Positions 1-64,000 of a stretch of 64,000 nucleotides of DNA are shown piece by piece. Numbering within the stretch: position 1 is the first letter of the stretch; each line of letters begins with the position of its first letter. Position numbers and translations under genes: made by a program. The stretch comes from Thermoleophilia bacterium (GTDB lineage Bacteria > Actinomycetota > Thermoleophilia > Miltoncostaeales > Miltoncostaeaceae): contig SHVE01000009.1 in assembly GCA_009694365.1 (NCBI GenBank), positions 1-64,000 on the forward strand, written 5' to 3'. Under the pieces are notes generated by a model, which worked only from the letters and a program-made list of their open reading frames with translations, had not been told where the DNA came from and did no database searches.

Positions 1-140
1 TGGCCGAGACGTGCGGCAACCTCGACGTGATCGGTCCCACCCTCAACGGCCCACGACGCGACCGAATGGCGGAGCAGGTGGGTCCCCAGGTAGATCGTCT
101 CCGGCTTCCCCGTCTTGCGGTTGGGTCGCATGATGTTCAC
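1..140 (-). pseudogene. Tyrosine recombinase C-terminal fragment (runs off left edge)
   Basis: Read on the minus strand, the last part of this frame gives THLLRHSVASWAVEGG followed by a segment ending in ARLG. This matches the HxxRH box and following helix of tyrosine recombinases (phage or ICE integrases). The frame continues past the left edge, so the catalytic Tyr is not visible. Upstream of about position 140 the frame has no integrase character and runs antisense to the methylase fragment, so the N-terminal half looks lost by rearrangement. Its place beside tRNA-Asn fits an integrated element. The call rests on one motif in a short piece and is tentative. Confidence 0.4.
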
Positions 141-453
141 GACCTTTGCGAAGCTCACGAGTCCGAACATGTGGGAAGCGTTCGACAATTCGATAGCGCC
201 GCTCCCAATCCGCCGCATCGACTTCGACGATCCGGTGGACGTCGCGCAGCACGATGCGATCGTGGAGCTCGTGAAGGCGCTCGAATCGGCCACCGAGGTC
301 ACGTTCGGCGTCCTGTCCAGGGATGAGCACGAGACGGCGAGGCGCCACATCGAGGCGCTTCAAGATCGGCTCGACGAGCTCGTGCTCGACTTGTATGGCG
401 TCTCGGAGCTGAACGACCGGGCGTACATCCTCAAGCACGGCGCGCCGCTTTAG
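115..453 (+). pseudogene. C-terminal fragment of a restriction-modification DNA methylase
   Basis: From about position 190 the frame reads LPIRRIDFDDPVDVAQHDAI and later DRLDELVLDLYGVSE. This is the typical end of Eco57I/type IIG-like DNA methyltransferases: the LPI...DF..P junction after the TaqI-like specificity domain, then a helical tail ending in LYGv. Only about 90 residues belong to the family, whose full proteins are many hundreds of residues long. The frame is closed by a stop at 91-93 upstream, and the first part overlaps the opposite-strand recombinase fragment. I read it as a rearranged remnant of an island-borne restriction-modification gene; a real start is not evident. Confidence 0.5.
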
Positions 454-642
454 GCCCGACCCCCGCCTATTCCATGCCTGCAGTACGCCGCCAGGCCGCC
501 CCCTGGGGCGATGCCGGCAAGTCGAAGAACGCTCACGCGGCTGGGTCCCGGTGCTTGGACGGGCTCAGACTGCGCAACTCCGTTGCACGTTCGGCCCCAC
601 GTCGGCCCCACGGACCCATCTGGTACCAGCGCCACTAACGAA

Positions 643-669
643 GAAAGGCCCTGATTAGCTGGGCCTTTC
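643..669 (-). terminator. Rho-independent terminator after tRNA-Asn
   Basis: A perfect 9-bp stem (GAAAGGCCC at 643-651 pairing with 661-669) with a 9-nt loop lies directly beyond the 3' end of the tRNA on the minus strand. A pyrimidine-rich TTCTTCGTT follows. It ends tRNA transcription before the island remnants. The 190 bp between this hairpin and the methylase fragment (454-642) shows no convincing gene. Confidence 0.75.
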
Positions 670-673
670 CGTA

Positions 674-746
674 CTCCTCGGGTAGGACTCGAACCTACAA
701 CCCTCCGGTTAACAGCCGGATGCTCTACCAATTGAGCTACCGAGGA
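674..746 (-). tRNA. tRNA-Asn (anticodon GTT)
   Basis: The minus strand folds as a 73-nt cloverleaf. The acceptor TCCTCGG (740-746) pairs with 675-681 and the discriminator is G at 674. A D-arm AGCTCAATTGGTAGAGC, an anticodon loop CTGTTAACC with GTT, and a T-arm GGTTCGAGTCC are all present. CCA is not encoded. The 3' end faces the recombinase and methylase fragments, the usual polarity for an element integrated into the 3' end of a tRNA gene. Confidence 0.95.
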
Positions 747-757
747 ATGCGTCCGCG

Positions 758-763
758 AGTCTA
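758..763 (-). promoter_or_regulatory. Promoter -10 of tRNA-Asn (TAGACT)
   Basis: TAGACT on the minus strand ends 11 nt before the tRNA 5' end. Its first three bases are the TAG stop codon of the upstream methyltransferase gene, so the tRNA promoter is embedded in the gene end. No good -35 box is obvious. Confidence 0.5.
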
Positions 764-1444
764 GATGACGACGGGGATGTGCGCGCGTCCGGTCGGCGGT
801 GCGAATCGGTGCACGTGGGCGATAGATCCGGTCTCGTCCACGCGGCCCGGCACCGGCAGGTCCTCACGCGTGTGTGACCAGCCTGCCGCCCGCATGGCGT
901 CCACGAACGGGCGGGCGTCGGGGCGTCGTGGGTCGACGATGAGCACCTCGGACTGGGGCCCCACCAGGTGGGGGATGAGCGCCCCCAGAGCGACACCGTT
1001 TCGCTGTTCGTAGAGGATGTCGGCGCCGATGACGAGGTCGAAGGGGGCTCTGTCAAGCACGGCGTCCGGGGGGTCACGCCAGTCCATCACGATGGCGTCC
1101 ATACCGAGCCCGAGATTCGCGGCGTTCCACCGGCTGAACTCGACCGCCGCGGGATACCAGTCGGTGGCGAGCGCGGTGGCCCCCCGCATCGCGGCCACCA
1201 TCGCGCCCGTACCGATTCCGGCGCCCAGTTCGATGACGGAGCGGCCCGTGAGGTCCATCTGCGCGATGACCCCGGTGAGCACCCGCCCGCTCGGCCAGAC
1301 CTCCGCCCAGTACGGCAGGCGCTCGTCGTCAGCGAACTCGTCCTCACTGATGAGGTCCTCGGCCGACGGGGGCCTGCGGATGCGGAAAGAGCGGTCGCCG
1401 ACGGGGACAGACTCCCAGATGGCACGTGGGTCGTCGGGGTGCAC
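761..1444 (-). CDS. Class I SAM-dependent methyltransferase (METTL21/23-like)
   Basis: This 227-residue protein has the order of the small Rossmann methyltransferases once annotated as nicotinamide N-methyltransferase-like or lysine methyltransferases. YWAEVWPSG near residue 45 precedes the SAM-binding motif I VIELGAGIG near residue 70, then an acidic TDWYPAA loop and LVIGADILYE. The substrate cannot be read from sequence; proteins or small molecules are both possible. The GTG start at 1444 lies 9 nt after a TACGCT hexamer, in the pattern of other operon heads here. Its stop codon forms part of the tRNA-Asn promoter. It is divergent from the zinc-ribbon gene at 1515. Confidence 0.8.
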   Translation of the reverse strand: MHPDDPRAIWESVPVGDRSFRIRRPPSAEDLISEDEFADDERLPYWAEVWPSGRVLTGVIAQMDLTGRSVIELGAGIGTGAMVAAMRGATALATDWYPAAVEFSRWNAANLGLGMDAIVMDWRDPPDAVLDRAPFDLVIGADILYEQRNGVALGALIPHLVGPQSEVLIVDPRRPDARPFVDAMRAAGWSHTREDLPVPGRVDETGSIAHVHRFAPPTGRAHIPVVI

Positions 1445-1453
1445 GACACGCCA

Positions 1454-1459
1454 GCGTAG
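1454..1459 (-). promoter_or_regulatory. -10 hexamer TACGCT, leaderless methyltransferase
   Basis: TACGCT on the minus strand ends 9 nt before the GTG start at 1444. No Shine-Dalgarno fits between them, so the transcript should be leaderless. Confidence 0.45.
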
Positions 1460-1475
1460 CCGCCCCGGATGGCGC

Positions 1476-1481
1476 TATAGT
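1476..1481 (+). promoter_or_regulatory. -10 hexamer TATAGT before the zinc-ribbon gene
   Basis: TATAGT is followed by a 33-nt leader that carries GAGGAG at 1499-1504, ten nt before the ATG at 1515. This is a leadered, Shine-Dalgarno-type start, divergent from the methyltransferase promoter 17 bp away. Confidence 0.5.
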
Positions 1482-1514
1482 CCCCGGCCGTCCCACCTGA
1501 GGAGTGAGTACCGG

Positions 1515-1958
1515 ATGACCGATTCGACCACCGAGACACCGGCCCCCGAGGCCACCGAGGCCGAGGCCGCTCCCGTCGAGGAGGCTGTCCCCGCGACGGA
1601 CGACGTCGCCGAGGTGCCTGCGGATGACGGTCCGGCCGAGTCGCCGGTTGCCGAGGTCGTTGCCGACCAGGTCTCCGCCGAGGTTGCTGAGGTTGCTGAG
1701 GTTGCTGAGGTTGCTGAGGTTGCTGAGGTTGCTGAGGTTGGCCCGCGTGCCCGCGTTGGTTTGGCCACCCTGTACCTCTGTGAGCGCGGTCACCGCACGT
1801 TGGCCGTCTGGAGCGACGCCCCCGTTACCTGTCACGCGCGTCCCACGCGCAGCGGCCGGGAGTGTGGTCGCCCCGTGTACCACTCCACCGAACTGCCCGA
1901 GCAGGTCCAGAAGGCGCTGAACCCGATCAAGGCCTCGAAGAAGACCTCCAAGGGCTAG
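1515..1958 (+). CDS. Small zinc-ribbon-like protein with acidic repeat N-terminus
   Basis: I do not recognise this 147-residue protein. Residues 1-80 are low-complexity and acidic (Ala, Glu, Val, Pro) and contain six perfect EVA triplets at about 56-73. The C-terminal half is compact and basic with possible metal ligands C89, H93, C106 and C117 (LCERGH, then TCHARP and ECGRP), and it ends in a Lys-rich tail (ASKKTSKG). The C-x3-H ... C ... CG spacing recalls actinobacterial zinc ribbons such as RbpA, but it is not close enough to assign. The start is set by GAGGAG ten nt upstream. Confidence 0.7.
   Translation: MTDSTTETPAPEATEAEAAPVEEAVPATDDVAEVPADDGPAESPVAEVVADQVSAEVAEVAEVAEVAEVAEVAEVGPRARVGLATLYLCERGHRTLAVWSDAPVTCHARPTRSGRECGRPVYHSTELPEQVQKALNPIKASKKTSKG
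1680..1739 (+). repeat. 9-bp in-frame tandem repeat (GAGGTTGCT)
   Basis: Six identical copies of a 9-bp unit plus a partial seventh (GAGGTT) encode (Glu-Val-Ala)6-Glu-Val inside the zinc-ribbon protein. The DNA copies are identical, unlike the GC-biased codon mix around them, so the array is recent or actively homogenised and could vary in length between strains. Confidence 0.95.
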
Positions 1959-1997
1959 CGATCCCGACCGGGGTTCCCCGGTTCCCCGTACCGGTCG

Positions 1998-3806
1998 TTA
2001 CCGGTGCGACCCGTCACGGCCGGTCATCTCCTCGGCGCGCTCGACCATCCGTTCCATCTCCCGGAAACCGGGTTCCCAGCAGTCCGGGTCGTCCAGATCC
2101 ACTCCGAGTGGTCGGAGCAGGTCGGCCGGGCTAGCGGAGCCACCCGCGGCGAGGAAATCGAGGTATCCCGGCACGAAGTCCTCGCCCTGCTCGCGGTACT
2201 GCGCGACGAGGGCGAGCGTCACGAGGTGTGCGAAGGCGTACGCGTACGTGTAGAAGCGAGTGGAGATGAAGTGTGGGATGTACGACCACCCGAGGCCGTA
2301 CCCGGCGGGCAGTTCCACAGCGTCGCCGTAGTAGTCGGCGTTGCTCGCCATCCAAATCTCTGACAGCCGCTCGTCGGTGAGGGTGGTGCCCTCGGCGCGC
2401 TGTCGGTAGGCCGATTGCTCGTACCGTGCCAAGACCGTCTGGCGGAACACGGTGGCGAAGGACCCTTCGACCCGCTCGCATACCAATGCGGTGCGGGTGA
2501 CCTCGTCGGATTCGGTTGCGAGGAGGTGGTCGAAGGCGATCATCTCCGCAAACGTGGAGGGCACTTCCGCGAGCGCAATGCCCGTGTGGAAAGACAGGGC
2601 GGTCTGGCGCTCCGCCGCGAGGGTGAAGTGCATGCCGTGGCCCAGTTCGTGAGCCAGGGTCATGACGTCGTCCATACGGTCGGTGTAGTTCATGAGCACG
2701 AAGGGCCGCGCATCCTGGGCAACCGATGCGCAGAAGGCGCCACCGCGCTTGCCCGAGCGCGGCTCGGCGTCGATGCGCTCATCCGTGAAGACGGCGTCCG
2801 CGATCTCGCCGATACGCGGGGAGAACGAACGGAACGAGGAGGTGATGATTCTTCGGGCCTCCGGGAACAGAACCTCGCGGGCTTCACCAAGGGGTGCGTA
2901 CTGGTCGGCGAGGTGAAGGCGCGGGATCCCCATGAGTCGCGCCTTCACACGGAACCAGCGCTGAGCGAGACCGTAGTGTCCCTCCACCGCCGTCATCATC
3001 CCCTCGATCGCGGGTCCGGGTACTTCATTACGCAGGTGGGTGGGATCCATCGGCCCGACGTAGTCGCGTAGGCGGTCCATGGCGAGGCGGTCGCCCACTA
3101 GGGTGTCGTAGCAGTGGGCGAGCGTGGTGGCGTGGGGTGTGAGAGCCGCGTAGAGCGTGTCGAGCGCCCGGAACCGGAGGTCCCGATCCGGGTGTCGCAC
3201 GCATGCGAGCAGGCGGTCGATGGTGTGGGGCTCGGTGCCCTCCCCCGAATCGAGATCGGCCTCGAGCGTCGAAGTGATGCGCCCAAACAGCGTCTGCCAC
3301 GCGTTGGCCGCAGCGGGGCTGCGTTCGGCGAGCATCCGCTCCTCGGGCTCGCTCAGCGTGTGGGTGCGGAAGCGTCGCTCCGCGAGAAGATGATGGCGGT
3401 CGGCCGCCACCTCGGGGGAATCCGCGAGACGAACCGCGAGCGCGTCGTCCAGAGCGAGCCACTCGAGTTCGAAGAAGCGCAGTGCGTTGGCGGCCTCCAC
3501 CATCGAGCGATCCATGAGCGCGTCGAGGTCTTGATTCTCCGGGGAGGACACGTCGACCGACTCCCTGAGCGAGCTGTAGGAGTGCAGGCGCCCGATGGTG
3601 TTCTCGATGCGGGCGATGTCCGCCAGCGCCTCGGCGAGCGCGGGACCGTCCATTGTGGCGACCCGTCCGCGATGGCGGGATTCGAAGTCCCGGCAGTCAT
3701 CAAGGACCCGCGCGAGGCGCTCACGGCAGTCGTCGGCTGAGGCGGCGAGGGGGGAGAGGTCCCAGTGAACCCCCGTGGCGCGGTGCGCGGTATCGGTTGG
3801 CGTCAT
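1998..3806 (-). CDS. pepF: Oligoendopeptidase F-type M3B metallopeptidase
   Basis: This 602-residue protein has the size and order of the M3B family: a long helical N-terminal half, then the zinc motif LAHELGHGMHF (first His at residue 386) and a downstream LAEVPSTFAEM segment supplying the third ligand. It cleaves short peptides in the cytoplasm. The ATG at 3806 is chosen because homology begins soon after (GVHWDLSPL) and it lies only 10 nt after the stop of the PHP gene, so the two form an operon. The longer open frame upstream overlaps the PHP gene and is not needed. Confidence 0.93.
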   Translation of the reverse strand: MTPTDTAHRATGVHWDLSPLAASADDCRERLARVLDDCRDFESRHRGRVATMDGPALAEALADIARIENTIGRLHSYSSLRESVDVSSPENQDLDALMDRSMVEAANALRFFELEWLALDDALAVRLADSPEVAADRHHLLAERRFRTHTLSEPEERMLAERSPAAANAWQTLFGRITSTLEADLDSGEGTEPHTIDRLLACVRHPDRDLRFRALDTLYAALTPHATTLAHCYDTLVGDRLAMDRLRDYVGPMDPTHLRNEVPGPAIEGMMTAVEGHYGLAQRWFRVKARLMGIPRLHLADQYAPLGEAREVLFPEARRIITSSFRSFSPRIGEIADAVFTDERIDAEPRSGKRGGAFCASVAQDARPFVLMNYTDRMDDVMTLAHELGHGMHFTLAAERQTALSFHTGIALAEVPSTFAEMIAFDHLLATESDEVTRTALVCERVEGSFATVFRQTVLARYEQSAYRQRAEGTTLTDERLSEIWMASNADYYGDAVELPAGYGLGWSYIPHFISTRFYTYAYAFAHLVTLALVAQYREQGEDFVPGYLDFLAAGGSASPADLLRPLGVDLDDPDCWEPGFREMERMVERAEEMTGRDGSHR

Positions 3807-3816
3807 GGCTCCGACG

Positions 3817-4653
3817 TTACCGGAGCACCGCCGCGAGCAGTCGGTCGACGGTGTCCACCGGCAGGGGTGGATCGCCGGTGGCGCCGGGGTGGTGCGGACT
3901 GGTGGGGCGGTGGTAGTCCGAGCCCCCCGACGGGATGAGTCGCCACTTGCGTGCGAGGGCGGCGAAGCGCGCGAACTGGTCGGCGGTGTGCTCCGGCCGG
4001 TGGACCTCAATTCCCACCATGCCGGCCGCTGCGAGGCGACCGATGAAGGGGTCGAGGTGCGGGTCGTCCAGCGCGAGGGTGGCGGGGTGGGCGAGTACCG
4101 GCGCCCCGCCCGACTCGATTATGAGGGCCACGGCGTCGTCGGGATCGATTCCGTCCGAATCCGTGTTGGCCGGACGGCCGTCTCCCAGCCAGATGTCGAA
4201 CGCCTCCCGGCGGCTCGCCACGTGCCCGGCACGGACGAGCGCCTCCGCGATATGAGGACGACCCAGGAGTGCACCACGGGCGCCGTCCAGTACGTCCTGC
4301 CAGTCGAGGGGAACCCCATGGTCGTTGAGGCGGTCCACGATCGTGCGTGCGCGGTGCGCGCGGCGCGTGGCGAATTCGTCAAGGCGTCCGTGCAGGGGTT
4401 CGGGGGCCTCGTCGGGGAAGTACCCGAGCAGGTGCATGCTGCCGTGGGGCAATTGGACCGAAAGTTCGATCCCCGGGATGACCCGCACCCCGACGGTACG
4501 CCCTGCGGCCACGCCCTCGGGGACTCCGGCCATGGTGTCGTGGTCGGTGATGGCCAGAACCGCCACGGCGCGGGTTGCTGCGTACTCCACAAGATCGGCG
4601 GGATCGTGTGACCCGTCGGACCGATTCGTGTGGGCGTGCAGGTCAAGGCTCAT
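3817..4653 (-). CDS. PHP-domain phosphoesterase
   Basis: The 278-residue protein starts with the PHP signature DLHAHTNRSDG and ITDHDTMAG. It continues with PGIEL, a long helical insert, APVLAHPA and GGSDYHRP, which together provide the multi-metal site. It resembles the YciV/RNase AM group that acts on nucleoside 3',5'-bisphosphates and short RNA 5' ends; the exact substrate is inferred. The ATG at 4653 lies 9 nt after TAGCAT, so a leaderless start is likely. It is transcribed with the M3 peptidase and is divergent from the SUI1-like gene. Confidence 0.85.
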   Translation of the reverse strand: MSLDLHAHTNRSDGSHDPADLVEYAATRAVAVLAITDHDTMAGVPEGVAAGRTVGVRVIPGIELSVQLPHGSMHLLGYFPDEAPEPLHGRLDEFATRRAHRARTIVDRLNDHGVPLDWQDVLDGARGALLGRPHIAEALVRAGHVASRREAFDIWLGDGRPANTDSDGIDPDDAVALIIESGGAPVLAHPATLALDDPHLDPFIGRLAAAGMVGIEVHRPEHTADQFARFAALARKWRLIPSGGSDYHRPTSPHHPGATGDPPLPVDTVDRLLAAVLR

Positions 4654-4662
4654 CGACGCCCG

Positions 4663-4668
4663 ATGCTA
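4663..4668 (-). promoter_or_regulatory. -10 hexamer TAGCAT, leaderless PHP gene
   Basis: TAGCAT on the minus strand ends 9 nt before the ATG at 4653. It overlaps by two bases the opposite-strand hexamer TAGCCT that serves the SUI1-like gene, so the two promoters are back to back. Confidence 0.5.
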
Positions 4669-4672
4669 GCCT
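4667..4672 (+). promoter_or_regulatory. -10 hexamer TAGCCT, leaderless SUI1-like gene
   Basis: TAGCCT ends 9 nt before the ATG at 4682, with no room for a Shine-Dalgarno. It overlaps the divergent TAGCAT of the PHP gene. Confidence 0.5.
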
Positions 4673-4681
4673 CGGCCCGGA

Positions 4682-5020
4682 ATGGGACGGATTCGTGGAG
4701 GCGTGAGGGGCGACGCGACACCGGTCTTCGCGACCGGAACCGGACGTATCGATTCGAGTCCCGGGTCCGTGCCGTCGGCGGTCCCCGGCGACGGAGTCGT
4801 ACGGGTGTCGCGCACTACGGCGGGCCGCAAGGGCAAGACGGTCACGCTTGTCCGGGGTATCCCCGCCGACGAGGTGGCGGACGTCGGCCGGGAACTTCGC
4901 CGCCTCGTGGGATCGGGCGGCTCCGTCAAGGACGGCGTGGTGGAGGTGCAGGGCGACCACCGCGAGCGGCTTGTGGAACACCTGCGCGCGCGGTACCGGG
5001 TCAAGGTCGCGGGCGGGTAG
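4682..5020 (+). CDS. SUI1/eIF1-like translation factor (YciH family)
   Basis: The last 75 of 112 residues form a SUI1 domain: KGKTVTLVRGIPADEV, then GSGGSVKDGVVEVQGDHRE and a C-terminal LRARYRVKVAGG. These are the hallmarks of bacterial YciH-type eIF1 homologues that act at the ribosome in start-codon discrimination. The first 37 residues are a Gly/Ser/Pro-rich extension without family similarity. In a genome that seems to use many leaderless mRNAs and GTG/TTG starts, an eIF1-like fidelity factor is a fitting neighbour, but a link is inference. Confidence 0.88.
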   Translation: MGRIRGGVRGDATPVFATGTGRIDSSPGSVPSAVPGDGVVRVSRTTAGRKGKTVTLVRGIPADEVADVGRELRRLVGSGGSVKDGVVEVQGDHRERLVEHLRARYRVKVAGG

Positions 5021-5166
5021 GGACCGCCCCGGCTCTCGGGCGAGGACCTGTCCGTACACGGTCGGTGTCCATCTGTCGGCCTCACGCCCCGTCGGGCGAC
5101 GCAGGTGTGGAGGACACCCGGCGACGTTGTTCACCGGTGCCCCGGTCGCTAGGGGCCGGAGAACGG

Positions 5167-6681
5167 TTACGCGCGGGCGATTGCGAGGCGCTGGCCGGTC
5201 GCGCTCAGGAACACCTCGGCCTCCTGCTGCGCCGACCACATCGCCACGTCCATCTCTCCGTGACCGTGCAACCAGAGGGTGACGGTATTGTCATTCCGCG
5301 CACAGTCGATGCCTGTGATGGCGCGCGCACGACCCACCTCCAACTGCTCGGCGATGCGCAGGCATGCCGCGAGCCGGAGGATTCGCGCCTCGTCGGATGG
5401 CCGGAGCACGGCGCCCAGCGGTCCGGGCGGCTGAATGCGCTTGCGGTGGGCACGCACGAGCTGGGCGATGAGTACCAGTTCGCGGTGGTGGAATCCCGGC
5501 AACCCGGCGTTGAGCACAAGGTAGTGGCCGTGCTTGTGGTGGTCGTTGTAGTCCACGAGCGTGCCCACGTCGTGCAGCAGGGCGGCGGCATGCAACCACT
5601 CGCGCTCGCGCGGGTCGGGGTCGTACACGCCGAGGCGCCTGAGCCCGTCGAAGATGTCGAGGGCGAGCGCCGCCACCTGGGCACAGTGCGTGGAGTCGTA
5701 GCCGTACACCTCGGCCAGATCGCGCACGCTGGTGGCCCGTACGTTCGTGACCAGAGGCGGGTCGAGCGGGGTGAGGTAGGCCTCCCAGAAGATTCCCCAG
5801 CGCAGGCCCTCAATACACACCTCCACTTGGTCAACGTCGGCCACCTGCATAAGGGCGTCGAGCACAACTGCACCCGCCAGCATGATGTCGGCACGATCGG
5901 CCTTGAGCCCGGGGATGCGCCGGCGTTCCCCCGTGGGGAGATCGCACATGACGTCGGTGAGATTCTGCAGGGCGTCACGGGTGAGGGGGTAGCCGTGTAT
6001 CTCGCCCAACGGATAGTCGGATGCCTTCTGGGCCATCGCCGCGAGGGTACGGACGGCTCCGCCCATGGCGACCACGCGGCCGGCACTCGACACCCAGGGG
6101 TCGGTCCGGAACACGTCTACCGCGTGTCGCCGCAGGGCCGTCACGTCGTCGCGTGTCGTGACGGGGGCGGGCATGAAGGCGTCGGTCATGCGCACGGCCC
6201 CGAGCGGATGGCTCACCGACTGCACCAACCGACGCCCCTGAACATGTGCGATCTGGATGCTCCCGCCGCCCAACTCGGCCACGAGCCCGTCTGTGAGCGT
6301 GGTGCCGTTCATGGCGCCCACCCACGCGTAGAAGGCCTCTTCCTCGCCCGAGATGATGCGCGCGGGCAGGCCGGCGTCCACGATGGCGCCGAGAACCTCG
6401 TCCCCGTTCGGGGCGTCACGGATTGCGCTCGTGGCCACTGCTCGCACGTCGGTGATCCCGGAACCCCGGCAGAAGCCTGCGAACAGGCGGGCCACGCGGG
6501 TCGCGCGCGCGATGGCGTCGTGGGAGATCGGAGCGTCGGGGGCCGTGCCCTCCGTCAGCCGCACCACTTCGCGCACTTCCTCCACGAGCCGGAACGGTCC
6601 CCCGGGGGTGAACTCGAACACCACGAGACGGAACGTGTTGGATCCGAGATCCACGACTGCCAGCCTCACTTCAGGGGTCAC
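5167..6681 (-). CDS. ppx: Exopolyphosphatase / pppGpp phosphatase (Ppx/GppA)
   Basis: The N-terminal ASKHA ATPase fold is clear: LAVVDLGSNTFRLVVFE phosphate loop, GEEEAFYAW, and VAELGGGSIQIAHV. A C-terminal HD-type helical domain follows with LLHDVGTLVDYNDHHKH. Such two-domain proteins hydrolyse long-chain polyphosphate and often pppGpp. The start is uncertain: GTG 6681 is used here, GTG 6669 would give the family-typical MRLAV beginning, and the frame is open to 6711. A decayed HD (RelA/SpoT-type) gene lies next door. Confidence 0.9.
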   Translation of the reverse strand: MTPEVRLAVVDLGSNTFRLVVFEFTPGGPFRLVEEVREVVRLTEGTAPDAPISHDAIARATRVARLFAGFCRGSGITDVRAVATSAIRDAPNGDEVLGAIVDAGLPARIISGEEEAFYAWVGAMNGTTLTDGLVAELGGGSIQIAHVQGRRLVQSVSHPLGAVRMTDAFMPAPVTTRDDVTALRRHAVDVFRTDPWVSSAGRVVAMGGAVRTLAAMAQKASDYPLGEIHGYPLTRDALQNLTDVMCDLPTGERRRIPGLKADRADIMLAGAVVLDALMQVADVDQVEVCIEGLRWGIFWEAYLTPLDPPLVTNVRATSVRDLAEVYGYDSTHCAQVAALALDIFDGLRRLGVYDPDPREREWLHAAALLHDVGTLVDYNDHHKHGHYLVLNAGLPGFHHRELVLIAQLVRAHRKRIQPPGPLGAVLRPSDEARILRLAACLRIAEQLEVGRARAITGIDCARNDNTVTLWLHGHGEMDVAMWSAQQEAEVFLSATGQRLAIARA

Positions 6682-6799
6682 TGACGGGTGTCGCGAAACG
6701 CTAGACCCCATCTCGACCTGCCCGCTCCCTCCCCCCGCCGTGAGCGAGTCCGAGGAGGCCCTCGCCCCGGACTCCCCTCAACCCACCACCTCGCCAACT

Positions 6800-7377
6800 C
6801 ACTTTGAGGTGGCGGGGGTACGCGCTTCTCTCCACCGGCCTGCACGTGGCCACCGGACGCGCGAGTCCGCGGACGCGTCCGTACTCGGGTGCCGTGGCAG
6901 GCCGACCCGTCGGGGCAGCGACACCCCGGACCGGGTGCACCCGGTCCGCGTGGCGACCCGGCTGATGCCGTGGGGCGTCGCCGAGCCGGACCCCCTGGTG
7001 GCCACCCTCCTGCACGACGTGGTGGACAGCACCGCAACCACGCCGGACGGCAACCGCGCGGAATTCGGTTCCCGCCCCGTGGACCCTGTGGTGTGGCTCA
7101 CGCTGCCGAAGGGCCGGGACGCCGACGGGGCGCGTGAGCACTACCGACGTCTGCTCGAGTAGGGGCCTCCGGATACGCATCTGGTCACGATTGCAGATTC
7201 CTCGGACACCCTTCGCAGTATTCAGGCCCGAAGTCTGCGCACCGATGACGGGCACCGGTGATGGGCGGCCACGTACTGCCGCCCGCGCTCGCAGGGACCT
7301 CGGCCACCCGCGTGGCACGTGTGACGGCCATGGCGGATCTCGCGTCGGTGGTCGATTCCGCCTTCACCGAGTCATAA
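6800..7377 (+). pseudogene. Decayed HD-domain gene (RelA/SpoT-type)
   Basis: From about 6895 the frame reads TRRGSDTPDRVHPVRVATRL, then DPLVATLLHDVVDSTATT. This is the first half of an HD domain of the (p)ppGpp hydrolase or MESH1 type. A TAG at 7160-7162 interrupts the frame, but the same frame then resumes with THLVTIADSSDTLRSIQA, equivalent to the family's vKlADrldNLrs segment. A TGA at 7259-7261 and a shift to the next frame follow, which ends at TAA 7375-7377 with helical sequence. At least one nonsense change and one frameshift mean it is not functional as a single protein. Confidence 0.5.
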
Positions 7378-7461
7378 CGCGGCCAACACGAACCCCTCAC
7401 CAGTGAGGTGTTGGATACCCCATAGATGAGGTGGGTCAACCGACGAACCGAGGAGGACATG

Positions 7462-7635
7462 ATGGGCACTGTGATCGAGATGCGACCCCGCGAGATCATT
7501 GATATGCATCACGTTGAGGATCTCCTTACCCGTCTGGAGTGGAGGCTCGACGAGCCATGCGTCGACCCCGGTTGTTTGCACGTCGGGGTATGCCGAGGTG
7601 ACGGGGACGACGTCATCCGGCACGTGGCCGCGTAA
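7462..7635 (+). CDS. Small Cys-containing hypothetical protein
   Basis: This 57-residue ORF is unrecognised. Its case rests on a strong AGGAGG at 7451-7456, five nt before the ATG at 7462 (a second ATG at 7459 is too close). The protein has an amphipathic helical middle (MHHVEDLLTRLEWRLDE) and a CVDPGCLHVGVC segment in which three Cys and one His could bind a metal. It sits alone between the decayed HD gene and the DtxR gene, with no partner on the same strand. Confidence 0.4.
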   Translation: MGTVIEMRPREIIDMHHVEDLLTRLEWRLDEPCVDPGCLHVGVCRGDGDDVIRHVAA

Positions 7636-7928
7636 CGGCCGGGGTCTCAGGGCGGTGTCGGTATCGGGGGCGGGCGATCCCTCCCGGTACCGGCACCGGT
7701 CGGGCCTCCCGAGTGGGAAGTTCGACCCACAGACGGTCTGACCACAGCTCTTCGGTGGCCCGTCACCCAACGAACTGTGCAGCCGGTACCGACAGCAGTG
7801 CCCATCTCGGACCCGATCGCCTCCCGCTCCACGTGAGCGACGGCATGGTGGTTGGGGGGCTCGTGGTCGCCGAGTGCCTGCCCTCTCCGATTGTTAAGTG
7901 TCTGACACGTCACAATCGGCGTCGAGGA
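7636..7928. other. Intergenic spacer, no gene seen
   Basis: About 290 bp of GC-rich sequence lies between the small ORF and the 3' end of the dtxR gene. No credible coding frame was found. The only structure noted is the palindrome at 7887-7919. Confidence 0.6.
7887..7919. terminator. 33-bp imperfect palindrome downstream of dtxR
   Basis: CCGATTGT (7887-7894) pairs with ACAATCGG (7912-7919). An inner GTGTC/GACAC pair shares the same centre at 7903, separated by a 3-nt mismatch on each side. It lies 9 bp beyond the stop of the DtxR-family gene. A terminator hairpin is the simplest reading, but there is no U-tract, so a protein-binding palindrome is possible. Confidence 0.45.
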
Positions 7929-8669
7929 TCACAACCGGGGGTCCTCAGCCAGCGCCGTCGATGGGGCGGCGTCGGCCTGTTTGTGCAGTTGGACCCGCAT
8001 CGCGCGCGCCAGTTCGCCTCCGAGCACCTCGATCGAGTTGTTGATGCGGACCGAGAGCGGCCCGCCGAAGGGCTGCCGGTCGACGATCGCGAAGCTCATC
8101 CCGGGCGCGATCCCACGCTCGGCCAAGTAACGGAGCATCGCGGGATCTGAGTCGGACACGCGGACGAAGGTGCCGGCGGCGCCGGGCGCGAGCGTCTCGA
8201 GGGCCACGGTGTGACCCTCGTCGATGTTGCCGTCCGCGGTGGGAATCGGGTCGCCGTGCGGGTCGTGCGTCGGATGGCCGAGCTTCTCGGCCATCCGCGC
8301 GGTGAGTTCGTCGGAGAGGTGGTGCTCAAGCAACTCGGCGTCGCGGTGGACGCGGTCCCAGGGGACGCCGAGGCTCTCAACGAGGAAGAGCTCAAGGAGG
8401 CGGTGCTTTCGGATTACCGTGAGCGCGATCCGTACCCCCGCCTCGGTGAGCTGGACGCCGTGGTAGCGGGTGTGCTCAACGATCCCGAGATCGTTGAGCT
8501 TCTTGATCATGGTCGATGCCGAGCCGGCCGTCACGTCGAGTCGTTCGGCGAGGGCGTTGGTGCTGACCAGCCCCTCGCGCCGGGCCTGCAGGGCGTAGAT
8601 GGCTTTGGTGTAGTCCTCGACCGCGGGAGACGGTCCGTGCGGGGGACCTGCGCCGTGCGAACCGGTCAT
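7929..8669 (-). CDS. DtxR/MntR-family metal-dependent repressor
   Basis: The 246-residue protein has the three DtxR parts. A winged helix spans about residues 14-75 (AVEDYTKAIYAL, STNALAERLDVTAGSASTMI). A dimer/metal domain follows, with HRLLELFLVESLGVPWDRVH and DAELLEHHLSDEL supplying His, Glu and Asp ligands. A C-terminal FeoA/SH3-like domain runs from about residue 160. It should repress with bound Fe2+ or Mn2+. Its ATG overlaps the ZIP gene stop (TGATG), so it is the last gene of the oxidase-ZIP-regulator operon and probably controls it; no operator was identified with confidence. Confidence 0.93.
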   Translation of the reverse strand: MTGSHGAGPPHGPSPAVEDYTKAIYALQARREGLVSTNALAERLDVTAGSASTMIKKLNDLGIVEHTRYHGVQLTEAGVRIALTVIRKHRLLELFLVESLGVPWDRVHRDAELLEHHLSDELTARMAEKLGHPTHDPHGDPIPTADGNIDEGHTVALETLAPGAAGTFVRVSDSDPAMLRYLAERGIAPGMSFAIVDRQPFGGPLSVRINNSIEVLGGELARAMRVQLHKQADAAPSTALAEDPRL

Positions 8670-9892
8670 CAGACGCTTACCAGGAGGCTGGTGACATAGA
8701 GAATGGCGACGCCGGCGAGGATGCCGCCGACGCTTGCGGGGTACAGCGCCCGTCCGGCCCGGTCGCGGATTGTGGGGACGAGCTGCACGATCACCTGAAC
8801 GATGGCGCCGATCCCGAGTCCGATCAGCAGGGCGGCGACCTCGGGGTTGTAGGCCGAAACGCCGATGAACGCGCCGAGAATCGCGGGTGCGCCCGCGATC
8901 AGGCCGAGCAGCGCGAGTCGACCCAGCGAGGGGCGGGGCCGGTCGGCGAGCGGCGCGACGATCGCCAACCCCTCGGTCGTGTTGTGGATCGCGAAGCCGA
9001 ACACCAGAAACGCGCCGAGTGCCAGTTCGCCGATCGCGTAGGCGGAGCCGATCGCGAGCCCTTCGCCAAGGTTGTGAAGACCGATCCCGATGGCCACCAG
9101 CAGCGCGAGATGAAACGCCCCGCCGCCTGCCGCCTCGGCGCGCTCGCGGGAATCGCGAAGGTGGCGATCGAGGGCGACCAGCGCGAAGTAAGCGACCGCC
9201 GCACCGATGAACAGGAGCATGACGCCGCCGAACGCGCCGGTGCTCTGCTCGGCGATCGCGGTGCCCTCCAGGTAGGCGTTGGCGGCGAGGAACCCGAGCA
9301 GTCCGATGGTCATCGCCATAAAGATCCGGATCCAGTGCTCGCGCACACGGCCCAGGAACGGCAGAAACAGCATCCCCATGGCCACCGGGATCACCCCCAC
9401 GTAGATGCCCAGCAGGGTCATCAGCCCATACAAACCGCCATCGGCCACCGGGGTTTCGACCGCCACGTCGATCTCATGCTCGACGGTCGCGCCCGACGAG
9501 GTGAGCAGCGTGACCAGCAGCAGCGAGCCCTCCTGCCACGGGTAGTCGAGCGTCAGTGTCTGGCTGCCCAGCCGGCCAACCTGGTCGCTGTCGACCGTGT
9601 AGTCGACGTAGGCGTCGTTGACAGACACTTGGGCGATCTGCACCGAATCCGGACCGGCGTTGCGCACGGTGAGATCGATCTCACCGGGACGCAGCACGGT
9701 CCGCTCCACCGCGATGTTCTCGACGGGCGGACCGCGCCGATCACCCAACGTATCCCCGCCGACGATCAGCAGAGCGATCAGCGCGACCGCGATCAAACCA
9801 AGCGGGATCAGGCCGAGCGCCCAGGTCGGCAGTCGTGAGCGCCCCCCGGTTGGGGAGTCGTCGGTCCGCTGGGGTTGGGTGTCGGTTTCCAT
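8669..9892 (-). CDS. ZIP-family metal transporter with extracytoplasmic beta domain
   Basis: The 407-residue protein starts with a membrane anchor (about residues 18-38) and about 110 residues of beta-rich, probably extracytoplasmic sequence (VERTVLRPGEIDLTVRNAGP; CARDB/Ig-like in feel). A ZIP permease with roughly eight membrane spans follows. The metal sites are clear: HNLGEGLAIGSAYAIG in TM4 and HNTTEGLAI in TM5. ZIPs carry Zn, Fe or Mn inward. Most bacterial ZIPs lack such an N-terminal domain. The ATG at 9892 overlaps the oxidase stop (TGATG), so the two are translationally coupled. Confidence 0.9.
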   Translation of the reverse strand: METDTQPQRTDDSPTGGRSRLPTWALGLIPLGLIAVALIALLIVGGDTLGDRRGPPVENIAVERTVLRPGEIDLTVRNAGPDSVQIAQVSVNDAYVDYTVDSDQVGRLGSQTLTLDYPWQEGSLLLVTLLTSSGATVEHEIDVAVETPVADGGLYGLMTLLGIYVGVIPVAMGMLFLPFLGRVREHWIRIFMAMTIGLLGFLAANAYLEGTAIAEQSTGAFGGVMLLFIGAAVAYFALVALDRHLRDSRERAEAAGGGAFHLALLVAIGIGLHNLGEGLAIGSAYAIGELALGAFLVFGFAIHNTTEGLAIVAPLADRPRPSLGRLALLGLIAGAPAILGAFIGVSAYNPEVAALLIGLGIGAIVQVIVQLVPTIRDRAGRALYPASVGGILAGVAILYVTSLLVSV

Positions 9893-10956
9893 CAACTGAC
9901 CTCGAAGAAGCCCATCCAGCCGAGCTCGGCGAACTCGGTCTTGTGAGCGTGGAACATGACCTTGCCCGGGAACCGAAACCGCAACTCGCAAATCCCGCGC
10001 TGGGCTTGGCCGAGCATGACGGTGTCCGTGAACTCGCTCGGCGCGAGCCGCGTGCCGGTCGGGTAGTAGTCGAAGAAGTTTCCGTGGATGTGGAACGAGT
10101 TGATGGGGTCATACTCGAGGATGTTCACCAAGTAGATGCGTACCAACTCGCCGCGCGTGACCTTGATCGGCTCGTTGACGTGGTGGAAGGCGACGGTGTT
10201 GACGGCATAAACCTGATTGCTCGTGGCGTCGAAGTTGGTGTTGAAGCCGTTCATGACCATCACCATCTCGTCGGCGTCCGGGCGCCCCTGCTTAGGATCG
10301 ATAATGAGGGTGCCGTACATGCCGCGCGCGATGTGCTCCGCCAGCGGACCGGCGTGGCAGTGATAGAGGTGCAGGCCGAACGGGTCGGCGTCGAACTCGT
10401 AGGTGGTGCTCTTCCCGGGCGGAATGAGCCCTGCGCCGATCTCGGGGACGCCGTCCATCTCCGGCGGGTGGAAGCCGTGGAAGTGCATCGTGTGCGGATG
10501 CGCGGAGCCGTTGATGAAGCGAATCCTCAGGAGCTCCCCCTCGCGACAGCGCAGCGTCGGCCCCGGCGCGCGACCGTTGAACGTCCACGCCGGGTACGTG
10601 ACCCCCGGCGCCACCTCGATCTCCTTGTCCACAGCGACGATTTCCCACTCGCGCAGCGTCCGACCGCTCGCCAACCGGCGGGTCGTGCCCAAGTCGAAGT
10701 CGCGCAGGATGTCGGTGGGGTTGAAGCCGTTCGCCGTGTGGTCGACGACACCACCGCGCTTGAACGTGGGGCCGTTGGCCCCGCCCCCGTGGCCGGGCAT
10801 CCCGCCCGCGCCACCGTGGGATGGGTTGGGGCCGCCTGCGGCCGCCGCCGACTGGCCGTGGACACCCTGGTGGGGGAAGATTTCGTTCAGGAACGGGAGC
10901 GCCGCGCCCGCCGACGCAGCCCCAATCAACAGTTGTCGTCGACTCAACTTTTTCAT
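9892..10956 (-). CDS. Two-domain multicopper oxidase with Tat signal
   Basis: The protein (354 residues from ATG 10956) opens with a twin-arginine leader, KLSRRQLLIGAASAGAALPF. Domain 1 has HTMHFHGFHPP and the combined type 1/type 3 motif YHCHAGPLAEHIARGMYG. Domain 2 has FHIHGNFFDYYP and MFHAHKTEFAELGWMG, which keeps the trinuclear-site histidines but lacks a type 1 Cys. This is the layout of two-domain oxidases with type 1 copper in the first domain. It should be exported folded and oxidise a metal or small reductant. Coupling to a ZIP gene and a DtxR regulator suggests Fe2+ or Mn2+ as substrate (inference). Confidence 0.9.
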   Translation of the reverse strand: MKKLSRRQLLIGAASAGAALPFLNEIFPHQGVHGQSAAAAGGPNPSHGGAGGMPGHGGGANGPTFKRGGVVDHTANGFNPTDILRDFDLGTTRRLASGRTLREWEIVAVDKEIEVAPGVTYPAWTFNGRAPGPTLRCREGELLRIRFINGSAHPHTMHFHGFHPPEMDGVPEIGAGLIPPGKSTTYEFDADPFGLHLYHCHAGPLAEHIARGMYGTLIIDPKQGRPDADEMVMVMNGFNTNFDATSNQVYAVNTVAFHHVNEPIKVTRGELVRIYLVNILEYDPINSFHIHGNFFDYYPTGTRLAPSEFTDTVMLGQAQRGICELRFRFPGKVMFHAHKTEFAELGWMGFFEVS

Positions 10957-11047
10957 GCCCACAGTGAAGCACGATTTTGAGTCGTCCAAATTCTGACCTG
11001 TCGTCTCCCGAACTTTGGTGGTGAGTCGTTCCTTGAGCGACACCCTG
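10957..11047. other. Upstream region of the oxidase-ZIP-DtxR operon
   Basis: About 90 bp between the oxidase start and the IS relic should hold the operon promoter. TTGGAC and CAAAAT elements can be found on the minus strand but are weak, and no TAnnnT hexamer sits at the spacing seen for other operon heads here. Confidence 0.3.
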
Positions 11048-11277
11048 AACCGCCCCGGGTTTGTTTGACGGTTTGTTTTCTCTTTGCCGTTGTGACGTGG
11101 TTGTCCCAGTAGGCCTGCTCGTAGGCGACGGTGCTGGGGGTTGATTGGTACACCACGACGAGGTTGGATTCGAGCATCGGATACGAGACGCCCGTCGCGT
11201 ACGAGCTGGCGTACTGGGACAACAACGTCGCAGTGAAATTGGGAAAACAAACCGTCGAGGAAACCCGGGGCGGTTAA
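11048..11277. mobile_element. Relic of two IS3-family right ends joined tail to tail
   Basis: Two 84-bp arms (11048-11131 and 11192-11275) form an imperfect inverted repeat with no gaps, roughly 80% identical, around a 60-bp centre. On the plus strand 11131-11277 reads VDWYTTTRLDSSIGYETPVA, then YELAYWDNN and a TAA. This is the C-terminus of an IS3-type transposase (DWYN.RRLHSSLGY.TP.EYE). The other arm, on the minus strand, encodes VAYEQAYWDNHVTTAKRKQT. Both arms end in AACCGCCCCGGGTTT, typical of IS3 terminal repeats. Two different copies have lost everything but their right ends. Confidence 0.75.
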
Positions 11278-11448
11278 TTCCATCGGGGATGCCATCGGCA
11301 CGATGACCATCTTTTCGGTGAGGAGCCCATCCTCACATGTTCGGGGTCAATCGAGGTGGGGGCAGACCCCTTGCTGCCCTCCTTTGGGTAAGAGTCTTAT
11401 CAACCCTCATCTTTCGAGATGGCACCGGGTGACCCACGTGTTGGCGCC
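11278..11448. other. Spacer between IS relic and RNase D
   Basis: About 170 bp without a credible gene. A short TAAGA-G-TCTTA palindrome occurs near 11390-11400. Otherwise nothing was recognised. Confidence 0.4.
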
Positions 11449-12642
11449 CTACAGGTGTGGGAGCGGGAGTTCGATTTCGGCGAGGTAGGGGCGCGTCGCG
11501 AGCGGTGCGATCCCCAGCCGCCCCGATGCCAGGGCGATGAGGGCGTCACCGGCAACCTCGCGACGCCACCCCCGCCCGAGCACGAGGTCGGAGAGGTCGG
11601 AACCGATGAGGAGTGCGGCGAGGAATGCGTCCACATCGTCACGGGTTGCAAGGAGGGAGGGCGCGAGGCCGATCGCCTCGGCGCGCGCGGCCAGCAGGAT
11701 CCGGGCGAGCGGCGTGAGTGTCTCGAGGCGGTCGTGGACAGCGGCGGGAGGGGGCGGGCCGAGGGTGATGGCCGGATCCGAATCACCTTGCGCCATTGCG
11801 GCGAGGAGCCCATCGGCATCGCGTTGGCGCATGCCCGATGGCACGCCGCGCTCCGCCAGCAGACCACTGGCGTCGCGCGGGCGACGACGTGTCACCTCGA
11901 TCAGCGTGCGGTCGGGGATGAGCCAACCCACGGGCATGTCGCGGCGTCGGGCTTCGGTCTCACGCCATTCCGCCGCGCGGCGCAGTACCGCGCGCTCGGT
12001 GGAACCGAGCCGCCCCTGCCCCTTGACCTTGCGCCAGGTCTCGTCCGGTTCGGGTGCCACGCGCGCGCCGACGCCGTAGCGCCGTTCGTGCTCCTCGCGC
12101 ACCCACTCAGTCCGCCCGCGCTCGTCGGCGTCGTGCATGAGTTGGTCCACGAGCGCGAACAAGTGGGCCACGTCGGCGGCGGCGTAGTCGATCTGGGTCG
12201 CGGTGAGTGGCCGGCGCGACCAGTCGGAGTACCCCTCCGTCTTGGCGATCGTGACACCCAGAACGCGGGAGAGCAGGGAACCCAGACTCTGCCCGGCTCC
12301 AACGCCGACGAACCCAGCGATCAATTGCGAGTCGACGAGATTCGTGGGGCGCACGTCGAAGGCCAGTGCGAACAGGATGAGGTCGGCGCTCGGCGCATGC
12401 ATGACGACCGCGATGTCCGGGTCGGCGAGGAGCGCGGCGATCGCGTCGATCGGTCCGCCCGCCAGCGGGTCGATCAGCGCGATCTCGTCGGTGGTGGCCA
12501 CCTGGACGAGGCAGGGGATGGGGGCGTAGGTGCGCTCCCACATGAACTCGACGTCGAGTGCCATGCGACCGTGTCCACGTATCCGGTCGGCGAGGGCGGC
12601 CACGGACTCGGGCGTCGTGAGCATGATCGGATCGGCCTCCAT
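11449..12642 (-). CDS. rnd: Ribonuclease D-like 3'-5' exonuclease with HRDC domains
   Basis: In this 397-residue protein the N-terminal DEDDy exonuclease motifs are present: [11 protein letters not shown] (DxE), [11 protein letters not shown] (Exo II Asp), and [14 protein letters not shown] (Exo III Tyr-x3-Asp). The C-terminal half carries two HRDC-like helical modules. It trims structured RNA 3' ends, including tRNA precursors. The ATG at 12642 lies 7 nt after TAATCT on the minus strand, whose promoter overlaps that of the divergent ABC-F gene; ATG 12624 is an alternative start. Confidence 0.92.
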
Positions 12643-12647
12643 CCCGC

Positions 12648-12653
12648 TAAGAT
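12648..12653 (+). promoter_or_regulatory. -10 hexamer TAAGAT, leaderless ABC-F gene
   Basis: TAAGAT ends 8 nt before GTG 12662. It is interleaved with the minus-strand hexamer of the RNase D gene, so only one polymerase could occupy the site at a time. Confidence 0.45.
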
Positions 12654-12655
12654 TA
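12650..12655 (-). promoter_or_regulatory. -10 hexamer TAATCT, leaderless RNase D gene
   Basis: TAATCT on the minus strand ends 7 nt before ATG 12642 and shares four bases with the divergent TAAGAT. Confidence 0.45.
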
Positions 12656-12661
12656 GTGGTT

Positions 12662-14533
12662 GTGCATGTATCGGGACTCACCAAAGCGTTCGGCGCCCGC
12701 ACCCTCTTCGCGGGGGTTTCGTTCCGGATCGGTCCCGGAGACCGTCTCGCCGTTACCGGGAGGAACGGTGCGGGTAAGACGACCTTGCTTCGGATTCTCG
12801 CGGGGCTGGAGGAGGCGGATGACGGATCCGTCTCGATTCCACGGGGTGAGCGGATGGCCCTCCACGACCAACGGCCCGACGTGGGGGCGGCGGCGACCGT
12901 ACGCGAGTACGTCGAGCAGGGGCTCATCCACGCGCGTGACGCCGAGGAGCGCATGGCCGAACTCGAGGCGCGCATGGCGGCCGGCGATCATGGCACCCAG
13001 ACGATGGCGGCCTACGCGCGGGCACAGGGCGATTTGGAGGACGCCGGTGGCTACCACTGGCGGGCGTGGGTGGAGCGCGTCACACGTGGCCTCGGCCTTC
13101 TGGATGACCATCTCGACCGACCCCTTCAGAGCCTGTCGGGGGGTGAACTCACTCGCGCGTCCCTCGCCCGCGCCCTCGCGGGGCGCCCGCAGGTGCTGTT
13201 GCTCGATGAGCCCACCAACCATCTCGATCTCGTCGCGATGGAATGGCTGGAATGGGCGATCACTGACCTCGCCGCGGCCGTGGTCATCGTGTCGCACGAT
13301 CGCTGGTTTCTTGAGTCCACGGCCACCGCTGTGATGGATCTCTCGAACGGGAAGGGTCGTCTGTGGCCGATGGGGTACTCGGCGTTCCGCCGCGCACGGG
13401 CCGAGGAGGAGGCGCAACAGGCGGTGCTGGCCGGGCGTCGGCGTGAGGAGATGGAACGCCTCGAACGCTTCGTCACGCGGTGGCGGGCGGGGACCCGGGC
13501 ACGGCAGGCCAAATCGCGCGGGAAGATGCTCGAGCGACTCTCTCCCATCGAAGTGCCGTCACGCGAGAGGTCGCTGGCGTTCGGCTTCCCGAAGACCGAA
13601 CGCCCGGGCCGGGTTGTGCTGGAGGCCGACGGCCTCCGTGTGGATATTGCGAATCGGACCCTCGTGGACGCCGCCGGATTCACTATCGAGCGCGGGCAGC
13701 GCGTCGCGGTGGTGGGGCCGAACGGCGCGGGGAAGACGACTCTGGTGGAGACCCTGCTCGGAGGTCGTGAGCCAGCCGCCGGCCGTGTGACCATGGGGCA
13801 CAAGGTCCTGCCCTCGTATTTCACCCAGCATGCGCGTGAGTACGACGAGCGCAGGACGCTGACCGAGATCGTGAAGGCCGGTACCTCGCTCACCGACACT
13901 GAGGCGCGGAGGCTGCTCGGACGGTTCCTCTTCCCCGGCGATCTTGCCGCACGCACCGTGGAGGGCCTGTCCGGTGGCGAGCGTCGTCGCCTCAGCCTTG
14001 TGGCCTTGGTGGCCGAGGGCGGCAATCTGCTGGTTCTCGACGAGCCCACCAACCATCTGGACGTCGAGAGCCGGGAGGCTCTCGAGGATGCGCTCCGGGC
14101 GTTTGATGGAACGATCATCCTGGTGTCGCACGACCGGGCACTCATCGATTCGGTGGCCACGCATACGCTGGCGCTCGAGGACGGCACCGCAGTGATGCGG
14201 ACCGGGGGCTTTAGCGACCTCACGCTCCTCCGAATGTCCGTGGACGAGGAGGTCGCCCCGGTCCGGGCCGCGCGCGAGGCGAAACCCGCGCCCGCTGACC
14301 GCCGCCCGGGCCACGGACGGGTCGCCCGGGACGTGTCGAAGCTCGAGGCGCGGGTTACCGATCTTGAGCGTCAGATGGCGGCCGTGGAGGCCGATGTCAC
14401 CGAGGCCGGGGTGGCCGGGGACATCGCCCTAGTCACCGTTCTTGGGGAGCGGCACCGTGCCATTCAGGATGAACTCACGTGGACGCTGGCGGAGTGGGAG
14501 GCCCGTGCGGTTGTACTGGCGGACGGGTCATGA
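12662..14533 (+). CDS. ABC-F family ATPase (ribosome-associated)
   Basis: Two ATP-binding cassettes lie in one soluble chain of 623 residues. Cassette 1 has GRNGAGKTT (about residues 33-41), [15 protein letters not shown] and [12 protein letters not shown]. Cassette 2 has [23 protein letters not shown] and [13 protein letters not shown] charged linker rich in Arg between them and a C-terminal coiled coil ([20 protein letters not shown]) are as in EttA/Uup-type factors that bind the ribosomal E site. There are no membrane segments. GTG 12662 gives a standard N-terminus ([10 protein letters not shown]) and lies 8 nt from TAAGAT; GTG 12656 is also in frame. Confidence 0.92.
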
Positions 14534-14859
14534 ACGATGCTGGCCGTCTCACGGATGTGCGCGTGACCGCCTCGCGAATCTGACCACGCGTGGGGAGGTA
14601 CTCGTCGGTGCGGAGACCGCCGGCGAGGTGCAGCGCGCACCATCGCCGTCCTGCAGGAGGGGGATGCGCCCCTGTTCCGTGGGGCCGGTGGGGCACGTCC
14701 CCGTGTAAGGGGTGAGGCTCCACCTCAGGTTGACCCACGAGGAGTTGGGCCACCCGGTCGGGGTCACCCGCGCATGGGTGACGTTCCACGGGTCCGCCTC
14801 CGGGACTCAGGGGCGATCGCGGAGCGCCCGCGGACCCGCGTCACCCCCACCGGGTGCGG
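14534..14859. other. Convergent intergenic region, no gene
   Basis: 326 bp between the 3' ends of the ABC-F and egtD genes has no credible frame. A perfect 7-bp hairpin (GTCACCC at 14763-14769 with 14776-14782, loop of 6) could help termination but lacks a U-tract. I see nothing else. Confidence 0.5.
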
Positions 14860-15864
14860 TCAGGCGGCGGTGGCGACCGACAGTGCGTAACGCCCGAGGT
14901 CGTCCTCATGCCACGAGGCGATGGTGAGGTCCGCCTCGTCGTACATGTCGAGCACGGCCTCCCGGGAGAACTTGCACGCGATCTCGGTGCGGATGGTGGC
15001 GCCCTCGGCGAGGTGCACCGTGATGCCGAGACCCGGGATCGCCCATGTGATGGGCCGCGTGGCCGCGAGGTGCATCTCGACACGCGACGCCCGGGAGTTC
15101 CAGCGCGCTTCGTGCGCGAACGCATCGGGGTCGGCGTCGCCGGCGAAGACGCGGTTGATGTGGCGGACCGCGTTGCGGTTGAACGCGGCGGTGATCCCTG
15201 CGGAGTCGTCGTACGCCCGTACGAGAACGACGGGGTCGTGGGCGAGGTCGGTTCCCAGGAGCATCGCGTCCCCGGGCCGTAGCAGGCGGGAGATGCGGCG
15301 CATCAGCGTGCGCCGTTCCCGGGGTCCGAGATTTCCGATCGTGCCGCCAAGAAATGCCACGAGGCGTGTGCCCGAGACACGTGGCCGCGGTATGCGTGCC
15401 AAGTGCCGCGAGAAGTCCCCCGCCACGCCGTGAACGCGCAGGCCGGGGTACGCGATGGACAGGTTGGCAGCCGTGGCCGCCACGCAGGCCGGACTGATAT
15501 CGAAGGGGACGTAGCGATGAAGACTGCCCGCCCGCTGCATGGCGTCGAGGATCGCCCGTGTCTTGCGTGCGGCGCCCGATCCGATCTCCACAAGTTCGGT
15601 GGGGCGCACCGCGGCCACCACGTCGTCCATGGCCGCATCGAGCAGCCGCTGCTCGGTACGGGTCTGGTAGTACTCGTCAAGCGTCGTGATGCGCTCGAAC
15701 AGCGTTCCGCCCGTATCGTCGTAAAACCAGCGGGCGGGCAATGTGGGTCGGGCGTTCGTGAGACATCGCCGTAGTTCCTCGGCGGCGACAAGGTCGTCCG
15801 ACCCGGTCACGTGGCAGTCGAGACGCCAGGGGCGAACCGTGCGGGTAACGGTGTGTGTGGTCAC
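14860..15864 (-). CDS. egtD: L-histidine N-alpha-methyltransferase EgtD
   Basis: The 334-residue protein matches EgtD throughout. LPARWFYDDTGGTLFERIT near the N-terminus and EYYQTRTEQRLL are family signatures. LVEIGSGAARKTRAIL binds SAM, and FLGGTIGNL and LLGTDLAHDP follow. It trimethylates histidine to hercynine, the first step of ergothioneine synthesis. The GTG start at 15864 overlaps the egtB stop by four bases (GTGA), so the gene is the second of a two-gene operon. Confidence 0.95.
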   Translation of the reverse strand: MTTHTVTRTVRPWRLDCHVTGSDDLVAAEELRRCLTNARPTLPARWFYDDTGGTLFERITTLDEYYQTRTEQRLLDAAMDDVVAAVRPTELVEIGSGAARKTRAILDAMQRAGSLHRYVPFDISPACVAATAANLSIAYPGLRVHGVAGDFSRHLARIPRPRVSGTRLVAFLGGTIGNLGPRERRTLMRRISRLLRPGDAMLLGTDLAHDPVVLVRAYDDSAGITAAFNRNAVRHINRVFAGDADPDAFAHEARWNSRASRVEMHLAATRPITWAIPGLGITVHLAEGATIRTEIACKFSREAVLDMYDEADLTIASWHEDDLGRYALSVATAA

Positions 15865-17165
15865 TCGGCGTCCCATGCCAGGCGGAGGCCCGAGAAGATC
15901 TGCCGCCGGTCCGGGAGGTCCCAGTTTCGGAAGGTGACGCGAGCGGCGATCGCCTGCGTGGCCCACGATCCGCCACGCAGCACGCGGTAGCCAGTCCCGA
16001 AGAACGGCTCCGCGTACTCGGGGTAGGGGAACGCACGGAACCCCGGGTAGCGATCGAATGGTGTGGAGGTCCATTCCCAGACGTCACCGAGAAGGTGCTC
16101 GCAGCCCGTGGGTGCGGCGCCGCCCGGGTACGCGCCGGCGCGGGCGGGCCGAAAGGCGACCTGCCCAAGGTTCGCGCGCCCGGCGTGATCGTCCCCGCCC
16201 CACGGCGCCCACTCGGTGTCGGTCGCAGTGGGAGCAGGTTGCGCGGCCATCTCCCATTCGGCTTCGGTCGGCAGCCGGGCTCCTGCCCAGCGGGCGTGGG
16301 CCTCAGCCTCGAAGAACGACACGTGGCAGAGGATCTCGGCGGGATCGACGTCCTCGGTGCGCCCAAACGATATTCGCGTCCACCCGCCGGCGCCATCGGC
16401 GGCCCAGTGGAGGGGCGCATGGGCACGGGATCGCTGTCGCCACGCCCAGCCCGCCGGGCTCCAATGGCGCGGTTCGTCATATCCGCCATCGGTCATGAAG
16501 TCGAGATGGCGTCCGATGGTCACGGGCATCCGGTCGATACGGAAGGGTGCGACGGGGCGGGGATGGCGGGGGCCCTCGCAATCGAGGGCTCCGTGGCGAC
16601 CCGTCGCACCCATCATGAGCGTGTCACCGTTCACATGGACCGGATCGGGGCGGTCAGCGGTCGTCGTGGGGGTGGGCAGGATGCCGACCTCCGGCGAATA
16701 GGCGCCTCGGGGCATGAGTTGGAGGGTCTGCAGCAGTGTCTCGGCATGCTGCGCCTCGTGCTGGGCCACCATGTCCCAAACGAATCCGTTGGCGGTGAGT
16801 TCGGGGCCACCCTCGGAGGTATCGGCGGTCCCCAAGATTGTGAGTGCCTGTTGGCGGACCTCCGCCATGTATGTCCGGGCGTCCTCGCCATTCATGATGG
16901 GGATGTGTCCCCGGGTCGCGCGCGGGGTCGAGACGGCGTCGTAGGTGACCGCGAGGTCCGGGTGGAGCGAACACGTCCCCACCAAGCGGTTCACGAGCCA
17001 GATCTCCTCATACGCGGCGATGTGCGCCATGTCCCACGCGGGCGGGCTCATGATGGGATCGGGGGTGCGGGTGAGCCACTCGGCATCGAGGGGGGCGAGG
17101 AGGGCGAGCGTGCGATCCCGCACGGACTCAAGGCGGTCCGCGATCGTGGTGGAGGGTGCGTGCAC
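15861..17165 (-). CDS. egtB: Hercynine oxygenase EgtB (ergothioneine sulfoxide synthase)
   Basis: In this 434-residue protein, residues 1-150 are a DinB-like helical bundle with MAHIAAYEEIWL and QHEAQHAETL, giving the three-His iron site (His plus HxxxH). The remainder is a formylglycine-generating-enzyme fold (LPTEAEWEMAA, GDVWEWTSTPF, RGGSWATQ). It joins a thiol to hercynine using O2 and iron. GTG 17165 is preferred: it is 6 nt from a GATAAT hexamer and begins at the family start. No egtA, egtC or egtE is in the window. Confidence 0.93.
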   Translation of the reverse strand: MHAPSTTIADRLESVRDRTLALLAPLDAEWLTRTPDPIMSPPAWDMAHIAAYEEIWLVNRLVGTCSLHPDLAVTYDAVSTPRATRGHIPIMNGEDARTYMAEVRQQALTILGTADTSEGGPELTANGFVWDMVAQHEAQHAETLLQTLQLMPRGAYSPEVGILPTPTTTADRPDPVHVNGDTLMMGATGRHGALDCEGPRHPRPVAPFRIDRMPVTIGRHLDFMTDGGYDEPRHWSPAGWAWRQRSRAHAPLHWAADGAGGWTRISFGRTEDVDPAEILCHVSFFEAEAHARWAGARLPTEAEWEMAAQPAPTATDTEWAPWGGDDHAGRANLGQVAFRPARAGAYPGGAAPTGCEHLLGDVWEWTSTPFDRYPGFRAFPYPEYAEPFFGTGYRVLRGGSWATQAIAARVTFRNWDLPDRRQIFSGLRLAWDAE

Positions 17166-17171
17166 GGTCGG

Positions 17172-17177
17172 ATTATC
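17172..17177 (-). promoter_or_regulatory. -10 hexamer GATAAT, leaderless egtB
   Basis: TAGATAAT on the minus strand ends 6 nt before GTG 17165. This supports the short start and a leaderless egtBD transcript. Confidence 0.5.
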
Positions 17178-17216
17178 TACGACCACGGCACGGGGTGCCG
17201 GTGAGGGGCATCGCAC

Positions 17217-17253
17217 CCAGCGGGTGCCACTCCGAGGGGCGGGCACCCGCTGG
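17217..17253 (-). terminator. Hairpin between gltB and egtB
   Basis: CCAGCGGGTGCC (17217-17228) pairs perfectly with 17242-17253 over 12 bp with a 13-nt loop. It is about 70 bp beyond the gltB stop and just before the egtB promoter. It is a strong hairpin without a clear U-tract and probably separates the two transcripts. Confidence 0.6.
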
Positions 17254-17320
17254 TGATGACGCCATCGCCGGGTACCCGCATCCTGGGTGCGGCGGGATGG
17301 GTTCGCCGCACCCCCCGGTC

Positions 17321-20300
17321 CTACTCGGTCGAGATGTTCGGATCGGCCTGCTGCGTGACCGGGTGGATCGCGATGAAGTGATCCTCCGGAGCGGCGAGCA
17401 GAACTCCCACATGCGCGGCGGCGGCGGCCTGCCCCGATTCGGCGAGGGCATCACGATAGGCGGTAAGAAGATCTGCGACCGACTGCTGGTCTTCGTCATC
17501 GAGGGGTACCAGACTCACCTTGGCGGCTTTTGACAGGCGACGACGGATGGCGGCCTCGTCGAGACCCCAGTCGGGGTTTTGGCGCACGTACACCACCCCC
17601 CCGGTCATGCCGGAGCAGAGCCAGGGCCCGGGATCCCCGAGGACCACAACACGGCCCCCCGTCATGTACTCAAAGGCGAAGCCCTTGCAGTTCGCGCGCG
17701 CTCCGAGTGTGCCGAGGCGGTCGTTGATTGGGCCGGTGGGCTCGCCGCCCAGCACCATGTCCGCGCCAGACAGGCGGATCCCCGCCCGGGCATCCGCGTC
17801 CCCCTGGATAAGGAACAGACCACGCTGGGCGCCATACGCGAAGCTCTTTCCCACGTGGCCACCCACCCACATACCGGAGCTCGACATGGCCTTCAGAACC
17901 TGTACCTCGCCGCCCAGAGCGCACTTTCCCACCCCATCCTGTGCTCCACCCGATACGCGGATGCGGACGCCCTCGACGGTGAAGGCAGCGAGGCCCGATC
18001 CCGCGGCGGCACCGTCAGTGAAGTGGAGGTCGACGAGGGTGGTTGAGCTGCCCTCAGGGGCGGTGTGAGCAACTCTCTTAGACAGCGCGGTGTCGGTGTG
18101 CAGCCCGGTGCGCGCGCGGGCGATGACGCCGGCGAGGTCGGTACCGAGGTTACGGTCACGCGCCGTGAGGTCGCTCTCCTCCACGACGAGGACCGTTGCG
18201 GCCTCAAGGGCCGCGCTCGCGGCCTCGGGGGCACGGTTACGCGGGGGAGGGCTAAACGGGCGGAAGTAGCGCTCTCCGTTTTCGGGCGCACCGATCACGC
18301 GCTCGCGGGTCGGAGTGAGGAGTCCGTCGAGGTCCATCTCGGCGTGGTGGCTGACTTGCACGAGGCGATCGGCGTGTCCCACGAGGTCTTGGATGTTGGC
18401 GACCCCCATCTGGCCAGCGATGCGCTGCATCGCCAGTCCCATCTCGGTGAAGTAGCGAATGAGCGACTCGACGGCGGGCTCGTACACGCGCGGGACGAAG
18501 CGCTTCAGCCCGCGGTGGGTGGCCTCGTCTTCGTCCAGCTGGGTGGCGATTCCCACGTGACACGTGTCGAGTTGGCAGCCGCGGCAGATGGTGCACCCGA
18601 TGGCGACCATCGACGCGGTTCCGTAGCCCAGCCGGTTGGCGCCCAGACAGATGAGCTTGATCGCGTCCGTCGCCGTCCGGAGTCCGCCGTCGGCCCAGAG
18701 CTCCACGCGATCGCGGATACCGGCTTCCACCAGCGCGTGGTGGGCAAGCACAGTGCCGATTTCGCAGGGGAGGCCCGCACGACGTAGGGCATGCAGGCGG
18801 GCGGCACCCGTTCCGCCGTCGAAACCCGAGAGGGTGATGACATCGGCCCCGGCCTTCGCGATCCCCATCGCGATGGTTCCGATCCCCGGAACGACAGGGA
18901 CCTTGACGATCACCTTGGCGTAGGGGTTCGTCGTCTTGAGTTCGTCCACGAGCTGCGCGAGGTCTTCGATGGAGTACAGGTCGTGGTTGTTCGACGGACT
19001 GATGAGGTCGGACCCCACGCTGGCGTTACGGGCCGCCGCGATGGCCTCGGTGACCTTCGAGCCGGGAAGGTGGCCACCCTCGCCGGGCTTGGCACCCTGA
19101 CCGATCTTGATCTCGATCCACTCGGACGAGTTGAGGCAGAGCGCCGAGATCCCGAACCGACCCGATGCGATCTGCACTCCGCGGTGCTTCGGATACTTGC
19201 CGTACATGTCCCGGATCTCACCGCCCTCACCGGTCATGGACAGCATGTCGGCGCGGAACGCGGCTTCGGCGTAGGCGCGGAAGGGAGTCTCACCCTGGCT
19301 TCCAAAGCTCATCGACGAGATGATGAACGGGAGGGAGTGCTCGCCCACGGTGTTCTTGACGCGGTCTTCGGAGATGCGGTCGCCCTCCGGCGCGAGTTGG
19401 ATCCCGATGGCGTGGCGAAGGGCAACGGGCTGCTCGTCCTCCATCGTCTGACAGAGATCGTGGAACTCGTCGTACCCACGCTCGGAGTCGGCCATGCGGG
19501 CCAGCGCCTTCCAGACCTTCGGGTACATGCGGGGCAACTTCACGGTGGTGGCGTCCAGCTCACCAGCCCGGATTCGGCGGCCCTGCTCGGCGAGGACGTC
19601 GAGCCCCGCGAAGCCGAGACCACGGCCCTCAGAGGCGCAGAACCCGGGGATCCCGAGAACGTCGAGGAGCTCGGGTGCGATCCCGATCGCCGACACCAGA
19701 CGTCCGTACCCGCGGATCTCGTGGATGCCGAGGGTCGAGAGCACCTTCTCGATGCCCTTCTGGAGCGCGTCGAGCAGGCGACCGGCGGCGGCCTCGGGCT
19801 CGGGCGATCCGTTGACGGCCTGCTCGACCATCGCGTACGGGCAAAGGGCGTCGGCACCGAAGCCCACGGCCACGACCACGTCATGCACGTTCCGGATGCC
19901 GGCGGACTCGAGGATGATGCTCACACGGCGACGCAGCGCCACCCCGTCCGCATCGGTGGCCTCGCGAAGGGCCTTGTCCACGGCCGCAACCGCGAGGTGG
20001 GGATCGCACACGCGTTGATCCGGAGTGGCGAGGCGATCCTCTAAAACGATGATCTCGGCACCGGCGGTGACGGCATCGACGGACGTCTCACACAGACGCT
20101 GGATGTGCTCATGCGTGGTGTGGTCGGTGGTGAAGGAGAGGGGGAGGCGCGCGTAGCGCTCGCTCCACGCGGCCTCCACATCCTCCATGATGGCCACGCC
20201 CTGGCCGGCGGCCACGCGACGAAGCTCGGGGAGGCTGATCTCGACGCCCGGGCGCATGGCCCCGAGGATGATCGGCATGCGCAGTTCGCAGCCTTGGGCC

Positions 20301-21934
20301 GCATCGATCGACACGCCCTCGATGGGTGGGCGGCGCCCCAGCACGACACGGGTGGAGAAGTGCTCGACCTCCCGCTCGCGATCGATCGCGGGGTTTGTGA
20401 CCACCGCGACCGTCTCCTGGAGGTAGTCCGAGATTGGGAGAGGAACGGGGGAGAGGGGCCCGAGGGGGCCGTCCCAGCCGAGCGAGCCGATGGGCTCGGC
20501 GCCGCGGTCCGCATGAAACTGAATCTGCTGCTTGTCGCCGTTGAACCACCCGGTGGATGCCAGGAGTAGGTCGAGCGGGGTCTCGGGGATGTCGCTCCCG
20601 CCGGGATCGCTCCAAGGAATTGCGACGGGCTCGAGGCCTCCGGCCAGTCGGGCGCGGCCCTCGGCGTGGGGAAGTCCGCCACGGGCGCTGGCGCGGGCGT
20701 GGACCTCGCGTTGCACCTCGGGGTACGTGAGCACGTGCGGTGCGCCGGTCTCGCCACGCACGAGAGCGACCTTCTCACCGGGGGCCAGTGGCCGTGGGTC
20801 GGCTGTGAGTTCGTGGACGGGGACGATCCCCGGCTCGGACGAGGCCACGTACATCTCCGCCGTCTCCACCCACCAGAGCGGGCGCAGGCCGAGGGCGTCG
20901 ACCGAGAACACCATCTCGTCGGCGGCACGGGTGGCGAGCGCCACGGGGCCTTGGGCGTACGGGCCCCATGCCTCGCGGTAGTGGACGTAGAGATCCTGGA
21001 GATCGGACGGCAGGCGGTGCACCTCTCCCAGGATCGGCGGGAAGGCGAACTCCACGGCTTCAAGGAGGGACAGGCCCTTTTCGAAAATCAGGCCCTCCAG
21101 CAGGCGGTTGAGGTCCTGAGAGTCGGACCCGTCGCGCGTGATGGGCAACCCGAGTTGGCGGCACTGTTCGCGCAGTTGCGCGATGGTGTTGATCTCGCCG
21201 TTGTGGCCGAGGATGGCGAAGGGCTGTACGCGGCTGAACGTGGGGTACGTGTTCGTGGAGTACCGGTTGTGCGCGATGACGCGGGAGGACCCGAACGACG
21301 GATCGGCGAGCTCGGGGTAGAACGCCGACAGAACGATCGGCTGGCCGAGAACTTTGTACACGCAGTCGTTGGCCGAGAACGAGGCGACATGGCAGGTGAG
21401 GTCCCGCTCCACGGCGATCATGGCGCGGTAGCAGTCGCGCGATGCCGTCGCGGCATCTCCGGCCAGCAGTGCGAGTTGCCAGAAGACCGGGGGGTTCTCG
21501 GCGGCGCGTGGACCGAGGGCGGTGCGATTGGTATCGCCCTCGCGACTCAGCATCACCTCGAACCCGTGCCGGTGCACGATGTCGATGAGGCTCGGGAGTT
21601 CGTGATCGGCCTCCTGTTCCCCCTCGAAGAACACGTGGGCGACGACGAAGCGGGGGTCGTGCGCTAGGGCGGCGTCGAGGCCCGCGGCCAACAGCCGTGC
21701 GGCCCAGAGCGTGCGCGGGATGTCCACCTGCAGGCCCGAGCCGTCACCCTCGCCGTCAACGCTGCCCGACCGGTGAACCATCATGTCGAGGGCACCGAGC
21801 GCGCGTTCGATGACGGCGTGCGTCGGCTCTCCGTCCTTCGTCGCGAACGCCGCGAGGGCGCACGCGTCGTGCTCGATGAGCTCCGGCAGGCCGGGGGGAG
21901 GGGTCGTCGCGAACGGCGCCGGCGTCGTCGTCAA
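17321..21934 (-). CDS. gltB: Glutamate synthase large subunit
   Basis: At 1537 residues this is a full-length GltB. A short propeptide precedes the nucleophile Cys25 (HDACALAAFATKDG) of the class II glutaminase domain. The central domain and FMN-binding synthase barrel follow (GAKPGEGGHLPGSKV, PCEIGTVLAHHALV), with the 3Fe-4S cysteines in CTICRGCQLDTCHVG and a C-terminal GXGXG beta-helix domain. It makes glutamate from glutamine and 2-oxoglutarate. The TTG start at 21934 is the only one fitting the family. No small subunit (gltD) is adjacent, which is unusual. Confidence 0.96.
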   Translation of the reverse strand: MTTTPAPFATTPPPGLPELIEHDACALAAFATKDGEPTHAVIERALGALDMMVHRSGSVDGEGDGSGLQVDIPRTLWAARLLAAGLDAALAHDPRFVVAHVFFEGEQEADHELPSLIDIVHRHGFEVMLSREGDTNRTALGPRAAENPPVFWQLALLAGDAATASRDCYRAMIAVERDLTCHVASFSANDCVYKVLGQPIVLSAFYPELADPSFGSSRVIAHNRYSTNTYPTFSRVQPFAILGHNGEINTIAQLREQCRQLGLPITRDGSDSQDLNRLLEGLIFEKGLSLLEAVEFAFPPILGEVHRLPSDLQDLYVHYREAWGPYAQGPVALATRAADEMVFSVDALGLRPLWWVETAEMYVASSEPGIVPVHELTADPRPLAPGEKVALVRGETGAPHVLTYPEVQREVHARASARGGLPHAEGRARLAGGLEPVAIPWSDPGGSDIPETPLDLLLASTGWFNGDKQQIQFHADRGAEPIGSLGWDGPLGPLSPVPLPISDYLQETVAVVTNPAIDREREVEHFSTRVVLGRRPPIEGVSIDAAQGCELRMPIILGAMRPGVEISLPELRRVAAGQGVAIMEDVEAAWSERYARLPLSFTTDHTTHEHIQRLCETSVDAVTAGAEIIVLEDRLATPDQRVCDPHLAVAAVDKALREATDADGVALRRRVSIILESAGIRNVHDVVVAVGFGADALCPYAMVEQAVNGSPEPEAAAGRLLDALQKGIEKVLSTLGIHEIRGYGRLVSAIGIAPELLDVLGIPGFCASEGRGLGFAGLDVLAEQGRRIRAGELDATTVKLPRMYPKVWKALARMADSERGYDEFHDLCQTMEDEQPVALRHAIGIQLAPEGDRISEDRVKNTVGEHSLPFIISSMSFGSQGETPFRAYAEAAFRADMLSMTGEGGEIRDMYGKYPKHRGVQIASGRFGISALCLNSSEWIEIKIGQGAKPGEGGHLPGSKVTEAIAAARNASVGSDLISPSNNHDLYSIEDLAQLVDELKTTNPYAKVIVKVPVVPGIGTIAMGIAKAGADVITLSGFDGGTGAARLHALRRAGLPCEIGTVLAHHALVEAGIRDRVELWADGGLRTATDAIKLICLGANRLGYGTASMVAIGCTICRGCQLDTCHVGIATQLDEDEATHRGLKRFVPRVYEPAVESLIRYFTEMGLAMQRIAGQMGVANIQDLVGHADRLVQVSHHAEMDLDGLLTPTRERVIGAPENGERYFRPFSPPPRNRAPEAASAALEAATVLVVEESDLTARDRNLGTDLAGVIARARTGLHTDTALSKRVAHTAPEGSSTTLVDLHFTDGAAAGSGLAAFTVEGVRIRVSGGAQDGVGKCALGGEVQVLKAMSSSGMWVGGHVGKSFAYGAQRGLFLIQGDADARAGIRLSGADMVLGGEPTGPINDRLGTLGARANCKGFAFEYMTGGRVVVLGDPGPWLCSGMTGGVVYVRQNPDWGLDEAAIRRRLSKAAKVSLVPLDDEDQQSVADLLTAYRDALAESGQAAAAAHVGVLLAAPEDHFIAIHPVTQQADPNISTE

Positions 21935-22088
21935 GTGAGGCCTCTAAGGTCGGTGGATCGTGCCCAGAGCGGGCCGGTAAGACGCGAGATGCTACCGGTC
22001 ATCGGAGATCGTCCGGTGGCGTAAGCGAATGGGTATAGAAGCCGTCCGCGTGCCCCGTGTCAACGGGTGCGATACCCCTGCCTCGGGG

Positions 22089-22094
22089 TACCAT
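22089..22094 (+). promoter_or_regulatory. -10 hexamer TACCAT, leaderless rhomboid gene
   Basis: TACCAT ends 7 nt before GTG 22102, supporting that codon over the ATG at 22093, which overlaps the hexamer. Confidence 0.4.
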
Positions 22095-22101
22095 GCTCCG
22101 C

Positions 22102-22971
22102 GTGTCCGGCGACCCCCACGAACCGACGAATGAGGAACTCCGGTGTCACTGGCATCCGGGGGTCCCAACGCTTGTCTCGTGCTCCGCCTGCGACCGACCG
22201 ATCTGTTCCGATTGCGGTCGTCCGACGGCCGTGGGAATGAGGTGCCCGGACTGTGGTGGGGGGTCGCCACCGGGGGTAAATCGAGCGCGTTCCCGGGGCC
22301 TGACCGCGGCGCTGCGTACCGGCGGGCCCCCCCTCACGTCGGGGATCATCGGGCTGTGCGTGCTGCTTGCACTTGTCGCGCTGGTGCAGGGGGCCGGATT
22401 CTCGGGCACGCAGACGGCCCAGATCGCGATCGACTTCGGCCTCTTCGGTCCGTTCGTCGCGGACGGCCAGTGGTACCGAATCATCACCTCGGCATTCGTT
22501 CATGCCGGGTTGATCCACCTGCTGTTCAACATGATCGTGCTCTGGTGGCTCGGCGGCGCGCTCGAACGGTACGCCGGATCGCTGCGCACGGGCACCATCT
22601 ACTTCTCAAGTGTGGTCTGGGGATCCGCAGGGGCGCTGCTCCTCCATTCGGAGGCCCTGACCGTGGGCGCATCGGGGGGTGTCTATGGCCTCATGGCCGC
22701 CCTCCTTGTGATGGAGCGCCAGCAGGGGGTGGCACTGCTCGGGTCGAGTGTCGGAATCCTCCTGTTGCTCAACCTTGGGATCACATTCATCCTGCCGGGG
22801 ATCTCAATCGGCGGCCACCTCGGCGGAATCGTGGGGGGTTTCCTAGCAGCGTTTGTTCTCTCGGGGGTGGGGCGCTCGCACATGGCCCACGGGCGCCTCG
22901 CCCCGGCCGTCCTCATTGGCCTCACGGGCGTCGTCGTCCTTGGGTCCGCGCTGGCGGTGGTCTGGGCCTAG
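22102..22971 (+). CDS. Rhomboid-family intramembrane serine protease with N-terminal zinc ribbon
   Basis: After about 50 residues holding a Cys/His metal-binding module (CHWHPGVPTLVSCSACDRPI, CSDCGRPTAVGMRCPDCG) come a linker and six or seven membrane spans. Rhomboid motifs are present: HAGLIHLLFNM, the catalytic serine in GASGGVYGL, and the catalytic His in GGHLGGIVGG. It cleaves membrane proteins within the bilayer. Such B-box/zinc-ribbon rhomboids are common in actinobacteria. The gene end overlaps the convergent M42 peptidase gene by four bases (CTAG). Confidence 0.92.
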   Translation: MSGDPHEPTNEELRCHWHPGVPTLVSCSACDRPICSDCGRPTAVGMRCPDCGGGSPPGVNRARSRGLTAALRTGGPPLTSGIIGLCVLLALVALVQGAGFSGTQTAQIAIDFGLFGPFVADGQWYRIITSAFVHAGLIHLLFNMIVLWWLGGALERYAGSLRTGTIYFSSVVWGSAGALLLHSEALTVGASGGVYGLMAALLVMERQQGVALLGSSVGILLLLNLGITFILPGISIGGHLGGIVGGFLAAFVLSGVGRSHMAHGRLAPAVLIGLTGVVVLGSALAVVWA

Positions 22972-24008
22972 GTGGCGGGGAGGAGGCGGTGCGCCTCTTC
23001 GATGAGGGCGGCCGTGAGATCGACGGCGGCGTCGATGTCGTCCGGGTGACATGCCTCGACGCTCGAATGGCCGTAGCGGATGGGGATCGAGATGCACCCG
23101 GCGATGGACCCGTGGCCCGACATCTGAAGGCTGGCCGTGTCGGTGCCGCCCGTACCCGACACGTGAAACTGGTGGGGGATGTCGCGCTCCTCGGCCAGCG
23201 CCACGAGCAACTGGATGAGGCCCGGGTGGCCGATGGCGCTGGCATCCATCACGCGGATTGCCGCTCCCTGACCAAGCCGCGTGGTGGGGCCGCTCGCCGG
23301 GGTACCGGGTCCGTCGTCGGCCGGGCACGTGTCGATGGCCACGGCGATGTCGGGGGCGATCCGATGCGCTGCTGTGCGTGCGCCGCGCAGCCCCACCTCC
23401 TCCTGGGCCGTGGCCGTGGCGTGGACCTCCATGCGGGAGGGGCCGGCCGCGCGGAGGCCCTCAAGCATGACGTAGATGCCCACACGGTCGTCGAGTGCTT
23501 TCCCCGTGACGATGTCGCCGATCTGCACGAGGTCCCGGATGCGTGTTGCCACATCGCCGGGGCGCACGAGTTCCTGCGCTCGGTCACCGGCCAGCCCCAG
23601 ATCGATGGAGAGGTCGTTCATCGTGGGGGCCTTCGTCCGGGCGGCGTCGTCGAGAAGGTGAATCGGCGTGGTGCCCACGATCCCCACGAGGTCTTCGCGC
23701 CCGTGCACGAGTACCCGCTGGCCCACGAGGGTGCGGGGGTCCCAACCGCCCAGCGGGATCATCTTGAGGTACCCGCGGTCGTCCACGTGCGTGATCATCA
23801 GGCCGATCTCGTCCATGTGGGCCGCGAGCATGAGGCGGCCTAGAGGGTTGCCCTCCGACGCACGCACGCCGTCGAGGCACCCCATGGTGTCGTCATCCAC
23901 CCGGTCGGTGAGGCCCTCCAGTCGGGCGCGCACGACGGTTCGCACGCGGTCCTCGTGGCCCGGGGGGCCGGACACCTCCGACAACTCGCGGAGGAGCGCG
24001 ATGTCCAT
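22968..24008 (-). CDS. M42-family aminopeptidase
   Basis: The 346-residue protein has the M42 zinc site in order: AHMDEIG (His), KALDDRVG (bridging Asp), the catalytic TAQEEVGLRGA Glu pair, AIDTCPADD (Asp) and RYGHSSVEACH (last His). The inserted PDZ-like domain falls between residues 70 and 160. Members form dodecameric cytoplasmic tetrahedral peptidases (TET/FrvX group). The ATG at 24008 overlaps the stop of the DUF4064-like gene (TGATG), so it is the third gene of a small operon. Confidence 0.93.
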   Translation of the reverse strand: MDIALLRELSEVSGPPGHEDRVRTVVRARLEGLTDRVDDDTMGCLDGVRASEGNPLGRLMLAAHMDEIGLMITHVDDRGYLKMIPLGGWDPRTLVGQRVLVHGREDLVGIVGTTPIHLLDDAARTKAPTMNDLSIDLGLAGDRAQELVRPGDVATRIRDLVQIGDIVTGKALDDRVGIYVMLEGLRAAGPSRMEVHATATAQEEVGLRGARTAAHRIAPDIAVAIDTCPADDGPGTPASGPTTRLGQGAAIRVMDASAIGHPGLIQLLVALAEERDIPHQFHVSGTGGTDTASLQMSGHGSIAGCISIPIRYGHSSVEACHPDDIDAAVDLTAALIEEAHRLLPAT

Positions 24009-24421
24009 CAGGTGCGGGTGGTGGTGTTACGCGTGCCGACCGGGCCGTCGCGGAACGGATCCGTGATTCCCCAGAGGGCCAGATTCGCGGCGATCAGGGT
24101 GACGGTGCCCGGGATTAGCCAGATGCCGCCCGATGCGAGGAACCCGCCGCATCCGCCGACGTACATGAGGGCGCTGCCCAGGCCGGGCGATCGGCGCACC
24201 ACCACGACGCCGCCCACGGTAATGAGGGCCATGAGCACCGTGATCGCGGCCCCCCAGCCGCCGCTGCGGGGCGAGAACATCTCGAAGACGCCACCGAACG
24301 ACGTGACGCCGAGTGCGACGACCATGGCGAGGACGCTGAGCACGGCACCGACGACACCGAGCACGAAACACACCTGACGAAGGCGCACCTGCCGGGCCGG
24401 GGTGGGGTCGTCGGTGCTCAC
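24008..24421 (-). CDS. Four-span membrane protein (DUF4064-like)
   Basis: The 137-residue hydrophobic protein has four predicted membrane segments: VCFVLGVVGAVLSVLAMVVA, an ITVLMALITVGGVVVV span, a Gly-rich MYVGGCGGFLASGGIWLI, and VTLIAANLALWGI. The pattern recalls DUF4064 proteins. Function is unknown. GTG 24421 overlaps the stop of the dehydrogenase gene upstream (GTGA), and its own stop overlaps the M42 start, so it is co-expressed with both. Confidence 0.8.
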   Translation of the reverse strand: MSTDDPTPARQVRLRQVCFVLGVVGAVLSVLAMVVALGVTSFGGVFEMFSPRSGGWGAAITVLMALITVGGVVVVRRSPGLGSALMYVGGCGGFLASGGIWLIPGTVTLIAANLALWGITDPFRDGPVGTRNTTTRT

Positions 24422-25425
24422 GTGCAGTCGAGGACGAGTTTGCCGAAGTGAAGGCCGGCCTCTTCCCGCTCGTGGGCCGCAGCGGCATCGGCGAGGGGGC
24501 GGACGCTGTCGATGACGGGCGTCCAGGACTGGGTCGCGAGGGCAGCGAGCATCTGGCGGAACTCCACCGGGCTGCCCATCGTGGTGCCGAGCACGCCGAC
24601 CTGACCCATCGTCACCGCCCGAACGCCCAGTTCGACCGTCGCGCCGCCCGTTCCTCCGAACACCACCACGCGTCCCCCGGGGGCACACGCGGCGATGCTG
24701 CCCGCCCACGTGGACCCGACCGAGTCGATGACGACGTCCACGCCACCGCCGTTGGCCTCCCGAACGGCAGCGGGCCAGTCGTCACCGGTGGTCGCATAGT
24801 TGACGCCCACATCGGCGCCGAGGTCTCGGGCCATCTCCAGTTTCTCGTCGGATGACGACGTGACCACCACGCGACACCCGGCGGCCTTGGCCAGGCGGAG
24901 TGCGAACGTGGCGACGCCACCGCCGATGCCGATGACCAGCACGGTCTCGCCCGGCAGTACGCGCGCGCGGGTTATGAGCGCCCGCCATGCGGTAAGGCCG
25001 GCGAGGGGCAATGCCGCCGCCTCGTGCCAACTGAGGCGGGAGGGCTTGGGGACGGCGTTCTCGGCGGGGATACGAATCATCTCGGCGTAGGTACCCTGAT
25101 CCGGTCCGCCGAGGATGCGGAAGCCGGGGCCAGGGGCGCGCGGGTCGTCGCCCCACGCGAGTGACGGGAGAATGACGACCTCGTCGCCCTCGTTCACGCC
25201 CATGACCCCGGGACCCACCGACCACACCACACCGGCGCCGTCCGATCCGGGCGTGAGGGGAAGCGGCACCTTCGCCACACCCTTGCGCACGAAGACATCA
25301 CGCCGGTTGAGCGCGGCCGCGCGGAGCGCCACCACGACCTCCCCCGGGCCGGGCACGGGGTCGGGGATGGTCTCGATGACGAGGACCTCGGGACCGCCTG
25401 CGTCATGCATCCTGATTGCTTGCAA
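24418..25425 (-). CDS. Zinc-type alcohol dehydrogenase / quinone oxidoreductase (MDR family)
   Basis: The 335-residue medium-chain dehydrogenase has the GroES-like N-terminus (GGPEVLVIETIPDPVPGPGEV, ALNRRDVFVRKG, PGSDGAGVV) and a Rossmann domain with VLVIGIGGGVATFALRLAKA and an FGGTGG turn. It lacks the structural-zinc Cys cluster, which fits NADPH:quinone-reductase-like members. The start is TTG 25425, because MQAIRMHDAGGPEVL matches the family beginning; GAGGAG lies 5 nt before it, and TAACCT (25462-25467) leaves a 36-nt leader. Confidence 0.9.
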   Translation of the reverse strand: MQAIRMHDAGGPEVLVIETIPDPVPGPGEVVVALRAAALNRRDVFVRKGVAKVPLPLTPGSDGAGVVWSVGPGVMGVNEGDEVVILPSLAWGDDPRAPGPGFRILGGPDQGTYAEMIRIPAENAVPKPSRLSWHEAAALPLAGLTAWRALITRARVLPGETVLVIGIGGGVATFALRLAKAAGCRVVVTSSSDEKLEMARDLGADVGVNYATTGDDWPAAVREANGGGVDVVIDSVGSTWAGSIAACAPGGRVVVFGGTGGATVELGVRAVTMGQVGVLGTTMGSPVEFRQMLAALATQSWTPVIDSVRPLADAAAAHEREEAGLHFGKLVLDCT

Positions 25426-25461
25426 CGGGACTCCTCGCGCGGATCTCGGGAACGACCGGGG

Positions 25462-25467
25462 AGGTTA
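25462..25467 (-). promoter_or_regulatory. -10 hexamer TAACCT, dehydrogenase operon
   Basis: TAACCT on the minus strand precedes a 36-nt leader carrying GAGGAG in front of the TTG start. It is one of the leadered exceptions in the window. Confidence 0.45.
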
Positions 25468-25484
25468 GTCGGCGGCCGCCGTGA

Positions 25485-25682
25485 TCAGTCCGGCGCCCAG
25501 CCATCTGGTACCTGCGGGAGGGTGAGTGGGCTGTCATCCGTGTAACAGCGCAGCGTGGACGCGGCCATGGCGATCGCATCGGTCTGATCGACGAACGGAA
25601 TGCCGGGCACGAGACCGAACGCGCCGGGCACGAGATCGAACGCGATGTGAATCGCGAGGGCTGGACCGGAGGTCTCGAGCAT
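25485..25682 (-). CDS. Small hypothetical protein (doubtful)
   Basis: This is a 65-residue ORF from ATG 25682 that I do not recognise. It contains a duplicated LVPG element (FDLVPGAFGLVPGIPFVDQT) and one Cys. There is only a weak GGGAG before the start and no TAnnnT hexamer at the usual distance. Its codons are in keeping with the region, so it may be a small gene or a gene remnant. Confidence 0.28.
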   Translation of the reverse strand: MLETSGPALAIHIAFDLVPGAFGLVPGIPFVDQTDAIAMAASTLRCYTDDSPLTLPQVPDGWAPD

Positions 25683-25806
25683 GGTCTCCCGGCGGCGATG
25701 CCCATCAGGACGCGCTGCGTGGGCGTCGGTGGGGTGCTACGTCCCGTGTCTGGGGGGCGGTCCCAACCATTGCACCCCCACGTCGTCGTGGTGCGTGCCC
25801 TACCGG

Positions 25807-25812
25807 TACGGT
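25807..25812 (+). promoter_or_regulatory. -10 hexamer TACGGT, leaderless small membrane protein
   Basis: TACGGT ends 6 nt before the ATG at 25819, the same geometry as other leaderless heads in this window. Confidence 0.4.
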
Positions 25813-25818
25813 GGCGCC

Positions 25819-26007
25819 ATGGCCACCGACGGACAGCCCTCACGCCCGCTCGCCATTGCGCTGGTGGTGCTCGCAGCCCTCGCGTTCATCGGGGTGCTGG
25901 CTGGTCTCGCAATCGGTCGCATGGATCTCGTGGGGATCTCCGCCGTGGCGCTCGTGGGTCTGTGGTTTGGCCTCAGGTGGATCCCGCGCGCAGGTCACCG
26001 GCGCTGA
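25819..26007 (+). CDS. Small two-span membrane protein
   Basis: The 62-residue protein starts with a short polar head and then has two hydrophobic spans (IALVVLAALAFIGVLAGLAI and VGISAVALVGLWFGLRWI), ending in an Arg-rich tail. It is unrecognised. The ATG is supported by a TACGGT hexamer 6 nt upstream; the longer open frame before it is out of character. Its last 35 bp overlap the 3' end of the convergent VKOR gene. Confidence 0.6.
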   Translation: MATDGQPSRPLAIALVVLAALAFIGVLAGLAIGRMDLVGISAVALVGLWFGLRWIPRAGHRR

Positions 26008-26401
26008 TCACGCGCCACACCGCCACGGTGAGGGAGAAGACCATGACCACGAGACTCGCCAAGCACCACGGGCAGAGCGCGTGGATGAGGGCGATCTCGG
26101 CGTAGAGGAGCCAGAGCGAGAAGAGCAGGCCACCGATTCCCATGACGACGGCGAGCAGCCGTCCGGGGAATCCGGGGATGAACGCGGACGCCAGGATCAG
26201 TGCGTAGGTGATGAGTCCGAGGTAGGACAGCGACACGCCGAAGATTTCGGCATACCGCGATGACTGCACCGTGGCGCAGCCGCCGCCGATGATGCAAGTC
26301 GGGGTGCCCCCCGAGAACCGCTCGTACGACAGGTAGCCGGTGATTACCATCCCGATTACGGCCCCGACAGCCTGCGCGATGCGCAGGCGGGTGAGGATCA
26401 G
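25973..26401 (-). CDS. Vitamin K epoxide reductase (VKOR)-family protein
   Basis: The protein is a four-helix VKOR: YLSYERFSGGTPTCIIGGGC loop, SLSYLGLITYALIL, and the CPWC redox pair in ALCPWCLASLVVMV. It reoxidises a periplasmic thiol oxidase with quinone. The only ATG (26350) would cut helix 1 in half. Upstream the frame continues as RIAQAVGAVIG with no ATG, GTG or TTG, to a CTG at 26401 that overlaps the DsbA stop as CTGA. A CTG start is therefore inferred. It pairs with the DsbA-like gene as an oxidant/recharger unit. Confidence 0.82.
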   Translation of the reverse strand: MILTRLRIAQAVGAVIGMVITGYLSYERFSGGTPTCIIGGGCATVQSSRYAEIFGVSLSYLGLITYALILASAFIPGFPGRLLAVVMGIGGLLFSLWLLYAEIALIHALCPWCLASLVVMVFSLTVAVWRVISAGDLRAGST

Positions 26402-27090
26402 CGCACGGCCTCGATCGCGCTGAGGATCGCCGCGGGCTCAACGGCGCCGGTGATCATTCTCGTGCCCCCGGGTCCCGTAATCATGAACGTGGGCGTGGCG
26501 TTCACATTGGCGGCCTTGGCACGGTCAGCGGCGGCGAAGACGGCTGTCCCGACGGCGTCCGTCGTGCGTGCGGTCGTCCAGGCCGCCACGTCGAGTCCGG
26601 GGACTGCGGCCGCGATGGCCGTGAGCAACTCCTCCGTGGCCCATCCCGAGTTCTCGGCGCCCTGGTTGGCGTAGAGGATCTCGGTGAAGGGCCACGCTTT
26701 GTTCTGCTGCGCCGCCGCCGCGATCGCGATGGCGGCCGTGGACGAGTCGGAGCCGATCAAGGTGAGAGGCTCGATGACGAGCGTGGCCGTGCCGTCCGTG
26801 ACGGGCCCCGTGATGATGTCGGGGATGGTCCGGTCACTGGCGTTCTTGCACACCGGGCACTGGGGGTCGATGAATTCCGTCACGGTGACCGGAGCCCCTG
26901 GCGTGCCGATCGCGAAACCGGACTGCGGCAAGCTCTTGGTCAGTGCCACCGCGGTGTCCACGCCCGTCAGGGACGAGGCCGATGGCAAGTCGGACGAACT
27001 GCCGCCGGAGGCACTCATAACCACGAGTACCACCACGACGATGACGGCGATGAGGGACGCCCCGCTGATAGTCCATGCCCTACGTGACAC
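26398..27090 (-). CDS. DsbA-like membrane-anchored thiol-disulfide oxidoreductase
   Basis: A single N-terminal anchor (IAVIVVVVLVVMSASGG) precedes a thioredoxin fold with TEFIDPQCPVCKN (CPVC active site), an inserted helical region, and the cis-Pro segment NATPTFMI. It should introduce disulfides into exported proteins and be reoxidised by the VKOR encoded directly after it. The start is GTG 27090, with GAGGAG six nt upstream. Length (230) is normal for actinobacterial DsbA-like proteins. Confidence 0.9.
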   Translation of the reverse strand: MSRRAWTISGASLIAVIVVVVLVVMSASGGSSSDLPSASSLTGVDTAVALTKSLPQSGFAIGTPGAPVTVTEFIDPQCPVCKNASDRTIPDIITGPVTDGTATLVIEPLTLIGSDSSTAAIAIAAAAQQNKAWPFTEILYANQGAENSGWATEELLTAIAAAVPGLDVAAWTTARTTDAVGTAVFAAADRAKAANVNATPTFMITGPGGTRMITGAVEPAAILSAIEAVR

Positions 27091-27176
27091 CGGTTGCTCC
27101 TCGGCCTAGCCACCGCACGTGCGGTGGACCGGGATGAATGATCGCACTCGGGAGGGGATTTCGCCGTGCCGGTGGG

Positions 27177-27749
27177 TCAGTCGAGGTCGAACCCCATCTG
27201 GTCGTCGCTCGTTGATCGGTCGACGGATGGGGCGGGTACCTCGGTTACGGATGGGGCGGGTACCTCGGTCACGGGCGGGGCCGCCACCGCGGTCGCCGCC
27301 GCGTCTTGGGCCAATTGGTCGACGCGCTCGTTCATTTCGTGCCCGGCGTGTCCTCGCACGAGGCGCGGGGACACCGATGCGTGGCGTGCCATCTGGGTGA
27401 GGAGGCGTTCCCAGAGATCGCGATTGGCCACGGGCTTCTTGCCGGCGGTCCTCCAGTCCCGTCGCTGCCACGCGTCGAGCCAGTGGGCGCTGATCGCGAG
27501 GGCGACGTACGACGAGTCGGTCACCAACTCCACGGTGGACCCCGCCGGCGTGGCGGCGAGCCCCTCGATGACCGCCGTCAGCTCCATGCGGTTGTTAGTG
27601 CTGGGGACCTCGGTGCCGGTAAGCACCACCTCGGACCCGTCGTGCGCGACGACGATGGCGGCCCAGCCCCCCCGAGCGTCGGCCGTGCCGTTGCCCGAGC
27701 ACGCGCCATCGGTGACGACCGTGACGGGATGTTGCGCGCGGTGGGTCAT
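27177..27749 (-). CDS. rnhA: Ribonuclease HI with octapeptide-repeat tail
   Basis: Residues 1-145 are RNase HI with all four acidic catalytic residues visible: TDGACSGNG (Asp), NNRMELTAVIEGL (Glu), LVTDSSYVALA (Asp) and HEMNERVDQLAQ (Asp). It removes RNA from RNA-DNA hybrids. The last 45 residues are an extension not part of the fold: Ala-rich sequence, then VTEVPAPS repeats and an acidic end (DDQMGFDLD) that could bind a partner. The ATG at 27749 lies 8 nt after TATGCT. Confidence 0.93.
   Translation of the reverse strand: MTHRAQHPVTVVTDGACSGNGTADARGGWAAIVVAHDGSEVVLTGTEVPSTNNRMELTAVIEGLAATPAGSTVELVTDSSYVALAISAHWLDAWQRRDWRTAGKKPVANRDLWERLLTQMARHASVSPRLVRGHAGHEMNERVDQLAQDAAATAVAAPPVTEVPAPSVTEVPAPSVDRSTSDDQMGFDLD
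27224..27282 (-). repeat. 24-bp in-frame tandem repeat in rnhA
   Basis: Two 24-bp units (27224-27247 and 27248-27271), differing at one base, and a degenerate partial third encode the octapeptide VTEVPAPS near the C-terminus of RNase HI. Confidence 0.9.
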
Positions 27750-27757
27750 CGTGGCGC

Positions 27758-27763
27758 AGCATA
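27758..27763 (-). promoter_or_regulatory. -10 hexamer TATGCT, leaderless rnhA
   Basis: TATGCT on the minus strand ends 8 nt before ATG 27749, with no Shine-Dalgarno between. Confidence 0.45.
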
Positions 27764-27812
27764 GAGGGACGTTTCGACACGGAGCGTGCGCCCGATGCGT
27801 GTGCCGGATGCT

Positions 27813-27818
27813 TACCGT
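27813..27818 (+). promoter_or_regulatory. -10 hexamer TACCGT, leaderless prepilin peptidase
   Basis: TACCGT ends 6 nt before ATG 27825 and argues for that start over GTG 27786. Confidence 0.4.
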
Positions 27819-27824
27819 GCGGGC

Positions 27825-28277
27825 ATGGGTGGTGGGGGGTACGCGACCGTTATTGCCGTAGTTCTCGTGGGTGCCCTCGTACCGATATCCGTCGCGGACG
27901 TGCGGTCACGCATCGTTCCCGATCCCATCGTGGTGCCGGCCATCGCACTCGCGATTCTCGCTGGGATGCTGATGGACGGTGGCCTGGGGTGGGGTGCCCC
28001 GGTCGGTGCGCTCGCCGGGGCGGGTGTTCTGCTGCTGCCCGCTCTCCTGCGTCCCGACGCGATGGGGATGGGCGACGTCAAACTGGCAGGCCTCATTGGC
28101 GCCTGCCTCGGGGTGACGGCGGGTATCGCCGCTATTGTCGTGGGGTTGGGAACGGGCGCCTGTTTCGGACTCGTACTCGCCCGGCGAGGCCGGGCGCGAC
28201 CCCGCGACGTGTTCATACCGCTGGCCCCCTTCCTCGCGGTGGGCGCGTTGCTGGTGCTCTCCGTGACCGTCGTGTAA
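27825..28277 (+). CDS. Type IV prepilin peptidase (A24 family, catalytic domain only)
   Basis: The 150-residue polytopic protein carries both aspartate motifs of the GxGD peptidases: SVADVRSRIVPD near the first loop and GMGDVKLAGLIG. It cleaves leader peptides of type IV pilins or related pseudopilins. The N-methyltransferase domain of full PilD is absent, as in Flp/Tad (CpaA-type) enzymes. No pilus genes are in the window. Confidence 0.85.
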   Translation: MGGGGYATVIAVVLVGALVPISVADVRSRIVPDPIVVPAIALAILAGMLMDGGLGWGAPVGALAGAGVLLLPALLRPDAMGMGDVKLAGLIGACLGVTAGIAAIVVGLGTGACFGLVLARRGRARPRDVFIPLAPFLAVGALLVLSVTVV

Positions 28278-28646
28278 TCGGCCCACGGGTCCGTCGGTCA
28301 CCGTTACGCGCATGAGTCCGGTGCCGCCCCACAACCACGGTGTTTCGGCCCCGGGTGGGCACCGATTGAGTTCCCGACCAGTGGTGCGGTTGTTGCCTCC
28401 ATCCCCTCGGACGCTGGTGGCCACGGGTGCTCCCACCGTCCCCGCGTGGGGGATTTCGGATGCGTGGGCGTTGGTGGGGTCGGGACGGGCCACCGGGTCG
28501 CACCCCGGTGTGACGCGCGAACCGCTGGCGGGGTAGAGACATGCGGCAGGGCACGTGGGAGCGGACCGGCCGACGCACCGCGACGGACAGGCTCCAGTGA
28601 CCGGATGCGTCGGGCGGGTCACCGAACCGACCCCGCAGCCTGCAGG
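28278..28646. other. Intergenic spacer before the aro operon
   Basis: About 370 bp of GC-rich sequence with short open frames on both strands, none with a start signal or recognisable content. The downstream end carries the aroC -10 hexamer. It may be eroded coding DNA, but I cannot identify it. Confidence 0.45.
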
Positions 28647-28652
28647 TAGACT
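28647..28652 (+). promoter_or_regulatory. -10 hexamer TAGACT, leaderless aroC operon
   Basis: TAGACT ends 9 nt before the aroC ATG at 28662. No -35 box and no Shine-Dalgarno are evident. Confidence 0.5.
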
Positions 28653-28661
28653 CCGGCCCCA

Positions 28662-29822
28662 ATGGCTCTCATCTACCGCACCGCCGGGGAGTCACACGGC
28701 CCGGCCCTCACCACGATCATCGAAGGCGTTCCCGCAGGCCTCCCGATCACCCCGGACGACATCGATACCGATCTTGCGCGTCGTCAATTGGGGTACGGCC
28801 GTGGTGGGCGTCAGAAGATCGAGACCGACCGCGTCGAGGTGACCGCTGGCATCCGCCATGGGCGAACGCTTGGGAGTCCCATGGCGCTCGTGGTGGCGAA
28901 CCGGGACTTCGCCAACTGGTCGGAGGATCGCATGGCTATCTGGGAGCCGGCCACTGCGGTGGACCCCATCACGCTGCCCCGCCCGGGCCACGCCGACCTC
29001 GCGGGCATGCAGAAGTACGAAACGGATGACCTGCGCAACATCCTAGAGCGCGCGAGCGCCCGGGAGACCGCGGCCCGCGTGGCCGCCGGGGGCGTGGCCA
29101 AGGTTCTGCTGCGTCGCTACGGCATGGAGGTGCGGAGCCATGTCGTGGGGGTTGGTCCCGAGACGACCCCACGCCGCGACGATCTGGTGCTCGCCGACTT
29201 CGAGGGAGTGGATGACAGCCCGGTGCGGGCGCTCGATCCGGATGCGTCCGCCCGCATGCGTGCAGCCATCAAGGCGGCGGGCCGCGACAGTGACACCCTC
29301 GGCGGTATCTTCGAGGTGTGGGTGTTCGGATGCCTGCCGGGTCTCGGATCGCATGTCAGCGGCGAGACCCGACTCGATGGCCGCATCGGGCAGGCGGTGC
29401 TGGGCATTCAGGCCATCAAGGGGGTCGAGATCGGCGACGGTTTCGAACTCGGGCGTATCCGTGGCAGTACGGCCCACGATGAGATCTTCTGGAGTGAGGA
29501 GCGGGGATACTTCCGTAAGACCAACCGGGCGGGTGGCCTCGAGGGGGGGATGACCCACGGTGCCCCGCTGGTGGTGCGCGCGGTGATGAAGCCCATCTCC
29601 ACCCTCAGCCGCCCACTGGCATCCGTAGATGTACACAGTAAGGAGGCCGTCTCGGCCTTCAAGGAACGTGCCGACATCTGCGCGGTTCCCGCCGCCGCCG
29701 TCATCGCCGAGGCCGTCATCGCGTTCGTTCTCGCGCAGGCGCTCATCGAGAAGTTTGGCGGCGATTCCATCGCATCACTCGACGCCGCGGTGGACCGCTA
29801 CCGCGCGGTACTGGCTCGCTAG
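28662..29822 (+). CDS. aroC: Chorismate synthase
   Basis: At 386 residues it is the usual size for the actinobacterial enzyme. RTAGESHGPALTTIIEG (His near residue 11), RQLGYGRGGRQKIE, PGHADLAGMQKY and ERASARETAARVA form the FMN/EPSP site, with NRAGGLEGGMTHGAP near the C-terminal third. It converts EPSP to chorismate and needs reduced FMN. First gene of the operon. Confidence 0.97.
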   Translation: MALIYRTAGESHGPALTTIIEGVPAGLPITPDDIDTDLARRQLGYGRGGRQKIETDRVEVTAGIRHGRTLGSPMALVVANRDFANWSEDRMAIWEPATAVDPITLPRPGHADLAGMQKYETDDLRNILERASARETAARVAAGGVAKVLLRRYGMEVRSHVVGVGPETTPRRDDLVLADFEGVDDSPVRALDPDASARMRAAIKAAGRDSDTLGGIFEVWVFGCLPGLGSHVSGETRLDGRIGQAVLGIQAIKGVEIGDGFELGRIRGSTAHDEIFWSEERGYFRKTNRAGGLEGGMTHGAPLVVRAVMKPISTLSRPLASVDVHSKEAVSAFKERADICAVPAAAVIAEAVIAFVLAQALIEKFGGDSIASLDAAVDRYRAVLAR

Positions 29823-29823
29823 C

Positions 29824-30354
29824 GTGGCCACGGAGCGCTGGATCGCGCTCGCGGGGTACATGGGCGCGGGCAAGACCACGGTGGGGCGGATGACCGCCGA
29901 CCTGCTGGGTGTGGAGTTCCTGGACGCCGACGATCTCGTGGAGGCCCACGCGCGCCAGCCCATCTCCGAGATCTTCGCGCAGCGGGGTGAACTGTGGTTC
30001 CGGCGCACCGAGGAGGATCTCATCCGCGAGCACCTCACGGCCGTGCCCGGCGTGCTCGCACTGGGCGGCGGAGCGCTCGGGAGTCCGCGTACGCGGGACC
30101 TGCTGGGGCGGGAGGCCTGGGTGGCATGGCTGCAGATCGCTCCCGAGGTGGCGTGGAATCGCGTGGGCGGCGCACCGGGGCGCCCTCTCGCGCTCGATCA
30201 CGACCGGTTCGTCCGGCGCGCCGGGGAGCGCGAGCACGTGTACCGCGAGGCGGCCGACGTGATCCTCGACGGGTCCCGCGCGCCCGAGGATCTGGCGCGC
30301 ATCCTGGCCGAGTGGTCCGGAGACGGCGGACCCGACCAGGATGTGGCCGGGTGA
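29824..30354 (+). CDS. aroK: Shikimate kinase
   Basis: In this 176-residue protein the Walker A GYMGAGKTT (11-19), DADDLVEAHARQPISEIFA and ALGGGAL shikimate-binding segments and the adenine-lid GAPGRPLAL are present. It phosphorylates shikimate. GTG 29824 begins one base after the aroC stop and fits the family N-terminus. Its stop overlaps the aroB GTG. Confidence 0.95.
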   Translation: MATERWIALAGYMGAGKTTVGRMTADLLGVEFLDADDLVEAHARQPISEIFAQRGELWFRRTEEDLIREHLTAVPGVLALGGGALGSPRTRDLLGREAWVAWLQIAPEVAWNRVGGAPGRPLALDHDRFVRRAGEREHVYREAADVILDGSRAPEDLARILAEWSGDGGPDQDVAG

Positions 30355-31448
30355 GCACGGTGCACAGGGACCCGGTCATCGTCGCTGCCATCGGAACGCG
30401 TGAGGTGCCCGTGTATCTCGGTGTCGGCATGCTCGACGCGGTGGGTGGGATTGTCTGCGCGCGCGGTGAGACGAGTGGCGTGTTCGTGGTGGTGGACGAC
30501 GGTGTCATCGCCGCAGGTGAGAGGGTGGCCGAGTCGTGTCGGTCCGCCGACCTTCGGGTGACCGTGGCGGCGGTGGCGGCGGGCGAGGCGTCGAAGAGCC
30601 TCGGCGAGATCGAGCGGTTGGCCCGGGAGGCGGCCCAGGTCGGAATCCGCCGCCGCGACGTTGTGGTGGCCGTGGGGGGTGGGGTGGTCGGCGACCTCGC
30701 GGGTTTTCTCGCCGCCACGTACCAGCGCGGCGTACGGCTCGTCCAGGTACCCACCACGCTGCTCGCGATGGTGGACTCGTCCCTCGGTGGCAAGACCGGC
30801 GTGGACCTGCCGGAGGGCAAGAACTACGTGGGCGCCGTCTGGCAGCCCGAGGCCGTGGTCATGGATACGGGCGTGCTTCGCACCCTGTCTGCCCGCGAGT
30901 TGTCGTGCGGCTTCGCCGAGGTCGTGAAGTACGGACTGCTGGTGGGTGGCGACCTCATGGGAACCGTGGCGGCGTGGCCGTCCCTGCCCGGGCCGGATGC
31001 GGATCTTACCGACCTCATTCGCCGCTGCGCTGACGTGAAACTCGAGGTGGTGGCCGACGACGAGTTCGACCTCGGTCGCCGCGCGATCCTCAATCTGGGC
31101 CATACGGTGGGGCATGCCATCGAAGCGGCGGCCGGGTACGACCTGTACCACCACGGGGAAGCTATCTCTCTGGGTCTTCTCGCGGCACTTCGCATCAGCG
31201 AGCGTGTGCTGGGCCTCGATCCGGTGTGGCGCGAGCGGACGGCGGAGATCCTGGCCCGCCACGGCCTGCCCATCCATCTCGATCCGTCCGTGGGGGTCGC
31301 CGAGGTCATCGAGATCATGTCGCGTGACAAGAAGGCCGATGGACGTGCGCTGAACATGGTGTTGCTTCGCGCGCCCGGCGACGTCCTCTCCCACCAAAAC
31401 CCCGATCCCGCCATCATCCGCGCGGCTGTGGAGGACCTGTCGTCGTGA
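30351..31448 (+). CDS. aroB: 3-dehydroquinate synthase
   Basis: The 365-residue protein has VAVGGGVVGDLAGFLAATYQ (NAD binding), PTTLLAMVDSSLGGKTGV, GFAEVVKYGLL and the zinc-ligand segments LNLGHTVGHAIE and HHGEAISLGL. It makes 3-dehydroquinate from DAHP. The GTG start overlaps the aroK stop as GTGA. Confidence 0.97.
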   Translation: MSTVHRDPVIVAAIGTREVPVYLGVGMLDAVGGIVCARGETSGVFVVVDDGVIAAGERVAESCRSADLRVTVAAVAAGEASKSLGEIERLAREAAQVGIRRRDVVVAVGGGVVGDLAGFLAATYQRGVRLVQVPTTLLAMVDSSLGGKTGVDLPEGKNYVGAVWQPEAVVMDTGVLRTLSARELSCGFAEVVKYGLLVGGDLMGTVAAWPSLPGPDADLTDLIRRCADVKLEVVADDEFDLGRRAILNLGHTVGHAIEAAAGYDLYHHGEAISLGLLAALRISERVLGLDPVWRERTAEILARHGLPIHLDPSVGVAEVIEIMSRDKKADGRALNMVLLRAPGDVLSHQNPDPAIIRAAVEDLSS

Positions 31449-31882
31449 TTCGCATCGCATTGATCCACGGACCCAATTTGAACATGCTCGGCCGTCGGCC
31501 GTCGACCCACTACGGCACCCTGACCTTGCCCGAACTCGAGGCGCAGGTGCGGGCCTGGGGTGACGAGCGTGGTATGCAGGTGGGCACGTTCCAGACGAAC
31601 TTCGAAGGTGCGTTCCTCGAGCACGTGCACGGACTCGCCGGGGCGGTGGACGGCGCCATCGTCAACCCCGGGGCGTGGACGCACTATCAGTGGTCCATCC
31701 GCGACGCGCTCGAGATAATGGGTGCGCCATTCGTGGAGGTGCACCTGTCCGATGTGGAGGCCCGCGAGGACCACCGCAAGGTCTCGGTGGTGCGCGACAT
31801 CGCGTTGGCCGCGGTATGGGGCAAGGGGCCGGACGGATACCGCGAGGCCCTCGACATCCTGAAGGCGGATCTCACCGGTTGA
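31445..31882 (+). CDS. aroQ: Type II 3-dehydroquinate dehydratase
   Basis: The 145-residue type II enzyme begins HGPNLNMLGRRPSTHYG; Tyr23 is the catalytic base and the preceding Arg pair is the mobile lid. INPGAWTHYQWSIRDAL and VEVHLSDVEAREDHRK complete the site. It dehydrates 3-dehydroquinate. GTG 31445 overlaps the aroB stop. Confidence 0.95.
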   Translation: MIRIALIHGPNLNMLGRRPSTHYGTLTLPELEAQVRAWGDERGMQVGTFQTNFEGAFLEHVHGLAGAVDGAIVNPGAWTHYQWSIRDALEIMGAPFVEVHLSDVEAREDHRKVSVVRDIALAAVWGKGPDGYREALDILKADLTG

Positions 31883-32949
31883 GCAGCGACGCGCGTCAGG
31901 CGCGCCTCGAGGACGTGCTGGCCACGGAGGGGCTTGACGCCCTCCTAGTGACGGATCCCGTGAACGTGCGGTACCTCTCGGGGTTCGTGGGTTCGAACGG
32001 TGTGGTGGTCGCCGCGCCGGGTCGCTGGACGCTTCTCACCGACTCGCGGTACGCGGTATCGGCGCGGTCACAGGTCGGCGGAATGGACGTGATCATCGCC
32101 AGCCGTGACCTGATGGATCGTCTCGGAGATGCGGTGCCGCCGGGTCGTGTGGGTATCGAGGCCGAGACCGTGAGCGTCGCCCGACGCGATCGGCTGGCCG
32201 GGACCCTCACCCGTGCCGAACTGGTGCCCACCATCGGTGTGGTGGAGCGGCTGCGGGTGGTCAAGGATTCCGAGGAGCTGGACCTCATCCGTGAGGCCGC
32301 GCGCATCTCCGACCTCGCCCTGTCGCGTCTGATCGATGAGGGGTTCGCGGGGCGTACCGAGGCGCAGGTGGCCTGGGCGCTGGAGGGGTGGATGCGCGCT
32401 GCCGGTGCCGATGGTGCGAGCTTCGAGATCATCGTGGCCGGTGGTCCGCACGGCGCGCTCCCCCACGCCGTGCCCCGTCCCGAGGTCATCGGTACCGACA
32501 CCCTCGTGGTGGTCGACATGGGCGCCCGGTACGCCGGATATGCGTCCGACTGCACCCGCACTCTCGCCACGGGTACGCTTTCGCCCCGGCTGGAGGAGAC
32601 CTATACGGTGTGCTACGAGGCTCATCGGGCCGCTCTGGCAGCATGTCGGGCAGGGGTCCCCACCGGGGATCTTGATGCGGTGGCCCGCGGGGTCATCGCG
32701 GATGCAGGGCTCGGGGAGTACTTCGGGCACGGCCTCGGACACGGGGTGGGTCTGGAGATCCACGAGCGTCCGTGGCTTCGTCAGGGGGCCGAGGAGGTCC
32801 TTGCGACCGGGATGGTTGTCACAATCGAGCCGGGTATCTATCGGGAAGGGGTCGGCGGGGTACGAATTGAGGACCTCGTCATCGTCACCGACGATGGCTG
32901 CGAGGTACTCACACGTGTTCCCACCGACCTGATCACCACGACGGCATAG
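31879..32949 (+). CDS. pepP: Xaa-Pro aminopeptidase (M24B)
   Basis: The 356-residue creatinase-fold peptidase has an N-terminal domain (TDPVNVRYLSGFVGSNGVVV) and a pita-bread domain with all five metal ligands: DMGARYAGYASDCTRT (two Asp), GHGLGHGVGLEIHE (His), TIEPGIY (Glu) and GGVRIEDL (Glu). It removes residues N-terminal to proline. The start is TTG 31879, overlapping the aroQ stop as TTGA. This aroQ-pepP-efp order is typical of Gram-positive genomes, where EF-P handles proline stretches. Confidence 0.93.
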   Translation: MSSDARQARLEDVLATEGLDALLVTDPVNVRYLSGFVGSNGVVVAAPGRWTLLTDSRYAVSARSQVGGMDVIIASRDLMDRLGDAVPPGRVGIEAETVSVARRDRLAGTLTRAELVPTIGVVERLRVVKDSEELDLIREAARISDLALSRLIDEGFAGRTEAQVAWALEGWMRAAGADGASFEIIVAGGPHGALPHAVPRPEVIGTDTLVVVDMGARYAGYASDCTRTLATGTLSPRLEETYTVCYEAHRAALAACRAGVPTGDLDAVARGVIADAGLGEYFGHGLGHGVGLEIHERPWLRQGAEEVLATGMVVTIEPGIYREGVGGVRIEDLVIVTDDGCEVLTRVPTDLITTTA

Positions 32950-32959
32950 AGGAGATGGG

Positions 32960-33520
32960 TTGGGCGCCACCAGCAGCAACGATCTGAAGAACGGTTGGGT
33001 CCTCGACGTCGACGGCGACCTCGTCAGCGTCGTCTCGTTCCAGCACGTCAAGCCGGGGAAGGGCGGTGCGTTCGTGCGCACCAAGCTCAAGCGGCTCGGC
33101 AGCGGCGCGGTCCTCGACCGCACCTTCCGCGCGGGTGAGAAGCTCGAGCGGGTGACCACCGAGACCAAGACCATGCAGATGCTCTACGAGGACGGTGACC
33201 ACATCGTGCTCATGGACACCGCGACCTACGAGCAGGTCAGCGTGCCCAAGGCGAACATCGACGCGCTCGACCTGATCGCGCTCACCAGCGAGGTGCAGGT
33301 GTTGTTCGTGCGCGACGCGCCGTTTCGCGTGGAGCCACCGACGTCGGTCGAACTTCTGGTCACCCAAACCGATCCCGGGGTGAAGGGGGACACCGTCTCC
33401 AACGTCACCAAGCCGGCCCTGCTCGAGACCGGGGCCACCGTCAGTGTCCCGCTGTTCGTCAACGAGGGTGATCGCATCAAGGTGGACACCCGCACTCGGG
33501 AGTACGTGAGTCGGGTATGA
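32960..33520 (+). CDS. efp: Elongation factor P
   Basis: The 186-residue three-domain EF-P has the N-terminal KOW-like domain with QHVKPGKGGAFVRTKLK, whose tip lysine contacts the P-site tRNA, and the conserved end FVNEGDRIKVDTRTREYVSR. It rescues ribosomes stalled at polyproline. The start is TTG 32960 with AGAGGAG six nt upstream. No modification gene (epmA/epmB) is present in the window. Confidence 0.96.
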   Translation: MGATSSNDLKNGWVLDVDGDLVSVVSFQHVKPGKGGAFVRTKLKRLGSGAVLDRTFRAGEKLERVTTETKTMQMLYEDGDHIVLMDTATYEQVSVPKANIDALDLIALTSEVQVLFVRDAPFRVEPPTSVELLVTQTDPGVKGDTVSNVTKPALLETGATVSVPLFVNEGDRIKVDTRTREYVSRV

Positions 33521-35262
33521 CCTCTTCCGCCTCCGTGACCGGTATCGGGATGGTCGACGTGACCCTCCGCGACCTCGGAACGCCTCCGTGGGGATCACGG
33601 ATCGCCCCGGACGACCTCGGCGCCGCGGCCGCGGCCCTCGCCCCCGTGGGCGCTCGGGTCATCGAAGTAATGGACCCCGCCGCCGCGCGTGCGTGCATGG
33701 ACGGTCGTACCGAGAGCCCGCTCGACCGCCTGCGGGTGGTCGCACGCCACGCCCTCGGAGCCCCACTCGGCATCGTCGTCACCGGCCAGACACTCTTGGG
33801 CACGGTGCCCGTGGGTGCAGGGGTCGCGCGTCGCCTTATGGCCTCGGTTGCCGCCAGCGGCGGATCGCGGGTGCGTGCGTACGACGGGATGAACGACCCG
33901 GAGTCGTTGCGCGGTGTCGCCGAGGGCGCTGCCGAGGCCGGACTCGGGTTCGTGCCCACCCTTATGCTCGGCCCGGAGCCCGACTCCACGGATCCGCGGT
34001 GGCTCGAGGAGGCGATGGCCCTCATCGCCCTTCCGGGCACCGTGACACTCTGCGTCTCGGACCTCGGGGGAAACCTCACACCCATGCGTATGGGTGCCTT
34101 TATCAGTTCGCTGGTCGCGGCGAGCAGTGTCCCGGTGGAGGTGTCGCTGCGCGCGACCGGTGGTCTCGCATCGATGTCGGCGCTGTCGGCCGCTCTCGCA
34201 GGCGCCGATGCCATCCATGCGTCAGTGGGCGCTGCGGCCCTCGTGGCGGGTCGTCCGTCGGCCGAGGCGCTCGATGTGGCACTGCACGGCGGTGACCGCG
34301 AGTTTCAGGTGGATGTGTCCGCGTTGGAGGAGGCCGGGCGCATCATCTGGCCGCTGGTGGCCCAGGAGCGGGTCCGCCGCGCCGCCGAACTGACGGGCGG
34401 ACCGCAACTTCAACTCCCGCCCGACCTCGCGGCGGGCCTCATGGCCCGCCTCGCCCGTCAGGGGCTCACGGGGAAGGTGCACGAGGCCGCCGAGGAGTGC
34501 GCGGCCGTGTCGCGCGATCTCGGCGGTGTGACCCTGGCGCCACCCCTCGGCGAAGACCTCGTGACACAGGCTGGGCAGCACATCGTGGACGGCGTGCGCT
34601 GGCGGGAGATGTCACGGACTCTGGCCGACATCGCGCTCGGCAACCGCGGTCGTCACCGCGGACCGGTGAGCGCCGAGGCGCTGGCCGTGGCCCGTGGCGC
34701 GGGCGGTACGGGTCCCGTTCCGGACCTCGACGAGGTGCTTGCCGCCGCGCCGCCGGACGTCTCCGAGGAAGACGCCCTCATCCTCGCGCAGTTCCCGGTG
34801 GCGGGTGCGCGCCTCATCGATCGTCGTCGTTCGCTCGGGGCGGAGGAGGCGGGTGACGACGGTATCGCCATCGACCGCGGCCTCATCGAGACCCTCGTGC
34901 AGGTGGTGGAGGGTGCGGGCCACAGCGAGGTGGTGGTGGAGATCGGCGGCGCGCGGGTGACCGTGCGCCCGGTTCAGGCGGCCGGTGGACCGGCGTCCAC
35001 GGGGCCGACGGTCCCGGCCGACGACGGGATCCGTGTGGAGAGTCCGATGGTGGGCACCTTCTACTCGTCGCCCAGCCCCGACGCGGATCCGTTCGTGGCC
35101 GTGGGGGATCGCGTGGTGCAGGGGCAAGTGCTCTGCATCATTGAGGCCATGAAGATCTTCAACGAGATCACGGCTGAGCGAGCGGGCACCGTCCGCGAGA
35201 TCACGGTGCAGAACTCCGAGCCCGTGGAGTTCGGCCAGGCCCTCTTCATCCTCACGCCGTGA
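33517..35262 (+). CDS. Pseudo-carboxyltransferase fused to biotin carboxyl carrier protein (AccB position)
   Basis: This 581-residue chain is an OadA/PycB-like carboxyltransferase barrel (about 10-270: VDVTLRDL, RAYDGMNDPESL, CVSDLGGNLTP, LRATGGLAS), a PYC_OADA domain (about 280-430), and a complete AccB (about 440-581) with biotinyl Lys546 in EAMKIFNEI. In the family the carbamylated Lys lies in IKDMAG and the metal histidines in HTHDTSG; here Ser181, Ser210 and Arg212 occupy those places, so the barrel should be catalytically dead. It sits exactly where efp-accB-accC places accB, with ATGA/GTGA overlaps on both sides, and probably serves as the BCCP of acetyl-CoA carboxylase with an inert domain attached. 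Confidence 0.85.
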   Translation: MTSSASVTGIGMVDVTLRDLGTPPWGSRIAPDDLGAAAAALAPVGARVIEVMDPAAARACMDGRTESPLDRLRVVARHALGAPLGIVVTGQTLLGTVPVGAGVARRLMASVAASGGSRVRAYDGMNDPESLRGVAEGAAEAGLGFVPTLMLGPEPDSTDPRWLEEAMALIALPGTVTLCVSDLGGNLTPMRMGAFISSLVAASSVPVEVSLRATGGLASMSALSAALAGADAIHASVGAAALVAGRPSAEALDVALHGGDREFQVDVSALEEAGRIIWPLVAQERVRRAAELTGGPQLQLPPDLAAGLMARLARQGLTGKVHEAAEECAAVSRDLGGVTLAPPLGEDLVTQAGQHIVDGVRWREMSRTLADIALGNRGRHRGPVSAEALAVARGAGGTGPVPDLDEVLAAAPPDVSEEDALILAQFPVAGARLIDRRRSLGAEEAGDDGIAIDRGLIETLVQVVEGAGHSEVVVEIGGARVTVRPVQAAGGPASTGPTVPADDGIRVESPMVGTFYSSPSPDADPFVAVGDRVVQGQVLCIIEAMKIFNEITAERAGTVREITVQNSEPVEFGQALFILTP

Positions 35263-36623
35263 AGTTGCTGGTGGCCAACCGAGGCGAGATCGCCGTCCGG
35301 ATCATCCGCACGGCACGTGAACTCGGTATCCCCACCGTGGCGGTGTACTCCACGGCCGACGCGCACAGCGTGGCCGTGGAGATGGCCGACGAGGCCGTCT
35401 GTATCGGCCCGCCGGCGGCCCGTGACTCGTACCTCGACATCCGGAACGTGATCGGCGCCGCCGAGGTGACCGGGTGCGACGCCGTGCATCCCGGGTACGG
35501 GTTCCTCGCCGAGAACGCCGAGTTCGCCACCGAGTGTGCCCGAAACGGCATCCGGTTCGTGGGTCCCGCCCCCGCCGTGATGCAGCGCATGGGGGACAAG
35601 ATCGAGGCCAAGCGGGCGGCCACCCACGCCGGGCTGCCGGTTCTCGGGGGATCGGATGGCCCCGTCTCGGATGTCGCCATCGCCCGTGCCGCAGCGTCGG
35701 CCGCCGGGTACCCCATCCTGCTGAAGGCGTCCGCGGGCGGTGGGGGGCGTGGCATGCGCCGTGTGGATTCGCCCAACGAGTTGGACGCGGCGTTCGCGAC
35801 GGCGTCCATGGAAGCTCTTGCCGCGTTCGGTGATGGGTCGCTCTACGTGGAGAAGCTTCTGGAGGGCGCACGGCACGTGGAGGTGCAGGTGCTGGCCGAC
35901 GGCTTCGGCGGCGTGCTCATCTGCGGGGACCGCGAGTGCTCGATTCAACGCCGCCACCAGAAGGTGGTTGAGGAGGGACCGGCACCTAACCTGCTCGACT
36001 CCACGCGTGACGGGCTGCACACGGCCGCTGAGCAGGCCTGTCGCGCCTGGGACTACACATCGGCCGGAACACTCGAGTTCCTGGTCGATGCCGCGGGCGA
36101 TTTCTACTTCCTCGAACTCAACGCCCGGCTCCAAGTGGAGCATCCGGTCACCGAACTGGTCAGCGGGCTCGACATCGTGGCCGAGCAACTCCGCGTCGCC
36201 GACGGCCAGGTTCTCTCGCACACCGGGCGCATCGACCCCTACGGGCACGCCATCGAGTGCCGCGTGAATGCTGAGGACCCGGCGTTCGACTTCCGCCCGG
36301 CCGCGGGTCGCCTCGGCGAGTTTCGCTTGGCCTCGGGTCCCGGGGTGCGGGTGGACACGTTCTGCCGCGCGGGTGGCTACGTGTCGCCGTACTACGACTC
36401 GCTCCTCGCGAAACTCTGCGTGTGGGCTCCCGATCGCCCGCGTGCCGTGGCGCGTATGCGTCGGGCTCTTGACGAGACCGTGGTGACGGGCGTCCCGACC
36501 ACACTGCCACTACTCGCCGAGATCTCGCGTGATCCGGTGTTCGGGTCGGGTAGCTACACCACGGCCTTCTTGGTGGAGCGGGCCGAGTTCCTCCCGTCGC
36601 TCGGTGGCGGCGCGGCCCAGTGA
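35259..36623 (+). CDS. accC: Biotin carboxylase (acetyl-CoA carboxylase subunit)
   Basis: The 454-residue ATP-grasp enzyme starts LVANRGEIAVRIIRTAREL. The ATP lid KASAGGGGRGMRRV, the segment ECSIQRRHQKVVEEGPA, and ELNARLQVEHPVTELV (bicarbonate/metal site) are intact. It carboxylates the biotin on the preceding gene's BCCP domain. The GTG start overlaps the upstream stop (GTGA). An AccC of this type could also serve a two-subunit pyruvate carboxylase, but the degenerate partner argues against that. Confidence 0.96.
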   Translation: MKLLVANRGEIAVRIIRTARELGIPTVAVYSTADAHSVAVEMADEAVCIGPPAARDSYLDIRNVIGAAEVTGCDAVHPGYGFLAENAEFATECARNGIRFVGPAPAVMQRMGDKIEAKRAATHAGLPVLGGSDGPVSDVAIARAAASAAGYPILLKASAGGGGRGMRRVDSPNELDAAFATASMEALAAFGDGSLYVEKLLEGARHVEVQVLADGFGGVLICGDRECSIQRRHQKVVEEGPAPNLLDSTRDGLHTAAEQACRAWDYTSAGTLEFLVDAAGDFYFLELNARLQVEHPVTELVSGLDIVAEQLRVADGQVLSHTGRIDPYGHAIECRVNAEDPAFDFRPAAGRLGEFRLASGPGVRVDTFCRAGGYVSPYYDSLLAKLCVWAPDRPRAVARMRRALDETVVTGVPTTLPLLAEISRDPVFGSGSYTTAFLVERAEFLPSLGGGAAQ

Positions 36624-37036
36624 CGCCCGCGATCTCCCGCCGAGAGGCCCGCCGTCAGGCCGTGATCCTCCTGTACCAGCGTGACGTCACCGGACTGCCG
36701 GTGCCGGAACTGGCGGCGAATGCGCTTCGCAGTGGGGAGTTCGCGGGCGATCCGTGGACGGACGACGTCGTGAGTGCCGTGGATACGGGTCGTGACGACA
36801 TCGACCGGCGCATCAGCGCGGCCGCCACGGGGTGGACCACGGATCGCATTGCCCCGTTGGAGCGAAACATCCTGCGTGTGGCCACCCTCGAGATCGTGCG
36901 TGCCGAGGTGCCGGTGGCCGTGGCCATCGACGAGGCGGTGGAGATGGCGAAGAAGTGGTGCGGCGCCGAGACCCCCGCGTTCGTCAACGGCGTGCTGGGT
37001 CGGGTGGCGCGGGACGCAGGCGAGGCAGCGGCATGA
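36620..37036 (+). CDS. nusB: Transcription antitermination factor NusB
   Basis: This is a 138-residue all-helical NusB. SRREARRQAVILLYQRD at the N-terminus, IAPLERNILRVATLEI and VPVAVAIDEAVEMAKKW in the middle, and FVNGVLGRVARD at the end are family hallmarks. It acts with NusE at boxA sites on rRNA operons. GTG 36620 overlaps the accC stop. Confidence 0.95.
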   Translation: MTPAISRREARRQAVILLYQRDVTGLPVPELAANALRSGEFAGDPWTDDVVSAVDTGRDDIDRRISAAATGWTTDRIAPLERNILRVATLEIVRAEVPVAVAIDEAVEMAKKWCGAETPAFVNGVLGRVARDAGEAAA

Positions 37037-37305
37037 CCGCCCGCGCCGATCTCGTGCGCGCAACCGTGCAGCTCGGCGAACTTGCCAGGCTCATCGGTGA
37101 GGCCACCGACCGTCCGGTGACCGAGGTGGAGAAGTTGGCCCGACAGGCCGCGGAGATCTCCGCGGCCGTGATGGAGATCATCCCCCGAGCGATCGCCGAG
37201 GCCGAGGACGAGGCGCGTGGCGGTGCGGTCGCATCCGATGTTCCGGATGATTCTCAGTCGGACGTTTTCGCGGACGACCAGTCGGAGCCGTCGCCCGGCG
37301 CCTGA
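37033..37305 (+). CDS. Small helical hypothetical protein, end of aro-nusB operon
   Basis: This 90-residue protein is not recognised. Residues 5-55 are a long amphipathic helical stretch (ATVQLGELARLIGEATDRPV, TEVEKLARQAAEISAAVMEI) that could form a coiled coil, and the tail is acidic. ATG 37033 overlaps the nusB stop (ATGA), so it is translationally coupled and likely real. Its function is unknown. Confidence 0.65.
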   Translation: MTARADLVRATVQLGELARLIGEATDRPVTEVEKLARQAAEISAAVMEIIPRAIAEAEDEARGGAVASDVPDDSQSDVFADDQSEPSPGA

Positions 37306-37692
37306 CGGTGCCAGTGTGGTGACAGCGGCACCCCCACACGCCTTCGCTGGGCACGGCGACCGGGACGATGTCCACCACGTCCCCCCGGGGTGCATGGCTC
37401 TGGTTCGGGTGAGTGAACCGGCGGGGGGGCACGCACCACTTCCGTTCACGCCGACTACGTGCGCACGGACCTCCGTCGTAGTCAGGTAATCGTGGTCGGT
37501 TCCCACCCGGAGTGATGACGTGCTCGCCGTCCGGGCGACGGGCCAGCGGTTGTCCGATTCGCCCCCCGTGGCGGCACTGGTCCATGACGACGGTTGTGAC
37601 GCGGACGGAGCGGAGGTGATCGTACGACGGGGGCGGTCTTCGATACCGAGCCCTTCGGTCCGCACGGCCGGGGGCGGCGGGACGATGCGCCC
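37306..37692. other. Structured intergenic region before dxs
   Basis: About 390 bp without a credible gene. A hairpin with GACTACG (37453-37459) pairing to 37477-37483, continued by ACGG/CCGT inside, gives 11 bp with a one-sided bulge. GGTGCC/GGCACC near 37309-37330 could terminate the nusB operon. The dxs -10 hexamer lies at its right end. Confidence 0.45.
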
Positions 37693-37698
37693 TACAAT
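37693..37698 (+). promoter_or_regulatory. -10 hexamer TACAAT, leaderless dxs
   Basis: TACAAT ends 7 nt before GTG 37706 and fixes that start over the in-frame ATG 37685, which lies upstream of the hexamer. Confidence 0.5.
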
Positions 37699-37705
37699 CG
37701 CAGGA

Positions 37706-39601
37706 GTGACGAATCCCTCAGTTCCCTATCCGATCCTCGCCAGCCTCGACGGCCCCGCGGCGCTTCACGACATGGACGACGTCGAGCGCGCGGCCCTCGC
37801 GGAGGAGATGCGGAGGGCGATCATCGCCACTGTGTCGCGCACGGGGGGTCATCTGGGATCGAGCCTCGGGGCCATCGAGCTCACCATCGCGCTGCATTCG
37901 GAGCTCCAGTCGCCCCGCGACCGAATCCTGTGGGACGTCGGCCATCAGGCGTACGGCCACAAACTGTTGACCGGTCGGCTCGGCGAGTTCGCGACCCTCC
38001 GCCAGCACCACGGCCTGTCGGGTTTCCTTCGCCGTGAGGAGAGCGAGCACGACGTCATGGGGGCCGGGCACGCCAGTACGAGCATCTCGTACGCAGTGGG
38101 CCTTGCGGAGGCGATGCGTGTGGCCGGACGCCGCGACCGCCGCATCGTGGCGGTCATCGGTGACGGTGCGATGACCGGCGGTATGGCCTACGAGGCCCTC
38201 AACCACGCCGGACACCTGCAGTCCCCGCTCACCGTGGTGCTCAACGACAACGGGATGAGTATCTCCCAGAACGTGGGCGCCGTCGCCGGGATGCTGCAAC
38301 GGGCGCGTCTCGACCCCATGTTCACACGGGTACGCCACGAGATCGAGCGCGGGCTGGGCCACGTTCCGGGCATCATTCATCTCGGGGCGTCCCTCTCTAA
38401 CGCCACCAAGGCGCTATTCGTACCGGGACAGTTGTTCGAGGCGTTGGGGTTCATGTATCTGGGGCCGATCGACGGTCACGACATCCCCGCCCTGCGCACG
38501 GCCATCAAGCGCACGGGGGACATCAATCGACCGGTTTTCCTCCACGTGCACACCCAGAAGGGGCGCGGATACGGACCGGCGGAGGAGGACGGTGAAGCCA
38601 TGCACGGCTCGGGCCCCTTCGCCGCGGACAGTGGTCGGGCGGCGAGGCCATCCGTCGCCCCGTCGTTGTCGTACACCGAGGTCTTCGGACGTGCCCTTGT
38701 CGCCGAAGCCGATAATGACCCGCGGGTGGTGGGAATCACGGCGGCCATGCTCAAGGGTACGGGCCTGAACCACATGCTCGACCGGTTCCCCGAGCGCACA
38801 TACGACGTGGGCATTGCCGAGCAGCATGGGGTCGTGTTCGCCGCGGGCCTGGCCATCGCGGGGTATCGCCCGGTGTGTGCCGTGTACTCGACGTTCCTCC
38901 AGCGCGCCTTCGACCCCATCATCCACGACGTCGCCCTGCAGGGGCTTCCCGTGGTGTTCGCCATCGACCGCGGTGGCCTAGTGGGTGACGACGGCCCCAC
39001 GCACCATGGCTGCTTCGACATTGCGTACCTGAGGCCCATCCCGGGGATGACGGTGATGGCGCCGATGGACGAGGCCGAACTGGTGCACATGCTCCACACG
39101 GCGCTTCGACTGGATGGCCCCTCGGCGTTTCGTTACCCGCGCGGCAGTGGCACCGGCGTACCCCTCCCAGAGGTTCCGGAGGTGCTTACCGTGGGCAAGG
39201 GTGTCATCTTGGAGGAGGGGGCACAGGTCGCGCTGGTGGGCTACGGGTACGGGGTTCAGGTAGCACAGGAAGCGGCCGCAATCGTGTCGGAGAGTCTCGG
39301 TGTGCGACCCACCGTGGTGAACGCACGGTTCGTCAAGCCGATTGATGAGGATCTGCTCCGCGACATCGCATCGCGCCATGACGTGATCGTCACCATCGAG
39401 GATCACGCGCTCGAGGGCGGGTTCGGGAGTGCGGTGCGCGAGGTCATCGGTGATGGCCCGGCGCGGATCGAGTCCGTCGGGCTCCCCGACCGTTTCATCT
39501 CGCACGGCCGACGCGAGATCCTGCTCGCCGAGGCGGGTGTGACCGCCGCAGCCACGGCGGCGGCTGCCCTGGCGGCCCTGTCGGACCTGTCCCCCCGCTG
39601 A
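37706..39601 (+). CDS. dxs: 1-deoxy-D-xylulose-5-phosphate synthase
   Basis: From GTG 37706 the protein has 631 residues, normal for DXS. GGHLGSSLGAIELTIALH, WDVGHQAYGHKLLTGR, VIGDGAMTGGMAYEALN (TPP/Mg), VLNDNGMSIS and the C-terminal transketolase domain with DVGIAEQHGVVFAAGLA and DRGGLVGDDGPTHHG are all intact. It condenses pyruvate and glyceraldehyde 3-phosphate in the MEP isoprenoid pathway. It leads a dxs-tlyA-nadK-recN block common in Gram-positives. Confidence 0.96.
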   Translation: MTNPSVPYPILASLDGPAALHDMDDVERAALAEEMRRAIIATVSRTGGHLGSSLGAIELTIALHSELQSPRDRILWDVGHQAYGHKLLTGRLGEFATLRQHHGLSGFLRREESEHDVMGAGHASTSISYAVGLAEAMRVAGRRDRRIVAVIGDGAMTGGMAYEALNHAGHLQSPLTVVLNDNGMSISQNVGAVAGMLQRARLDPMFTRVRHEIERGLGHVPGIIHLGASLSNATKALFVPGQLFEALGFMYLGPIDGHDIPALRTAIKRTGDINRPVFLHVHTQKGRGYGPAEEDGEAMHGSGPFAADSGRAARPSVAPSLSYTEVFGRALVAEADNDPRVVGITAAMLKGTGLNHMLDRFPERTYDVGIAEQHGVVFAAGLAIAGYRPVCAVYSTFLQRAFDPIIHDVALQGLPVVFAIDRGGLVGDDGPTHHGCFDIAYLRPIPGMTVMAPMDEAELVHMLHTALRLDGPSAFRYPRGSGTGVPLPEVPEVLTVGKGVILEEGAQVALVGYGYGVQVAQEAAAIVSESLGVRPTVVNARFVKPIDEDLLRDIASRHDVIVTIEDHALEGGFGSAVREVIGDGPARIESVGLPDRFISHGRREILLAEAGVTAAATAAAALAALSDLSPR

Positions 39602-39664
39602 GTGGCCCGGCCGCGTGGGTACCGGCGGAACGGATCCGGTGACCGCCAGCGTGGGTGTCGCGAC

Positions 39665-39670
39665 TAGCAT
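39665..39670 (+). promoter_or_regulatory. -10 hexamer TAGCAT, leaderless tlyA
   Basis: TAGCAT ends 7 nt before GTG 39678, with no Shine-Dalgarno, giving tlyA-nadK-recN its own promoter. Confidence 0.45.
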
Positions 39671-39677
39671 TCCGTCC

Positions 39678-40472
39678 GTGCCCCGGCAGCGACTTGACGC
39701 CGTCCTCGTAGATCGGGGGCTGTTCCCCACTCGCGCCCGGGCCCACGCGGCCGTAATGGCCGGACGGGTGCGCGTGAATGGTGACCCACGAGTGAAGCCG
39801 GGCCAACCGGTTGCGCCCGACGTCGTTCTCGATGTGGACGCCGGACCGGCATTCGTGTCGCGCGGAGGTCTCAAACTCGACCATGCACTGGAGTCTCTCG
39901 CCGTGGATGTGACCGGCGTGCTCGCGATCGATGTGGGCGCGTCCACGGGTGGGTTCACCGACGTTTTGCTGCGCCGGGGCGCCGCGTCGGTGGTTGCGGT
40001 GGACGTGGGGTATGGACAGTTGGCGTGGGCGCTGCGCGAGGATCCCCGCGTGCACGTGATGGATCGCACCAACGCTCGGGCACTCAGTCCTGCCGCGCTG
40101 CCGTGGACCCCCGACCTCGCAGTGATGGATGTGTCGTTTATCTCGTTGGCACAGGTGTGGCCGGCGGTGGCGCGGTGCCTCGCCCCGGCGTACCGTGCCC
40201 TCGTTATGGTGAAGCCACAGTTCGAGGTGGGGCGGGACAAGGTGGGATCCGGCGTTGTCCGTGACCCGGGCCTCCGCCACGACGCGGTGATGGGTGTGAC
40301 CCGGGCCATCATCGAGAGCGGTGGGAGCGTGGCGGGCGCCGCTGACAGCGGGACCCCCGGTCCCAAGGGCAATCGGGAGATCTTCCTGTTGGTGCACGGT
40401 CCCGGTCGGGACCACCCGGATGTGGATGTGGACGCCATCGTGGCCGCTGCCGTGGCGGAGGGGGCCGAGTGA
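39678..40472 (+). CDS. tlyA: TlyA-family rRNA 2'-O-methyltransferase
   Basis: In this 264-residue protein an S4 RNA-binding domain (RQRLDAVLVDRGLFPTRARA, VRVNGDPRVKPG) precedes a Rossmann methyltransferase with SRGGLKLDHALE, AIDVGASTGGFTDVLLRRGA and DVSFISLAQVWP. Homologues methylate cytidines of 16S and 23S rRNA (capreomycin sensitivity). GTG 39678 is set by TAGCAT 7 nt upstream; its stop overlaps the nadK GTG. Confidence 0.93.
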   Translation: MPRQRLDAVLVDRGLFPTRARAHAAVMAGRVRVNGDPRVKPGQPVAPDVVLDVDAGPAFVSRGGLKLDHALESLAVDVTGVLAIDVGASTGGFTDVLLRRGAASVVAVDVGYGQLAWALREDPRVHVMDRTNARALSPAALPWTPDLAVMDVSFISLAQVWPAVARCLAPAYRALVMVKPQFEVGRDKVGSGVVRDPGLRHDAVMGVTRAIIESGGSVAGAADSGTPGPKGNREIFLLVHGPGRDHPDVDVDAIVAAAVAEGAE

Positions 40473-41359
40473 CGCCCCCGCACCGTCCGATCTCGGAGCA
40501 GGCGGGGGTGCGCGCCGAGCGCGTGCTCATCCTCACCCATGGCGCGGCGGAGGTGACGGAGGGAGTCATGCCCACGCTGCTCTCGATCATCGACACGGAG
40601 GGAGTGCAGGCGGTCGCTACCGCCGAGGAGGTGGCCAAGCACCCGGTGCTCGCGCGCCACCCCGTCATCGGGGTGGACGATCTGCGACCCGGCGGGGTCG
40701 ACCTCGTGATGGTGCTGGGTGGTGACGGGAGCATGTTGCGCGCTCTCTCGCGCGCCGCCGCCACGGGTGCACCCGTGATCGGCATCAACTACGGACGGGT
40801 CGGATTCCTCGCCACCATTGAGCAGTCTGATCTCGAAAGCGGCGTCCGACGCGCCATCGCCGGCAACTACGTGACGCTCGGGCTCCCGTCGCTTCGCGCC
40901 GACTGGAGCGACGGAACGATCCAAGCCGTCAACGACCTCGCGTTCCTGCGTGGGGGTGAATCGCGTCTCGCCGACCTCTCATACTCGGTGTCGGGCGAGC
41001 CGGTGGCCACCGTCCGCTGTGACGGGCTTATCTGCTCGACACCGGTCGGGTCCACCGCGTACAACCTCGCCGCGGGCGGTCCGACCGTCAGCTGGAAGGT
41101 CAAGTGCTTCGTGGTGTCGTTTATCGCGGCGCATCACTTGGACACCCGTCCGCTGGTCATCGCGCCCGAGGAGACGATGGTGGTCACCAACTCGGCCATC
41201 GTGGGCGACTGCGACCTGTTGGCCGATGGCGTGCGTATCGCCCAACTCCCGCCCGGTCGCTCTATCACCGTGAGCCTCAGCGGGAACCAAGTGCACCTCG
41301 CGATCTTCCCCGAGTCGTCGTTCTTCCGGAGGTATCGGGAGAAGTTCGGGCGCTCGTGA
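40469..41359 (+). CDS. nadK: NAD kinase
   Basis: The 296-residue protein has LGGDGSML (about 83-90), INYGRVGFLA, VNDLAFLRGG and CSTPVGSTAYNLAAGGP, the NAD- and ATP-binding motifs of NadK. It phosphorylates NAD to NADP. The GTG start overlaps the tlyA stop (GTGA). Confidence 0.95.
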   Translation: MTPPHRPISEQAGVRAERVLILTHGAAEVTEGVMPTLLSIIDTEGVQAVATAEEVAKHPVLARHPVIGVDDLRPGGVDLVMVLGGDGSMLRALSRAAATGAPVIGINYGRVGFLATIEQSDLESGVRRAIAGNYVTLGLPSLRADWSDGTIQAVNDLAFLRGGESRLADLSYSVSGEPVATVRCDGLICSTPVGSTAYNLAAGGPTVSWKVKCFVVSFIAAHHLDTRPLVIAPEETMVVTNSAIVGDCDLLADGVRIAQLPPGRSITVSLSGNQVHLAIFPESSFFRRYREKFGRS

Positions 41360-41378
41360 CGTTGGGGTCACCGCCCGC

Positions 41379-45911
<4,533 letters not shown>

Positions 45912-46138
45912 AGGGGTCAGCGGGGGGCCGCACGGCCCGGGTGGTCAGGTCGCTGGAGTGTAAGCACGACGGCGAGGTAATGGAGCGTTCCGGTGCCCAC
46001 CGTCGTGGCCCGGCGGGGAGCACTCGATGGCGGGACTCCGCTCCGGGGTCGGATAGGAGAACCGGGGCGGTGCGAGCGCCACCGACTCCACGGCCACCCT
46101 CCGAACAGTGATTCCGGAGTGCCGTGCGGGCGGGAGCG
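45912..46138. other. Convergent spacer, no gene
   Basis: 227 bp between the 3' ends of the M20 peptidase and ABC permease genes. No gene and no convincing terminator stem was found. Confidence 0.5.
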
Positions 46139-46906
46139 TCAGCGGTTTTCGAGCCTGCCGAGGGGTAGCAGCGCCCACGCGCCGAGGAGAAGCAGAAGGA
46201 TGGATCCGGCGATCAGCCCGGGCCACGTGTCGGTCCAGACGACCGATCCGGTAAGTTCGGCGGAGCGGGAGGCGTTGAGGATGTACGTCACCGGGTTGTA
46301 CTGGGCGACCGCGCCCAGCCACCCGTGGAGTGCGTTCTCGGGCACGTATGCCACGGACATGAACACCGACAGGAACACGACTACCTGCATGATGGGTGCG
46401 GCCTGGATGGTGCGCGTGCGCAGCGCGACCCCGATGGCCCAGCACGACGCACCGGCCGAGAAGATCAGGGCGAATCCGAGGATGACGAGGGTGGGAAGGA
46501 ACCCGGGCAGGAACACTCCACCGACCATCCCCGCAACGAACACGATTCCTGTGGTGACCGTGGCACGGACGAGCGCCGCCACCAGCGGGCCACCGAGCAG
46601 CGCAAGCCGCGGTGCCGGACTCGACCGTAGTCGGTCGAAGAAACCTCCCTCGAGGTCGCGTGCCAATGTCATGCCGGAGTTGATGCCGGCGAAGCCAGCG
46701 CCCATGGTGATGGCCATCGGGATGGTGAAGGCGAGGTAGAACTGGCCGGCGAACGCGGGCAGCGCTCCGATGCCATGAAAGGCCCCCGCGGTGGCGACAA
46801 GGATGAACAGCGGCATGATGAGGGACGGGATGAACACCGAGGGGACGCGGCGCACCAGCAGGAGGTTGCGCCCGGCGAGCCCGAGGGTGACGGCGAGTGT
46901 CCTCAT
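46139..46906 (-). CDS. ABC-2 type export permease (second)
   Basis: The 255-residue protein has six predicted membrane spans and the ABC-2 pattern: RDLEGGFFDRLRSSPAPRLA in the first cytoplasmic stretch and YVPENALHGWLGAVAQYNPV before the last helix (the typical P..YNP.TY element). It would export a drug or lipid-like substrate with the ATPase upstream. ATG 46906 overlaps the first permease stop (ATGA). Confidence 0.9.
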   Translation of the reverse strand: MRTLAVTLGLAGRNLLLVRRVPSVFIPSLIMPLFILVATAGAFHGIGALPAFAGQFYLAFTIPMAITMGAGFAGINSGMTLARDLEGGFFDRLRSSPAPRLALLGGPLVAALVRATVTTGIVFVAGMVGGVFLPGFLPTLVILGFALIFSAGASCWAIGVALRTRTIQAAPIMQVVVFLSVFMSVAYVPENALHGWLGAVAQYNPVTYILNASRSAELTGSVVWTDTWPGLIAGSILLLLLGAWALLPLGRLENR

Positions 46907-47694
46907 GCGGACATCCGGAGGCGCCCCCGGAGGGCGACGGCGGATGCGCCGACGGAGATCACCGCGAGACCAAGGGCGATACCGATTCCTGCGAGCGCGG
47001 TCCCCACCGTGGCCCCGCCGATGATCTCGAGGCGCATGGATTCGACCAGATAGGTGATGGGGTTGAGGTCCACGATCGTGCGGTACCACCCGGTCATGGT
47101 CTCGGCGGGGAAAAAGGCCGATGAGAAGAACAGCAGCGCGAAGAAGAGGGGGAACATCCCCTGCACGGCCTCCCCGGATCCTGAGCGGATGGCGAGGAAG
47201 ACTCCAAGGCCACCGACCGCTGCGGCGAACAGAGCCGCAACAACGACCACGACGATGAGCCCACCGAGTCCGGCGGATACGCGGGCGCCGAAGGCCCACG
47301 CGATGGCCGTGAAGGCCAGTGCTTGGCCCACCCCGAGTGCCATGGACGCACCTAGTCGCCCCGTGAGAATGGCGATGCGGGATGTGGGGGACGCCACGAG
47401 GCGATCGAAGAAGCCGCCCTCGATGTCGGTGGCGAATGCGGACCCGGCGGACGTGCCTCCGATGAGTACGCCCTGGATGATTGCTCCGGACACGGCGAAG
47501 TCGAGGAACCCGCGCACGGGGGGAAATCCCGGGATCATGCCCGGTGCACCGCCGAACGACGCCGTGAAGATCGACATCAGGACGAGCGGGAAGAACAATG
47601 CGGGGAACCACGCCTGCGGCATGCGGACCGTCGTGAGGATGGCCCGCCACGCGAGGGCTGCCGTCTGCCGCAGGGCCGGAGCAGCAGCGGTCAC
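46903..47694 (-). CDS. ABC-2 type export permease (first)
   Basis: The 263-residue six-span permease is paralogous to its neighbour (IEGGFFDRLVASPTSRIAIL; FFPAETMTGWYRTIVDLNPI). The pair probably forms the heterodimeric channel of a DrrAB-like exporter. GTG 47694 overlaps the ATPase stop (GTGA). The substrate is unknown. Confidence 0.9.
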   Translation of the reverse strand: MTAAAPALRQTAALAWRAILTTVRMPQAWFPALFFPLVLMSIFTASFGGAPGMIPGFPPVRGFLDFAVSGAIIQGVLIGGTSAGSAFATDIEGGFFDRLVASPTSRIAILTGRLGASMALGVGQALAFTAIAWAFGARVSAGLGGLIVVVVVAALFAAAVGGLGVFLAIRSGSGEAVQGMFPLFFALLFFSSAFFPAETMTGWYRTIVDLNPITYLVESMRLEIIGGATVGTALAGIGIALGLAVISVGASAVALRGRLRMSA

Positions 47695-48665
47695 GCCGGG
47701 CTGGCCGTCTCGTCGCCCGCCGTGGTGAGATGGCGCCCGGTGCAGGAGAGGAAGACGTCGTCGAGGGTCGGCTCGGCCAGGTCGAGCGATGCGAAGTGCA
47801 CACCGGCATCATCGAGCGCCCGCACGGCGTCGCCCATGGATGCCGACCCCCCGGGGAGGCGCACGCCAGCGCCATGCGGCGTCGAGCCGGGCACGATCTC
47901 CCCAAAGGAGGCGAGTACCCGCCGGATGTCGTCGGGGGTTGACCCTTCGCCCGCCGTGACGGTGAGCAGAGGGTGGCCGATGTCCGCCTTGAGCGCCGCC
48001 GGGCTCCCATCGGCCACGATGCGGCCGTCATCGATAATCGCCACCCGGTCGGCGAGTTGATCGGCCTCCTCGAGGTACTGCGTGGTGAGGAAGATCGTGG
48101 TGCCGTGCTCGGCGTTCAGGCGCCGGACCTCCTCCCAGAGGGTGACCCGCGAGGTGGGGTCGAGCCCGGTCGTGGGCTCGTCGAGGAAGAGCACCTCGGG
48201 CTCGTGGATCAGCGAGAGGGCGAGATCGAGTCGGCGCCGCATGCCGCCGGAATACGTTCCCACACGCCGATCGGCGGCATCGTCGAGTTGGAGGCGGCCG
48301 AGCAGGGTGTCGGCCCGCCGCCGGCAGTCGGCGCGGGGGAGGCTATGCAGCACGCCTTGCAGGCGGAGGAGTTCACGCCCGGTCATGTACGGGTCGATGG
48401 CGGCGTCTTGCAGTGCAACCCCGATGCGACGGCGGACGGCCTGAGGATGGGCCATCACGTCGTGGCCGGCCACGACCGCGGTGCCCGATGTTGGGCGGAG
48501 AAGGGTGGTGAGCATTCGCACCATCGTGCTTTTGCCCGCTCCGTTGGGACCGAGGAACCCGAAGATGCCGCCCGACCGGACGGTGAGGGAGACCCCGTCC
48601 ACGGCGCGGATGCCGCCCCGGTATTCGCGCACGAGGTCCTGGGTTTCGACGGCTGGTGTGGTCAC
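47691..48665 (-). CDS. ABC transporter ATP-binding protein (DrrA-like)
   Basis: The ATPase has FLGPNGAGKSTMVRML (Walker A), YSGGMRRRLDLALSLIHEPE (signature), LFLDEPTTGLDP (Walker B) and TTQYLEEADQLADRVAIID, plus the C-terminal domain usual in DrrA/antibiotic exporters. It powers the two permeases encoded after it. GTG 48665 is favoured over GTG 48674 because TAGGGT ends 7 nt before the former and overlaps the latter. Confidence 0.93.
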   Translation of the reverse strand: MTTPAVETQDLVREYRGGIRAVDGVSLTVRSGGIFGFLGPNGAGKSTMVRMLTTLLRPTSGTAVVAGHDVMAHPQAVRRRIGVALQDAAIDPYMTGRELLRLQGVLHSLPRADCRRRADTLLGRLQLDDAADRRVGTYSGGMRRRLDLALSLIHEPEVLFLDEPTTGLDPTSRVTLWEEVRRLNAEHGTTIFLTTQYLEEADQLADRVAIIDDGRIVADGSPAALKADIGHPLLTVTAGEGSTPDDIRRVLASFGEIVPGSTPHGAGVRLPGGSASMGDAVRALDDAGVHFASLDLAEPTLDDVFLSCTGRHLTTAGDETASPA

Positions 48666-48672
48666 GTGGGGC

Positions 48673-48678
48673 ACCCTA
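48673..48678 (-). promoter_or_regulatory. -10 hexamer TAGGGT, leaderless ABC exporter operon
   Basis: TAGGGT on the minus strand ends 7 nt before GTG 48665. The divergent DksA-like gene has its own hexamer about 40 bp away. Confidence 0.4.
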
Positions 48679-48717
48679 GTGACGCCACGGGCGACCCAGC
48701 CGCGCCGGTTCCGACGC

Positions 48718-48723
48718 TACAGT
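48718..48723 (+). promoter_or_regulatory. -10 hexamer TACAGT, leaderless DksA-like gene
   Basis: TACAGT ends 7 nt before the ATG at 48731; no Shine-Dalgarno. Confidence 0.5.
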
Positions 48724-48730
48724 TATCGGA

Positions 48731-49081
48731 ATGCCTCACCGTGAGCACCCGGCGGACCGACTCGTCCGTCTTGCACGCGAAACGCATGACCGCGTGGAGG
48801 CACGCGATCTCGCTCGGGACGCCGGGGGGTCCAACGATGCGCACCACCATCCCGCCGAGGCGGCGACGGATGCCGATGCGCGTGAACGTCAGCTTCGTAA
48901 CGTTCTCCGGTTGAAGGCGGAAGAGGAGCGCCTCCTCCGCTTGGCCGATGCCGCTACGCGTGGCGAGTACGGCACGTGCCTGGATTGCGGGGGGGCGATC
49001 CCCGAGGCCCGCCTGCTGGTCATCCCCGACGCCGAGCGCTGCGTCAGATGCCAAGCGACGGCGTCCGGTCGCTCGCGTTAG
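48731..49081 (+). CDS. DksA/TraR-type C4 zinc-finger protein
   Basis: The 116-residue protein has an N-terminal helical half (long Arg/Glu/Ala-rich helices) and a C-terminal four-Cys finger: CLDCGG, 17 residues later CVRCQ. The GEYGTCLDCGGAIPEARLL pattern is the DksA/TraR finger. Such proteins enter the RNA polymerase secondary channel or act as general stress regulators. Its last 38 bp overlap the 3' end of the convergent ctaA gene. Confidence 0.88.
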   Translation: MPHREHPADRLVRLARETHDRVEARDLARDAGGSNDAHHHPAEAATDADARERQLRNVLRLKAEEERLLRLADAATRGEYGTCLDCGGAIPEARLLVIPDAERCVRCQATASGRSR

Positions 49082-50021
49082 GGGCACGCGGCGGTGAGGT
49101 GACCGGATGTGCGAGGCGCCACAGCGTGGCTACACCTGTGGCCCACACAAGGCCCGCGAGGGACACGTGCACGGCTACGAGTTGCCATGGCAGTTCGTTA
49201 CGCCACTGCACCTCACCGATTACGACCTGCGTGAGAAAGAGCGGGATGAACCAGGCGGCGGGGAGCATGAGGCCACGGTCGCCCCGTCGCCACCGGACGA
49301 GGACAAGGGCGGCTAATGCCATGACGCCGAGGGCGATGACGGCGCGCACATGGACGTACGCGGCGGTGTCGAGACTTCCGAACCGCTTGACGACATCGGG
49401 GTCACCGGAGTGGGGCCCGGCGGACGTTACGAGCACGCCCGTGACCACCGTGGTGATGAGCGCCGCCGCCGCGAGCAGCGCGACCGTGAGCGCCCGTCCG
49501 GCCCATCGGCGCACGATCCCCCGCACCACATCACCGGCCTCGAGGAAAGCGATCACCGCGGCGGCCAGTGCCACGAGTGACAACGTGAAATGCGATGCGA
49601 CGAGCATCGGATGAAGGTCGAAGTAGACCGTGACGGCTCCGAGCGGAATCTGCCCCATCGCCGCGAGGGCGGCGACCACGGCACCGATCTTGGCGGCCAC
49701 CTTGGCTGTGGGTGACGCCGATACCACGATGGCGGCGAGGACGACGATCACCATGGTCACCGCCGAGAGCATGCGGTTCGAGTACTCGATCCATCCGTGG
49801 GCGTCGAGTGGGGGGACCACGCCCGTGCTGTTGCAGAGCGGCCAGTCGCTGCACCCGAGCCCGGATCCCGTGAGCCGGACGATGGCGCCGCTCGGGATGA
49901 TGACCCAGAGCAGGCCCATCATCAGTGCTGTGGCCCGCCGCACCCCGTGCGCCGATGTGAGGGCCGTCCAAGCCCGCCGTGTCCGGCGGGGGGGTGGGAG
50001 TGGGTGGGGCTGCGGGATCAC
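49044..50021 (-). CDS. ctaA: Heme A synthase (CtaA/COX15)
   Basis: The 325-residue, eight-span protein has RLTGSGLGCSDWPLCNS (Cys pair and first heme region), EYSNRMLSAV, SHFTLSLVALAA and a late VHVSLAGLVWA, giving the paired histidines of both halves. It oxidises heme O to heme A for aa3 oxidase. GTG 50021 lies 6 nt after TACCAT. No ctaB or oxidase genes are in the window. Confidence 0.93.
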   Translation of the reverse strand: MIPQPHPLPPPRRTRRAWTALTSAHGVRRATALMMGLLWVIIPSGAIVRLTGSGLGCSDWPLCNSTGVVPPLDAHGWIEYSNRMLSAVTMVIVVLAAIVVSASPTAKVAAKIGAVVAALAAMGQIPLGAVTVYFDLHPMLVASHFTLSLVALAAAVIAFLEAGDVVRGIVRRWAGRALTVALLAAAALITTVVTGVLVTSAGPHSGDPDVVKRFGSLDTAAYVHVRAVIALGVMALAALVLVRWRRGDRGLMLPAAWFIPLFLTQVVIGEVQWRNELPWQLVAVHVSLAGLVWATGVATLWRLAHPVTSPPRAPNASDRTPSLGI

Positions 50022-50027
50022 ACACCG

Positions 50028-50033
50028 ATGGTA
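50028..50033 (-). promoter_or_regulatory. -10 hexamer TACCAT, leaderless ctaA
   Basis: TACCAT on the minus strand ends 6 nt before GTG 50021. Confidence 0.45.
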
Positions 50034-50357
50034 GGCGCGTCACTCCGCGATGGCGGGATCGATCGTCCGTTCCGGTGCTGAGGACGCCCCACCGCATGGG
50101 CGCGGCATGGGTCTCGAAACCATCGTGCGCATTGTGGGCGGGGGGATCGGGTTCGGATCGGTGTCACCGGCGCCCGTCGAGAACGCCCGGCACGCGGTGG
50201 TTATGCCGTTCCGACCCGCCGCGGCCCGTGGGCCGGAACCCCCCGGCGGGCGGACCTCCCCGCGACCATGTTCCACGACAGCGAGATGTCCGGTGTCGGG
50301 AGTGCCCCCACGTCGGTCTAGGACGGGCTCGGTTTGATACTCCGGCACTATGGGGAC
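50034..50357. other. Intergenic region before the broken NRAMP gene
   Basis: About 320 bp with no recognisable gene. It may hold eroded 5' sequence of the NRAMP pseudogene, but no NRAMP helices could be read in any frame. Confidence 0.4.
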
Positions 50358-50729
50358 GTGATCTTCGGCGTCGCACGGCACGCGTCCGGGCTGTCATCGT
50401 CGAGCATCGAGACCCTGGCCGGTCGGGTGGCGATAGACGGTTTCCCGAAGTAGCGCAGTCCCGTGTGGCTACGGCGTCCCATCACCATGGCACCGGCCTT
50501 CGTGGTCGTCGCTCGCGGCATCGATCCGGTCGTCGCGCTGGTTAGGTCCTCGGTCGTCCTCTCCGTCGGTATCCCATACGCCGTGGTCTCGCTCATCTCG
50601 GCGACGAGTGATCGGTCGATCATGGGCAGCCTCGTCAACCGTCGCATCACCAACGTCATGGCGATCATCATCGCCACTAACGTCATGGTGATGAATACGG
50701 TCCTTCCCTTGCTCACCGTCACGGGCTGA
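50358..50729 (+). pseudogene. 3' remnant of an NRAMP (MntH) metal transporter with in-frame TAG
   Basis: One frame reads FGVARHASGLSSSSIETLAG, then a TAG (50451-50453), then WLRRPITMAPAFVVVARGID and VVLSVGIPYAVVSLISATSD, RSIMGSLVNRRITNVMA. This follows helices 8-11 of NRAMP proteins closely (ASG.SSS...T.AGQ, L.RR..TM.PA, SFGIPFA..PL...TS....MG..VNR). The first seven or so helices are missing and no start codon is in place. NRAMP imports Mn2+/Fe2+ with protons. The conserved frame on both sides of one nonsense codon suggests recent decay or readthrough. Confidence 0.7.
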
Positions 50730-50787
50730 CGTTTCTATCCGGTCGGGCAATCTCACGCGAACTCTCGCTCTTCTCGCAATCACCCTC

Positions 50788-52107
50788 ATGCCGGTCGTCG
50801 CGTCGGCGGCCGTGGTACCTCTGGATGGCGCCACGGTGGCATCGGTACCGGCATCGGTACGCGTGGACGTGGGCGTGCCTGTGGAGGGAGCGTTGGCGCG
50901 TGGCGAGGTCCGTGGACCCCGGGGCGCGCATCGGCACGGTGCGGTGGTGGTGCCCGCCGACCCGGAGGCAATCTGGGTGCCCATCCCTGCCGACGGCAGC
51001 GGCACGTACCACGTGGTCTGGTCCGGGTTCACGGTGGACGGCAACGTCGTCTCGGGCACCACGTCGTTTGCGGTGCGCACGGAGACGCCGGTGGCCGCGG
51101 GGGTCACGCCGCCGGGCACCGGGGGAAGCACACCCTGGGGGACCCTCGCTCGTGTGCTTGTGCTGGTGGGGGTGCTCGGGACGGCGGGGATGGCCGTTAC
51201 TCGCGAGTGGGTGGTGGCAGGTGCCGTACGGGGGGGAGAAATCGCCCCGCCCGGGGTGGATGGTGCGATGGCCCTGCGCACGGCGGCCGGGAACGCCGCC
51301 GCGGGTCCGATTCGCAGATGGTGGCGAGCGTGGTGGTGGCTGCTCGGGTTGTGGTTCGTCGGCCTCGCGGTGGCGATTGCGGTGCAGGGCGTGGTCATCG
51401 GTGGCGAATGGGCGACGTTGCTCACCGACACGCGGTGGGGGAGCGCGTGGATGGGTCTCTTCGGACTGGGCGCCGTCGCGGGGATCGTCGCGGCCGTCGT
51501 GCACCGGTTCGACCCGCTGCTCGCCCCGGGCGGGTGGCGATTGCCGTCCCTCGCGCTGCCTGGCGCTCTCGGCGCGATCGTGCTCGCCTGGTCGGGGCAT
51601 GCCACCAGCGGTACGGACCGGGTAGCCGGACTCATTTTCGACAGTCTTCACTCATGGGCGACGGCCATCTGGTTGGGGGGACTTCTGATGCTCGCGGTGC
51701 TGGCGTTTCCCATCCTCAGGCACCTCTCCGATAAGGACCGGGTACGACTCGGCGCGGGGGTGGTGGTGCGGTTCTCCTCGCTCGCCGTGGCCGCGGTGGC
51801 GGTCCTGGTCGTTACGGGCATCTACCGCGCGCTCGCTGAACTCCCCTCGCTGTCTGCGCTCGTCAGCACCGAGTACGGCGTTGTGCTCTTAGTCAAGGTT
51901 GGTGTCTTCGGGGTGATGGTGGCCGTGGCGGCCTGGAACCGGTTTGTCCTTCATCCCCGGATCGAGCGGCGTGCACTCGGTATCCATGGGGGAGACGATC
52001 GGGATTCACTTACCGCCCTGCACGCGAGCGCACGCGCCGAGGTCGTCCTCGGAGTCGTCGTCATGGTGGCCGTCGCCTTGCTCGTGGGGCTCGTACCCCC
52101 GACATGA
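50788..52107 (+). CDS. CopC-CopD fusion copper-transport protein, CopC ligands missing
   Basis: Residues 1-105 form a CopC-like beta barrel (PLDGATVASVPASVRVDVG, GTYHVVWSGFTVDGNVVSG). The rest is a CopD domain with about eight spans, including WSGHATSG and SLHSWATAIWLGGLL. In CopC the N-terminal His (HA..) and the His of DGHPVSG bind Cu(II); here no His opens the domain and the second is Asn (DGNVVSG). CopD histidines are kept. Upstream of ATG 50788 the frame continues as LTRTLALLAITL, a signal-peptide core without a start codon, so the true start is uncertain. The stop overlaps xseA. Confidence 0.82.
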   Translation: MPVVASAAVVPLDGATVASVPASVRVDVGVPVEGALARGEVRGPRGAHRHGAVVVPADPEAIWVPIPADGSGTYHVVWSGFTVDGNVVSGTTSFAVRTETPVAAGVTPPGTGGSTPWGTLARVLVLVGVLGTAGMAVTREWVVAGAVRGGEIAPPGVDGAMALRTAAGNAAAGPIRRWWRAWWWLLGLWFVGLAVAIAVQGVVIGGEWATLLTDTRWGSAWMGLFGLGAVAGIVAAVVHRFDPLLAPGGWRLPSLALPGALGAIVLAWSGHATSGTDRVAGLIFDSLHSWATAIWLGGLLMLAVLAFPILRHLSDKDRVRLGAGVVVRFSSLAVAAVAVLVVTGIYRALAELPSLSALVSTEYGVVLLVKVGVFGVMVAVAAWNRFVLHPRIERRALGIHGGDDRDSLTALHASARAEVVLGVVVMVAVALLVGLVPPT

Positions 52108-53414
52108 GCGGCATCTTTCCGGGCGTGATGAGCGCCGCGAGCCCGCGCATCTTCGAGGTGAATGATGTGGTGACCGCGCTGGAGCGCGTCATCGCCGATC
52201 ACACACGCATCGTGCGGATACGGGGTGAGGTGGTCAACCTCCGATCGGGTCGCGATGGCCGCATGTACTGGTTCCGCTTGGAGGATACGCGGGACGGTAT
52301 GGACGCCCGGTTGGACTGTTTCGCGTGGTCAACGGATGTCGCGGACGGGTTCGTGCTCTCAGACGGTGGGGTCATCGAGGCGGTTGCTCAGCCGGAGTTC
52401 TCACGTCGCGATGGCCGCCTGACCATCCATCTGCGCCGCATCGAGCCCGCCGGTGAGGGCGAACTCCTGAGAATGATCGAGGAGCGCCGCCGCAGGCTCA
52501 CGGCGGAGGGTCTGTTCGAGTCGGCGCGCAAGCGCCCGTTGCCGTTCGTCCCTAGGTGCGTCGGACTCATCACGGCGGCGGGGAGCTCCGCGCGCGCCGA
52601 CGTTCTCCAACGTATCGAGTCACGGTTCGCGGTGCCGGTCGTCGTGGTCCACGCGGCCATGCAGGGCGTGGCGTCGGTTCGGGAGATCACGCGCGCGCTG
52701 GCGATTCTCGATGCGGATGAGCGCGTGGATGTCATCCTCATCACACGGGGTGGCGGATCACTCCAGGACCTTCTGCCGTTTAGTGACGAGGGACTGGTGC
52801 GGGCGATCCGCGCCGGACAGACACCGGTGGTTGCCGGCATCGGCCATGAGCCGGATGTGACCTTGGTCTGCCTCGCGGCCGATGCCACCGGAGCGACGCC
52901 CACCGCGGCTGCCGACCTCGTGGTGCCCGATCGTGTCGCACTGCGCGAGCGGACGGGCGCGATGGGGCGCCGTCTGGCATCGGGATCGCGCCGTGCCGTG
53001 GAACGTGCCCGGCGCGATCTGGATCTCGTCGGTATTCGCCCGGGCCTCGCGCGTCGTCACGACGCGGTTCTGCGTGCGCCCCGCGAGAGGGTCGCGGTAC
53101 TCGGAACGATGCTGGTGCGATCGGTCCGCGGCATCACCGACCCTGCGTCGCGCGCGATCACGTCGCTCGCCGATCGCCGAGTGCGCGGCATGGACTCACT
53201 GGCCACCGCCGGTGGGTCCCGCGTCGCCATCCTCGCGGCCCGCCTCGGAGGAAACGACCCCGAGCGGCCGCTGGCGGACGGTTTCGCCGTGGTGCGCGAC
53301 GCATCGGGCGGCCTCGTCACCTCTGCCGCCGCCGCGACAGCCGCCGGACACGTCATGCTCACGTTCGCGGACGACACCGTGCCCGCCGACGTGCGGCCGA
53401 AGGGGGATCAATGA
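52104..53414 (+). CDS. xseA: Exodeoxyribonuclease VII large subunit
   Basis: The 436-residue protein has an N-terminal OB fold (VRIRGEVVNLRSGRDGRMYW) and the catalytic core with VGLITAAGSSARADVLQRIE, LITRGGGSLQDLLPFSDE, VAGIGHEPDVTL and DLVVPDR. It degrades single-stranded DNA with XseB. ATG 52104 overlaps the copCD stop (ATGA), an odd pairing of copper transport with DNA repair. Confidence 0.95.
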   Translation: MSGIFPGVMSAASPRIFEVNDVVTALERVIADHTRIVRIRGEVVNLRSGRDGRMYWFRLEDTRDGMDARLDCFAWSTDVADGFVLSDGGVIEAVAQPEFSRRDGRLTIHLRRIEPAGEGELLRMIEERRRRLTAEGLFESARKRPLPFVPRCVGLITAAGSSARADVLQRIESRFAVPVVVVHAAMQGVASVREITRALAILDADERVDVILITRGGGSLQDLLPFSDEGLVRAIRAGQTPVVAGIGHEPDVTLVCLAADATGATPTAAADLVVPDRVALRERTGAMGRRLASGSRRAVERARRDLDLVGIRPGLARRHDAVLRAPRERVAVLGTMLVRSVRGITDPASRAITSLADRRVRGMDSLATAGGSRVAILAARLGGNDPERPLADGFAVVRDASGGLVTSAAAATAAGHVMLTFADDTVPADVRPKGDQ

Positions 53415-53689
53415 GCACTGATGAGGATCGTGCGGCCGTCACCATCGAGTCGGTGAACGACGTCCCGGCGGGGACATCGTTTGAGGAGGCCGTGGCCCAA
53501 CTCGAGGAGTGCGTTGACCAACTCGAGTCGGGGGGCGTGGGACTTGACGAGGCCGTGCGGCTGTTCCGACGGGGTGTGGCGCTGCAGGCCTGGTGTGAGG
53601 CCCGGCTCGCGACGATCCGGGCGACGATCGAGGAACTCACCATCGACGGGAGCTCTGTCCCGACTGTGAGCGGGACGGACGACTCCTAG
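53411..53689 (+). CDS. xseB: Exodeoxyribonuclease VII small subunit
   Basis: The 92-residue protein has the XseB core: SFEEAVAQLEECVDQLESGG and LDEAVRLFRRGVALQAWCEA, a helical hairpin that wraps XseA. About 18 extra residues lie on the N-terminus. ATG 53411 overlaps the xseA stop; its own TAG overlaps the convergent membrane-protein gene by four bases (CTAG). Confidence 0.94.
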   Translation: MSTDEDRAAVTIESVNDVPAGTSFEEAVAQLEECVDQLESGGVGLDEAVRLFRRGVALQAWCEARLATIRATIEELTIDGSSVPTVSGTDDS

Positions 53690-54201
53690 CGGGTGTCGGT
53701 CCCCGCTACAACGGGGACGGCCCACAGGTCTTTACGGGAGGTCGCGAAGGGAAGGACGGTGACCGCGCGGAAGATTGTGACCTCGCGGGCGGCCTCGGCG
53801 GCGCGGATCCATGATCGCGACCGAAGGTCGGTGGCTCCGGCGCCGAATGCGAGGCCAGCGAGCAGCGCCGCGAACGGCGGTGCGGCCAGAACGGCGATGA
53901 GCACGAGAATCAGCGCGATGAGGGTGGGCACGATGGCTCGGCGCAGGGTGGCGGAGGAATTTTCGATGTCAAGTTCTTCACGTGGGGCCCGGACCTGTGC
54001 CACCGCGGTCCGCAGCCAGCCTCCGCCCACGACGACCTGGGCGAGGCCCAGGATGAGGGCGACGATGATGAAGGGCACGATGGCCCGGGTGGGGCCTCCG
54101 TTCACCACCGCACTGGAGACGACGACCCCGGCGATCGCAACGCCGATGAGCCCGTATCCGTTGATCGTGAGGTCACGAGTGAGTGGCGAGACGGTGTGCA
54201 C
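53686..54201 (-). CDS. Four-span membrane protein of unknown function
   Basis: The 171-residue protein has spans at about 18-33, 42-62, 90-107 and 110-125 (GLIGVAIAGVVVSSAVV; VPFIIVALILGLAQVVV; IVPTLIALILVLIAVLAAPP), then a soluble tail of about 45 residues. No family is recognised. The GTG start at 54201 is 38 bp after the secreted-repeat gene on the same strand, so the two may be co-transcribed. Confidence 0.7.
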   Translation of the reverse strand: MHTVSPLTRDLTINGYGLIGVAIAGVVVSSAVVNGGPTRAIVPFIIVALILGLAQVVVGGGWLRTAVAQVRAPREELDIENSSATLRRAIVPTLIALILVLIAVLAAPPFAALLAGLAFGAGATDLRSRSWIRAAEAAREVTIFRAVTVLPFATSRKDLWAVPVVAGTDTR

Positions 54202-54239
54202 CGGCGCATCAAACCAGACTGCGCGGTCGGCGGTGCGGG

Positions 54240-55811
54240 TTAGGTGACGATGAGCATAAGGACCCGCGTCACCCCGCCACGAGGTGTGGCACCGATGATC
54301 CAGCGCCCGCGACCGAGCGATGCGCCGCCAAGCCCGCCCTCAAGCGTGATGCGGTTCGCACCATCGGCACCGCTCACCGAGAGGGCCCCCGCGACTCGGG
54401 ACGTACCAGCACGCGCGGCCGTGATGCGTACGTGCGCGGGCTTCGACAGACCGAACGTGATGGTGATGCGCTGTCCGGGCCGTACCCGGGCGGGTCGCGC
54501 GAGCAGGTCAACCACTACCGCGGGGCCGGAAGTGGTTGATCCGGCGAGGCCCGTGGCAGTCATAACGCCCGATCGCGCGATCGCTGGATCGATGATCGGG
54601 TCGGTCCACTGCCAGGCGACCGGTGCGATCCCATCGTCACCGATGGCCGCCTGCGGAGCGATAGCGGGGCGGTGGGGGTGAGAGATGGTGACGGGGGCGG
54701 CGAAGTCGCCGTCCGGCGATCGCAGCGCGGCCTGTACGACGTACGACGACGGATCGCTTGCTGCCGCCCACGTGACAATCGTTGCCCCGGAACCGCTGAT
54801 GGCCATGCGGGGGGTACCGGCGGTGCTGTTGGCATTCGATAGGTCGCGTGGGATCCCCCACTCTTCACCGGTGGGGCGGAGGGAGGCCTGAACCACGCCG
54901 GACCGCAGCCACGTGGCGATGACGTTGCCGCGTTGATCCGCGCCCACCTGTGCGCCGCGCAGTTGCGGGGCCGGCCGGGAGATGTCCGACACGCGGCTCC
55001 ACGGGCCGCGTGTCGGGTGGACGGATGCCTGGGCCACCACCTCCGCGCCGCGGGTGAGTGTCCATACCGCGATGGCCTCCCCCGTCGGCGTGATGGTGAC
55101 GGCGGGGTCCATGAGGGCTCCGCTCCCCTCGGCGGAGATCGTCTCGGGCGGGGAAAACGTCTCATCGGCGGCGCGCAGTGATGCCCGGACGCGATAGGTG
55201 TTCGCGTCGTCCTGCCGCCAGACCACCACGGCACCGGCGATGCCCGCGGCCACGCCCGGAGTGGACGCGCGCTCGTCGGGTGATGACACATCACGGGTGG
55301 GTCCAAAGCGTCCCGCGTCGTTTGCGCAGGTGGCGCGGATGGTGGATCCACCATCCGACACCTCACCGGCCCACGCGATGATGGGCGCGCATCCGCTCCC
55401 GAACGCAAGGCGAGGGGATGATGCGACCTGTCCGCGGGGCGACAGCGCGATCGCAGGCAGGAATCGGCGTCGCGCGGGACGGATGCTCAACCGAACCCGT
55501 CCTGCCTCGATCCACCCGACCGCCGCGAGCCCGTGGGTGGTCATGGCGACCACCACTCCGGTGGCACCCCGCCCGCTTCCCGGCACGCGCACGGGTGAGT
55601 ACCACGGGCCGCCCGGGGTACGCAGCGTGACCATCACACCCGCGGCCGTGGCCCATGCCGCGATCGCACGGCCGTCGTCGTTGCCGGCCACGGCCGGACC
55701 CTGCCCACCCCGATCCGCCGGCGCGATGGTGGTGGGGGGGAGCCACGCGGTGGCACCCAGCGCCACCGATGGCGCGATCAGGACGACGACGACGGCGATG
55801 GGTCGGAGCAC
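54240..55811 (-). CDS. Secreted protein with WD-like beta-propeller repeats
   Basis: GTG 55811 gives a clean signal peptide (LRPIAVVVVLIAPSVALGAT). The remainder of the 523 residues is a series of about 45-residue units with the theme G.A.A.W....V....R...G.W, for example AIAAWATAAGVMVTLRTPGG, VVVWRQDDANTYRVRASLR, GNVIATWLRSGVVQASLRP. The pattern suggests a six- or seven-bladed propeller. A C-terminal beta module follows (VRPGQRITITFGLSKPAHVR). Similar exported repeat proteins are common in Thermoleophilia (from memory). Function is unknown; adhesion or ligand binding is plausible. Confidence 0.75.
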   Translation of the reverse strand: MLRPIAVVVVLIAPSVALGATAWLPPTTIAPADRGGQGPAVAGNDDGRAIAAWATAAGVMVTLRTPGGPWYSPVRVPGSGRGATGVVVAMTTHGLAAVGWIEAGRVRLSIRPARRRFLPAIALSPRGQVASSPRLAFGSGCAPIIAWAGEVSDGGSTIRATCANDAGRFGPTRDVSSPDERASTPGVAAGIAGAVVVWRQDDANTYRVRASLRAADETFSPPETISAEGSGALMDPAVTITPTGEAIAVWTLTRGAEVVAQASVHPTRGPWSRVSDISRPAPQLRGAQVGADQRGNVIATWLRSGVVQASLRPTGEEWGIPRDLSNANSTAGTPRMAISGSGATIVTWAAASDPSSYVVQAALRSPDGDFAAPVTISHPHRPAIAPQAAIGDDGIAPVAWQWTDPIIDPAIARSGVMTATGLAGSTTSGPAVVVDLLARPARVRPGQRITITFGLSKPAHVRITAARAGTSRVAGALSVSGADGANRITLEGGLGGASLGRGRWIIGATPRGGVTRVLMLIVT

Positions 55812-55825
55812 GCCCCCATCCTGCC

Positions 55826-55933
55826 CGTGCCGTACGCGGATGTCCAGATGGTGTGTCCGGGTCGCTGCGATCCTGCGTCGGCGGCTTCGCGTGAGCGACG
55901 TGCCGTACGCGGATGTCCAGATGGTGTGTCCGG
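55826..55933. repeat. Two perfect 35-bp direct repeats, 38-bp spacer
   Basis: Positions 55826-55860 and 55899-55933 are identical over 35 bp, starting CGTGCCGTACGCGG and ending GGTGTGTCCGG, with period 73. They lie between the divergent secreted-protein and RpiR genes, where promoters and operators should be. No third copy and no cas genes are seen. Confidence 0.9.
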
Positions 55934-55986
55934 AGGCACCGGTCGGGGGCGGAAGGGGCGGGGGCCTGTTCGTCGAATGAGGGGCC

Positions 55987-56790
55987 GTGCCACCTGACGC
56001 AGACGAACTCACTGACGTCCTCCGCCGCGACTACGCGCGGTTCAGTCCAGCCCAGCAGGCGCTGGCCCGATACCTCGTGGACCACGTCGCCGAGTTGCCG
56101 CTGGTGTCGGCCCATGAAGTGGCGCAGGCCGCCCACTGCAGCCCCGCCACGGTAGTGCGCTTTGCCCAGGCGCTCGGATACGCGGGCTATCCCGAACTCC
56201 AGCGCACCGTGCGCCAGGCCCACCGGCCGGGGATCGGCGTGCGTGCCGTCGGCGCTCCGGGCTCGCGCACCCGTCTGGAGGTGTTCGACGTCGATCGTCG
56301 GGCCCTCGAGGATGTGGCAGCGCGCCTCGGCACCGAGGGCGTCCAGCCGCTCGTGGCCCCGCTCGTCTCCGTAACGCCCATCGTGATCGCCGGAGACGCC
56401 ATGGCGCGTCCAATCATCACCCTCTTAGAGGAGCGACTGTCGCGCGCCGGCCGGGAGACGCTGATCGTCGATTCCGGGGAGGTCCGCGTGCGGATGCGCC
56501 TTGGTGCGCTCGGCCGCGGCGGCGGACTCCTCGCCGTGTCCATCGGCAAGGAGACACGGGTGGCGGAGTACGCCGTTGCCGCGGCGCGTGCCGCGGGCGC
56601 ACCGGCCGTCGCCCTGGTCGACTCAAGCCTCTCGGCGGCATCTCGTGCCCCTGTGGTACGGGTGATCCCCGCCGAGGAGCGGGGCGGCGAACCCAGCCTC
56701 ACCGCCTTCGTGGCTGTCGCGCAGGCATTGGCGCAGGGGATCGCGGCGCATCAGGTTCAGCGCCGGACGCTCACAGCGATTCCCGCCTAG
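55987..56790 (+). CDS. RpiR/MurR-family transcriptional regulator
   Basis: The 267-residue protein has an N-terminal HTH_6 domain (about 10-80: FSPAQQALARYLVDHVAELP, SAHEVAQAAHCSPATVVRFA) and a C-terminal SIS-like sugar-phosphate domain (VVIAG, LLAVSIGKETRVAEYAVAA, GAPAVALVDSSLSAASRAPV). The SIS nucleotide/sugar loop is atypical (IAGDAMARP in place of GxGxS). It is divergent from the secreted-protein gene, has the 35-bp repeats upstream, and precedes pdxS; its ligand may be a phosphosugar (inference). Confidence 0.88.
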   Translation: MPPDADELTDVLRRDYARFSPAQQALARYLVDHVAELPLVSAHEVAQAAHCSPATVVRFAQALGYAGYPELQRTVRQAHRPGIGVRAVGAPGSRTRLEVFDVDRRALEDVAARLGTEGVQPLVAPLVSVTPIVIAGDAMARPIITLLEERLSRAGRETLIVDSGEVRVRMRLGALGRGGGLLAVSIGKETRVAEYAVAAARAAGAPAVALVDSSLSAASRAPVVRVIPAEERGGEPSLTAFVAVAQALAQGIAAHQVQRRTLTAIPA

Positions 56791-56833
56791 GGCAATTTTT
56801 CCCCACCCTCTGCGGGAGCAGGCCCGGGCGTTC

Positions 56834-56839
56834 TACACT
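56834..56839 (+). promoter_or_regulatory. -10 hexamer TACACT before pdxS
   Basis: TACACT is followed by a 29-nt leader that contains CAGGAG at 56856-56861 upstream of GTG 56869; it is one of the leadered promoters. Confidence 0.45.
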
Positions 56840-56868
56840 CCTCGCGGATTCCGATCAGGAGTGGGTGA

Positions 56869-57774
56869 GTGAGCGACAACGTCCAAGGCAACGGTGTCAC
56901 CGGTACGCATGCCGTCAAGGCGGGGCTGGCCCGGATGCTCACGGGTGGCGTCATCATGGACGTCGTCACCCCGGAGCAGGCGAAGATTGCGGAGGACGCC
57001 GGCGCGTGTGCGGTGATGGCCCTCGAGCGCATCCCGGCGGAGATCCGCCGACTGGGGGGTGTGGCCCGCATGTCGGATCCCGAAATGATCGAAGGGATTC
57101 AGTCGGCCGTCAGCATCCCGGTCATGGCCAAGTGCCGCATCGGTCACCACGTCGAGGCGCAAATCCTCCAAGCCCTCCAGATCGACTACATCGACGAGTC
57201 GGAGGTGCTGACCCCCGCCGATTCTGCGAGTCACATCGACAAGCGCCCGTTCACGGCGCCGTTCGTGTGTGGCGCGACCGACCTCGGGGAAGCGCTCCGC
57301 CGCATCTCTGAGGGCGCGTCCATGATCCGTACCAAGGGCGAGGCGGGCACGGGCAACGTGGTCGAGGCCGTGCGCCACATGAAGACGATCACCCAGGACA
57401 TTCGGCGTGTGGCCTCCGCGTCGCGTGAGGAGCGATTCGCCATTGCCCGGGAGATGTCCGCACCACTCGATCTCATCGAGTGGGTGGGTGAGCACGGTCG
57501 ACTGCCGGTCGTCAACTTCTCGGCCGGTGGTATCGCCACGCCCGCCGATGCCGCTCTGATGATGTATCTCGGCGCCGAGGGCGTCTTCGTTGGCAGCGGG
57601 ATCTTTATGAGCGCGGACCCGCCCGCCCGTGCGCGCGCGATCGTCGAGGCCACAACTCACTGGGACCACCCCGACGTCGTGGCCCGCGTGTCGCGTGGCC
57701 TGCGCGAGGCCATGCCGGGTATCGAGATCGGCGACTTGGGCGAGGCCGGCCTGCTGCAGACCCGGGGCTGGTGA
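56869..57774 (+). CDS. pdxS: Pyridoxal 5'-phosphate synthase lyase subunit PdxS
   Basis: The 301-residue barrel has [40 protein letters not shown], the catalytic lysine segments VIMDVV and [17 protein letters not shown], and [16 protein letters not shown]. It condenses ribose 5-phosphate, glyceraldehyde 3-phosphate and ammonia into PLP. GTG 56869; its stop overlaps pdxT (GTGA). Confidence 0.97.
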
Positions 57775-58421
57775 GCGGGCCCGCGTCCTCCCGTCCCCGA
57801 ATCGGCGTGCTCGCCGTGCAGGGTGCGGTATGCGAGCACGAGGCCGCGTTGGCGGACGTGGGCGCGCGTACCACGCGGGTGCGCCTGCCGGATGAGATCG
57901 CCGGCCTCGGGGGTCTGGTCATTCCCGGGGGGGAGAGCACGACATTCGGCCTCGTGGCGGAACGGTCGGGCCTGCTGTCCGCGCTGCGTCGGTGCGTGGA
58001 CGAGGGAATGCCCGTGTTCGGCACCTGCGCGGGAATGATCATGCTCGCCGACGGCATTACGGGTGGTGGCACGCAGGCTCTCGTCGGCGGCATGGACATC
58101 GTGGTGAGGCGCAACGCCTTCGGGCGCCAGCAGGACTCGTTCGAGGCCGATCTCGACATCGCGGTGCTGGGGGATCCGCCTATGCGCGGGATCTTCATCC
58201 GCGCCCCGTGGATCGAGTCGGCCGGAGCGTCGGTCGAGATCCTCGCCGAGCACGCGGGCCACGCGGTCGCCGCGCGCGACGGGAGTCGTATCGTGGCGGC
58301 CTTCCACCCAGAGCTCACGGAGGACCGTAGGCTCCATCGGCTGTTCGTGGACATGGTCAGAGACCATGGTCGGCAGATCGGCGGCAATGATCAGGAGGAC
58401 ACTCGTGTCGGGGCACAGTAA
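57771..58421 (+). CDS. pdxT: PLP synthase glutaminase subunit PdxT
   Basis: The 216-residue class I glutaminase has [16 protein letters not shown] at the start, [10 protein letters not shown], the nucleophile Cys in [10 protein letters not shown], and [10 protein letters not shown] with the His-Glu pair. It feeds ammonia to PdxS. GTG 57771 overlaps the pdxS stop; its last 17 bp overlap yebC. Confidence 0.95.
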
Positions 58422-59157
58422 GTGGGCCACCATCAAGCGCAAGAAGGGCGCAGCGGACGCCAAACGCGGGCAGCTCTTCTCCAAGCTCTCCCGGGCGATC
58501 TCGGTTGCCGCGCGCGAGGGCGGCGGTGACCCGGAATCGAACGCGGGACTTGCGACGGCCATCGAAAAGGCCCGCGCCCACTCGATGCCGAAGGACAACG
58601 TCGAGCGGGCGATCCAGAAGGGCACGGGCGGTGGCGACGACGGGGTGGACTACGAGGCGGTCACGTATGAGGGCTACGGGCCCGGTGGCGTGGCCATCAT
58701 CTGCGTAGCGCTCACCGACAACCGAAACCGTACCGCCAGCGATGTACGCCACATCTTCACGAAGAGCGGATCCGAACTCGGTACCCCAGGCAGCGTGGCG
58801 TGGCAGTTCGAGCGCAAGGGCATCATCCTGATCGACGCCGAGGGCGTGGACGAGGAGGTCCTGATGGACGCCGCTCTCGAGGCCGGGGCGGAGGACATCG
58901 CCATCGATGGGTCGCAGTGGCAGGTCATCACCGATCCCGGGGATCTGCAGGCCGTGCGGACGGCCCTTAGCGCCGCCGGTCTAATCGCCGCAGCGGCCGA
59001 CATCACGATGCTGCCCCGGACGACCATCGCGGCGGGTGAGATGGAAGCCCGCCGGTTGCTCCGCCTGATCGACAACCTGGAAGAGAACGACGACATCCAG
59101 GACGTGTACGCCAACTTCGACATTTCCGAAGAGGTCATGGAGGCGGTGGCCGGTTAG
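58405..59157 (+). CDS. yebC: YebC/PmpR-family protein
   Basis: The 250-residue protein starts [20 protein letters not shown], then GGGDPESNAGLATAIEKARA and IFTKSGSELGTPGSVAWQFE, as in YebC. Members act in translation of difficult sequences or as regulators. The start is GTG 58405, fixed by AGGAGG six nt upstream and inside the pdxT end. It is placed directly before ruvC, as in many actinobacteria. Confidence 0.95.
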   Translation: MSGHSKWATIKRKKGAADAKRGQLFSKLSRAISVAAREGGGDPESNAGLATAIEKARAHSMPKDNVERAIQKGTGGGDDGVDYEAVTYEGYGPGGVAIICVALTDNRNRTASDVRHIFTKSGSELGTPGSVAWQFERKGIILIDAEGVDEEVLMDAALEAGAEDIAIDGSQWQVITDPGDLQAVRTALSAAGLIAAAADITMLPRTTIAAGEMEARRLLRLIDNLEENDDIQDVYANFDISEEVMEAVAG

Positions 59158-59169
59158 GACTCTGGCCTC

Positions 59170-59667
59170 GTGACCGTCCTCGGGATCGACCCGGGGCTCG
59201 CTAACACCGGCTACGGGGTGGTGCGTCGGGCCGGTGCCCGCATGGAGGCCGTGACGTGGGGGACGATCCGCACGACGGCGTCCACACCCATCGAAATCCG
59301 CCTGCTCGCCCTGCATGACGGCCTCGCCGCCGTGTTGGCCGCCAATCCGGTCGATTCCGCTTCGATCGAGGCGTTTTTCGTACATCCGGTGAGCACCGCG
59401 GCGATGGGGATGGCGGCCGCACGGGGTGCCCTGCTCGTGGCCTGCGCCGAGGCGGGAATCGCGGTTACCGAGTACAGCCCCAACGCCATCAAGCAGTCGG
59501 TCACCGGCAACGGGCGTGCCGATAAGCAACAAGTTCATGCGATGGTCCAGCGCATCACCGGGGCGACGGCCGAGGGCGACCACGCCGCCGACGCCCTTGC
59601 GGTCGCCATCTGCCATGCGTCCGCCGGGCCCCTCCAAGCCGCAATCGGCGTCCGCCGTGGGCGATAA
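59170..59667 (+). CDS. ruvC: Holliday junction resolvase RuvC
   Basis: The 165-residue nuclease has the four acidic positions: GIDPGLANTGYG (Asp), ASIEAFFV (Glu), and the C-terminal GDHAADALAVAICHA (two Asp). It cleaves Holliday junctions within RuvABC. GTG 59170 follows yebC by 12 bp. Confidence 0.96.
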   Translation: MTVLGIDPGLANTGYGVVRRAGARMEAVTWGTIRTTASTPIEIRLLALHDGLAAVLAANPVDSASIEAFFVHPVSTAAMGMAAARGALLVACAEAGIAVTEYSPNAIKQSVTGNGRADKQQVHAMVQRITGATAEGDHAADALAVAICHASAGPLQAAIGVRRGR

Positions 59668-59670
59668 CCT
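59665..59670 (+). promoter_or_regulatory. -10 hexamer TAACCT, possible leaderless ruvA start
   Basis: TAACCT spans the ruvC stop codon and ends 6 nt before ATG 59677, suggesting that ruvAB can be transcribed apart from ruvC. Confidence 0.4.
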
Positions 59671-59676
59671 GCGCTC

Positions 59677-60246
59677 ATGATCAGGTTCGTACGCGGGCAA
59701 TTCGCAGCGGCTGACGCCGACGGTGTGGTGGTGTGCATGGGTGGCATGGGCTTTCACGTGCGTGTCTCCAACACCACGCGGGCCCAGTTGCCCGGTATCG
59801 GCAGCGAAATCATGCTCAAGACGCACTTGGTGGTCCGCGAGGATGCGCTCGACCTGTACGGGTTCGGTGACGACGAGGAGCGCCTGATCTTTGAGGCCCT
59901 CCTCGGCGTGAACGGGATCGGTCCTCGCAGTGCACTGGCCATCTGCGGTCTCGGCACACCGCAGATGCTCGCCGTTGCCATTGGCAACGGCGAGACCGCG
60001 TACCTCAGCCGGGCGGCGGGGGTGGGGCGGAAGACGGCGGAGCGGATCCTCCTCGAACTCCGCGATCGCGTAGGTATCGGCGGCGGCACCACGGCGGCAC
60101 CGGGATCCCCGCGTGGGCGCGCGAAGCAGGGCCTCCTCACCTTGGGATTCTCCGGTGACGAGGTGGATTCCGCGCTCACGGGCGCGGATGACGGGCTCGA
60201 CGAGGAGGGGCTCATCCGCCACGGCCTCGCCGCGCTCGGCCGCTGA
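59677..60246 (+). CDS. ruvA: Holliday junction DNA helicase subunit RuvA
   Basis: The 189-residue protein has an OB-fold domain I ([20 protein letters not shown]), helix-hairpin-helix domain II ([33 protein letters not shown]) and a small domain III ([18 protein letters not shown]). It tetramerises on junctions and recruits RuvB. Its stop overlaps the ruvB ATG (TGATG). Confidence 0.96.
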
Positions 60247-61274
60247 TGGACGACGAGCGCATCGCAAACCCCGCGGTGGTGGGCGAGGAGATCGAGTTCG
60301 ACAGTTCACTGCGCCCGAAGTCGCTTGACGCCTTCATCGGACAGGAGTCCGTGCGCCAGCAACTCGGCATCTTCCTCGAGGCCGCCCGCCAGCGCGAGGA
60401 GACCCTCGATCACGTGCTGCTGGCCGGCCCCCCGGGGTTGGGAAAGACCTCACTCGCCATCATCCTCGCTGCCGAGATGGGCGTGGAGATCACCGTCACG
60501 AGCGGTCCCGTGCTCGAGCGCAAGGGCGACCTCGCGGCCATTCTCACGGCGCTCGCGCCGGGTGACGTGCTCTTCATCGACGAGATCCACCGGCTCAGCC
60601 GGGTCGTCGAGGAAGTCCTGTACCCGGCGATGGAGGATTTCCAACTCGACATGATCTTGGGGCAGGGCCCCCAAGCACGCACGCTCCGGCTCACCCTCCC
60701 CCGGTTCACACTCGTCGGGGCCACCACGCGGACGGGGCTGCTCACATCGCCGCTGCGTGACCGTTTTGGCGTGGTGCAGCGCCTCGACTACTACAAGCCC
60801 TCGGAACTGGGCGACATCGTCGTCCGGTCGGCCGGTCTGCTGGGTATCGACATCGCCCCCGACGGCGCCCTTGTGATCGCCCGCCGTTCACGCGGCACCC
60901 CACGGATCGCCAACCGCCTCCTGCGCCGGGTGCGCGACGTCGCCCAGGTGCGTGGCCTCACGAGGATCGACCGTGACGCGGCCGAGGATGCCCTGCTGGT
61001 GCTTGAGGTGGACCAGGCCGGCCTCGACGACCTCGACCGCAAGATCCTTCACCATCTCGCCGTGACATTCGCGGGTCGCGCCACCGGTCTCGGAACGCTG
61101 GCCGATGCCGTGGGCGAGGCACCCGACACCATCGAGGACGTGTACGAGCCCTTCCTCATCCAACAGGGGTTGCTCGCCCGGACCCCCCGTGGTCGCGTGG
61201 CGACCCTCCGTACGTACGCGCACCTCGGGGTGGATCCCCCGGCACGCGCTCCGGGCCAGGACCCGCTCTTCTAG
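60246..61274 (+). CDS. ruvB: Holliday junction DNA helicase subunit RuvB
   Basis: The 342-residue AAA+ motor has [19 protein letters not shown], Walker [13 protein letters not shown], Walker [21 protein letters not shown], the sensor region [19 protein letters not shown] and a C-terminal winged helix ([17 protein letters not shown]). It is complete. Confidence 0.97.
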
Positions 61275-61278
61275 GGAG

Positions 61279-62466
61279 TCACACCGGTAGGGCTCGCCAG
61301 GGTCGCGGATTCGTGCCCTTAGATTGGAGCACCTCCCGGTAGATACCCTCGATCGAATCGGTCACCCGCGGCCAATCGAACTCGGCCATCACGGCCCGAC
61401 GGCCCTGCGCGCCGAGCACGGCGGATCCGTCGGGATCGTCGAGGACCTCCGCGAGGGCACGGGCCAACTCCACCGGGTCATGCGGGGGCACGAAGTGACC
61501 GGGCACGTCGCCGCGGATGACCTGGCGGAAACCGACGTTGTCGGCGGCCACTACCGGGGTACCGGACGCCAGCGCCTCCAGCAGCACGACGCCAAAGGAC
61601 GCGAGCACGCAGGGCGCCGCCAGGACGTCCGCCTCGCGGTAGTAGCGGGGTCGCTCGTCGTTGAGAAGCCCCAACCACTCCACCCGGTCCCATACGTCGA
61701 GCGCCTTCGCTTTGCGCTCGTACACGGGTCGCGCTGGCCCGTCACCGATGATTTGCACGGTGAAGTCACGGCCGGCAGTCTTCAGGATGGCCGCGGCCTC
61801 GAGGAGGTCGCCCAGTGCGTTGCGGGGGTCGAAGCGGCCCACGAACAGGATCCGGGGCCGGGACGCCGGGCGGTCCTCATCCGGGGTGAGCGGACGGTAG
61901 AGATCACAGTCGATGCCGTTGGGAACGATGTCCCAGTCTCCGGGGAAGTACGGGGAGAGAGCGGTGATGCAGGCCTCCGACACCGCGATCCGCCGATCGA
62001 GTCGCGCGAGTGAGTTGCGTACGTAGGGGCCGATGGCCCCGTACAGCCAGTGGCCGCCGTCGAAGTACGTGTGGAACGTTCCCACGGTGCACGGGGCCGT
62101 GGACACCCGCAGCACGCCCATCGGCAGAGTGGGAGATGCGAGGCCCTGTGCGTGGACCACATCCATGCCGCGGACCGCGGAGGCGATCTGGTGCTTGATA
62201 CCCAGCCCCATGGTCATGCGGGCGATCGAGCCGTTGGCCGGCACCGGGCGTGACCGCCCGATACGGGTTGTGCGGTATCCGTGGTCGCGGTGGGCCGCCC
62301 GGTCGATTTCCGCGACGACGCTCGCGTCGCCGAGGTTTCCGGTAACGATGGTGACGTCGTTGCCACGTCGGGCGAGTTCGCGTGACAGGAAGTGCACGTG
62401 CTCGCTGATCCCCCCGAGGACCGGGTAGGCGTACTCGGTGACCATGGCGATAGAGAGTGCGCTCAC
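61279..62466 (-). CDS. Glycosyltransferase family 4
   Basis: The 395-residue GT-B protein opens SIAMVTEYAYPVLGGISEHV. The C-terminal domain has LFVGRFDPRNALGDLLEAA, VYERKAKAL, and the donor motif LASFGVVLLEALASGTPVVA. It resembles PimA-like phosphatidylinositol mannosyltransferases of actinobacteria, though donor and acceptor cannot be fixed. GTG 62466 is set by TACCGT 8 nt upstream. It is inserted between ruvB and yajC on the opposite strand. Confidence 0.88.
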   Translation of the reverse strand: MSALSIAMVTEYAYPVLGGISEHVHFLSRELARRGNDVTIVTGNLGDASVVAEIDRAAHRDHGYRTTRIGRSRPVPANGSIARMTMGLGIKHQIASAVRGMDVVHAQGLASPTLPMGVLRVSTAPCTVGTFHTYFDGGHWLYGAIGPYVRNSLARLDRRIAVSEACITALSPYFPGDWDIVPNGIDCDLYRPLTPDEDRPASRPRILFVGRFDPRNALGDLLEAAAILKTAGRDFTVQIIGDGPARPVYERKAKALDVWDRVEWLGLLNDERPRYYREADVLAAPCVLASFGVVLLEALASGTPVVAADNVGFRQVIRGDVPGHFVPPHDPVELARALAEVLDDPDGSAVLGAQGRRAVMAEFDWPRVTDSIEGIYREVLQSKGTNPRPWRALPV

Positions 62467-62474
62467 GGCGCCGC

Positions 62475-62480
62475 ACGGTA
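62475..62480 (-). promoter_or_regulatory. -10 hexamer TACCGT, leaderless glycosyltransferase
   Basis: TACCGT on the minus strand ends 8 nt before GTG 62466; no Shine-Dalgarno. Confidence 0.45.
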
Positions 62481-62530
62481 CCAGTGACCGACGGGTGCCC
62501 CAGCGCGATACGGGGAGCGGGTTGCGCTGA

Positions 62531-62536
62531 TATCCT
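62531..62536 (+). promoter_or_regulatory. -10 hexamer TATCCT before yajC-secD
   Basis: TATCCT is followed by a 39-nt leader with AAGGAGG near 62558-62564 before ATG 62576. It drives the Sec accessory operon. Confidence 0.5.
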
Positions 62537-62575
62537 CCACCGGTCCTCGACCCCGTTAAGGAGGCTGAATACGGC

Positions 62576-62881
62576 ATGTCAAGCGTCCTTCTTCCTATGT
62601 ACATCGTTATCTTCGTGGCCCTTATCTACTTCGTCGGCATGCGCCCGCAGCAGAAGCGCCGTCGCGAGATGGAGACGCTCACCGCCGGTCTGCGTTCCGG
62701 CGACGAGATCGTGACAATGTCGGGCATTTACGGAATCGTTTCGGAGATCGAGGACGGGGGCACCTTGCTCCTCCAGGTCGCCGAAGACGTGGATATCCGC
62801 ATCTCCATCGGGGCGGTGTCGCGTAAGACCACGACCGACTCCCCGGTTGGCGCGGCATCCGAGCAGTCCGCCACCGAGTAG
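62576..62881 (+). CDS. yajC: Preprotein translocase subunit YajC
   Basis: The 101-residue protein has one N-terminal membrane span (YIVIFVALIYFVGMRPQQKR) and a soluble domain with LRSGDEIVTMSGIYGIV. This is the standard YajC, which joins SecDF at the translocon. AAGGAGG lies about 11 nt before the ATG. Confidence 0.96.
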   Translation: MSSVLLPMYIVIFVALIYFVGMRPQQKRRREMETLTAGLRSGDEIVTMSGIYGIVSEIEDGGTLLLQVAEDVDIRISIGAVSRKTTTDSPVGAASEQSATE

Positions 62882-62920
62882 GTCCACCACCATTCCCGCG
62901 CCCGTCATGGGAGCGCACGG

Positions 62921-64000
62921 GTGAGTATCCGCCGCCGCTCGATCCTGTTCCTTCTGGTCGTCGTCGGTCTCATCGCCGCCTCGATCGTTGTCCTTGCTGT
63001 CAAGCCCGTGATGTTGGGGCTCGATTTGCAGGGCGGCGTCGAGGTGGTGTTGCAGGGCAAGGCGACCCGGGACTCCGAGGTCACCAAGGAGGCGATCGAC
63101 CGCTCGGTCGAGGTCATCCGCAACCGCGTTGACGCCTTCGGTGTGTCGGAGCCGGAAATCCAGACGCAGGGCAACGACCAGATCGTGGTCTCCCTGCCGG
63201 GTGCCAAGAACCCCGATCAGGTAGTGGAGGACCTGATCAAGCCAGCCCAGTTGGTATTCATCGACTACCAGGCCAACGTCGTAACGCAGGACCCGAGCCT
63301 GTGGACGATGGTGAGCAGGGCGGCCACCACCACGCCCAAGCCTCCGGTCGAGGGACAGGCCACTTGGTATCTGTTCACGGAGACCTCCGCGCACACGCCG
63401 GTCGCCGGGCCGGACTACGCGCGCGCGACGCTGCTCCAGACCACCGGTGGGTCGGTGCCGGCGGGAAACACGGTTCGGACGGTCCCCAAGGGGCTGGTGG
63501 TCTTCAGCGACCGGGAGCAGCTGGATCCGACGAAGGCCGACAGCCCATCCCGCACCGTGTACGTGCTGATGCAGGACAAGCCCGCCCTCAGCGGTCGTGA
63601 CATCACCGCGGCGTCACAGACGTTCGACGCCGGGGCCTCCGGGGGGAACCAAGAGCCCATCGTCGTGATGCAGTTCACGGAGGCGGGGGCCGAGGCCTTC
63701 CATGACGTGACCCGTGACCTTGCCCAGCGCGGTGCGCTGCGCCAGCAACTGCAGAGTTTCGCCATCGTCCTCGACGGTCAGATCATCAGCAACCCGACGG
63801 TGGACTACAAGCAGTATCCCAACGGCATCAGTGGCAACAACGGCGCGCAGATCTCCGGCGGATTCAGCACCGCGGAGGCGCGGACGCTCGCCGACCAGCT
63901 GAACTCGGGCGCCATCCCCATCCGCCTCGACGTCATCAGCCAGAAGCAGGTGTCAGCGACCCTCGGTGCCGAATCGCTGCGCAAGGGGCTCTTCGCGGCG
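62921..64000 (+). CDS. secD: Protein translocase subunit SecD (partial, cut by window end)
   Basis: From GTG 62921 the frame is open for 360 codons to the window edge. One membrane span (ILFLLVVVGLIAASIVVLAV) is followed by GLDLQGGVEVVLQ and the first periplasmic domain (EVIRNRVDAFGVSEPEIQTQ). The second periplasmic region then has ALSGRDITAASQTF and VVMQFTEAGAEAF, and finally ARTLADQLNSGAIPI. The five C-terminal spans lie outside the window. It uses the proton gradient to help protein export. Confidence 0.95.
   Translation, partial: MSIRRRSILFLLVVVGLIAASIVVLAVKPVMLGLDLQGGVEVVLQGKATRDSEVTKEAIDRSVEVIRNRVDAFGVSEPEIQTQGNDQIVVSLPGAKNPDQVVEDLIKPAQLVFIDYQANVVTQDPSLWTMVSRAATTTPKPPVEGQATWYLFTETSAHTPVAGPDYARATLLQTTGGSVPAGNTVRTVPKGLVVFSDREQLDPTKADSPSRTVYVLMQDKPALSGRDITAASQTFDAGASGGNQEPIVVMQFTEAGAEAFHDVTRDLAQRGALRQQLQSFAIVLDGQIISNPTVDYKQYPNGISGNNGAQISGGFSTAEARTLADQLNSGAIPIRLDVISQKQVSATLGAESLRKGLFAA

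Follow-up and report, generated by a model that had tools for sequence, protein, structure and literature searches.

Which codon starts the VKOR-family gene that follows a DsbA-like gene on the minus strand of this window, the whole 64-kb stretch of Thermoleophilia DNA that was analysed? The earlier note, made from the letters alone, had proposed a CTG that overlaps the stop codon of the DsbA-like gene. The features on which the question turns are listed below.

25973..26401, minus strand: VKOR-family gene (PF07884) as read from CTG, 142 codons plus a TGA stop
26348..26350, minus strand: ATG, the earliest standard start in the VKOR frame, judged to be internal (codon 18, within predicted helix 1)
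26398..26401, minus strand: CTGA, a 4-nt overlap of the proposed CTG start with the TGA stop of DsbA (from sequence and genus conservation)
26398..27090, minus strand: DsbA-like thioredoxin-fold gene with an N-terminal hydrophobic segment, a CPVC motif, a GTG start and a TGA stop
26409..26412, minus strand: GAGG, a Shine-Dalgarno-like motif 7 nt 5′ of the CTG (from sequence)
26438..26440, minus strand: TGA inside dsbA, the upstream limit of the open VKOR frame (from sequence)

The dsbA–VKOR junction

The VKOR reading frame is open over 26437..25973 of the minus strand. Upstream of ATG 26350, it contains no ATG, GTG or TTG back to its own stop at 26440–26438, and gene calling restricted to these three codons therefore returns a protein of 125 residues from ATG 26350. 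The CTG at 26401–26399 and the A at 26398 form CTGA, and the TGA contained in it (26400–26398) terminates the DsbA-like gene. Both the open, startless frame and the overlap are thus present in the sequence as the earlier note had described them.

The VKOR protein matches PF07884 with an E-value of 3e-24 and a score of 86.1 bits, against a cut-off of 27.5 (Pfam profiles). The upstream protein matches PF13462 (6.8e-19) and PF01323 (1.6e-7). The observed link between the two genes is their adjacency; a role of VKOR as a quinone-linked re-oxidiser of DsbA is putative. The solved bacterial VKOR structures (3kp9, 4nv2, 4nv5 and 4nv6) belong to the same fold family, and have four cysteines and a DsbA/thioredoxin partner. 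However, those entries (VKORC1/thioredoxin domain protein) are single chains, whereas here two overlapping genes are found, with the thioredoxin part first.

The solved chains 4nv6 and 3kp9 align with the CTG-start protein from residue 7 on. An AlphaFold model of this protein, built on an alignment of 17 genus sequences, places helix 1 at residues 2–29, with mean pLDDT values of 81, 83 and 71 for successive blocks across residues 1–30 and an overall mean of 75.1. A start at ATG 26350 would therefore cost 16 of the 28 helix residues, in agreement with the earlier estimate that about half of helix 1 would be deleted.

Overlaps of the same 4-nt geometry are frequent in the window, as had also been noted: home-made ORF calls gave 11 GTGA, 5 ATGA, 2 TTGA and 4 CTGA. 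In three of the four CTGA the second codon is ATG (TGATG), so that the one at 26401 is the only CTGA listed in the window that needs CTG as a start. Neighbouring minus-strand genes are also chained by overlaps, at 24011 (TGATG) and 24421 (GTGA).

Conservation of the junction in the genus and in sister genera

The earlier note had suggested an alignment of orthologues at the junction as a check of the CTG start. Of 20 genus genomes searched, 18 gave a VKOR match, including all 13 of good quality; the two without a match are 64% and 67% complete. All 18 carry CTGA in the VKOR frame, and at each of these loci an upstream open frame with a C..C motif ends at the same TGA. G010 and G015 are identical at the junction, so that the number of independent lineages is slightly lower than 18. 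The distance from the CTG to a conserved LR(I/V) motif is longer by two codons in four genomes and by four codons in three, and the frame is always kept.

No standard codon is shared by all of these loci. Its earliest occurrence is at codon 18, 45, 12, 56, 37, 17, 17, 8, 29, 18, 8, 14, 14, 45, 45, 49, 10 and 49, respectively, that is, at codons 8–18 in ten loci, at codon 29 or later in eight and at codon 37 or later in seven. None of the 18 loci has a standard codon before codon 8, and the other 17 lack an ATG equivalent to that at 26350. Upstream of the CTG, 16 of 18 loci have no in-frame standard codon; those of G014 and G003 are at least 60 codons away, inside dsbA.

The stretch preceding ATG 26350 appears to evolve as protein, since its pattern of differences over the three codon positions (0.194/0.117/0.473 for codons 5–17, all pairs within the genus) resembles that of the body of the gene (0.223/0.106/0.381 for codons 18–139). 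The loop cysteine pair and the CxxC pair (Cys36, Cys42, Cys110 and Cys113) are invariant in all 18 sequences.

Eight VKOR matches were obtained from the family outside the genus, of which one (G022, E=8e-4) was left out as its frame gave no VKOR-like sequence. The seven remaining genes, from sister genera, all have ATG, GTG or TTG near the N-terminus, and in one of them (G032) an in-frame CTGA is also present, with GTG three codons further. The CTG is constant within the genus, and the standard starts of the sister genera lie near the same place but not at the identical codon. The orthologues support initiation at CTG, as had been proposed, and the CTG start looks derived in the genus.

Predicted CTG starts in other genes and the frequency of CTGA overlaps

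Predicted CTG starts are kept in at least three genes besides VKOR. A Maf homologue (PF02545; G000:C10:16779, minus strand) has CTGA at codon 1 in all 19 matched genus genomes, and an RNase E/G homologue (PF10150; G000:C10:9324, minus strand) has it in all 19 genus loci that cover the N-terminus. A DCC1-like thiol-disulfide oxidoreductase (PF04134; G000:C6:25725, plus strand) starts with CTGA in each of 15 matched genomes, among 20 searched; two of the 15 also have ATG at codon 4. This is the second gene of disulphide chemistry with a CTGA start.

Outside the genus, codon 1 of Maf is CTG in nine, GTG in seven, ATG in one and another codon in three of 20 family genomes, a count that leaves out one fragment and in which the CTG of G025 and G029 is not part of an NTGA overlap. 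For RNase E/G, 12 of 22 non-genus family genomes were read, with CTG in ten and TTG in two. Because CTG is exchanged for GTG, ATG or TTG at one and the same codon in these two genes, it behaves as would be expected of a true start. Three of the RNase E/G genes (G030, G063 and G065) have their CTG 28 nt beyond the first base of the preceding stop codon, together with a purine-rich, Shine-Dalgarno-like stretch, which suggests that CTG is also used without an overlap.

The genus data alone are weaker for RNase E/G, since GTG is found at codon 7 or 9 in 17 of 19 genus loci and a standard codon at least 43 codons upstream in 10 of 19. Four of the 12 non-genus family genomes have no standard codon among the codons examined around the CTG. 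In other families of the class, none of the 20 genomes read (of 87 matched) has CTG at codon 1 of RNase E/G; nine have ATG or GTG at codon −2 or 2, and 11 have a longer, uninformative N-terminal extension. This long extension is found in class families f2 and f3 (11 genomes read) and is absent in f4, f6 and f8.

The background frequency of such junctions was surveyed in 464 kb of the source genome (the window and 20 further stretches, home-made ORF calls). NTGA overlaps comprise 50 GTGA, 36 ATGA, 19 CTGA and 3 TTGA. Of the 19 CTGA, 11 take the form TGATG and another four are followed by a standard codon at codons 3–6; the rest include VKOR, Maf and RNase E/G. Among TGA-ending genes, the base before the TGA is C in 74 of the 128 without an overlap, compared to 19 of 108 with an overlap (11 of them TGATG). 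CTG is therefore strongly avoided as a start, yet not excluded. By the same count, C before TGA is the default state, so that a conserved C is by itself weak proof. The last dsbA codon in the genus is AGC in 14 genomes and CGC in four, with C preceding TGA in 18 of 18, and part of the CTGA conservation could stem from the choice of codons in dsbA.

When a CTG-only junction is defined by the absence of a standard codon from codons 2–6 and from up to 20 codons upstream, such junctions account for 5 of 109 NTGA overlaps in G000 and 8 of 131 in G018, both of the genus, and for 6 of 101 in G030 and 8 of 131 in G043, both outgroups; several per genome have, by eye, a plausible later standard start. 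As the genus does not exceed the outgroups in this raw rate, the habit may extend beyond the genus. By-eye candidates for CTG starts in the outgroups are a RecF-like gene in G043 (C1:54216, minus strand; next standard codon at 63) and a GlpD-like gene in G030 (C1:336252, minus strand; next at 22). Among 145 non-overlapping reciprocal-best ORF pairs of G000 and G018, 22 were flagged; on inspection by eye, a non-standard start is required in just two of them, VKOR and the DCC1-like gene, the remainder having natural later starts or being antisense frames. For the gene of IF3 (infC), used as a control, all 17 matched genomes share a standard GTG at one position, and the approach thus recovers ordinary starts.

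Alternative explanations and the proposed initiation at CTG

Four other explanations of the junction can be weighed against these data. A single base call in a metagenome-assembled genome could hide a GTG, and the earlier note had held such an error, concealing a GTG or ATG, against its own proposal. The identical CTGA in 18 separate genus assemblies means that a sequencing or assembly error cannot explain the junction, and we consider it extremely unlikely. The VKOR start could instead be the first standard codon (ATG 26350 here), with half of helix 1 missing. This is what a caller limited to ATG, GTG and TTG reports, and a codon between 8 and 18 is available in ten of the 18 loci. Its position is not conserved, however; in the seven loci where it falls at codon 37 or later the whole of helix 1 would be removed, in G005 together with the first cysteine pair, and codons 5–17 are under coding constraint. 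We therefore regard this start as very improbable. A different non-standard codon close to the junction, such as codon 2 (ATC) or codon 3 (CTC), could also serve as the start. This gains some plausibility from Maf and RNase E/G, in which codon 2 is always ATC in the genus, so that TGATC is one base from TGATG. In VKOR, however, codon 2 is ATC in only two of 18 genomes and otherwise ACG, ACC, AAC or AAT; codon 3 also varies, and codon 2 of the DCC1-like gene may be ACC, ACA, ACT, ACG, AAC or ATC. Since GTG or ATG in Maf and TTG (in two genomes) in RNase E/G occupy codon 1 elsewhere in the family, codon 1 marks the start position, and a start at a neighbouring codon is very improbable.

A programmed −1 frameshift near the end of dsbA would produce a DsbA–VKOR fusion for which VKOR needs no start codon, an option that the earlier note had left beside reinitiation. 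It is compatible with the VKOR frame upstream of the CTG, which is open at 17 of the 18 genus loci and stays so for at least 40 codons at 12 of them. At an AUGA overlap in M. tuberculosis, expression is reported to be mainly by termination-reinitiation, with a frameshifted fusion in addition (PMC11260477). On the other hand, G002 has TAG immediately 5′ of the CTG in the VKOR frame, a stop lies 9–12 codons upstream in five further genomes (G000, G007, G018, G015 and G010), and the final 13 codons of dsbA contain no slippery heptamer of the form X_XXY_YYZ in any of the 18. A fusion would also set the exported DsbA domain right before helix 1, whose N-terminus is expected from VKOR topology to be cytoplasmic. 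These observations disfavour the frameshift, to which we assign little probability as the explanation of the locus, although some genomes may make a minor amount of a fusion.

Published data on CUG argue against a CTG start, as its efficiency is described as very poor. CTG is an allowed table-11 start that is rarely used; the figures given are an output of 0.86% relative to AUG in E. coli and a share of 0.024% among annotated bacterial starts (PMC11497404). In a mycobacterial selection with a strong Shine-Dalgarno sequence, CTG is reported as not enriched (0.03%, compared to 9.8% for ATT; PMC4633059), and a reconstruction of start-codon changes reports four switches to CUG from 68,906 ancestral AUG, GUG or UUG starts (PMC5622118). 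In contrast to the very rare and very weak bacterial CUG starts of PMC11497404, those predicted here are kept genus-wide in four genes, and that of RNase E/G through much of the family. A literature search by titles found neither conserved CTGA starts nor CTG starts of this lineage as the subject of a paper.

Taking these lines together, we consider it highly likely, on comparative sequence grounds, that VKOR starts at CTG 26401, with probable reinitiation after dsbA, and is made as a separate product of 142 residues; the CTG start is very probably genuine and evolutionarily stable. Ribosomes finishing dsbA at the TGA of CTGA would reinitiate on the overlapping CTG with initiator tRNA, possibly aided by the purine-rich GAGG within the end of dsbA. 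The resulting VKOR would have an intact helix 1 and would begin with formyl-Met rather than Leu. Given that CTG is weak as a start in other settings, VKOR is probably less abundant than DsbA, and such a yield would suit a membrane enzyme whose task is the re-oxidation of many DsbA molecules. The sequences themselves show that standard starts are missing, that CTGA and the frame are kept, that the codons before ATG 26350 are constrained as coding sequence and that conserved CTG codons recur at the starts of other genes; we infer actual initiation at CTG, its coupling by reinitiation, the lower yield and the purpose of that yield.

The arrangement resembles published NTGA termination-reinitiation systems (PMC6728339, PMC10666635 and PMC11260477) in its −1 frame, its 4-nt overlap and its Shine-Dalgarno-like sequence inside the upstream gene. 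As described, those systems (see also PMC3887535) concern ATGA, GTGA and TTGA, and a term search of PMC6728339 and PMC10666635 returned no mention of CTG. At dsbA–VKOR, the geometry is known from the sequence, whereas the coupling is putative.

Pairing with an assumed anti-Shine-Dalgarno tail was estimated for the region before the CTG. The duplex energy is −5.9 kcal/mol in the source genome, and 15 of 18 VKOR relatives reach −5 kcal/mol or lower, compared to 616 of 2000 random genomic 18-mers; the motif is weak in the other three. With the same assumed tail, the median energies are −5.9 kcal/mol for VKOR, −6.6 for Maf and −8.3 for RNase E/G, compared to −3.0 for random 18-mers, but the sample's 19 CTGA junctions taken together have a median of −3.3, near the random value. 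As GAGG also codes for conserved residues of DsbA, its presence does not count as independent evidence.

An altered initiator tRNA was also considered. Three CAT tRNAs are present among 30 scanned of the 44 tRNA loci of G000, and one of these loci, L282, bears the initiator marks of an unpaired first pair and a GGG:CCC anticodon stem. This likely initiator is ordinary, with no M1-like change, and a relaxed tRNA therefore does not explain the CTG start.

A broader reading, which we advance only tentatively, is that CUG may be a stable and regularly used start throughout the family, chiefly at CUGA overlaps but also free of overlap, although the initiator tRNA looks ordinary. Either the initiation machinery would discriminate less against CUG, or post-termination ribosomes on CUGA would bypass the usual start-codon check.

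Annotation restricted to ATG, GTG and TTG would truncate genes of this kind. VKOR would lose half of helix 1, and Maf and the DCC1-like protein would lose conserved N-terminal core in several genomes. The conserved CTG starts, predicted genus-wide in four genes and for RNase E/G in most of the family genera examined, would offer natural systems in which to ask what normally bars CUG as a start and whether this check is relaxed by reinitiation.
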